From Chloroflexota bacterium (GTDB taxonomy: Bacteria; Chloroflexota; Dehalococcoidia; Lucifugimonadales; GCA-002694895), in NCBI GenBank assembly GCA_002711005.1, contig PAHZ01000028.1, positions 3,423 to 37,530 on the forward strand: DNA of 34,108 nt, given 5' to 3'. The stretch's first letter is position 1. Each line of letters opens with the position of its first letter. The notes beneath the pieces were generated by a model. That model made no database searches, was not told the origin of the DNA, and saw only the letters and a program-made list of their open reading frames with translations. Both the position numbers and the translations under genes were made by a program. This document shows, piece after piece, positions 1 through 34,108 of this stretch.

Positions 1-83
1 AGAGGAACATTTTTAATACCAAAATGAGAAGCTCTATCTTTTTTTCTTTTTTTCGAATGTTTTTTCTTAGGTAATGGTGCCAT
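1..83 (-). CDS. rpmF: 50S ribosomal protein L32, partial (C-terminus outside window)
   Basis: Translating the minus strand from the ATG at 83 gives a very basic start, MAPLPKKKHSKKRKK followed by DRASHFG, which is the recognisable N-terminus of ribosomal protein L32. Only about 27 residues lie in the window, and the zinc-binding CxxC half is beyond position 1. It sits directly downstream of the DUF177 gene on the same strand, the usual yceD-rpmF order in bacteria. The PLPKKKxS type of start is common in Chloroflexi-like L32 proteins (recollection, weak taxonomic evidence). Confidence 0.85.
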   Translation of the reverse strand, partial: MAPLPKKKHSKKRKKDRASHFGIKNVP

Positions 84-141
84 ATTTAAAATCCAAAATA
101 TATATTACATTAAATTAACGAGTTTACAAACTACTTACTAC

Positions 142-537
142 TTAATAATTCATTAATTTACATTTTTTAATGCATATTGGTTTCAAAGGCTTGTTTATTA
201 TTATATATTCTCTTAAACATGACTCTAATCTTAAATGATTATCATCGTCAATTGTAAAATTATCTTCAGCTTTAACATTTTCTGTTAAAAATTCCTCATT
301 TAAAACTATTTGCATACTAAGATCTATTTTGTTCAGACATCTTGAACATTCCATATATATAAAAACCGGAATTTCACCTGACACCCAAATCCCATTATCT
401 GTTTTAATAAGATTTAACTCAGCTTCACTCACTAAAACCTTTCCTATTCCTTCATAAAAACTTGAATTAGATTTAATATTTACTTTTTTGGTAAATCCTA
501 TAGATTGGCTAAACATTTCTGAAACATTATAAATCAT
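142..537 (-). CDS. yceD: DUF177/YceD family protein (23S rRNA accumulation factor), short form
   Basis: This is a 131-residue DUF177 (YceD) protein. YceD proteins are linked to 23S rRNA accumulation and are usually encoded just before rpmF, as here. The family hallmark CSRCL is near residue 64, followed by the acidic stretch and an LxxxLREYI..NKPLKPIC segment. Family members are generally about 160-180 residues and continue past KPxC..DCKGLC into a second cysteine pair. Here the protein stops shortly after the C-terminal KPICIKKC, so that tail is shortened. The stop is TAA, so this is not a readthrough case. The identification is solid from the CxxC context and synteny; the molecular function is family knowledge only. 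Confidence 0.8.
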   Translation of the reverse strand: MIYNVSEMFSQSIGFTKKVNIKSNSSFYEGIGKVLVSEAELNLIKTDNGIWVSGEIPVFIYMECSRCLNKIDLSMQIVLNEEFLTENVKAEDNFTIDDDNHLRLESCLREYIIINKPLKPICIKKCKLMNY

Positions 538-607
538 AAACGAAACCTTATATTAACTTAAAATATGATGATATATAATTTAATATGCTTTTCAGAGCGT
601 ATAATCA

Positions 608-988
608 ATGAAATTAAGTGAATTAGAAATAAATAAAATCTTGATAGACAAAGAAATCACCTTGTCTTCAACAATATTACGTAAATATTTAAAAAGTTTA
701 CAAAAAGAAAGCCACATAAATGAAACCAAAAATTTGCCAATTTTTTTTCCTACAGCACTGATTTTTGGAGAAATTTTTAAAAATTTCTCTCTTCCAGATG
801 GAACTATACACTTGTCGCAAAAAATCTTATTCTCAAAACCAATAGCTCAAAATTCAAATATTCATGCATTTGCAAAAATCAATAAAAATACTGTTAGAGC
901 CGGGAAGAGATTAATTTCTATTAAAGTTAATATACATAGCAATAATTCAATAATGCATGAATCTGATTGCAATTTACTGGTATCATGA
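608..988 (+). CDS. HadA-like MaoC/hot-dog dehydratase, probably non-catalytic subunit
   Basis: A 126-residue single hot-dog domain protein of the FAS1-like/HadA type. It lacks the catalytic SGDxNPIH motif found in the next gene, while the pattern FFPTALIFG followed by a long helix and an SQKILFSKPI strand resembles the N-terminal half of MaoC double hot-dog proteins. In known HadAB systems one subunit binds the acyl chain and the partner carries the Asp/His pair, giving a 3-hydroxyacyl-ACP dehydratase. The gene ends in an ATGA overlap with the HadB-like gene, which supports an obligate heterodimer. It is the first of five co-oriented lipid genes. The ATG at 608 has no clear Shine-Dalgarno. 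The specific role is inferred. Confidence 0.65.
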   Translation: MKLSELEINKILIDKEITLSSTILRKYLKSLQKESHINETKNLPIFFPTALIFGEIFKNFSLPDGTIHLSQKILFSKPIAQNSNIHAFAKINKNTVRAGKRLISIKVNIHSNNSIMHESDCNLLVS

Positions 989-1377
989 AAAAATATAAAT
1001 TAGGGTATAAATTCAAATCTGAACCAATCAAATTTTCACAGCAAAATGTGATTGAGTATGCGAATGCTAGCGGAGATCAGAATCCTATTCACATAAACAA
1101 AGAGTTTGCATCTAAAACTATTTTCAAAGAAACAATTGCACATGGCATGATGATAGGCGCTTTTTTAGGAGAAATTATTTTTCTTGAATACAAAGATAAA
1201 TGGTTGGAGAATGGATCGATAGATATTAAATTTAAAGCTCCAATATTCATGAATGAAAAAATTCAAGCTTTTGCAGAAGTTACTAATAATGAAAATCAAA
1301 TCATCAAATTAAATGTGTCTGTTATAAAAAATGACGGAACTGAAGCTATAAAAGGCTACGCTACAATTAAAATTTAA
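985..1377 (+). CDS. HadB-like MaoC dehydratase, catalytic subunit of 3-hydroxyacyl-ACP dehydratase
   Basis: A 130-residue MaoC-like hot-dog protein with the catalytic signature YANASGDQNPIHIN (Asp and His five residues apart) near residues 30-43, followed by AHGMMIGAFLG. It should dehydrate 3-hydroxyacyl-ACP to trans-2-enoyl-ACP in fatty acid elongation, together with the preceding HadA-like subunit. I chose the ATG at 985, which overlaps the upstream stop as ATGA. A longer reading from a TTG at 967 is possible but less likely. It is followed by plsX, fabG and a FabL-type reductase. No FabZ or FabA appears in the window, so this pair may be the cell's dehydratase (inference). Confidence 0.78.
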   Translation: MKKYKLGYKFKSEPIKFSQQNVIEYANASGDQNPIHINKEFASKTIFKETIAHGMMIGAFLGEIIFLEYKDKWLENGSIDIKFKAPIFMNEKIQAFAEVTNNENQIIKLNVSVIKNDGTEAIKGYATIKI

Positions 1378-1414
1378 TATATGATTCTATTACTACAATA
1401 ATTAAGTTAAATAA

Positions 1415-2449
1415 ATGACAGATAAAAGTATAACAATATCAATTGACGCAATGGGCGGAGATAATGCACCTTCCGAAATAGTAAAAGGGGCGGTCCTTGC
1501 CGTTAATAAAAACTCTTTTTTAAATATATTATTGGTTGGTGACGAAGATCAAATAAAAAACTCACTTAGTATGCTCGGGCCATCTGCTTTAGAATTTATA
1601 GAAACAAACAGAATCACAGTTGTTCCATCAGAAGGTGTTATTAAAGATGGTGAACAACCAGTAGTTGGGTTTAAGAAAAAACCTAAATCATCTATAGCAA
1701 TATCTTCTTATTTGGTAAAAGCTAAAAAAGCTCACGGCTTGCTTTCAATGGGTTCAACCGGAGCAACAATGGCAGCATCAGCACTTACAATGGGAATGAT
1801 AAAAGGAATCGAGCGACCTACAGTTGGGGGGCCTATCATTGGAAGCTCACCTAATACTGTAATTCTCGACATTGGTGCTAATGTAGACAGTAAGCCTTCG
1901 CAGTTAGTAACATTTGCGGTACTAGGCTCAATATATTCGAAGCACACTTTTGGCGTTGAATCACCAAGAGTAGGAATTTTAAATGTTGGAAGCGAGGAAG
2001 GGAAAGGGAACAAATTAACAAAAGAAACTTTTGATCTTATAAGAAATACAAACCTTAATTTTATTGGAAACATAGAACCTAATGACTTGTTTTATGACAA
2101 AGCTGAAGTAGTGGTTTGCGATGGGTTTGTTGGAAATATTCTTCTAAAAATTCTTGAATCTACAGGATTTTTAATGAAAGATTTTATTTCTAGTCAAATA
2201 GATTCATATGTAAATGAAAATATAAAAAATGAAATATCAACAAATGCGTTAAACTACCTCAACGTAGGAGAAACATATGGTGTTGCTCCTCTATTTGGAG
2301 TAAATGGAGTTGTTGGAATTGGGCATGGAAAAGCTAACCATGTTACTGTTGAAAAAGCGATTAACAGTGTTATATTGTGGATCAACAGCAATATGATTGA
2401 TGAAATGAATAAAGAAATTAACCAACTAAGCATAGAGAAAAATGAATAA
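1415..2449 (+). CDS. plsX: Phosphate acyltransferase PlsX
   Basis: At 344 residues this has normal PlsX length. It begins SITISIDAMGGDNAP, the family N-terminal signature, and has LLSMGSTGATMAAS, LDIGANVDSKP and VVCDGFVGNILLK in the expected order. PlsX is a peripheral membrane enzyme converting acyl-ACP and phosphate to acyl-phosphate, the donor used by PlsY in phosphatidic acid synthesis. Its end overlaps the fabG start by 8 nt, indicating one transcript. In many bacteria plsX follows yceD-rpmF on the same strand; here that pair is nearby but divergent, separated by the HadA/HadB-like genes. Confidence 0.96.
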   Translation: MTDKSITISIDAMGGDNAPSEIVKGAVLAVNKNSFLNILLVGDEDQIKNSLSMLGPSALEFIETNRITVVPSEGVIKDGEQPVVGFKKKPKSSIAISSYLVKAKKAHGLLSMGSTGATMAASALTMGMIKGIERPTVGGPIIGSSPNTVILDIGANVDSKPSQLVTFAVLGSIYSKHTFGVESPRVGILNVGSEEGKGNKLTKETFDLIRNTNLNFIGNIEPNDLFYDKAEVVVCDGFVGNILLKILESTGFLMKDFISSQIDSYVNENIKNEISTNALNYLNVGETYGVAPLFGVNGVVGIGHGKANHVTVEKAINSVILWINSNMIDEMNKEINQLSIEKNE

Positions 2450-3191
2450 TACCAGAACTAAAAACGCACTTATAACCGGAGCATCAAAAGGAATTGGAAA
2501 AGCTATTGCAATAGAATTGGCTAGCCAAGGTATTAATATATCCATAAATTATAACAATTCAAAAACTGAAGCTGTTGAACTACAAGCTCAATTGAAGAGT
2601 GATTACAATATTGAATCTTGTGTAATCAAAGGAGATGTTAGTAATAAAGAAGATTGTTACAATCTAGTCGAAACGTCAATTGCCAAATTTGGATCAATAG
2701 ACATTCTTGTTAACAATGCTGGAATAATAGACGATAGTTTAATGATAAGAATGCACGATGATGCATGGGAAAAAGTAATAAGAACTAATTTGAATAGTAT
2801 TTTTTATTGTACAAAACCTGCACTCAAATCAATGCTTAAAAATAAATGGGGAAGAATATTAAATATAGGTTCAGTAGTAGGAATACGCGGGAATATCGGA
2901 CAAGTAAATTACTCTTCATCTAAAGCAGGAATGATGGGATTTACTAAATCTTTAGCTAAAGAAGTTGCAACTAGAAATATTACTGTTAACACAATAACAC
3001 CCGGTTACATTAACACTGAGACTGTAGATGTTTTAAAGCAAGAACAAAAAGATACTATTATGAAATGGATACCTCAAGGCCATTTTGGAGAAGTTGAAGA
3101 CATAGCACACTTAGCTGGATTTATTTGTTCAGAAAAATCTAACTATATGACAGGTCAAATAATTAGTGTTGATGGCGGAATGGCAATTTAA
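2442..3191 (+). CDS. fabG: 3-oxoacyl-ACP reductase FabG
   Basis: A 249-residue classical short-chain dehydrogenase. It has the NADP-binding TGASKGIGK at residues 12-20, NNAG at 91-94, and the catalytic Ser144, Tyr157 and Lys161 in a Y-x3-K arrangement (NYSSSKAG). The C-terminal MTGQIISVDGGMAI is typical of FabG. It reduces 3-oxoacyl-ACP to 3-hydroxyacyl-ACP with NADPH in the elongation cycle. It overlaps plsX by 8 nt and is followed 27 nt later by a second SDR gene of a different catalytic type. Among SDR proteins, the lipid neighbourhood makes FabG the best choice. Confidence 0.92.
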   Translation: MNNTRTKNALITGASKGIGKAIAIELASQGINISINYNNSKTEAVELQAQLKSDYNIESCVIKGDVSNKEDCYNLVETSIAKFGSIDILVNNAGIIDDSLMIRMHDDAWEKVIRTNLNSIFYCTKPALKSMLKNKWGRILNIGSVVGIRGNIGQVNYSSSKAGMMGFTKSLAKEVATRNITVNTITPGYINTETVDVLKQEQKDTIMKWIPQGHFGEVEDIAHLAGFICSEKSNYMTGQIISVDGGMAI

Positions 3192-3218
3192 ATTATATTT
3201 ATTAATTAGATATAGACC

Positions 3219-3968
3219 ATGGAAAATTTTAAAAATAAAACTGTAATTGTAACTGGAGGAAGTCGAGGAATTGGTAAAACGATTTGTATCGAGTTTGCTA
3301 AATTAGGTGCTAATGTGATTTTTAACTATGCACGAAATCACAACGAAGCAAAAAAAACAAAAGAAGAAATCATAAAATACGGAGTTACATGCGAAGTAAT
3401 AAAATGTAATTTAAATGATTCTGAGCAAATAAATAACTTTTTTACTGAAATTGAATCAAAATATAAATCAATAGATATTTTAGTGAATAATGCTGCCTCT
3501 GGAGTAAATAAAAAATCTTACGAGTTAGAGATAAAACACTGGGATTGGACATACAATATTAATGCTAAAGCTCCATGGTTATTATCTATAAAATCTTCCA
3601 AGTTAATGAAAAATGGAGGGTCCATCATTAATATTTCTAGCCTAGGATCACAAAAAGTTTTACCAAATTATTTTCTTGTAGGAACTTCCAAGGCATCATT
3701 AGAAGCAATAACTAAATATTTAGCTGTAGAATTAGCAGACAAAAATATTAGTGTTAATGCAATATCAGCAGGTATAGTAGAAACAGAAGCTCTTAATAGC
3801 TTTCCTAATAAGGATGAAATGTTAAATTCTAAAAAGCAAAATCCAGTTGGACGTTCGGTAAATACAGTGGATATCGCAAATCTCGTATTATTTTTATGTA
3901 CACAGAAATCTGAAATGATAAGAGGTCAAACAATAGTACTAGATGGTGGGTACAATCTTACAACCTAA
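3219..3968 (+). CDS. fabL: FabL-type enoyl-ACP reductase (NADPH), Y-x6-K SDR
   Basis: A 249-residue SDR with TGGSRGIGK at 12-20 and NNAASG at 90-95. Its active site reads ISSLGS...NYFLVGTSKA, giving Tyr151 and Lys158, a Y-x6-K spacing rather than the Y-x3-K of FabG. This spacing, the ALEAITKYLAVEL-like helix and the closing MIRGQTIVLDGG match Bacillus FabL, an NADPH-dependent enoyl-ACP reductase not inhibited by triclosan in the same way as FabI (family knowledge). With HadA/HadB, PlsX and FabG upstream it would complete the reductive half of fatty acid elongation. Its TAA stop directly abuts the stop of the convergent ygfZ gene. Activity is inferred from motifs. Confidence 0.82.
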   Translation: MENFKNKTVIVTGGSRGIGKTICIEFAKLGANVIFNYARNHNEAKKTKEEIIKYGVTCEVIKCNLNDSEQINNFFTEIESKYKSIDILVNNAASGVNKKSYELEIKHWDWTYNINAKAPWLLSIKSSKLMKNGGSIINISSLGSQKVLPNYFLVGTSKASLEAITKYLAVELADKNISVNAISAGIVETEALNSFPNKDEMLNSKKQNPVGRSVNTVDIANLVLFLCTQKSEMIRGQTIVLDGGYNLTT

Positions 3969-4916
3969 TTATTGAATCCCTGTATCTCTGATTTCAAAAT
4001 CATCATGTTTATCATTTAGATATTTTTTTTTCAAATAAGCCAATTTAAATGCTCCGTTATGGTACTGATCTGAAGAATGAGACGTAATACTCCCTATCTT
4101 TGTATCTTTAACTTTTATATCAGATTCTAGTGGTTTTAAAGCTTTTATCAAAACCAACTGATTTTGTACTTTAGAATAACTATCTAACCTTGTTATCACT
4201 TCTTGTCCAACATAACATCCTTTGTTAAAGCTTACATATTTCTTTAGTCCTGCTTCAAGTGGATTATAATTATCATTAATCTCATAAGGAGAGGCAGGAA
4301 TATTATTAATTATTCGGTAATCATTAAAATTTTTGTCATTTATTAAAATAGTTTCAAAGCTAGTTGTTTTAGCAAAAATCTGAATTAACTGTTTCAAATT
4401 CTCTGAAGTACTATAAACTTCATAATGATCAGCGTGATAATACTTTTTATTTACTATCAAAATCTTAGATCGTCCTTCAGAGTTAGAGTTGAAGGCAACA
4501 TACATTGACTTTCCTTCTGAAAGTGACATATCTAAATCAAAAGTATTATTCAATAATTCTACAGAACTATCTCCAAAAACCATCAGACTAGATTCAAAAT
4601 CTTTTTGGTCAATAATTATTTCTACTTCTTCTCCGAATGTATAAAAATCAATCCATTCTAATATTGGTTTAAGTGAATCTTTAGAGCATCCCAATATAAT
4701 ATTATCTTCAAGTCTTAAAATACTTAGAATATCAATCATCTTACCTTTTGGTGAAGTTAGAATAGTATACATGTGTTCCATAGGTTTAAGGGAGCTTACA
4801 TCGTTAGTAGTAAGTCTGTCTATTAAATCAAGAGCATCATTACCCTTAATGGAAATTAAAGAACAATTATTAATATAGTGAAGGTATGCTTTTTTTCGCA
4901 GATTATTATCAATCAT
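3969..4916 (-). CDS. ygfZ: YgfZ/GcvT-like folate-binding protein
   Basis: A 315-residue protein of the YgfZ/IBA57 family. It carries the signature KGCYVGQEVITRL at about residues 231-243, with the conserved cysteine, plus the N-terminal aminomethyltransferase-like fold (LIDRLTTNDV). YgfZ uses tetrahydrofolate in maturation or repair of [4Fe-4S] proteins together with A-type carriers such as ErpA/IscA. I chose the ATG at 4916, two bases after the erpA stop, over a longer reading from 4949 that would overlap erpA. Co-transcription with erpA fits the shared function, and the Fe-S-rich NuoEFG-like complex in this window is a possible client (inference). Confidence 0.9.
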   Translation of the reverse strand: MIDNNLRKKAYLHYINNCSLISIKGNDALDLIDRLTTNDVSSLKPMEHMYTILTSPKGKMIDILSILRLEDNIILGCSKDSLKPILEWIDFYTFGEEVEIIIDQKDFESSLMVFGDSSVELLNNTFDLDMSLSEGKSMYVAFNSNSEGRSKILIVNKKYYHADHYEVYSTSENLKQLIQIFAKTTSFETILINDKNFNDYRIINNIPASPYEINDNYNPLEAGLKKYVSFNKGCYVGQEVITRLDSYSKVQNQLVLIKALKPLESDIKVKDTKIGSITSHSSDQYHNGAFKLAYLKKKYLNDKHDDFEIRDTGIQ

Positions 4917-4918
4917 TT

Positions 4919-5287
4919 TTATACCGAAAAAGAAGTTCCGCAACCACAAGCAGTTTTAGCATTCGGATTATTAAATACAAATCCTTTTCCATTTAACCCA
5001 CCCTGATATTCAAGAATGGTCCCTGCTAAAAAAATATATGATTTCTTATCTACATAAAGTTCTAACCCATTTTCAGTTATTACTTTTTCATTATCTTTTG
5101 CAGATTCAGCTAATTCTAATACGTAAGTTAATCCTGAACACCCTCCACCTTTCACACCAACTCTAAGGTTAGTGTCTTTTTTACCTTCGAGTTTACCAAA
5201 TTCTTTAATATGCTTTACAGCATCTTCAGAAATAGTTATTGTTAATAATCCTTTTTGATCTCTTTGAGCAGATGGTTTATTTAGCAT
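4919..5287 (-). CDS. erpA: Iron-sulfur cluster assembly A-type carrier (ErpA/IscA family)
   Basis: A 122-residue HesB/IscA/ErpA-family protein. The three conserved cluster-binding cysteines are present: one in GGGCSGLTY near residue 50 and two in the C-terminal ACGCGTSF. Members carry Fe-S clusters from scaffold to apo-proteins. It starts with ATG at 5287 without an obvious Shine-Dalgarno and is followed two bases later by ygfZ, a functional partner. The upstream 90 bases hold the divergent promoter region shared with the RNase P RNA gene. ErpA versus IscA cannot be separated firmly from sequence alone. Confidence 0.92.
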   Translation of the reverse strand: MLNKPSAQRDQKGLLTITISEDAVKHIKEFGKLEGKKDTNLRVGVKGGGCSGLTYVLELAESAKDNEKVITENGLELYVDKKSYIFLAGTILEYQGGLNGKGFVFNNPNAKTACGCGTSFSV

Positions 5288-5341
5288 TAAGTTAATTTTT
5301 TTATATATTAATAATTATATTATAAGTTATGAGTAAATTAA

Positions 5342-5371
5342 TTTACATAACTATATTATAATTGTCATAAT
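5342..5371 (+). promoter_or_regulatory. Probable sigma70-type promoter of rnpB
   Basis: TTTACA (5342-5347) and CATAAT (5366-5371) are separated by 18 bases, placing a transcription start near 5378, the first base of the RNase P RNA P1 helix core. A second TATAAT at 5357-5362 is also possible. AT-richness raises the chance-match rate, but the position relative to the RNA end supports it. Confidence 0.55.
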
Positions 5372-5374
5372 ATA

Positions 5375-5721
5375 TTTAGGCGATCGGACAACTGCTATAT
5401 TTATGTAGAGGAAAGTCCGAGCACCGATGAGAAAGGTGCCAGTTAACGGCTGGTCAGGGTAACTTGAAGGAAAGTGCCACAGAAAATATACCGCTATTTT
5501 ACGATAGTAAGGGTGAAAAGGCGAGGTAAGAGCTCACCGCTTTGTTGGTAACAGCAAAGGCATGGTAAACCCCACCTGGTGAAAGGCCATATAGAAAGGA
5601 AATGGATCATCTCATATCCAAGTACTTCGGGTAGGCCGCTTGAGCTTAATGGTAACATTAAGCCTAGATAGATAGTTGTCAGTGTTTATCACTACAGAAC
5701 TCGGCTTATAGATCGCCTAAA
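5375..5721 (+). ncRNA. rnpB: RNase P RNA, bacterial class A
   Basis: The catalytic RNA of RNase P, which matures tRNA 5' ends. GAGGAAAGTCCGAGC (5408-5422) is the conserved CR-I/P4 5' strand, GGTAAACCCCACCTG lies at 5565-5579, and ACAGAACTCGGCTTA (5694-5708) is the conserved 3' strand. The ends form P1: TTTAGGCGATC (5375-5385) pairs perfectly with GATCGCCTAAA (5711-5721). The mature RNA is probably about 5378-5718. The last P1 base touches the stop codon of the convergent nadC gene, so no separate terminator fits between them. Identification rests on the conserved core and the closing helix. Confidence 0.96.
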
Positions 5722-6570
5722 TTATTCAAATTCTAGTTTTATTTTTTTATTTTGAGCTTGGTGCATTAATGCACCTGAAGATATACCGTCTACACCATCA
5801 ATAATATAATCAGATAAATTATCTATGGTTATTCCACCAGATATTTCAATAAAAACGCGATCATTAACTTTTCTAATAAGTTCAACACATTCTTCAGCAT
5901 ATTCGGGAGACATATTGTCAAGTAAAATCGCGTCAATATCATACTCAAGTAAATAAGATAATTGCTCTTTTCTATCAACTTCTACTTGGATTGGAAGTTC
6001 TTGATCATATTCCCTTATTATTTTATAAAAATCATCAGAAGATGCTACCCAATGATTGTCTTTAATTAATAGTCCTTCAGATAAGTTTAATCTATGATTG
6101 TATCCACCTCCTACACATACAGCATATTTTTCAAATAATCTTAATCCTGGAGTTGTTTTTCGAGTATCTAAAATTTTAATTTGACTATCTTTTACAATAT
6201 CAGCGTATTTTTTAGTTAAAGTTGAAATGCCTACTAATCTTTGAAGTAAATTTAGTAAAATTCTTTCATATTTAAGTAATTTCTTAGCATTCCCTTTTAT
6301 GATTGCAATTTTTTGATTTGGACTTATTAAATCACCATCGTTACAAAGCAGCTCAACTTCAAAATCATCCAAAGATAATATTATAGGTGAACCACAAAAT
6401 ATAGCAGAATCTTCACTAACAAGGAACGAGGTAGCAATTTTTGTTTCTTTTATAGTTAAATCTGATGTTGGATCTCCAGAAGGAGAGTCTTCATTTATGT
6501 AGTTATTCAATTTTTCTACAATATATTCTTTAGGAAGAGATTTTATTTGTTTATATAAAGGATCATTCAT
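5722..6570 (-). CDS. nadC: Nicotinate-nucleotide pyrophosphorylase (carboxylating), quinolinate phosphoribosyltransferase
   Basis: A 282-residue NadC of normal length. It contains LLNLLQRLVGIST, LDTRKTTPGLR, and KYAVCVGGGYNHRLNLSEG with the following KDNH, which form the quinolinate and PRPP site, then ISGGIT and a closing DGISSGAL. It converts quinolinate and PRPP to nicotinate mononucleotide, CO2 and pyrophosphate in de novo NAD synthesis. nadA and nadB are not in the window. It starts at ATG 6570 in a 46-bp divergent gap with maf, and its stop abuts the rnpB 3' end. Confidence 0.95.
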   Translation of the reverse strand: MNDPLYKQIKSLPKEYIVEKLNNYINEDSPSGDPTSDLTIKETKIATSFLVSEDSAIFCGSPIILSLDDFEVELLCNDGDLISPNQKIAIIKGNAKKLLKYERILLNLLQRLVGISTLTKKYADIVKDSQIKILDTRKTTPGLRLFEKYAVCVGGGYNHRLNLSEGLLIKDNHWVASSDDFYKIIREYDQELPIQVEVDRKEQLSYLLEYDIDAILLDNMSPEYAEECVELIRKVNDRVFIEISGGITIDNLSDYIIDGVDGISSGALMHQAQNKKIKLEFE

Positions 6571-6616
6571 TTTGAATATAATAAAATATTAATATAAACA
6601 ATATAGTATTTACTAA

Positions 6617-7282
6617 TTGAATAAGATACACATAAATCAAAAGAAAAAATTTGGATTAGCAACTAAATCTCCAAGAAGGCTGGAATTATTTAATCTATTG
6701 GGATTATCGTTTGAAATTATAGATAATACTGAATCTGAACCAAAACCAAAATTAAACGAATCTCCGTTGGAATATGTAATAAGAGCTAGTGAATTTAAAA
6801 CCAATCATAATGATAATGAAAACAAATTCATAATTGCTTCAGATACAATCGTCCATCTAGATAATCAAATTTTTGGAAAACCAAAAAATAAAAATCAAGC
6901 AATAAATATGTTATCGATTTTAAATGATAAAAATCATTCGGTTATTACTGCAATATCATTATTTAATGCTAGTACAAAATCTATTACTACTAATACAAAA
7001 ATAAGTAATGTAAAATTTAAAAATTGGACTGAAAATCAAATTAAAGAATACGTAAATAATCATAAAGTCATAGACAAAGCAGGCTCTTACGCGATACAGG
7101 ATAACAAATATTCACCTGTCGACAAATTTATTGGATGCAAGTTAAATATAATCGGACTTCCGATTTGTAATTTAATCGAAATATTAGTGAGTAATAAAAT
7201 TATTGATGGATTAAACAAAAGTAATGACAAAGTCTGCTCTATAGTAGAGTCATGGCAGGAGCGAGAGGGCTCGAACCCCTGA
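6617..7282 (+). CDS. maf: Maf-like nucleoside triphosphate pyrophosphatase
   Basis: A Maf/YhdE-family protein that hydrolyses non-canonical or methylated NTPs (dTTP/UTP or m7GTP in characterised members). Motifs are KSPRRLELF at the N-terminus, ASDTIV in the middle and DKAGSYAIQD followed by the GLPI region. It starts with TTG (6617). The recognisable domain ends around IIGLPICNLIEIL. The last residues, ending SWQEREGSNP, are read from the antisense of the tRNA-Trp gene, so the final 30 nt overlap a structural RNA on the other strand. The true C-terminus is either this tRNA-derived tail or reflects a fusion of the stop into the tRNA gene. Confidence 0.85.
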   Translation: MNKIHINQKKKFGLATKSPRRLELFNLLGLSFEIIDNTESEPKPKLNESPLEYVIRASEFKTNHNDNENKFIIASDTIVHLDNQIFGKPKNKNQAINMLSILNDKNHSVITAISLFNASTKSITTNTKISNVKFKNWTENQIKEYVNNHKVIDKAGSYAIQDNKYSPVDKFIGCKLNIIGLPICNLIEILVSNKIIDGLNKSNDKVCSIVESWQEREGSNP

Positions 7283-7328
7283 CCCTTGGTTTTGGAGACC
7301 AATGCTCTACCAACTGAGCTACGCTCCT
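7253..7328 (-). tRNA. trnW: tRNA-Trp (anticodon CCA)
   Basis: The minus strand folds as a full cloverleaf. AGGAGCG pairs with CGCTCCT in the acceptor stem, there is a D-arm GCTC...GAGC, and the anticodon arm TTGGT-CTCCAAA-ACCAA has CCA at positions 34-36. A T-arm with TTCGAGC follows, then discriminator G and an encoded CCA end (plus-strand tgg at 7253-7255). Length is 76 nt. CCA reads only UGG, so UGA is not decoded as tryptophan by this tRNA. This matters for the in-frame UGA at 14421-14423. Confidence 0.96.
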
Positions 7329-7473
7329 ATCTCCTTCAGTAATACTAATTATCCAAACAAATAATATGCTCAAATGTCACATTAGCTACTGATAAAGCCA
7401 TGATTTACTACAATTGAAAGATTATTCTAGCATATCCTGAAGCTCTAGCCGAATGGCTTTTTGGTTAATTATT

Positions 7474-7644
7474 TTAAGGTTTAAAAAAATTAATAATATT
7501 AGCTATAGTCCAAGCAGACGCAGCTATCAATTGAAAAAAATCACCTGCAGCAAATGATCCATAAAGAAAAATAGAAACAATCCAAGATGTGCTTGCAATC
7601 AACTGTAATAACCAAATCATATTAAAATTATTTTTAAAATTCAT
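7474..7644 (-). CDS. Small hydrophobic protein, two predicted membrane segments
   Basis: A 56-residue protein beginning MNFKNNFNMIWLLQ, with two hydrophobic stretches (roughly residues 9-27 and 31-52) and a C-terminal FFKP. I prefer the ATG at 7644, 11 bases after the FAD oxidoreductase stop, to a longer reading from 7680 that would overlap that gene out of frame. The tight spacing indicates co-transcription with the oxidoreductase. I do not recognise a family. It could be a small membrane partner of the oxidoreductase or an independent protein. Confidence 0.55.
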   Translation of the reverse strand: MNFKNNFNMIWLLQLIASTSWIVSIFLYGSFAAGDFFQLIAASAWTIANIINFFKP

Positions 7645-7655
7645 ATTCTTACTAA

Positions 7656-8783
7656 TTAACACGGACATTCTTCTCCGCAAGCTCCAAGATCATCTAAATA
7701 CAAACCTTCTTTACGGTATTCTTCTAAAAATTCAATATCAATATCTAAACGTTCACAAATTGCTTTGGATACAACTCCAAATCTCTGTCTGTATTTGTAT
7801 ATGAAGCATAAGATCAGATCTTCATGGCGAACTTGTGGTCCAACAAGAAATAATCCTGGAGTTTTTCTTGATTCATCATGTTCATTTAGTAAAACATAAG
7901 ATTTACTTTCATCCCAATCAAACAAATCCTTAACCATTACCAAACTACTTTCAAATCCAGTTGCTAAAATAGGGGGGGTTTTACTTTTGTAATCAGAAAA
8001 TATTTCATCATTTACATGAATATGATATTTGTTATTTATTAACTTTACGTCTGTAATTTTAGAATTGTCAACAATATTAATTCTTTCATTAGGCATTTCC
8101 TCTTCTAATCTGTCTATAGTATAAGGAGATAGATTTTCACTTGGGTCAGTTGTTCTTTTTTTTGTATTTGAATCTGGATTACTTTCTAATACAACAGTTT
8201 TTTTACCCAATCTACTTAAATGAATTGCTGCATCAATACCACTCTCATTACCACCAATGATATAAATTTGATCACCTTCAATTTCTTTCCAACTTTCTAC
8301 TTGGCTGTTATGGATACATAATTCAGAACCCGAAAATACTTCTGTATTTGGATATTGAAATTCTCCTGCAGCCCAAATCAAAAAGCGTGACTTAATGGTC
8401 TCTCCACCTTTGATTTGAATATTGAAATTATCTTTAGAATATATTACCTTCTCAACATCTGTGTTTTCTCTAATAGGCAATTCAAAATGTTTTGAAATTA
8501 ATCTCAAATATTTTGCGTATTCTTGCCCAGTTGGATGCTCTGTTTCAAGAGTAAATGCCGGAGACGTGCCAGATGCAATCGAATTAAGATCAATATGACT
8601 CCAATAATTAGTAGTAAACGAAGGAGTTATAAATCGCATTTCTTTTGGCCATTTATCAAAAGTATTTCCTACCTGATTCCTTTCAAGAACAATCATTTTT
8701 TCAATTCCAATATCTTTAAGCATAGAAGCTATCCCTATACCAGAGGGACCCGCACCAACAATAACAACATCATAATTTTTCAT
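7656..8783 (-). CDS. FAD/NAD(P)-dependent oxidoreductase with cysteine-rich C-terminal tail
   Basis: A 375-residue two-dinucleotide-binding flavoprotein. The FAD motif GAGPSGIG is at residues 11-18, with VLERNQVGNTFDKWP after the second strand. A second NAD(P) Rossmann motif, IIGGNESGIDAA, lies near residue 175, and there is an ATGFE motif. It looks like the YpdA/flavin-monooxygenase-like branch of the pyridine nucleotide-disulfide oxidoreductases, but no redox CxxC is seen in the core. Instead it ends ACGEECPC, a compact set of three cysteines that could bind metal or serve as a redox tail. It is divergent from a Fur-family regulator and nickel transporter and followed by a small membrane protein. 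The substrate is unknown. Confidence 0.75.
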   Translation of the reverse strand: MKNYDVVIVGAGPSGIGIASMLKDIGIEKMIVLERNQVGNTFDKWPKEMRFITPSFTTNYWSHIDLNSIASGTSPAFTLETEHPTGQEYAKYLRLISKHFELPIRENTDVEKVIYSKDNFNIQIKGGETIKSRFLIWAAGEFQYPNTEVFSGSELCIHNSQVESWKEIEGDQIYIIGGNESGIDAAIHLSRLGKKTVVLESNPDSNTKKRTTDPSENLSPYTIDRLEEEMPNERINIVDNSKITDVKLINNKYHIHVNDEIFSDYKSKTPPILATGFESSLVMVKDLFDWDESKSYVLLNEHDESRKTPGLFLVGPQVRHEDLILCFIYKYRQRFGVVSKAICERLDIDIEFLEEYRKEGLYLDDLGACGEECPC

Positions 8784-8832
8784 TTATTCTCAACTTTTTG
8801 CATCAGTTTGTATAATATACTTAGTTCGAAAC

Positions 8833-8862
8833 ATTATATAAGTATGAAAATAATACCGTCAA
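8833..8862 (-). promoter_or_regulatory. Promoter of the FAD oxidoreductase gene
   Basis: On the minus strand TTGACG (8862-8857) and a perfect TATAAT (8838-8833) are 18 bases apart, predicting a start near 8826 and a leader of about 43 nt before the ATG at 8783. It is one of the best promoter matches in the window. Confidence 0.65.
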
Positions 8863-8900
8863 GTAGTATGAGTTTAGATACTTTGAAAAACAATGTGTGT

Positions 8901-8995
8901 TCTGTAAGTATGCATTGTGATTACCTGGATAGTTAATGAGCTATCAAAAAACTTCAAGATATATTTCTGACCATAGAAAATTGCATACTTACAGA
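8901..8995. repeat. Widely spaced 14-bp perfect inverted repeat in the divergent regulatory region
   Basis: TCTGTAAGTATGCA at 8901-8914 recurs as its exact reverse complement TGCATACTTACAGA at 8982-8995, with 67 bases between. One copy lies about 75-90 bases upstream of the predicted start for the FAD gene and the other about 60-75 bases upstream of the predicted start for the Fur-family gene. Two oppositely oriented operator half-sites for a shared regulator is the simplest reading. The element differs from the Nur-type box at 9469-9491. Confidence 0.6.
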
Positions 8996-9042
8996 TTAAT
9001 TATTATATCAGTTTTGATTTTCTTTTGGAAAAAATTTTAATG

Positions 9043-9048
9043 TATAAT
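9043..9048 (+). promoter_or_regulatory. -10 element of the Fur-family regulator gene
   Basis: A perfect TATAAT ends six bases before the ATG at 9055, so the start site would fall at or next to the A of the start codon and the mRNA would be leaderless. The -35 is weak (TTTCTT at 9019-9024, spacing 18). No Shine-Dalgarno precedes the ATG. Confidence 0.5.
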
Positions 9049-9054
9049 TGAAGA

Positions 9055-9468
9055 ATGAATTTATTGAATAGTCTAAAAAAAAATGGATACAGAATCACAG
9101 AGTCTAGAAAACTAATATGTGAATTATTAGAAAGTAATATTCACTTTCACTTCAACGTAAAACAATTACACCAAAAAATAAATTCATTATCAAAAACAAA
9201 TATCGATCGTACAACCATTTATAGAACACTTGTAGCATTAGAGGAATTAGGATTGCTGCAACATTCTCATATTCCTCATAAATCTGCCATATATTTTTTA
9301 AATAACAATAATCAAAATGTGCATTTAATATGTGAAATGTGCGACAAAATTGTAGATGTTGAAAATCATTCAGTAAATTCTATAAATTTAATTTTACAAA
9401 AAGACACTAATTTTGACTCTATTAATAATAACTTTGTATTTGTAGGTAAATGCCCAGAATGTGATTAG
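9055..9468 (+). CDS. Fur-family metalloregulator, probably nickel-responsive (Nur-like)
   Basis: A 137-residue Fur-superfamily repressor. The winged-helix domain includes DRTTIYRTLVALEELGLL (residues 51-68). The dimerisation domain has the structural zinc site C93-x2-C96 and C133-x2-C136. HFH at 30-32, HSH at 70-72 and VHLIC at 89-93 are candidate sensory ligands. Downstream, after four bases, lies a TTGCAA-N5-TTGCAA inverted repeat, which matches the Nur box of Streptomyces as I recall it, followed by a NiCoT permease. That context makes a nickel sensor more likely than Fur, Zur or PerR. The subtype is an inference. Confidence 0.85.
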   Translation: MNLLNSLKKNGYRITESRKLICELLESNIHFHFNVKQLHQKINSLSKTNIDRTTIYRTLVALEELGLLQHSHIPHKSAIYFLNNNNQNVHLICEMCDKIVDVENHSVNSINLILQKDTNFDSINNNFVFVGKCPECD

Positions 9469-9491
9469 TTATTGCAACGAAGTTGCAATAA
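9469..9491 (+). promoter_or_regulatory. Nur-type operator upstream of the nickel/cobalt permease
   Basis: A perfect inverted repeat with 9-bp arms, TTATTGCAA and TTGCAATAA, around CGAAG. The core TTGCAA-N5-TTGCAA equals the Nur box consensus described for the nickel-specific Fur homologue of Streptomyces (recollection of the literature). The left TTGCAA doubles as the -35 hexamer of the permease promoter, so a bound repressor would block RNA polymerase. Confidence 0.75.
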
Positions 9492-9500
9492 GATTATAAT
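9472..9500 (+). promoter_or_regulatory. Promoter of the nickel/cobalt permease, leaderless
   Basis: TTGCAA (-35, 9472-9477) and TATAAT (-10, 9495-9500) are spaced by exactly 17 bases. The predicted start near 9507 coincides with the ATG at 9508, implying a leaderless mRNA. The operator overlaps the -35 and spacer. Confidence 0.7.
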
Positions 9501-9507
9501 TACTCAA

Positions 9508-10311
9508 ATGATAGAGATATTTAATTTAGAATCAACTTATTTTACTTTTCTAGACGAATCATTGCCAGATTCCAAATGGATAACAATGTTCGTTCTTGGA
9601 CTAGCTATGGGACTGCGGCATGCAACTGATGCTGATCACGTTGTTGCTGTTTCAACAATAGTTTCAAAATCCAGAAACATTTGGAGAGGCTTTTGGGTTG
9701 GTACATCATGGGGATTAGGTCATACTATTCCTCTATTAATTTTAGGGTTTATTATTCTTAATCTAAGAAGTTTAATGAATAATTATGAAAGTATCTCGCA
9801 TTATTTCGAATTACTTGTCGCAATAATGTTAGTAATATTAGGAATTCAAGCATTAGTAATTTCTATTAAAAACAGAGATTTAATCGGCTTGTTATTCAGT
9901 AGAGCATATAATTTTTTAAAATTACCTAAATTTAAAATTCACGATGATCAAGAGCATGATGCAGAAAGTGAAAAACATTCAAAATTAACATTCCACAAGC
10001 CTCATTTTAGAATGAAATCATTTGTAATTGGAATAATCCACAGCTTAGCAGGCAGCGCTGCTGTTATGTTAATGTTGCTACCTTCTATCAACAATGTGTT
10101 TAAAGGATTATTATTTATATCTCTATTTGGATTTGGCACAATCATTTCGATGTCATTAATGACTTTTCTTCTATCTCTTCCATTTGCATTAGGTAACAAC
10201 AACAAAAATTTAATCAAAGGATTAAGCGGTGTTGCGGGGATACTAAGTATAATACTTGGGATGCTTCTAGGATCAGATATTCTGTTTGAAACTGAATTTA
10301 TATGGTACTAA
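9508..10311 (+). CDS. NiCoT-family nickel/cobalt permease
   Basis: A 267-residue multi-pass membrane protein with the NiCoT signature RHATDADHVVAV (HX4DH, His38/Asp43/His44), followed by SWGLGHTIPLLILG and a second conserved SLAGSAAVMLML segment. NiCoT proteins import Ni2+ and/or Co2+ at high affinity. An in-frame TTG at 9472 would extend the N-terminus by 12 residues, but those bases form the operator/promoter, so I take the ATG at 9508. A cytoplasmic His/Glu-rich loop (about residues 145-165) is present. The gene follows the Fur-family gene and ends with its stop abutting the convergent AhpD-like gene. Nickel rather than cobalt is inferred from the Nur-like box. Confidence 0.88.
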   Translation: MIEIFNLESTYFTFLDESLPDSKWITMFVLGLAMGLRHATDADHVVAVSTIVSKSRNIWRGFWVGTSWGLGHTIPLLILGFIILNLRSLMNNYESISHYFELLVAIMLVILGIQALVISIKNRDLIGLLFSRAYNFLKLPKFKIHDDQEHDAESEKHSKLTFHKPHFRMKSFVIGIIHSLAGSAAVMLMLLPSINNVFKGLLFISLFGFGTIISMSLMTFLLSLPFALGNNNKNLIKGLSGVAGILSIILGMLLGSDILFETEFIWY

Positions 10312-10704
10312 TTATTTCAAATTATCATCTACTTGAACTTGATATGATTCTACTAACCTATTAGTTTCATTTGCCATCGCTACAACTGCAATTAATTCTT
10401 TAAGCATTTCGTCACTCATTCCTTTTGATTGAGCTGATTTTGTGTGAGATCTTATGCAATATTCACAACTGTTTGTCATAGAAACGGCAATGTAAATCAT
10501 CTCCTTAAATAAAGAACTCAGACTACCCTCTTTCATTACTTGTTTTAGAGAGTTCCATGTTCGCTCCAATGTGTCGGGATCATTTGCTATTGTTCTCCAA
10601 AAATTTGGAATTTTCTCAATTTTTCTTGATATTTTTATATCTTCAAATATTTTTTTTACTATAGCATTTGAAGTGTTTTCAGATATAGGTTTTAAAATGG
10701 TCAT
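10312..10704 (-). CDS. AhpD-like/carboxymuconolactone decarboxylase-family protein
   Basis: A 130-residue AhpD/CMD-fold helical protein. The redox-active CEYC near residue 74, followed by IRSHTKSA, is the hallmark of alkylhydroperoxidase D-like proteins. These usually work as peroxide or thiol-disulfide enzymes, though CMD-fold proteins are functionally diverse. I chose the ATG at 10704, preceded by GGAG at an appropriate distance (10716-10713). A longer reading to 10776 would overlap murQ. It may belong to the same protective repertoire as the Bcp/PrxQ enzyme elsewhere in this window, but the two are not linked. Confidence 0.82.
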   Translation of the reverse strand: MTILKPISENTSNAIVKKIFEDIKISRKIEKIPNFWRTIANDPDTLERTWNSLKQVMKEGSLSSLFKEMIYIAVSMTNSCEYCIRSHTKSAQSKGMSDEMLKELIAVVAMANETNRLVESYQVQVDDNLK

Positions 10705-10769
10705 TACTTTTTCTCCAATTAATATAAATGTATGATAATAATATAATAAATATTTAATAAGAAAAAATA

Positions 10770-11600
10770 ATGTCAACAGATTATGATAACGCTTCTATAG
10801 GTGATTTAATTGATGATTTTGTAATACAAGAAATTACTTTTAACGAAGTTATAAAAATAAATAAAAATAAAATTGAAAAACTAATTTTTGAATGTGCGAA
10901 AAGAATTCGTAATAAAAATAAAATATTTTTTGTTGGATCTGGAACTAGTGGAAGATTAGGTATGATTGAATCAGCAGAAATTTATCCTACTTTTGGAGAC
11001 AAAACCTATATCGGAATTATTGCAGGAGGAGAGAGTGCTATGACTAAATCAATTGAAGGCTCTGAAGACTCGTTAAACGAAGGAATAGATCAGCTTAATC
11101 TTCATAAATTAAATTCTGAAGATCTTATTATAGGGATAAGTACAAGCGGAACAACCCCATTTACAATAGCAACATTAAACAAATGCAAAAGTAAAAAAAT
11201 CAAAACCTGTTTAATATCTAACAAATCTCAAAATGATTATGATATAAATATCCAATTGGGTGTTCAAAAAGAAAAAATTTTAGGTTCTACCAGAATGTTA
11301 TCAGGGACATTAACAAAACAGTTATTAAATATGATCACAACTATTTCAATGATCAAATCAGGTAAAACTTATAAAAATTATATGGTAAACGTAAAACCCT
11401 TGAATAAAAAATTAATAAAAAGATCAATAGATATAATCAGCAAAATTACAAACACTAATGAAAAAGATGCAGAAATATTATTTAAAAAATCAAATTACCA
11501 AATCAAACATGCAATAGTAATGAACGTAAAGAAACTTGATTATGAAAATGCTAAAAAATTACTGAAAGACAATGATGGATTTTTAAATAAAATCATATAA
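10770..11600 (+). CDS. murQ: N-acetylmuramic acid 6-phosphate etherase
   Basis: A 276-residue SIS-domain protein resembling MurQ, which cleaves the lactyl ether of MurNAc-6-phosphate to give GlcNAc-6-phosphate and D-lactate in cell-wall recycling. VGSGTSGRLGMIESAE (about 55-70) and IAGGES...IEGSEDS (84-101) carry the equivalents of E. coli Glu83 and Glu114 (here Glu70 and Glu99). The N-terminus is about a dozen residues shorter than E. coli MurQ and lacks the TExxN segment. ASGRTP reads TSGTTP, so it is a divergent member. It starts the murQ-anmK-pseudouridine synthase-glycosylase operon, four bases before anmK. Confidence 0.85.
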   Translation: MSTDYDNASIGDLIDDFVIQEITFNEVIKINKNKIEKLIFECAKRIRNKNKIFFVGSGTSGRLGMIESAEIYPTFGDKTYIGIIAGGESAMTKSIEGSEDSLNEGIDQLNLHKLNSEDLIIGISTSGTTPFTIATLNKCKSKKIKTCLISNKSQNDYDINIQLGVQKEKILGSTRMLSGTLTKQLLNMITTISMIKSGKTYKNYMVNVKPLNKKLIKRSIDIISKITNTNEKDAEILFKKSNYQIKHAIVMNVKKLDYENAKKLLKDNDGFLNKII

Positions 11601-11603
11601 ATT

Positions 11604-12698
11604 ATGAAAAAAATTAATGTAATAGGATTAATGACTGGTACATCTTGTGATGGCATGGATTTATGCTTAATAGAATGCTACTTATCTGATGGAATCCCAA
11701 TTGGAAAAATCATTAAAACTAAGTATGTAAAATATTCAGAAGACTTTAGTAAATCATTATTAAAATTAAATATATCTCCAATAAAAGATATAGCTCAATC
11801 CCACATGGATTTGGGGAAATTGTGGTCTGTTGAAATAAACAATTGGGTCAAAAAAAACAAATTTAAAGTTGACTTAATTGGAATTCATGGTCAAACAATT
11901 TTTCATAATGGACAAAAATCAAGTATTCAAATAGGCGAACCTTTGTATATATCTAAAGTTCTAAAAATTCCGGTGATTTATAATTTCAGAATAAAAGATA
12001 TCATTAATAAAGGACAAGGAGCTCCTTTAATGCCTATAGTTGATAATTGGATATTTAAAAATACCAAAGAAAATATTATCACTTTGAATATAGGTGGGAT
12101 ATCAAACATATCTATTTTAAATCAAAACAAAAATATTTTAGGATTTGATACCGGTCCAGGAATGTCGTTGTCAGATCTTTATTGCTTACGCTTTTTATCC
12201 CAAAATTTTGACATAAATGGAAATCTTTCTTCAAAAGGGAATGTTGACACTAATCTTGTAAAAAAATGGATATGTAACGAAAAATTTATATTAGCCAATC
12301 CACCAAAAAGTGCCGACAAAGAACTATTTGGGTCTAAATGGATAGAAAAAAATATAAATGATTACAATTCACATGAAAACAACTTAGCGAATTTAGCTTA
12401 TTTTACTTCACTGTGTATATCTTTAAATATTAAAGCAAACAATCAAGCTAAAGATACTACAATTTATGTTTCTGGAGGAGGAATAAATAATAAATCAATT
12501 ATGAAAAATTTATCTGAACTTCTTCCAGAATACAATATTTTATCAATAGCAGAAAAAGGAATAGACCCAAAATACAAAGAGGCATATGCTTTTGCTCTAT
12601 TGGCAGCATCAAATTATTTTAATGTTGCAATCAACGCGAAATATATTACTGGGGCAGTGGAGCCATATATAATTGGAGAAACAGCATTATGGAGATAA
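11604..12698 (+). CDS. anmK: Anhydro-N-acetylmuramic acid kinase
   Basis: A 364-residue AnmK of normal length. It has IGLMTGTSCDGMD at the N-terminus, GIHGQTIFH, LNIGGISNIS, GFDTGPGMS and the C-terminal VSGGGINN, all part of the ASKHA kinase fold. AnmK hydrolyses the 1,6-anhydro bond and phosphorylates anhydro-MurNAc to MurNAc-6-phosphate, the substrate of the adjacent MurQ. The gene order therefore encodes two consecutive steps and implies the cell makes and recycles peptidoglycan. Its TAA stop lies one base before the chosen start of the next gene. Confidence 0.94.
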   Translation: MKKINVIGLMTGTSCDGMDLCLIECYLSDGIPIGKIIKTKYVKYSEDFSKSLLKLNISPIKDIAQSHMDLGKLWSVEINNWVKKNKFKVDLIGIHGQTIFHNGQKSSIQIGEPLYISKVLKIPVIYNFRIKDIINKGQGAPLMPIVDNWIFKNTKENIITLNIGGISNISILNQNKNILGFDTGPGMSLSDLYCLRFLSQNFDINGNLSSKGNVDTNLVKKWICNEKFILANPPKSADKELFGSKWIEKNINDYNSHENNLANLAYFTSLCISLNIKANNQAKDTTIYVSGGGINNKSIMKNLSELLPEYNILSIAEKGIDPKYKEAYAFALLAASNYFNVAINAKYITGAVEPYIIGETALWR

Positions 12699-12699
12699 T

Positions 12700-13413
12700 T
12701 TGAGAATAGCAAAGTATTTAGCATCACAAAACATTGGATCAAGAAGAGAAATTGAGAAATTTATCCAACAAAAGAGAATAAAAGTTAATGGTACAACTAT
12801 AAATTCTCCTATTACTTTTGTAAGTGACCAGGATAATATTCAGTTTGATAACAGATTAGTTGAGCACCAAGATAAAATAACGATACTTAAATTTCACAAA
12901 CCAATTAAATATATAACTTCTCACAAAAGACAAAATAACAAACCAATTATTTTTGACATTATTGACTCAAAATATAGAAATTATAAAACTGCTGGAAGAT
13001 TAGACTATTTTTCTGAGGGGCTTCTGATTTTATCTTCGGATGGAGAAGTTTCAAGAAATTTAGAATTGCCCAAAAATAAATTTAAAAGAGTATACGAAGT
13101 AACAATAAGTGGATTATTAAATGAAAAAAATCTAGCAAATATAAGCAAAGGAGGTATAATACAAAATCAAAAGTACAAACCTTTTTCTTATCAAATAATC
13201 TACGAGCAAAAAAAAACAACTAAGTTAAAATTAACTTTAGAAGAAGGAAAAAACAGAGAAATACGAAATATAATGTCATATTTAAAATTAAATATTTCTA
13301 AATTAAAAAGAATAGAATATGGTCCTTTTAAATTGAATTCTCTTAAATCCAAAGCTTTAGAAGTAGCTAATGAAAAAGAAATTGAGCAATATTATTCACA
13401 CATTAAAAAATGA
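12700..13413 (+). CDS. RsuA/RluB-family rRNA pseudouridine synthase
   Basis: The reading from TTG at 12700 gives 237 residues. An S4 RNA-binding domain (RIAKYLASQNIGSRREIE, then KRIKVNG) is followed by a pseudouridine synthase domain with the catalytic Asp102 in GRLDYFSEGLLIL and the LEEGKNREIRNI motif. I prefer TTG 12700 because GGAG sits five bases upstream (12691-12694) and the preceding stop is just before it. A TTG at 12673 would overlap anmK by 26 bases. Whether it targets 23S or 16S rRNA cannot be told. The stop overlaps the next start as ATGA. Confidence 0.88.
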   Translation: MRIAKYLASQNIGSRREIEKFIQQKRIKVNGTTINSPITFVSDQDNIQFDNRLVEHQDKITILKFHKPIKYITSHKRQNNKPIIFDIIDSKYRNYKTAGRLDYFSEGLLILSSDGEVSRNLELPKNKFKRVYEVTISGLLNEKNLANISKGGIIQNQKYKPFSYQIIYEQKKTTKLKLTLEEGKNREIRNIMSYLKLNISKLKRIEYGPFKLNSLKSKALEVANEKEIEQYYSHIKK

Positions 13414-14042
13414 TAAATTTATTTAATAAAAACGAATTGGTAAATGGAATCAGTTATCTTTCAAAAAGTTATCCTGTAATTAACAAATTAAATGCACAAT
13501 ATGGCACTCCCAATTTAGACCGTGGTACAAAAAATATTTTTCTATCATTACTTAGGTCTATTATTTCACAACAAATAAGTACAAAAGCTGCATATAGTGT
13601 GCATACAAAATTCAAAGCATTGTACCCAGAAAACAAAATAACTCCGAAGGCAGTATTAAGTACAACAAATTTGCAACTAAAATCAGTTGGATTGTCACGA
13701 CAAAAAATTGAATATATAAAATCCACAGCAACATTTTTTATTGAAACAAAGTATACCAACAAAAATTTGTCTTCGATGGAAGATGCTGATCTGAAAAACA
13801 AACTAATTACAATTAAAGGAATTGGGCCGTGGACAATTGATATGATATTAATATTTTCTCTTGGAAGACCTGATGTTTTTCCGGTTGGTGATTTGGCTAT
13901 AAGAAAAGGATTTAATATTCTATTCAAAAAAGAGCATACAGAGAAACAAATGATCAATGAAGCCAAAAATTGGAAACCTTATAGAACTATATTTTCTTGG
14001 TATCTATGGAGAGTTATTGACGGATCGTGGGAATCAATGTAA
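13410..14042 (+). CDS. alkA: DNA-3-methyladenine glycosylase II-like (AlkA/HhH-GPD)
   Basis: A 210-residue HhH-GPD protein. The helix-hairpin-helix (about 132-142, ITIKGIGPWT) is followed by the catalytic-Asp segment DVFPVGDLAIRKG, where Asp161 corresponds to AlkA Asp238. WKPYRTIFSWYLW near the end is the conserved AlkA WxPWRSxAxxxLW motif. It would remove alkylated bases in base-excision repair. It has only the catalytic domain and no N-terminal AlkA or Ada domain. The start overlaps the preceding stop (ATGA), so it is translationally coupled at the end of the murQ operon. Confidence 0.9.
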   Translation: MINLFNKNELVNGISYLSKSYPVINKLNAQYGTPNLDRGTKNIFLSLLRSIISQQISTKAAYSVHTKFKALYPENKITPKAVLSTTNLQLKSVGLSRQKIEYIKSTATFFIETKYTNKNLSSMEDADLKNKLITIKGIGPWTIDMILIFSLGRPDVFPVGDLAIRKGFNILFKKEHTEKQMINEAKNWKPYRTIFSWYLWRVIDGSWESM

Positions 14043-14084
14043 AAATTTTTTTTATGGTTTTAACATGCTTATGAAGGAAGGGGG

Positions 14085-14114
14085 TTGACAAGACGTTTTT
14101 TATTGTGCTATAAT
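14085..14114 (+). promoter_or_regulatory. Perfect consensus extended -10 sigma70 promoter, orphan
   Basis: TTGACA (14085-14090), an 18-base spacer ending in TGC, and TATAAT (14109-14114) form a full consensus promoter with an extended -10 (TGnTATAAT). The predicted start is near 14121. No plus-strand gene follows; a terminator hairpin begins two bases after the predicted start. Confidence 0.8.
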
Positions 14115-14122
14115 AGTTTCAC

Positions 14123-14151
14123 GTCAGCTTTAATTAGCTGGCTTTTTTTTT
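14123..14151 (+). terminator. Rho-independent terminator
   Basis: GTCAGCT (14123-14129) pairs with AGCTGGC (14136-14142) around a six-base loop, with one G-U pair, followed by nine T residues (14143-14151). It should terminate the murQ-anmK-alkA transcript and also any RNA from the promoter just upstream. Confidence 0.85.
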
Positions 14152-14159
14152 GGAATTTT

Positions 14160-14720
14160 TTAATTCTCTAATAATAATTGAATTAAATTTTTGTTCCTGT
14201 CCATTTCAAACCATATGTCCGGAGTAAGATTTTTCTTGTCAATCAAATCTAATTTATTGTTAACTAGATAAGTTGTAGGAATAATTTTATTTTGAAAATG
14301 ATTCGAATATATCCTACCTATATCTGTTTGAGAAATTTCCATTGAATAAAGTATAATTTCATTCTTGTTTAATTTATTTTCTAAATCTCTCACCGAGGAT
14401 TTGGCAGCTCTGCACGTTGCTCATGATTCTTCCCACAAATAAATTAAAGTGTAAGGTCTGTTACTGTATATTGTTTTAAAATCATTAGTTTTATAACGAT
14501 CTAAAAATTCTTTTTCAAATTTACTTTTTTTTGCATCATTTCTTTTTTTTATTGTGTTATATCTTTCATTTAAGTTAATTCTTGTAGAATTATTTGTTTC
14601 TACCAATTTATACATTTCCGAGTTTGGGTCTAGATTGTTTTGATTTGAATCTATACTGGTAGTCGAGCAAGATAAAGAAAAAATTAAAGTAATGAGAATA
14701 ATTTGCTTTTTTAATTTCAT
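14160..14720 (-). CDS. Putative selenoprotein: thioredoxin-fold lipoprotein with in-frame UGA (Sec100)
   Basis: Reading from ATG 14720, the frame is interrupted only by TGA at 14423-14421 and continues to TAA at 14162-14160, 186 residues in all. The N-terminus is a lipoprotein-like signal (IILITLIFSLSC; the lipobox is imperfect). After a polar linker, the protein reads TLIYLWEES-[UGA]-ATC-RAAKSS, which aligns with the thioredoxin FWAxWCxxC active site so that UGA replaces the first cysteine (U100-x-x-C103). The helix, the next strand and the cis-Pro motif KIIPTTYLVNN follow in order, so the thioredoxin fold spans the UGA. A SECIS-like hairpin lies just downstream. It is probably an envelope thiol/selenol oxidoreductase (TlpA/ResA-like). 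The alternative is a nonsense pseudogene. Confidence 0.8.
14383..14423 (-). promoter_or_regulatory. Candidate bacterial SECIS element following the UGA codon
   Basis: On the minus strand, 18 nt after the UGA, AAATC-CTC pairs with GAG-(A)-GATTT (14402-14395 with 14391-14383). This gives an 8-bp stem with a single bulged A and a GGU apical loop at 14394-14392. The loop starts 26 nt after the UGA. Bacterial SECIS elements lie immediately downstream of UGA, with a G in the first positions of a small apical loop at a similar distance (family knowledge). Confidence 0.7.
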
Positions 14721-14741
14721 AATGCATAGCATATTAAAATA

Positions 14742-14773
14742 TTAGAGGCTAGTAAATATTTACTAGCCTCTAA
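14742..14773 (-). terminator. 32-bp perfect palindrome, probable terminator of the M20 gene
   Basis: The arms TTAGAGGCTAGTAAAT and ATTTACTAGCCTCTAA form a perfect 16-bp palindrome. As minus-strand RNA it would be a strong hairpin about 65 nt after the M20 amidohydrolase stop, followed by TATTTT, and it lies just upstream of the selenoprotein start. It separates these two transcription units; an operator role is the alternative. Confidence 0.65.
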
Positions 14774-14836
14774 AACAAGGAGGTGCTTAATCAACTTGTA
14801 TCTTGCTTATTCTATCGTGCAAATATTGAGTAAATA

Positions 14837-16186
14837 TTAAGACTTCATATATTCGCTAAATTCATTTCCCATTCTGCTTTCTTGCAAAGCTATATATTGT
14901 TTTTTTGAATAGGGAGGAACATTGTTAGATATAATTTGTTTTAATCTGTTTTCTTCTGGCCACAACAAGTCAATTACTGTCATTGCCATAGATTTAGCAG
15001 GATTAATAACAGATTTATAATAATCATCAATAAAATAATCATTGCCATGCCCTACGCCAATAGCGCCACCACTTCTTGGATGAATAATTGGCATAATTTG
15101 ACTTAAGTCACCCATATCTGTTGATCCTCCCGATTGAGTATCGGGATGAATCTTTACATTTTCACTACCAACAATATTATTCGCATTATTAACATACAAA
15201 TCATTAATTTCACTATTTTGAAGCATTGGTAAATTACCAGCAATAGATCTAATTCTAACATTAGCACCCATAGCCATAGCTCCTGCTCTCAATGATCTAT
15301 CTATTTTTTCATTAACTTCATTAACTATATCAATTGTACGTCCCCTAATTCTCCATTCGAGTTTTACTATAGAAGGGATTGAATTAGTTGCAGTGCCACC
15401 TTCTGTTAATATTCCATGAACCCTTATTCTATCCTCATCTTTAAATGATTCTCTTTGTAAATCCATTGCCATCATAGCAATGTTTGCAGCTTTTAGTGCA
15501 TTCACTCCCGCGTAAGGAGCTCCTGCTGCATGCGAAGCTCTTCCATGAAACTCAACATATTTGACTACATGTCCCAAAGATGTTCCTCCTATAGACAAAT
15601 CTTTATCTTCCGGATTAGTGGTAGCATGGCTCAACATTGCAGAATCAATATCATCGAAAGATCCTATTCTAATTAATTCTTGCTTGCCAGACATAAATCC
15701 TAATTTACCTTCATCAATTAAATTAATTCTGTATTCATTCTCAATTGTTTCTTCTGCAGGAACCGCAAATAAAACAACATTGCCATTTAGATATTGATTT
15801 GCCTTACTATTAATCAATCCCAATCCAACGCCTAGCATAGATCCAAGTTGACAATTGTGACCACAAGCATGAACCGCATTTGTTTTAGGATCAGCCAAAG
15901 GATGGTCTTTAACAATTAATCCATCTAATTCCCCTATTACTGCTATTGTAGGACCTTCAGACTTGCCTTTGATTGGTTCGGATTTAACTCCAGTGATAGC
16001 GTGCCCATCAGTGAACCCTAAATTAATACTTTTAAAAATTTCTTTTACCTTTGCAGAAGTTTTTGATTCCCGATATCCAGTTTCAGCATTTTCTGCGATA
16101 TCTTTTGAAAAATTAATTAATTTATCTTTGTTATTTTCTATTTCTTGTGTAACCTGCTTTTTTAATTCTTCTTTAGAAATACTCAT
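14837..16186 (-). CDS. M20-family metallo-amidohydrolase/peptidase
   Basis: A 449-residue M20D-like amidohydrolase. Metal-site motifs include GELDGL, HACGHNCQLG (about 107-116), VPAEE and a late GVGHGNDYF. A dimerisation lid domain contains EFHGRASHAAGAPYAGVNAL. Relatives hydrolyse N-acyl amino acids, aminobenzoyl-glutamate or similar amides in the cytoplasm; the substrate here cannot be assigned. It begins at ATG 16186 preceded by an excellent Shine-Dalgarno (AAAGGAGG), unusual in this window where many genes have none. A 32-bp palindrome lies immediately upstream and a second one forms its 3' end, so it looks like an independently regulated single-gene unit. Confidence 0.88.
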   Translation of the reverse strand: MSISKEELKKQVTQEIENNKDKLINFSKDIAENAETGYRESKTSAKVKEIFKSINLGFTDGHAITGVKSEPIKGKSEGPTIAVIGELDGLIVKDHPLADPKTNAVHACGHNCQLGSMLGVGLGLINSKANQYLNGNVVLFAVPAEETIENEYRINLIDEGKLGFMSGKQELIRIGSFDDIDSAMLSHATTNPEDKDLSIGGTSLGHVVKYVEFHGRASHAAGAPYAGVNALKAANIAMMAMDLQRESFKDEDRIRVHGILTEGGTATNSIPSIVKLEWRIRGRTIDIVNEVNEKIDRSLRAGAMAMGANVRIRSIAGNLPMLQNSEINDLYVNNANNIVGSENVKIHPDTQSGGSTDMGDLSQIMPIIHPRSGGAIGVGHGNDYFIDDYYKSVINPAKSMAMTVIDLLWPEENRLKQIISNNVPPYSKKQYIALQESRMGNEFSEYMKS

Positions 16187-16204
16187 TGGTGCCTCCTTTT
16201 GTTA

Positions 16205-16236
16205 TTATTGTATTATTAATTTTAATAATACAATAA
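16205..16236. repeat. 32-bp palindrome upstream of the M20 gene (candidate operator)
   Basis: TTATTGTATTATTAA (16205-16219) and its exact reverse complement TTAATAATACAATAA (16222-16236) are separated by two bases. It lies 19 bases upstream of the M20 start codon, just behind the Shine-Dalgarno, and 10 bases before the 24-codon ORF on the other strand. It could be an operator governing both directions. Confidence 0.6.
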
Positions 16237-16245
16237 ATATTTAAT

Positions 16246-16320
16246 ATGTTGAAATCTGTACTAATAGCAGTTCCGGTAGTTATACTAGCCGTTTTATACG
16301 CGGCATCAGTAGGTTTTTAA
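16246..16320 (+). CDS. Candidate 24-residue single-pass membrane microprotein
   Basis: ATG at 16246 to TAA at 16318-16320 encodes 24 residues: MLKSVLIAVP, a hydrophobic VVILAVLYAA, then SVGF. The profile is a short positively charged start followed by one membrane helix. The codons include several G+C-ending ones (CCG, GCC, GCG, TAC), unlike random AT-rich spacer. It fills the gap exactly, ending next to the stop of the convergent DUF454 gene. No Shine-Dalgarno is visible. I do not recognise a family, and it could be chance. Confidence 0.4.
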   Translation: MLKSVLIAVPVVILAVLYAASVGF

Positions 16321-16713
16321 TTATTTTGAAGTTTTAACTCTTATTATAAAAAAAGTTCCTATAACTAATAAAAGTAAAACAATACTTCTGATTAAAAACA
16401 GATCATTAGGAATCCACATTAAAATTGACAACAATCCAAATAGCCACATAATAATCAAAGATACTAATTTAGCTTTGAGTGGCATGCCCTTTCCTAAAAG
16501 ATAATTTTTTATATAAATCCCTAATAATTTGTTGTTTATTAACCAATTGTACAATCTGCGTGAACTCCTGATATAAAAATATGAGGCTACAATTAAAAAA
16601 ATTGTTGTGGGCCATCCAGGTACAAATATTCCAATTACTCCCATACCCACTGAAAGGCTTCCTAGTAAAATCCACAGAATTCTAATTGGTTTATATCTAT
16701 TCAATTTTGACAT
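16321..16713 (-). CDS. DUF454 (YbaN-like) inner-membrane protein
   Basis: A 130-residue DUF454 protein. A short basic N-terminus is followed by a membrane segment with the family motif GxxGIFVPGWPTTIFLIVASYFYIRSSRRLY (in order, about residues 23-56), then basic KxGMPLKAK and two more hydrophobic segments. The function of DUF454 is not established. It follows the Bcp/PrxQ gene on the same strand, with 37 bases between, and may be co-transcribed with it. Confidence 0.85.
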   Translation of the reverse strand: MSKLNRYKPIRILWILLGSLSVGMGVIGIFVPGWPTTIFLIVASYFYIRSSRRLYNWLINNKLLGIYIKNYLLGKGMPLKAKLVSLIIMWLFGLLSILMWIPNDLFLIRSIVLLLLVIGTFFIIRVKTSK

Positions 16714-16750
16714 GTTTAACCTTTTTTAAATCAAAAACCAAAGCTACACA

Positions 16751-17212
16751 CTATCTACTAAGAAAGTCTAATATTTGCATAGCATGTCCATTAGGATCAA
16801 CAGGGTTCCATATCTTAGAAATCACACCATTTTTATCTATTATAAATGTGACTCTTGAGATTCTCTCAACTTCATTTCCATCTATAGTTGTTTTATATAA
16901 AACATCATAATCTTTGCACATAGATCTGTTTATATCAGCAAGTAGAGGAAATGGTAATTTGAATTTATCAGTAAATGCTTTGTGTGATTGTTCATCGTCA
17001 GCACTAATTCCAAAAATAGAAATATTTTTATCAATAAACATAGAATAATTATCACGTATTTCACAAGCTTCTATTGTGCAACCCGGTGTGTCATCTTTTG
17101 GGTAAAAATACAAAACTAAATTTTTGCCCTTAAAATCACTTAATTCAACCAAATTACCATTTGTGTCTTTCAATTTAAAATTAGGAGCTTTATCATTTTT
17201 TTTCAACTTCAT
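16751..17212 (-). CDS. bcp: Thioredoxin-dependent peroxiredoxin, Bcp/PrxQ type
   Basis: A 153-residue PrxQ/Bcp protein. Peroxidatic Cys45 and resolving Cys50 lie in FYPKDDTPGCTIEACEIRD (C-x4-C), with the usual IFGISADD and RVTFIIDKNG later. It reduces hydroperoxides using thioredoxin. AGGTGA sits upstream of the ATG. Eight bases separate it from the preceding secreted-protein gene, suggesting one operon. The Sec position is cysteine here, although some PrxQ homologues in selenoprotein-using bacteria carry Sec. Confidence 0.94.
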   Translation of the reverse strand: MKLKKNDKAPNFKLKDTNGNLVELSDFKGKNLVLYFYPKDDTPGCTIEACEIRDNYSMFIDKNISIFGISADDEQSHKAFTDKFKLPFPLLADINRSMCKDYDVLYKTTIDGNEVERISRVTFIIDKNGVISKIWNPVDPNGHAMQILDFLSR

Positions 17213-17220
17213 TGTTTCAC

Positions 17221-18000
17221 CTATGTTTTGTTTCTTCTTATATTTATATATATAAATAATAATATTACAAATATAGACAATATTAAAACATAAATCATGA
17301 ATGTGTTACTTTCCGATTGTTCTGTTGAAACTTCAGATTGCTCTGTTGAAACTTCAGATTCATTGGTAAAATTACTTTTCTCACTTTCTGGATTAGGTAC
17401 ATTTTCAATCTCGTAATCATTTGTATGAAATTCTCTTATAGTATTTCTATTTCCTGCAAACTTTGCTAAATCTGTAATACCAAAATCCTCTATAATTCCA
17501 GTAGCAAACCACAATCTGTAATCCATCTTGTAATCCGATTTAACTCTAACATAATAATTACCTGCCATGGGTATTGAATATCGATCTTTAACATATATCC
17601 ATGAATAAGTATTAGTAAATGGCTCATGAAATTCTGATAATCCCCATTTATTATCAATGTTGTATTCAACCAATTTATCCATATCCATTTTTTCATTTTC
17701 GTAATACAAAGTTAAATCAGGGTACATGTTTTTATATATATCAAATTTAGGAGTTCCTAAATCTAATATCAAACTATGCCCTTTTTCTAAATTTAATTTA
17801 AACCAAAATTCATTTTCGTCTTCGGATAAAACAAAATAAAAAACTTGAGAAATATTAGGCTTGTTAATAGGCAAAGCATTCTCTTTAATTGGTGACGATG
17901 GAGGGAAAAATGGCTTGTGAGCTTCAAGATGTTGAGTTTCCATAAGAAATGTATAACCTAATATAGAAAAAACTATCAGGAATAAAAATTTATGATACAT
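17221..18000 (-). CDS. Secreted, C-terminally membrane-anchored protein of unknown function
   Basis: Reading from ATG 18000 gives 259 residues; an upstream TTG at 18018 is less likely. There is an N-terminal signal or membrane segment (FLFLIVFSILGYTFL) and a soluble domain of about 180 residues rich in aromatic residues and strands (SQVFYFVLSEDENEFWFKL and GNYYVRVKSDY). A Ser/Glu/Thr linker contains two copies of SEVSTEQ, followed by a final helix (FMIYVLILSIFVILLFIYI) and a basic tail. The topology resembles a cell-surface anchored protein, but no LPxTG motif precedes the anchor. It is divergent from the MMPL exporter and upstream of bcp. I do not recognise the domain. Confidence 0.7.
   Translation of the reverse strand: MYHKFLFLIVFSILGYTFLMETQHLEAHKPFFPPSSPIKENALPINKPNISQVFYFVLSEDENEFWFKLNLEKGHSLILDLGTPKFDIYKNMYPDLTLYYENEKMDMDKLVEYNIDNKWGLSEFHEPFTNTYSWIYVKDRYSIPMAGNYYVRVKSDYKMDYRLWFATGIIEDFGITDLAKFAGNRNTIREFHTNDYEIENVPNPESEKSNFTNESEVSTEQSEVSTEQSESNTFMIYVLILSIFVILLFIYINIRRNKT
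17315..17356 (-). repeat. Two tandem 21-bp repeats encoding SEVSTEQ
   Basis: GATTGTTCTGTTGAAACTTC(A) at 17315-17335 is repeated at 17336-17356 with one substitution (T to C). It is in frame and duplicates a seven-residue linker unit of the surface protein. Confidence 0.8.
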
Positions 18001-18089
18001 TTTAGTTTTAGTAATCAATAGTATTTGCTTCAGATATTGATAAATAAAATCATTTGTGAAAGAATTAATTAAAACTGTCAGGTATATAT

Positions 18090-18095
18090 TATAAT
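18090..18095 (+). promoter_or_regulatory. Possible -10 element of the MMPL gene
   Basis: TATAAT ends seven bases before an in-frame ATT at 18103, so transcription could start at the first codon. No convincing -35 is seen, and AT-richness makes this weak. Confidence 0.3.
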
Positions 18096-18102
18096 TAATT
18101 TA

Positions 18103-20451
18103 ATTACAAATTTCTCAAGTTCTAAGCGTGGTAAATGGATTGTACTTGCAACATGGATAATTGCTGCAGGTCTAATTTTACCTTTCGCACCTCAACTCAC
18201 AGAAAGTGTTAATCAAACCGATTTTCTACCAGAGAGTGCCGAGTCTACAAAAGCTGCAAGGTTAGTTGAAGAACGTTATAGCACCGGATCCATAGAAGCG
18301 CCGAGCATAATTGTTGCTCAAACCAAAAACAAAGAAAAATTCACAAATGAAGAAACAAAAATATTGTCAGATATCGAAATTAAGATAAAATCTGACGAAT
18401 CTCTAAAACTTAAAAGTATAGTATCTGTTTTTAGCCTGCCTCAAGCGAAATCAGAATTTGTTTCCCCCTCGGAAAACACTATGACTATGATATTAAATTT
18501 GACTATTCCCCCTTTTGATGATGAGTATCCTGGAGAAATTAAAAAATTAAGACAAATAGTACAAAACGAGCTTAGCGGTGTTGATAATTTGGAAGTCCTA
18601 GTTGGAGGGCCTGGAGGATTATTAGCAGATCTTATAGAAGTCTTTAGTTCAATAGATGGATTATTACTCCTTGTTACTGTAATACTTGTACTTGTTTTAC
18701 TTTTATTAATATATAAATCGCCAGTCACAGCCCTTTTACCATTAATTGTTGTTGGATTAGTTTTTCAGATTGCTCAAGGTGTAATAGCTTGGATTGACCA
18801 GGGCTCAGGAGAATTCCTTCGTATAAATGGGCAATCTACAGGAATAATGACAGTTGTTTTATTTGGTTCAGGCACAGATTACTGCCTTTTCATTTCATCA
18901 AGATTTAGAGAAGAATTAACAAAAACAAAAGATAAGCATCAAGCTATGAAAAAAACAATGCAAGGAGTTGGAGGTGCTGTAGCTTCAGCTGCATTAACTA
19001 TTATTATAGCTTCCTCAATATTATTATTATGTGTTCTTAAATCTTATCAATCTTTAGGTCCGGTAATTGGAATAGCTGTATTTTTAATGTTAATTGCTGC
19101 TTTGACTCTAGTTCCTTCACTAATGTGTATAATGGGTAAATTTTCATTTTTCCCTGTTGACTATTCATGGAGATCAAAACTTATTGCATCAATTGTATTC
19201 CCATTTTATTCTGTAATAGGACTATTTCAACTTGTTTTACATTACACTATAGGTAAAAACAAAACATCTAAAAATTCAAATGAAACAATTTATTCAAGAA
19301 TTGCTAAATTAGTAATTACCAAACCAGTCACAACTTTAATTATCACATCATCAATCCTTCTCCTTATGTTTACAGGGTTAATTGGAGCCAAGCCTACGTA
19401 TGACCAATTAGCTAGTTTGCCAAACAATGCTGATTCCGTTAAAAGCTTTGAATTACTCAGATCGGGATTTAATCCTGGAGAATTAGCACCAGTTGAAGTT
19501 TATTTAGATTTAGGCTCCGAAAATGCTGCTCTTGAAAAATCAAACTTGGAAAAAATTGATTCATTAAGTAAAATTTTAATTAATGCTCCTGGAGTAAATC
19601 GTATATCAAGCCAGACAAGACCTTTTGGATTAGAGTCACCAATTGGAGGCGCTAATCAAATTCAACAATATATTACATCTCAAGATCCTCAATCTTTTGC
19701 AATTAAATCTAAAGTAAGCAATTATTCGTCACCAGACAATTCTATTTCTAAAATAGAACTGATTTTAAATGAGAATCCATACAATGAAAAAGGAATGGAC
19801 TTAATACCTGGCATAAGAAAATACATAAAAACTGAAGCATCTCAGTTAGGAATAGATTTATCTAAACTATATGTTGGAGGTGAAACTGCTGTACAATTTG
19901 ATACCCGTGAAGCAGTTAATAGAGATCAAATTGTAGTTCTGCCTATCATATTATTGGCCATTGGATTAGTTCTGCTTGTATTACTAAGATCTGTTGTTGC
20001 TCCTATTTATTTATGTGCAACAATAATATTCACATATTTCTCAACAATTGGTATATCGTTATTAGTGTTCAGGCATATTTTTGACCAACCTGCTTACACT
20101 GCGGGATTACCGTTTTTCTTATTTGTATTCTTAAACGCGCTAGGTGTTGACTATAACATATATTTAATGAGTAGAATCAGAGAAGAAGCAAGGATAAATG
20201 AATTATCAGAAGCAACTCGGATAGCAGTATCACAAACGGGTGGTGTTATTACTTCAGCTGGAATAATATTAGCCGGAACATTTTCTGCATTAATGGTCTT
20301 ACCTCTTACTGATCTGTTTCAATTAGGATTTGCAGTAGCAATAGGTGTTATTATAGATACTTTTATAACACGGACATTGTTAGTACCAGCTTTGGTTAAG
20401 TTATTAGGGCAAAAAAATTGGTGGCCTAGTAAAATAATACCTAGTAAATAA
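18103..20451 (+). CDS. MMPL/RND-family transporter with apparent non-canonical (ATT) start
   Basis: A roughly 780-residue MMPL-type RND exporter with two six-helix halves. The first transmembrane segment (KWIVLATWIIAAGLILPF) and the periplasmic FLPESAES...AARLVEERY start are clear. Proton-relay motifs GTDYCLFISSRFREE and GVDYNIYLMSRIREE lie in TM4 and TM10. MMPL proteins export lipids or hydrophobic compounds. Good coding sequence extends upstream of the first in-frame TTG (18364) back to a stop at 18070-18072, yet no ATG, GTG or TTG occurs there in frame. ATT at 18103 (or another ATT/ATA at 18088-18094) is the only way to include TM1. A sequencing indel is the alternative. Confidence 0.85.
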   Translation: MTNFSSSKRGKWIVLATWIIAAGLILPFAPQLTESVNQTDFLPESAESTKAARLVEERYSTGSIEAPSIIVAQTKNKEKFTNEETKILSDIEIKIKSDESLKLKSIVSVFSLPQAKSEFVSPSENTMTMILNLTIPPFDDEYPGEIKKLRQIVQNELSGVDNLEVLVGGPGGLLADLIEVFSSIDGLLLLVTVILVLVLLLLIYKSPVTALLPLIVVGLVFQIAQGVIAWIDQGSGEFLRINGQSTGIMTVVLFGSGTDYCLFISSRFREELTKTKDKHQAMKKTMQGVGGAVASAALTIIIASSILLLCVLKSYQSLGPVIGIAVFLMLIAALTLVPSLMCIMGKFSFFPVDYSWRSKLIASIVFPFYSVIGLFQLVLHYTIGKNKTSKNSNETIYSRIAKLVITKPVTTLIITSSILLLMFTGLIGAKPTYDQLASLPNNADSVKSFELLRSGFNPGELAPVEVYLDLGSENAALEKSNLEKIDSLSKILINAPGVNRISSQTRPFGLESPIGGANQIQQYITSQDPQSFAIKSKVSNYSSPDNSISKIELILNENPYNEKGMDLIPGIRKYIKTEASQLGIDLSKLYVGGETAVQFDTREAVNRDQIVVLPIILLAIGLVLLVLLRSVVAPIYLCATIIFTYFSTIGISLLVFRHIFDQPAYTAGLPFFLFVFLNALGVDYNIYLMSRIREEARINELSEATRIAVSQTGGVITSAGIILAGTFSALMVLPLTDLFQLGFAVAIGVIIDTFITRTLLVPALVKLLGQKNWWPSKIIPSK

Positions 20452-20479
20452 AAATAGATTCCAATTAAAATCTATTTTT
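20450..20479. terminator. Bidirectional hairpin terminator between convergent genes
   Basis: AAAAATAGATT (20450-20460) pairs with AATCTATTTTT (20469-20479) around an eight-base loop, giving A- and T-runs on both sides. It overlaps the stops of the MMPL gene and of the convergent EamA gene. The stem is AT-rich with one G-C pair, so it is of moderate strength. Confidence 0.55.
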
Positions 20480-21323
20480 TATACGATATCATTATTAATC
20501 CTGTAATAATAATAATTCCTGAAATAATTTGATATATCTCTAAAATCTCATTTAAAAATAAAAATCCAAAAATTGATCCGGTTACGGGCACTAACAAACC
20601 AAAAGGTGTAACTTTTACTGAATTATATTTATTAAGTAAAAATTGCCATAAAGAGAATCCGATTAATGTTGATAGGCATGCAGTGTATAAAACTGATAAA
20701 ATGACACGGATTTCTAATTGGGTAATGCTAATTTTTTTAATGTCTTCGTATTCTAGCAATATCGATATTACAAATAAAAACACAGCCGCAATAGGTGATA
20801 TCCAAATCAAAAAAGATATCATATTAATTTTACCAAGATTCTTTAATTGAATGTTTGCCACACCCCATGAAATAGCAGCAAAAAGAATTACTATAACAGA
20901 CTCAATTTTGAAATCACCATCATTAAATAAAAATAACAATAAAACACCAAAAGCACCTACAATCAATCCAAAAATTTCTTTGCTTTTAAGTTTCTCTTTC
21001 ATGAATACAGATGAAATGAAAACAGAAAAAAATGATTGGGTTTGAAGGATAACAGCACTCAATCCAGTTGATAATCCTAAACTCATTCCATAGTACAAAA
21101 GACTGTATTGAAAAACGCCTAAGGTCAATGGAATAGAAATAAATTGAGTTTTAGAAATATTGGGTTTTTTTACAAAAAATATCCAAGGAATAGATAAAAT
21201 CAAAAAACGCAAAGCTGCTGCAAATACTGGAGGCAATGAGGTTACGGTAATTTTTAAAGCTACAAAATTAAATCCCCAAAGAAAAACTATAAAAATAGCT
21301 ATAAATATATGCTTTTGTTTCAA
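20472..21323 (-). CDS. EamA/DMT-superfamily exporter, YdeD-like
   Basis: A 283-residue, ten-helix drug/metabolite transporter with two EamA repeats. FLWGFNFVALK and SLPPVFAAALRFLIL near the start, GLSAVILQTQSFFSVF, then a second WGVANIQLK and a closing GFLFLNEIL pattern resemble E. coli EamA (YdeD), an exporter of cysteine and O-acetylserine. The substrate here is not proven. It starts with TTG at 21323, 14 bases after the CGNR-like gene stop, so the two may be co-transcribed. Confidence 0.88.
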   Translation of the reverse strand: MKQKHIFIAIFIVFLWGFNFVALKITVTSLPPVFAAALRFLILSIPWIFFVKKPNISKTQFISIPLTLGVFQYSLLYYGMSLGLSTGLSAVILQTQSFFSVFISSVFMKEKLKSKEIFGLIVGAFGVLLLFLFNDGDFKIESVIVILFAAISWGVANIQLKNLGKINMISFLIWISPIAAVFLFVISILLEYEDIKKISITQLEIRVILSVLYTACLSTLIGFSLWQFLLNKYNSVKVTPFGLLVPVTGSIFGFLFLNEILEIYQIISGIIIITGLIMISYKK

Positions 21324-21337
21324 TTATTTACCAAGTT

Positions 21338-22216
21338 TTATTCAGTGATAATTTTGTAAGGTTTGTTATTATTTGAAAATCCAGGAACAGAATTTAATTT
21401 AATTAAATTTCTTTTTTTAGATCTTTGATATGAATCTGCTGAGCTTTTTCTGTTTTTACATATATATGTGCAAAATATTTTTCTTTCGTTATTGGTACTA
21501 AACAATTCGTTGCAATATTCACATAATTTGTAATTCAATTTATTTACAATCGAGTTAATAAATTCTTTCCATAAGTAATTAATACAATCATTGCGTTTAT
21601 TTTTAATTTTTAAATCATTTGAATTAATATCAAATTCAAATTTAATATTCGGAAGAGCATTTGAATGATTATTGAAAACATCTTTTACATACAATGACAT
21701 AGTCTTTTTTAATAAAGAATCATTTTCATTGTTTGACAATAAATCCAAAAAATAAGATGATTTGAAGTTTTTTGTAGGAGTAACCAAATCAAGTGAATGA
21801 GTCCTCACACAATGATCTAATATCTTTAATATTCTAGATTTTGTTTTCTTTGTAGGATTATTGAAGTGATTATAACTTAACAATATAATCCACATAATTT
21901 TCAATTCAGCTAACGCATCATTTACAACAAAATTATTATTAAAAAGAACAAAGTTATTGTCGATATACATATTTAATTTTTGAGAAAACACAATATCTAA
22001 CGAATAAGAATGGTTTTCAAAATATGAAAAATTCAAAAGATTCAAATACTCGATTATGTCTGGATTACTTTGGGTTAGTTTTAAATGATTTTGAAAATTA
22101 CTTTTAGGACTAACCGAATAAAATGACATTAAAATATCTGAACTATTTTCATCATATAGATAAATTTGTTCTTCTTCAAAAACCTTTAAATTTAAATTAT
22201 CATTAATGTTTAACAT
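21338..22216 (-). CDS. CGNR-like zinc-finger protein, possible regulator
   Basis: About 292 residues from ATG 22216; an ATG at 22255 would add 13. Most of the protein has no recognisable motif. The C-terminus has a treble-clef finger, LCEYCNELFS...RKIFCTYICKNRKSS (C-x2-C...C-x3-C), like the CGNR zinc finger that ends ABATE-domain putative transcription regulators, followed by the basic YQRSKKRN. The unusual abundance of Asn and Ser reflects the AT-rich genome. It sits between mutS and the EamA exporter on the same strand. A regulatory role is only suggested by the finger. Confidence 0.55.
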   Translation of the reverse strand: MLNINDNLNLKVFEEEQIYLYDENSSDILMSFYSVSPKSNFQNHLKLTQSNPDIIEYLNLLNFSYFENHSYSLDIVFSQKLNMYIDNNFVLFNNNFVVNDALAELKIMWIILLSYNHFNNPTKKTKSRILKILDHCVRTHSLDLVTPTKNFKSSYFLDLLSNNENDSLLKKTMSLYVKDVFNNHSNALPNIKFEFDINSNDLKIKNKRNDCINYLWKEFINSIVNKLNYKLCEYCNELFSTNNERKIFCTYICKNRKSSADSYQRSKKRNLIKLNSVPGFSNNNKPYKIITE

Positions 22217-22295
22217 AATAAGTTGAAATAAATAATTATAATCATTGAAAAACATACAACTGTTTATTTCAATTAAATTTAAGTTGTAAGTTTGG

Positions 22296-24851
22296 TTATT
22301 TTTCTTTAAATTTATCTTTGATTTCTGATAATTTTATTAGTGCATCTAATGGAGTGATCCCATCTGTGTCAATTGAATTTATTAAATCTTTAATATCTTC
22401 ATAATTATTTTCAATTAAATTTAATGGTAGCTGTTCAGGAATATTTTCAAATGAAAGATCAGATTTTGATTCAAGATTAGACAGTAATAATTTAGATTTT
22501 TGAATAACTTCAGTAGGTAGTCCTGCTAGTTCAGCCACATATATACCGTAGCTTCTTTCAGATATACCTCTTTTAATATCATGTAAAAATACTACTTTAT
22601 CACCATCTTCGACTACACTAACATAATAATTTTTAATCCTCTTAAAATCAGATTCCAATGATGTCATTTCATGAAAATGTGTTGCAAATAAGGTTCTTGA
22701 TTTCAGATGATTACTTTCATGTATATATTCAGCTACAGACATCGCAATAGCCAATCCGTCGTAAGTACTTGTCCCACGACCAATCTCGTCAAGAATGATC
22801 AATGATCTATCTGATGCTTCATTTAATATCAATGAAGTTTCTAACATTTCAGTCATAAAAGTTGACCTGCCTTCTGATAAATCGTCTTCCAATCCTACTC
22901 TAGTAAATATTCGATCAACAATTCCTATTTCTGCAGAAGAGGCTGATATATAACAACCAATTTGTGCCATTAGAACCAAAATTCCTATTTGTCTGATGTA
23001 AGTTGATTTACCTGACATATTAGGCCCAGTTAAAAGTATAATTTGTTCACTCAAATCATCTATAAACACATCATTTGGAACAAATTTACCTGACTCAATA
23101 ATTTTTTCCACCATAGGATGTCTTGAATTATTTATTTGTAAGTTTTTAGAATCGTTAATTATAGGTTTGATATAATTATTTTGTTTAGATATTGCTGCAA
23201 AATTTGAAAACACATCTAATTTTGATATGATTTCAGATGATTTCAAAACTAAAGAAGATTTAGAAATTATAAAGTCATTGACTTCGTTATATATTTCTCT
23301 CTCTAATTCGGACACCAAATCAACAGACAATGTAATTTTTGTTTCTAATTCTTTTAATTCTTCAGTGAAAAACCTTTCTGCATTTACTAAAGTTTGTTTT
23401 CTTATGAAATAATCAGGTACATTTTCAATCTGTGATTTTGTGACTTCAAAATAGTAACCGAAAATTTTATTAAATCTGATTTTCAAGTTTTTTATTTTGG
23501 ATTTTTCTTTTTCTCTTTGTTCTAATTCTGAAAGTATTTGTTTTGAATTTTTTAATGAATATAAATATTCATCTAATTTCTCGGATACTCCTTTTTTGAT
23601 AAGATCTCCATCTCCCAATTTTCCTGAATAATCAATATTAAAAGTTTTTTCAATTAATAAACTTACATCACTAATATCAGGTAATTCATCAATTAATCCT
23701 TTAATATTATCTGATACATTTTTCTGGGATAAAAATTGAGTACTATGAATCAAGGTTTTTATACTTTTTGACAAAGAAATAACATCTCTAGGTTCAGAGT
23801 TGAAATTAGAGATTTTAGATATTAATCGTTCTATATCTGATATTTCGGTTATTTGTGATCTGAATTCATTTGTAACTGGATTATTTTCAAAAAACCAATC
23901 AACTATTTCTTGTCTATATAGTATTTTATTTTTGTTAATTAGAGGTTGTCCAATATAATGTTTTAAAAGCCTTGCGCCCATAGAGGTTTGAGTACTATTA
24001 ACTGTATTAAATAAAGAAAAAGAATTGGAATTAGAAGAAAACAAACTAAGATTTTTTCTTGTTTGGGGATCTATGAACATAAAATCTGAAAATTGATAAT
24101 ACTCTGTATTTTCAAAATTAATATTAGTTAAAAGTTTATTTTTATATAAATAATTTAATAATCCAACAAAAGCTTTTTTTTCCACATTGTTACTATAAAA
24201 CCATTCTTGTTCACTTAATTTATTTAAACTTTGAACAACATTTGATTCAAAAATAAAATCTTCAAAATCATCTTCAGGAAGAATCATTTTACTTGAGTGA
24301 TCTAATAAATCAATTCCGTCTCGATTATTAATTATTAATTCAGCAGGATTCAATCTTGATATCTCCGATGATAAAGATTGAGTGTTCAATTTTGAAACTT
24401 TGATTTCACTAGTTGAAACATCAATATATGATATTCCAATAATATTATTTGAAAAATACAAGCTTGTTAAATAATTATTAGATTGGTTATCTAACATATA
24501 ATCTTCAAATATTGTTCCAGGACTAACTACTCTAACAACTTCTCTCTCTATAATTCCTTTTATATTTGTTTGTTCGCTAGTCTGCTCACAAATTGCTACT
24601 TTGACATCCTTTTTTAACAACGTAGATAAATGTTGGCTTAAAGAATGATACGGAAATCCTGCCAGATCATGTTTTTGGTTTTTACCAAATTGTTTTTGAG
24701 TAAGAGTAATTTCTAATTTTTCAGATAAAACATGAGCATCTTTATCAAAAGCTTCATAAAAGTCACCCATTCTAAATAGCAATACAACGTCAGCATAATC
24801 TTTTTTGATATTAACATACTGTTCCCAAGCAGGAGTCATTTTACTACTCAT
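22296..24851 (-). CDS. mutS: DNA mismatch repair protein MutS
   Basis: An 851-residue full-length MutS. The N-terminal mismatch-binding domain starts TPAWEQYVNIKKDY and carries RMGDFYEAF (the Phe-x-Glu mismatch motif). Core and clamp domains follow, then the ATPase with Walker A TGPNMSGKST (about residue 608), the SFMTEM signature region, Walker B LIILDEIGRGTSTYDG and ATHFHEM. A C-terminal dimerisation tail is present. It recognises mispairs and recruits MutL; mutL is not in the window. Its ATG follows the stop of the FNR-like gene with no gap, so it is at the end of the minus-strand redox operon or coupled to it. Confidence 0.97.
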   Translation of the reverse strand: MSSKMTPAWEQYVNIKKDYADVVLLFRMGDFYEAFDKDAHVLSEKLEITLTQKQFGKNQKHDLAGFPYHSLSQHLSTLLKKDVKVAICEQTSEQTNIKGIIEREVVRVVSPGTIFEDYMLDNQSNNYLTSLYFSNNIIGISYIDVSTSEIKVSKLNTQSLSSEISRLNPAELIINNRDGIDLLDHSSKMILPEDDFEDFIFESNVVQSLNKLSEQEWFYSNNVEKKAFVGLLNYLYKNKLLTNINFENTEYYQFSDFMFIDPQTRKNLSLFSSNSNSFSLFNTVNSTQTSMGARLLKHYIGQPLINKNKILYRQEIVDWFFENNPVTNEFRSQITEISDIERLISKISNFNSEPRDVISLSKSIKTLIHSTQFLSQKNVSDNIKGLIDELPDISDVSLLIEKTFNIDYSGKLGDGDLIKKGVSEKLDEYLYSLKNSKQILSELEQREKEKSKIKNLKIRFNKIFGYYFEVTKSQIENVPDYFIRKQTLVNAERFFTEELKELETKITLSVDLVSELEREIYNEVNDFIISKSSLVLKSSEIISKLDVFSNFAAISKQNNYIKPIINDSKNLQINNSRHPMVEKIIESGKFVPNDVFIDDLSEQIILLTGPNMSGKSTYIRQIGILVLMAQIGCYISASSAEIGIVDRIFTRVGLEDDLSEGRSTFMTEMLETSLILNEASDRSLIILDEIGRGTSTYDGLAIAMSVAEYIHESNHLKSRTLFATHFHEMTSLESDFKRIKNYYVSVVEDGDKVVFLHDIKRGISERSYGIYVAELAGLPTEVIQKSKLLLSNLESKSDLSFENIPEQLPLNLIENNYEDIKDLINSIDTDGITPLDALIKLSEIKDKFKEK

Positions 24852-25598
24852 TTATTTCCAAAATCTTTCCTCAATAACAGTAAAACCTTTTTTATGCTCT
24901 AAATTATTTTGAATATCAATTATCATATCAGGATTACCACAGGCAAAGACAATTGTATTTTCAGGAGATAAATTATTACTTTCAATATATTGATCAACAA
25001 TTAAGTTCACTCTACCTACAGAACCTTCCCATGATAAATTTCTTTTTTCACTGGGTCTACTTATAGTTGGAACATAATTTAAATTTTGATTATTAACTAC
25101 TGATAATTTTTGTAATTCATCAAAATAACCAAATTCATCTACATAACTTGATCCCTGCAAAATATGGAATTTCATATTATCTTGATTATTTTGAAGATAT
25201 GTTCGAGCAAAACTTACATAAGGGACCACACCAGTCACCGTACTTATCAAAAGATAATTCTTTAGTGTCTGATCTTTGATTTGAAAAATACCTTTAGCTT
25301 TTGGTCTCATGGTAAAAGTATCACCCTCTTTCATGTCCCATATTATTGGTGTTAATACACCGCCTTCGTCTTTTTCAACCAATTCTACAAACAATTCAAT
25401 AAGATTTTCATCAGGTGATGAAGCAATAGAATATGCTCTCTCTATGCCATTTACACCCAACGTGCAATACTGTCCAGGCTTGAAAGAATATTCAGGAGGT
25501 TTAGTAACCCATATTTTAATCATCAGGTCACTAATATCTTCTCTTTTAACAATTTTAGTCTGAAGAAGTTTTTTTTTGGACGAAAAGTTTGTATTCAT
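24852..25598 (-). CDS. FNR-like FAD/NAD(P) oxidoreductase (ferredoxin-NADP reductase family)
   Basis: A 248-residue FNR-fold protein. The FAD domain has the RAYSIASSP motif with FKPGQYCTLGV before it, and the NAD(P) domain has ISTVTGVVPYVSFAR, VFACGNPDMI and a C-terminal IEERFWK. It most resembles bacterial Fpr-type ferredoxin/flavodoxin-NADP reductases and has no fused 2Fe-2S domain. It lies 28 bases after the FDH-alpha/NuoG-like gene and directly before mutS. Its position suggests it passes electrons between NAD(P)H and the neighbouring Fe-S complex (inference). Confidence 0.82.
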   Translation of the reverse strand: MNTNFSSKKKLLQTKIVKREDISDLMIKIWVTKPPEYSFKPGQYCTLGVNGIERAYSIASSPDENLIELFVELVEKDEGGVLTPIIWDMKEGDTFTMRPKAKGIFQIKDQTLKNYLLISTVTGVVPYVSFARTYLQNNQDNMKFHILQGSSYVDEFGYFDELQKLSVVNNQNLNYVPTISRPSEKRNLSWEGSVGRVNLIVDQYIESNNLSPENTIVFACGNPDMIIDIQNNLEHKKGFTVIEERFWK

Positions 25599-25626
25599 AT
25601 CAAATAAAAAAAATTATAAATACAGT

Positions 25627-28329
25627 TTATTTTTTTATTTGAACAGAAACAACATCTAAATTAGGTACTAAATAATATTTCAAATCAGATTTAGTCTCAT
25701 CCAAAGTTTGAATCATATTTCCAAATAAAGTAGTTATCGCAAATACATCTTTTGTTTTCCCATTAGTAATAACAATACATTCTATGGGGTCAGAATTTTC
25801 AGGAATTAATTTTATTATTTGGTTTTGTTTTAATTGGTGCTTAATAGCATCATCAGGATGCATAGACAAGTTATACATTTGTTTAAAATTAGATTGTTCC
25901 TTAGATTTGTGAGAAATTGAAAATTTTGATTTATTCAATACTCTTCCAAGAGCTAAATACGAACCATTTCGTCCAAACATTGATTCGTCAAGATCAGATA
26001 TTTTAAAATTGAATTTCTCATTAATAGCATTTAATTTCATTGAATACAAAATATTATTTTTATTGTTTTCAGAAATTGGCCAAGTAATGTTTCTGTTTTT
26101 CTTTATAAATTTGTAATTGATGTTTTTGTACATTGGAATAAAATCAGATATTTCAGCAAAAACACTCTCGATTTTATTATATTGAAATTTTTTACTACCA
26201 AAATATTTTGACAGATTTTGCATGGATTTATATATTTGGGTTTGATCATATTTAGGCTTTATAGCAATATTTAACAATTGAATTCTTCTTTCAATATTGG
26301 TTTTCGTACCTTCTGATTCAGCAAAAGTTGTGGAAGGCATAATGTAATCTGACACTTCATTCCTGTTACTACTAGAGAGTGATTTGTGAGAAATTATTTT
26401 CATATTATCTTTAACATTATTTATAATTTCAAATAAGTTATCATTGTAATCTTCATGAAAATCACCAACCAAATGTAATACTTTAATTTGATTATTTTTT
26501 ATCATTTCTAATATTTTGTTATAGGATATATCTCTATTGTCAGTAATATCTAAATTAGATGGATTATTAACAACAGTAGTTAAACCTAAGTCAGTTGCTC
26601 CTTGCGAATTAGATCCTCTAAACATTGGATAAATCCCACCACCTTTTTGCCCCATATTGCCAGTAACAAGACTTAGGTCAATTAACAATTTAACTAGTTC
26701 ATCTAAACTTTGAGGTTTGATTGTTTCATTTGAATATATAGTAGCCATCGGACCATTTGCTAATATATTAACAGCCTCATTAATATCCTCAACGCTGATG
26801 CCTGTAATAGAAGATACTTTAATTAAATCAAATTTCCATATCGATTTTCTGAAATCCGAATAATTTTGAGAATAATTTTCAACAAAGTCTTTATTTTCTA
26901 GAGACTGATCAATTATTGATCTTATAATTCCACCAATCAAATAAGCTTCTGTACCTGGGTACGGATTTAACCATAATGATGCAAACTTAGTAATTTCTGT
27001 TTCTCTTTGATCAATAACAACCAATTTAGATTTACCTGAATCAATTGATTGTTTTATAGGCAATGATAAAATGTTATGATTTTCAGTTATATTTGAGGAA
27101 ACAACCAAATATGATTTTGAGTTTTTCAAATCCTGTATTGTATTTGAAGCTGATGAAAATCCTAATGTTTCAGTTAATTTATGCCTAAGTCCACTATCGA
27201 TATCTGCATTGGAAATAATATTATTTGACCCTACTACTTCTGATCCGAATTTTTTAGATAAATACATATCTTCATTTGTGATAGTAGAATCTATTATCAT
27301 TGCATAATTTTGCGGATCAGTACTTTTAATTAAATTTGAAATAGATTCCATGTTTTCAGTATTTGTAGATTTGACTAAAGTTTTATTTTTACGTTGCATT
27401 GCATATAATAATTTGGACTTGGAATTGACAAAATCAAATCCAAATTTACCTTTGAAACATGTTTGTCCCTTATTAGCAGGACCTGACAAATTACTACCTA
27501 TTCTGACTAATTTTTCTCTAGCATTTGTTTCTAAATCAATTGTGCAACCAACTGGACAATAATTACATACTGACTTGGTTTTGGATTCGGCTTTTTCCCA
27601 TTTGTAATCTCTTTCAACTATTGCACCTGTTGGGCACACATCTAAACATGCTCCACAAAATTCACATCCTGCATCAATTAAGCTGTCCCCCATAGATGTT
27701 CCAATTATAACTTTACCTGCTCTTTCTTTTACAGTTAAAGCATTATCTACTCGAACTTCTGAACAAACTCTGACACATCTAGCACAAACTATACACAAAT
27801 TCATGTCCATGTCCCATAAAGGGTCATCATTTTTGACATGCTCTCCTCTATAGTTGTACGTTAAGGGACTATTCATTTCCATATCTAAGCTGCGTACTGT
27901 ATCTTTTAGCTCACATCTCTCGTTTTTAGGGCAAGTTATACATCTATCATTAACAGATACATGTCTTAAACATATGTCACTTGGTCCACACAAATCAATT
28001 CTATGGCATGTTAGGCAACCGTGCGGATGTTCTGATAGAAGTAATTCCATGATCCCTTTTCTTAAATCAACCAACTCGTCTGTTTGAGTATTAATTTTCA
28101 TACCATCAGCAACAGGAGTCGTACAAGAAGCTGGCGCTCCTCTGCCTCCTTCTACTTCTACAACACACATCCTACAAGCACCATACGATTTCATTCCAGG
28201 GTAATAACACAAATAAGGAATATACATTCCAGCGTCCATAGCAGCCTGCAAAATATTTGTATTTTTATTTGCTTTGATTTTTTTACCGTCAATAGTTATA
28301 TCTACAGTATCAATATTACTTTCTATCAT
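25627..28329 (-). CDS. NuoG/formate-dehydrogenase-alpha-like molybdopterin-fold subunit lacking the catalytic Sec/Cys
   Basis: A 900-residue protein. A plant-type 2Fe-2S domain (CYYPGMKSYGACRMC...C, residues 41-68) is followed by a His/Cys cluster region (HPHGCLTCH), an additional CITCPKNERC, two [4Fe-4S] motifs (CIVCARCVRVC and CEFCGACLDVCP) and the MopB-type cluster CNYCPVGC...CFKGK. The body keeps FdhA landmarks: TNED, GGGIYPMFRGSNSQGATD, EGTKTNIERRIQLL. At the place where FdhA has CARxU/C-H, this protein reads NIISNADIDSG, so the metal ligand and catalytic His are missing. It probably acts as a structural or electron-transfer subunit with the NuoE/NuoF-like partners. The ATG overlaps the upstream stop (ATGA). 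Confidence 0.8.
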   Translation of the reverse strand: MIESNIDTVDITIDGKKIKANKNTNILQAAMDAGMYIPYLCYYPGMKSYGACRMCVVEVEGGRGAPASCTTPVADGMKINTQTDELVDLRKGIMELLLSEHPHGCLTCHRIDLCGPSDICLRHVSVNDRCITCPKNERCELKDTVRSLDMEMNSPLTYNYRGEHVKNDDPLWDMDMNLCIVCARCVRVCSEVRVDNALTVKERAGKVIIGTSMGDSLIDAGCEFCGACLDVCPTGAIVERDYKWEKAESKTKSVCNYCPVGCTIDLETNAREKLVRIGSNLSGPANKGQTCFKGKFGFDFVNSKSKLLYAMQRKNKTLVKSTNTENMESISNLIKSTDPQNYAMIIDSTITNEDMYLSKKFGSEVVGSNNIISNADIDSGLRHKLTETLGFSSASNTIQDLKNSKSYLVVSSNITENHNILSLPIKQSIDSGKSKLVVIDQRETEITKFASLWLNPYPGTEAYLIGGIIRSIIDQSLENKDFVENYSQNYSDFRKSIWKFDLIKVSSITGISVEDINEAVNILANGPMATIYSNETIKPQSLDELVKLLIDLSLVTGNMGQKGGGIYPMFRGSNSQGATDLGLTTVVNNPSNLDITDNRDISYNKILEMIKNNQIKVLHLVGDFHEDYNDNLFEIINNVKDNMKIISHKSLSSSNRNEVSDYIMPSTTFAESEGTKTNIERRIQLLNIAIKPKYDQTQIYKSMQNLSKYFGSKKFQYNKIESVFAEISDFIPMYKNINYKFIKKNRNITWPISENNKNNILYSMKLNAINEKFNFKISDLDESMFGRNGSYLALGRVLNKSKFSISHKSKEQSNFKQMYNLSMHPDDAIKHQLKQNQIIKLIPENSDPIECIVITNGKTKDVFAITTLFGNMIQTLDETKSDLKYYLVPNLDVVSVQIKK

Positions 28330-30098
28330 TCATCACCTGTTCCTGTTTTTATCTTGCCCTGATAAACTTGCCCTGTTTTAGCTTGCCAAGCATTAGGTCT
28401 AGTATTGATTGGAAAAACAATATTTCGTTTTTCACAACTTCCTGTAGGACAATTACCATTCATACATTCTTCAAAATCTTTCTGGAAATGTTTCAATGCT
28501 GAACTTATCGGATTGTAACCTAATTGTCCATGTCCACATAAAGATCCTGCTTGCATATTCTTGCCAATTTTATTCATTAAAGCCAGATCCTCTATTTTAC
28601 CTTCACCTCTAGAAATTTTTTCAACAATTTCTAATAAATGAGTCATTCCTAATCTACAAGGAAAACATTTTCCGCAAGATTCATATTGGCAAAAGGCTAC
28701 TAATGATTTAGTCAAATCTACCGCGCAAGTCCTGTCATCAACAACAATGATTCCTCCTGATCCCAAAATTGCTCCAGCTTTGGCCATTTCGTCAAAATCT
28801 ATCTTCACTTTCAAGCTATCAGATCCTAAAACACCACCTAACGGACCCCCAGTTTGAAGCATTTTAAGTTTTCGCCCACCCGGAATTCCTCCACCTAATT
28901 TTTCAATCACATCTCCAATTGATAATCCCATTTCCACTTCATACATACCTGGATTTGCAATGTCTCCAGATAAGCATACAATAGCAGTACCTGAACTACT
29001 TTCAGTACCAGTTGATTTAAACCACTCGCTTCCATTTCTTATTATTTCTGCAACATAAGATAATGATTTAACGTTATTAATTGTGCTTGGATGTCCCCAC
29101 ACTCCATAAGCTGCAGGAAACGGTGGTCTCGATCTTGGCCTTGAGCTTTTACCTTCTATAGATTCCATTAATGCAGTTTCTTCTCCTGCAACATACGAAT
29201 CTCCAGTAAGTGACACTTCGATATCAAAAGAAAATCCGGATCCTAAAATATTTTCTCCTAATAATCCATTCTCATAAGCTTGTTTGATTGCTTGTTCAGT
29301 TCGAACAATTGGGCCTTCGTGTCCATGTCTAATAAATACATATCCATTAGTAGAATTAGTTGCATAACCTGCGATTATCATTCCTTCTATCAAAGTAAAA
29401 GGATCGCTTTCTAAAATACCTTTATCATTAAAAGCTCCTGGATCTCCTTCCTCACAATTACATAGTATGTATTTTTTCCCATTCGAGTTTGCCATAAAAC
29501 TCCATTTAACACCAGTAGGAAATGCTGCTCCTCCTCTACCTCTTAATCCTGAGTTTTTTACCTCATTAATAACATCCCCTGAACTCATCGAATTTAAAGC
29601 TTTATTTAATCCGGAAAATCCATCATTAGCAATATATTGGTAAATATCATTAAATGCTATATTTCCTGAATTTTTTAATGCTATTCTGCTTTGATATTTC
29701 ACACCCGGTAGGTCAGTAAAATTTGAAACACCTTTAATAGATTCTTCTCCTAGTGATCCTAACAAGTTTTGCTTCACAATCTTATTATTGGTGATATAAC
29801 TATCGACAGTCTTAACAACGTTGTCAGGAGTAATATAGCCCCAAAATACTCTAGGATTGCCTGGTAATAATACATCTATAATTGTTCCAGCATAGCACAA
29901 TCCATGGCATCCAACAGTGTCAATATTTATTGATAAATTATTTGCTTTACTATATGTTTTTAAAACTTCAATTATTTCATCCGAACCTAAGGAGGATCCG
30001 CAACACATAGCATCACTAACTCTAATCCAAGGAACATTACCTTTTGTTAGCTCTTGCCATCTTTTATCGCTATCATTTTTCAGACTTTCGTAACTCAA
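28326..30098 (-). CDS. NuoF/HoxF-like NADH-binding flavoprotein subunit
   Basis: A 590-residue subunit. An N-terminal thioredoxin-like 2Fe-2S domain (AMCCGSS...VGCHGLC, about 31-67) is followed by the NADH/FMN domain with LRGRGGAAFPTGVKW and NCEEGDPGAFNDKG. Then comes a SLBB segment and the [4Fe-4S] motif ESCGKCFPCRLG...SLCGHG. The tail carries CMNGNCPTGSC, which may bind another cluster. The architecture matches the beta subunits of NAD-linked formate dehydrogenases and bidirectional or bifurcating hydrogenases. It oxidises NADH or reduces NAD+ through FMN. It begins with TTG at 30098, overlapping the NuoE-like stop (TTGA), and ends overlapping the next start (ATGA). Confidence 0.9.
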   Translation of the reverse strand: MSYESLKNDSDKRWQELTKGNVPWIRVSDAMCCGSSLGSDEIIEVLKTYSKANNLSINIDTVGCHGLCYAGTIIDVLLPGNPRVFWGYITPDNVVKTVDSYITNNKIVKQNLLGSLGEESIKGVSNFTDLPGVKYQSRIALKNSGNIAFNDIYQYIANDGFSGLNKALNSMSSGDVINEVKNSGLRGRGGAAFPTGVKWSFMANSNGKKYILCNCEEGDPGAFNDKGILESDPFTLIEGMIIAGYATNSTNGYVFIRHGHEGPIVRTEQAIKQAYENGLLGENILGSGFSFDIEVSLTGDSYVAGEETALMESIEGKSSRPRSRPPFPAAYGVWGHPSTINNVKSLSYVAEIIRNGSEWFKSTGTESSSGTAIVCLSGDIANPGMYEVEMGLSIGDVIEKLGGGIPGGRKLKMLQTGGPLGGVLGSDSLKVKIDFDEMAKAGAILGSGGIIVVDDRTCAVDLTKSLVAFCQYESCGKCFPCRLGMTHLLEIVEKISRGEGKIEDLALMNKIGKNMQAGSLCGHGQLGYNPISSALKHFQKDFEECMNGNCPTGSCEKRNIVFPINTRPNAWQAKTGQVYQGKIKTGTGDE

Positions 30099-30559
30099 AT
30101 TAGTTCATCCATTATTTTTGAAAATTTTTTAGAATTCATTTTGCCGTATAGTTTATGATCAATGCTAATGAGTGGGGCTTGAGGACAAGCTCCCAAACAT
30201 GTATTGAATTTCAATGTAAATTTACCATCATCCGTATCGCCTTGATTTTCTAATTTTAATTTCTTTAATGCTGTTTGTTGTAATTCTGATGCGCCACCAA
30301 TATGGCAAGAAGGTCCCCAACATATCTCTAGGTTAAATTTACCAGGAGGATCAAATCTGAAATTCAAATAAAAAGAAGCTACTCCCCAAACATCATTAAT
30401 TGAAACATCCATAAATTCTGCAACTACATTTATTGAATTTTTAGGCAGGTATCCTATATCATCTTGTACAGTCAACAAAGAAGACAATATTGTACGCGTT
30501 GTATAATGCTGATTTTCAATAATGTCTAAAATATATTCATCTTTATAATCTTCTGACAT
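30095..30559 (-). CDS. NuoE-like 2Fe-2S thioredoxin-fold subunit
   Basis: A 154-residue NuoE/HoxE-type protein. Its four ligands are in CWGPSC (C-x4-C) and CLGACPQAP (C-x3-C), following the helical N-terminal domain with VQDDIGYLPKNSI and GVASFY. It accepts electrons with the NuoF-like subunit. It is the first gene of the tightly overlapped NuoE-NuoF-FDH-alpha-like set and would be transcribed from the 198-bp divergent region shared with the D-glutamate cyclase genes. No membrane subunits follow, so a soluble complex is expected. Confidence 0.9.
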   Translation of the reverse strand: MSEDYKDEYILDIIENQHYTTRTILSSLLTVQDDIGYLPKNSINVVAEFMDVSINDVWGVASFYLNFRFDPPGKFNLEICWGPSCHIGGASELQQTALKKLKLENQGDTDDGKFTLKFNTCLGACPQAPLISIDHKLYGKMNSKKFSKIMDELI

Positions 30560-30668
30560 CCAAATACATAAAAAATATATAAAAATTACTTCAATGAGAT
30601 CATAACATAAAAATATTTTTTTTTTACTATCCTTTATACAAAACTTTATTAAAAATTGTGAAAAATTG

Positions 30669-30707
30669 AACTAGGACTATTAGTAATATCTACTAATAGT
30701 CCTAGTT
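30669..30707. repeat. 17-bp perfect inverted repeat in divergent intergenic region
   Basis: AACTAGGACTATTAGTA (30669-30685) and TACTAATAGTCCTAGTT (30691-30707) are perfect complements around ATATC. In the minus direction the hairpin is followed by CAATTTTT, so it could act as an attenuator or terminator in the leader of the NuoE-like operon about 110 nt before its ATG. In the plus direction a TATACT at 30711-30716 follows directly, so it could instead be an operator for the D-glutamate cyclase genes. Confidence 0.6.
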
Positions 30708-30757
30708 TGTTATACTATATTCAAGTTTTTATAAAAAATTAAATTTTTGGACAAGCT

Positions 30758-31552
30758 ATGAATACAACAGAAATGATTGAAACTCCACAAGAATTATGGA
30801 ATTTAGTTCGTAAAGATGAATATCTAAAATCTACTGCAGGAGTTGCTCTAGGTTATTTACAAACTAATTTAGTTCCCCTGCCACAAGAATATGCTTTTGA
30901 TTTTCTTCTTTTCTGTCAGCGAAATCCTAAGCCATGTCCTATACTTGAAGTTATGGAACCCGGAGAATTTGAACCTAAAATTCTTGCTAAGGGAGCTGAT
31001 ATTAGAACTGATGTCCCATTTTATAGAATCTACGAAAATGGAGAACTGAAATCTGAAACAAAAAATATATTAGATTATTGGCAAGATGACCTAGTATCTT
31101 TCTTAATTGGGTGTAGCTTTACATTTGAAACAGCAATGCTCAACGCAGACATACCACTAAGACACATTGAACAAGATACAACTGTCCCAATGTATATTAC
31201 TAATATTGATACTAAACCAGCTGGTAAATTTAGTGGGCCAACAGTTGTTTCAATGAGGCCAATCCATAAAGAAAATCTTGTTAGAGCAGTCCAAGTAACT
31301 AGTAGATTTCCTGGTACACATGGTGCTCCGATTCATATTGGCGAACCTGGTGAAATAGGAATTCAGGACATCAACACACCTGATTTTGGCGAAAAATCTG
31401 AAATTAAAGATAATGAAATTCCTGTTTTTTGGGCTTGCGGGGTTACCCCACAGGCAGTAGCTTTAAAGTCTAAACCTCCAATAATGATTACCCATTCACC
31501 TGGATATATGTTTGTTACAAGTACGAGAGATGAATCAGTTGCAGTAATTTAA
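30758..31552 (+). CDS. DUF1445 hydro-lyase-like protein (D-glutamate cyclase N-terminal half)
   Basis: A 264-residue DUF1445 protein. Motifs are GVALGYLQTNLV, FLIGCSFTFETAM, GPTVVSMRP, SRFPGTHGAPIHIG, WACGVTPQ and ITHSPGYMFVT in family order. DUF1445 proteins are annotated as putative hydro-lyases. In vertebrates the same domain is fused to DUF4392 in mitochondrial D-glutamate cyclase, which interconverts D-glutamate and 5-oxo-D-proline. Here the second domain is the next gene, 13 bases downstream. A D-amino-acid role is therefore likely but inferred from domain pairing. Confidence 0.85.
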   Translation: MNTTEMIETPQELWNLVRKDEYLKSTAGVALGYLQTNLVPLPQEYAFDFLLFCQRNPKPCPILEVMEPGEFEPKILAKGADIRTDVPFYRIYENGELKSETKNILDYWQDDLVSFLIGCSFTFETAMLNADIPLRHIEQDTTVPMYITNIDTKPAGKFSGPTVVSMRPIHKENLVRAVQVTSRFPGTHGAPIHIGEPGEIGIQDINTPDFGEKSEIKDNEIPVFWACGVTPQAVALKSKPPIMITHSPGYMFVTSTRDESVAVI

Positions 31553-31565
31553 GGGAAGGATATAT

Positions 31566-32405
31566 ATGGAAACAATTAAAAACATAATAACTGACAATGA
31601 CAAAAGAGGTATTTCAATGCTTCTCCCTCATGTTTCTGACACTGTTTGCGAAGATGCTGCAAATATTATTTTAAATAATCCGAATAAGGCAATTATATTA
31701 ACTGGATTTTATATTCTTTCAGCAGGAGCTGCTGAAACTGATGGCCCAATTGGTGCTATAGCAATAGGAAATGCTTTGAAAAAAATAGGTTACCAAGTAA
31801 CTTATATTACTGATGAATTCTCACAACCTCCAATAAAAAAAGTATTATCAGCAGATGATAATCTCGAAATTTTCCCAATGCAAAATCATGAACAAAGCGC
31901 TATTACTGCTGATAAAATGATAAGCGATTTAAATCCGAGTCTAATTATTTCAATTGAAAGATGCGGGCCTACTGTGGACGGAGACTATCTGAATAGTAGA
32001 GGTAAAAAAATTGAAGAATTCAACTCTAAAACAGAATATCTTCTTAACAATAATATTCCAAGTATTGGGATAGGAGATGGTGGAAATGAAATTGGTATGG
32101 GTAACCTAAAACATATCATAAAAAATTCAACAGAATTATCAAATCCTCCATGTATAACTACAACTGATTTATTAATACCTGCCAGTACATCAAATTGGGG
32201 TGGGTACGGCTTAGTGGCTGGGTTGTCTAAAATTACAAACAAAAATCTTCTACCATCAATTCCTGAAGATGAAAAATTAATTAAAGATTTTGTTGATGCA
32301 GGCGGAGTGGATGGAATAACAGCAACCTCATCTTATAAAGTTGATAGCTTTGAGTTAGAAGTTAATAGCTCAATATTAAATCGACTTCACAAACTAATTC
32401 AATAA
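31566..32405 (+). CDS. DUF4392 protein (D-glutamate cyclase C-terminal half)
   Basis: A 279-residue DUF4392 protein. ILTGFYILSAGAAETDGPIGAIAIG near the start, ISIERCGPTVDGDYLNSRG in the middle, IGIGDGGNEIGMGN and the closing GGVDGITATSSYKVD match the C-terminal domain of vertebrate D-glutamate cyclase (each quoted in pieces of the family pattern). AAGGA five bases before the ATG gives a good ribosome site. It follows the DUF1445 gene by 13 bases. Its 3' end overlaps the convergent sortase gene by seven bases. The reaction is inferred from the fused eukaryotic enzyme. Confidence 0.85.
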   Translation: METIKNIITDNDKRGISMLLPHVSDTVCEDAANIILNNPNKAIILTGFYILSAGAAETDGPIGAIAIGNALKKIGYQVTYITDEFSQPPIKKVLSADDNLEIFPMQNHEQSAITADKMISDLNPSLIISIERCGPTVDGDYLNSRGKKIEEFNSKTEYLLNNNIPSIGIGDGGNEIGMGNLKHIIKNSTELSNPPCITTTDLLIPASTSNWGGYGLVAGLSKITNKNLLPSIPEDEKLIKDFVDAGGVDGITATSSYKVDSFELEVNSSILNRLHKLIQ

Positions 32406-33196
32406 GTTCCTATTAATTTAGAATATATCAGCAACCTTGAATGATAAAGAAAACTAGGAACGCATGTTACTAGAATAACTTCAGAATATTCTGACTCAAT
32501 ATCTAAAACTAACTCTTCTTTTGGAACTACTTGTGTTTTATAAATTTGATAAACGAAAGTTTTAGAATTAGTTTTAATGTGAATAAATATATAAGGATCA
32601 GATTTCATTAATTCAGGTATCTTTGGAAGCATGTGAAAAACATTCCCTTCCTTTTTAATAAAACTTTCTAAATGACCAAAATACCAGGATTTACCTTTCT
32701 CTCCAGGATTTACAGTTTGAGGAATATGCCCAACAATGTTTTTAGGTGTTTCATACGAAGAAGAATTACCTAAATCTACAATCTCTAATTCTTTAATATC
32801 AGATTTCAATCCTATTTCATTGATTGAAATTACCTTAGGCGAATTGTCATCAAAGAAATCAAAAATTGATTTCTTATACAATTTGAAATTTGCTGGTAAT
32901 TCCTGGTATGGATCTGAATTATATTCAGATTGGTTAACGATAGTGACTTCTGTTCCTGATTTTATAATATTTTTTGCACTAGTCAGATTATTGGGGTTAT
33001 CATTAGTATTATTGATCGTATCAGAAATTTGTTGAGTTTTTTCAGGATTGAAATTCTGAATTGTTTCAGTATTTAAATCGTTAATAGTTTCATTAGAATA
33101 TTGAATAAAAACATAAAGTAGTCCTCCTAGAATTAAAAAAGAAAATCCTAAAATTTCAATAATTCGATACTTTAAAAATAATTTAAAAAAATTCAA
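32399..33196 (-). CDS. Sortase (class D/E-like transpeptidase)
   Basis: A 265-residue sortase. An N-terminal membrane anchor (IIEILGFSFLILGGLLYVFI) is followed by a low-complexity linker of about 65 residues and a catalytic domain. His175 (SWYFGHLES), Cys245 (ILVTCVPS) and Arg254 (YHSRLLIYS) form the sortase triad. It cleaves a sorting signal on surface proteins and transfers them to a nucleophile, often the cell wall. It starts with TTG at 33196, 12 bases after the zinc-ribbon gene. No LPxTG-type substrate gene is seen next to it, so the partner is unknown. Class cannot be fixed from motifs alone. Confidence 0.88.
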   Translation of the reverse strand: MNFFKLFLKYRIIEILGFSFLILGGLLYVFIQYSNETINDLNTETIQNFNPEKTQQISDTINNTNDNPNNLTSAKNIIKSGTEVTIVNQSEYNSDPYQELPANFKLYKKSIFDFFDDNSPKVISINEIGLKSDIKELEIVDLGNSSSYETPKNIVGHIPQTVNPGEKGKSWYFGHLESFIKKEGNVFHMLPKIPELMKSDPYIFIHIKTNSKTFVYQIYKTQVVPKEELVLDIESEYSEVILVTCVPSFLYHSRLLIYSKLIGTY

Positions 33197-33208
33197 TATC
33201 TGTATATC

Positions 33209-33427
33209 TTAACGCATCCTAGGAGAATGAGATTCGCCACTCGCAATTGGTTCATCTATATATACATCTCCATTTCTAATTTTCAAGTTATACCCACAAT
33301 CAGGAACATTGCACACCCATGCCTTATAGTGAATTGCAGCACCGTGATTACCAAAATCTGAAAGTGGTAATAGCGTTCCGCCTTTTGAACACTTCATACA
33401 TTTTGGGAAATTTGATTCATCTGCCAT
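33209..33427 (-). CDS. Small zinc-ribbon protein of unknown function
   Basis: A 72-residue protein with two cysteine pairs, KCMKC (about 9-13) and VCNVPDCGY (about 39-47), a rubredoxin- or zinc-ribbon-like arrangement, then NLKIRNGDVYIDEPI. It has a GGAGG ribosome site seven bases before the ATG. It precedes the sortase by 12 bases on the same strand, but a functional link is not evident. I do not recognise a named family. Confidence 0.65.
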   Translation of the reverse strand: MADESNFPKCMKCSKGGTLLPLSDFGNHGAAIHYKAWVCNVPDCGYNLKIRNGDVYIDEPIASGESHSPRMR

Positions 33428-33487
33428 TTTCGAACCTCCACACCTATTTTATTTATATTAAAAACATTATATTCGATATATTTTTTT

Positions 33488-34108
33488 TTACCAAGATAAT
33501 AAATTTAAAGCATTTTTAAATAACACATTTTCTAATTCGACAGGATTTAATTTTGAATTACGAATGTTTTGTATAGCTCTGTCAATTTTAATCAATCCAT
33601 AATCGCTGCCGAACAATATCTTTTCAGAGCCTAAAATTTCACAAAAAACTTTGACAATTCTTGGCTCATATAAGAAATCTGTTGCCGCAGTATCATAATA
33701 TACATTTTTTAAATCTTTTTTTACTTCAGGCATAAAATAATAAACAGGGAGTCCACCACCTAAATGGGAAAGAATAATTTTTAATTCTTGGTATCTAGCT
33801 GCAAAAGAATACAATTTGCCTGGAAACATACTGCCTTTACCATTATAAATATGACCAACAGGTTCAGATGAATGTAAATTTAAAATCATATTATTTGATA
33901 CAAGATTTTCTACTATGGGATCAAACAACTCAAAATTCAACAAATCAAAACCTTGCGAATCTGGATGTAATTCACCAATCCCCGAAACATCTTTCTTTTT
34001 CATCCTTTCTATTTCTTCCAAACATTTATTGACACCCCAATTTATATTTATTGAACCAAAGACTTTTACTTGATCATACTTTAATGACATATCAATTAAA
34101 AAATCATT
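33488..34108 (-). CDS. Amidohydrolase-2 family metal-dependent hydrolase, N-terminus outside window
   Basis: At least 207 residues of an Amidohydro_2 (ACMSD/TIM-barrel) protein. It has GIGELHPD, LNLHSSEPVGH, LSHLGGGLPVYYF, NVYYDTAA and the metal-site LFGSDYGL. The frame stays open through an internal ATG at 34090 to the window edge (NDFLID before it), so the gene continues beyond 34108 and the ATG is not the real start. Family members are decarboxylases or hydrolases of varied substrates; none can be assigned. Confidence 0.85.
   Translation of the reverse strand, partial: NDFLIDMSLKYDQVKVFGSININWGVNKCLEEIERMKKKDVSGIGELHPDSQGFDLLNFELFDPIVENLVSNNMILNLHSSEPVGHIYNGKGSMFPGKLYSFAARYQELKIILSHLGGGLPVYYFMPEVKKDLKNVYYDTAATDFLYEPRIVKVFCEILGSEKILFGSDYGLIKIDRAIQNIRNSKLNPVELENVLFKNALNLLSW

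Follow-up and report, generated by a model that had tools for sequence, protein, structure and literature searches.

A predicted N-terminally anchored, UxxC thioredoxin-like selenoprotein in an order of uncultured Chloroflexota

The locus

The window, by which we mean the whole 34,108-nucleotide stretch that was analysed, belongs to a Chloroflexota MAG of 1.27 Mb that is 79.6% complete. Its minus strand carries a frame running from an ATG at 14720 to a TAA, with a single TGA as its sole interruption (Table 1). A sequence-only reading of the same DNA had placed this TGA between an upstream half ending in TLIYLWEES and a downstream half beginning with ATCRAAKSS, and had located the cis-proline of a thioredoxin fold in an IIPTTYL motif further on; the coordinates, the flanking peptides and the position of the motif are all correct. 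A comparison of the window with three related genomes turned up no second in-frame TGA that is conserved on the sense strand; the other conserved in-frame UGAs were rejected as candidates, being apparently antisense shadows of ordinary genes or part of a shared tRNA-Trp region past a true stop. The gene stands alone, in surroundings that are kept in congeners, the adjoining M20 peptidase gene included. Standard annotation would truncate genes of this family at the UGA or split them in two.

Table 1. Positions of the predicted selenoprotein gene and associated features in the window
Feature	Positions	Strand	Remarks
Predicted selenoprotein gene	14163-14720	-	186 codons, followed by TAA at 14162-14160; probable lipoprotein with a UxxC thioredoxin fold
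Signal peptide with probable lipobox (LIFSLS-C)	14667-14720	-	Cys codon 14669-14667, conserved in all congeneric orthologues
Predicted Sec codon UGA	14421-14423	-	First position of UxxC (U-A-T-C); TGA in 59 members, Cys in 14
Partner Cys codon of the U-A-T-C active site	14412-14414	-	
Bacterial SECIS-like hairpin	14382-14402	-	8-bp stem, bulged A, GGU loop; starts 18 nt downstream of the UGA
cis-Pro codon of the thioredoxin fold (IIP-TTY)	14277-14279	-	Invariant in a 14-member alignment
32-nt perfect palindrome with T-rich tail	14742-14773	-	Terminator-like; between the M20 peptidase gene and the selenoprotein gene

The MAG holds two strain versions that are about 97% identical (contig G000:C11, which contains the window, against C18, and C15 against C17), with many N in C17 and C18. 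A second copy of the gene in the same genome was considered as a paralogue and rejected, as it lies on C18, the second strain's contig, which matches about 25 kb around the gene at 97% and a further 7.5 kb at 95%.

The family in related genomes

The read-through protein, searched against 40 related genomes, had 15 matches, of which 14 contain exactly one internal TGA; a wider profile search extended to the order in full (250 genomes) and to a class-wide sample. Altogether 73 family members were read, all from one order, and the sequence-only claim that the UGA falls exactly on the first catalytic cysteine of a thioredoxin CxxC holds across them: the first position of UxxC is TGA in 59 distinct members, the window gene counted, and Cys in the other 14. 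No other residue occurs there among the 73, which were matches selected for their resemblance to a UxxC profile. Further TGA-containing matches came from other orders in the class sample. On the tree, at least 4 changes between Sec and Cys are needed and 7 are most simply inferred, from a short alignment with many open forks. Closer to the window gene, the three congeneric orthologues (L007, L008 and L009) share 30-59% protein identity with it and have TGA at the same column, which bears out the earlier argument that a stop at precisely this codon is no coincidence.

Most of the machinery for selenocysteine is present in the window MAG. The selB gene scores above the curated cut-off, in two copies (97.9% identical) because the two strain versions inflate copy numbers; selD also scores above its cut-off and is itself a selenoprotein gene with the Sec site SGGUGSK (L025, G000:C5:10050-10979); and selC is represented by a tRNA-Sec(UCA) of 95 nt. 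Of the four genes that the sequence-only reading had named for a search, only selA was not found in this 79.6%-complete assembly. Since selA is above cut-off in 32 of the 40 genomes searched, including three of the four congeners, incompleteness of the MAG is the likely cause. Neither outcome that had been named as telling against a selenoprotein was seen: selB and selC are in place, and the homologues show neither two independent genes nor a decayed frame.

The thioredoxin fold of the protein is well supported by structure prediction and by profile comparison. AlphaFold models a thioredoxin domain with confidence (pLDDT above 90 for most of its length), Foldseek relates it to thioredoxins with probability 1.00 and a TM-score, normalised by target, of about 0.7, and profile matches to PDB thioredoxins reach E values down to 1.6e-13.

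Two kinds of anchor precede this domain. Most of the order has two membrane helices, and the common form there mostly shows two N-terminal hydrophobic stretches, with an upstream half of different sequence; the window gene and its congeneric orthologues have a probable lipobox instead. The lipobox of the window protein is non-canonical at the -3 residue, and lspA is present in the MAG; the protein may be lipidated at the lipobox cysteine. Both forms occur in three congeners (G002, G003 and G004), only the membrane form was found in a fourth genome (G001), and only the lipoprotein form in the window MAG. In two genomes of another family (G035 and G229), two UGA-containing members stand in tandem (L011:1243-1791 and 1778-2377; L059); the start of the second resembles a lipobox (TILGC), as though the lipoprotein form had two separate origins.

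The hairpin behind the UGA and the reading of the codon

The hairpin that had been proposed from the window alone, which starts 18 nt behind the UGA and has an 8-bp stem, a bulged A and a GGU loop, is recovered by RNAfold, but its energy of -4.2 kcal/mol is weak (z -0.85 against shuffles) and falls short of the -7.5 kcal/mol or lower demanded in published bacterial SECIS prediction (PMC13188914). That cut-off is a prediction filter and no part of the mechanism; 16 of the 59 Sec genes reach it, the strongest with hairpins of -12 to -17 kcal/mol. When judged by SECIS geometry (a stem of at least 4 bp and an apical loop of 3-9 nt that lies 16-37 nt from the UGA, with G in the first two loop positions), the window hairpin fits, with its GGU loop, a UGA-to-loop distance of 26 nt and 8 bp. 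The same geometry is found in 50 of the 59 Sec genes and also in 8 of the 14 Cys genes, and covariation is therefore the stronger evidence. Alone, without its relatives, the window hairpin would not convince.

In a gapless alignment of 13 members behind the UGA, in which columns 23-29 pair with columns 35-41, 87.9% of cells are paired and 18 are compensatory, with both sides changed; none of 500 shuffles scored as high, slid registers gave at most 48%, and RNAalifold, unprompted, recovered six of the seven stem pairs. Across all 59 Sec genes the stem is 81.4% paired against 68.1% when shuffled (0 of 1000 as high), whereas the 14 Cys genes, with 54.1% paired against 54.9%, show no covariation, both comparisons being uncorrected for relatedness. 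The SECIS-like role assigned to the hairpin thus gains support from a stem whose covariation is confined to the Sec genes, and the repeated switches between Sec and Cys within one family provide a clean natural experiment, in which the stem loses covariation where Cys replaces Sec. The loop carries GU in 56 of the 59 Sec genes, a dinucleotide that also belongs to a conserved Val codon. Some Sec members (L106, L110, L100 and L108) lack the stem that the others share behind the UGA; such members, for example L106 and L110, may use a different SECIS, if they are functional.

Taken with the conserved UGA, the exchange of Sec and Cys at one column and the thioredoxin fold, all computed here, these results make it almost certain that the locus is a selenoprotein gene, in which SelB and the hairpin would insert Sec at the UGA of a thioredoxin that is anchored at its N-terminus and has the active site Sec-Ala-Thr-Cys. 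A bare reading of the frame does show an in-frame stop, in a MAG that mixes strains, as would be expected from a nonsense mutation or an assembly error in a decaying gene. Against this, the second strain's contig (L016), the three congeneric orthologues and 59 members overall all share this TGA, the downstream half stays in frame and keeps the residues of the active site and of the fold, and pN among the three closest orthologues is about 0.22-0.30 both before and after the UGA. Because the TGA column is conserved and divergence is alike on both sides of it, a pseudogene or a sequencing error is excluded, and we give decay practically no weight.

It is also extremely unlikely that the UGA is read without selenium, either through a reassigned code that gives Trp or through near-cognate read-through that gives Cys or Trp. 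The AT-rich window seldom uses UGA as a stop, which would suit such a reading: that UGA ends genes normally elsewhere, as the sequence-only reading had it, is true, but of only 2 of the 24 ATG-initiated ORFs of at least 150 aa. The tRNA-Trp nevertheless has the anticodon CCA, as had been noted, the column swaps with Cys only and never with Trp among the members read, the SECIS-like hairpin covaries solely where the codon is UGA, and the Sec machinery is present. A selenium-dependent switch, by which low selenium would yield a truncated 99-residue lipoprotein with a role of its own and no redox site, is very improbable for other reasons. In its favour, the upstream half carries a lipobox and, in the AlphaFold model, a long helical region (residues 34-75), and the three closest orthologues conserve it (pN 0.22-0.26). 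Its sequence differs in the membrane form of the order, however, which makes a shared role of the truncated product unlikely, and failed Sec insertion usually leaves a truncated by-product.

Function, known relatives and genomic setting

For the selenoprotein reading we propose a model in which the hairpin behind the UGA would recruit SelB carrying Sec-tRNA-Sec(UCA), and the selenocysteine so delivered would be inserted at this codon to give the anchored thioredoxin. With its signal sequence and probable lipobox, the thioredoxin domain would sit at the outer surface of the cytoplasmic membrane. There, disulfides or peroxides could be attacked by the Sec selenolate, and the bond resolved by the partner Cys. 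We therefore envisage the family as extracytoplasmic thiol-disulfide or peroxide reductases with Sec as the attacking residue. No DsbD/CcdA or VKOR electron partner was found in the window MAG, and inspection by eye of eight loci gave no obvious recurrent partner gene near the homologues and no neighbour that hints at a substrate.

Knowledge of UxxC thioredoxin-like selenoproteins dates from the Sargasso Sea and GOS surveys (PMC1088965, PMC2398784; catalogue PMC13188914). The window gene had been put forward as a new selenoprotein; what is new is the anchored subfamily, and the kind to which it belongs was already described. Its nearest likeness is to the Trx UxxC selenoproteins (PF00085, a row in PMC13188914), with which it shares the thioredoxin fold, Sec first in UxxC and a bacterial SECIS just downstream; a typical Trx is soluble and about 105 aa long, whereas the anchored family adds two membrane helices or a lipobox. 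The window protein stays below the PF00085 gathering cut-off (17.8 vs 23.5 bits), and 13 of 14 members match that model at E up to 0.01. The metagenomic GOS_C family (NF045500; PMC2398784) is likewise marine, UxxC and thioredoxin-like in fold, and SaoT (NF040730) and the thiol-disulfide isomerase-like selenoproteins (cd02966 / PF13905) are also UxxC thioredoxin-like oxidoreductases; neither the GOS_C nor the SaoT model matched any of five members at E up to 10, and PF13905 reaches the window protein at an E of only 0.017, below its cut-off. DsbE/ResA/TlpA proteins (CxxC) share the anchored extracytoplasmic thioredoxin design, but matches to them lie far below cut-offs and the anchored family has Sec in place of Cys.

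Among NCBIfam models, selenoprotein-specific ones included, none matches the family above cut-off, and in the 2026 catalogue (PMC13188914) no row naming an anchored Chloroflexota family was found. Some members may be counted there within the broad rows for Trx or Trx-like proteins, and an unnamed deposit of the subfamily may exist in nr. In the literature covered, nothing relevant on selenoproteins of SAR202/Chloroflexota turned up. Our results add an order-wide selenoprotein family in uncultured Chloroflexota, and point to the use of selenium in an anchored, probably extracytoplasmic redox protein. It is conceivable, although we would lean against it, that this uncatalogued anchored UxxC family is ancestral to the order and serves as its main extracytoplasmic reductase without DsbD/CcdA, the lipoprotein paralogue having come from duplication in two lineages; if so, thiol or peroxide reduction outside the cytoplasm would be carried out chiefly by this family in one large Chloroflexota order.

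The surroundings of the gene show some further features. The palindrome upstream of it is 97% conserved in one congener (G004), and a second, different perfect 32-bp palindrome lies at 16205-16236, so that the pair flanks the M20 peptidase gene. Elsewhere in the window, close to tRNA-Trp, a segment of about 1.35 kb (7498-8849) encoding an FAD/NAD(P) oxidoreductase (PF13738) with the C-terminus CGEECPC is missing from the second strain's contig and without a match in the same relative (G004), and represents a strain-variable insertion.
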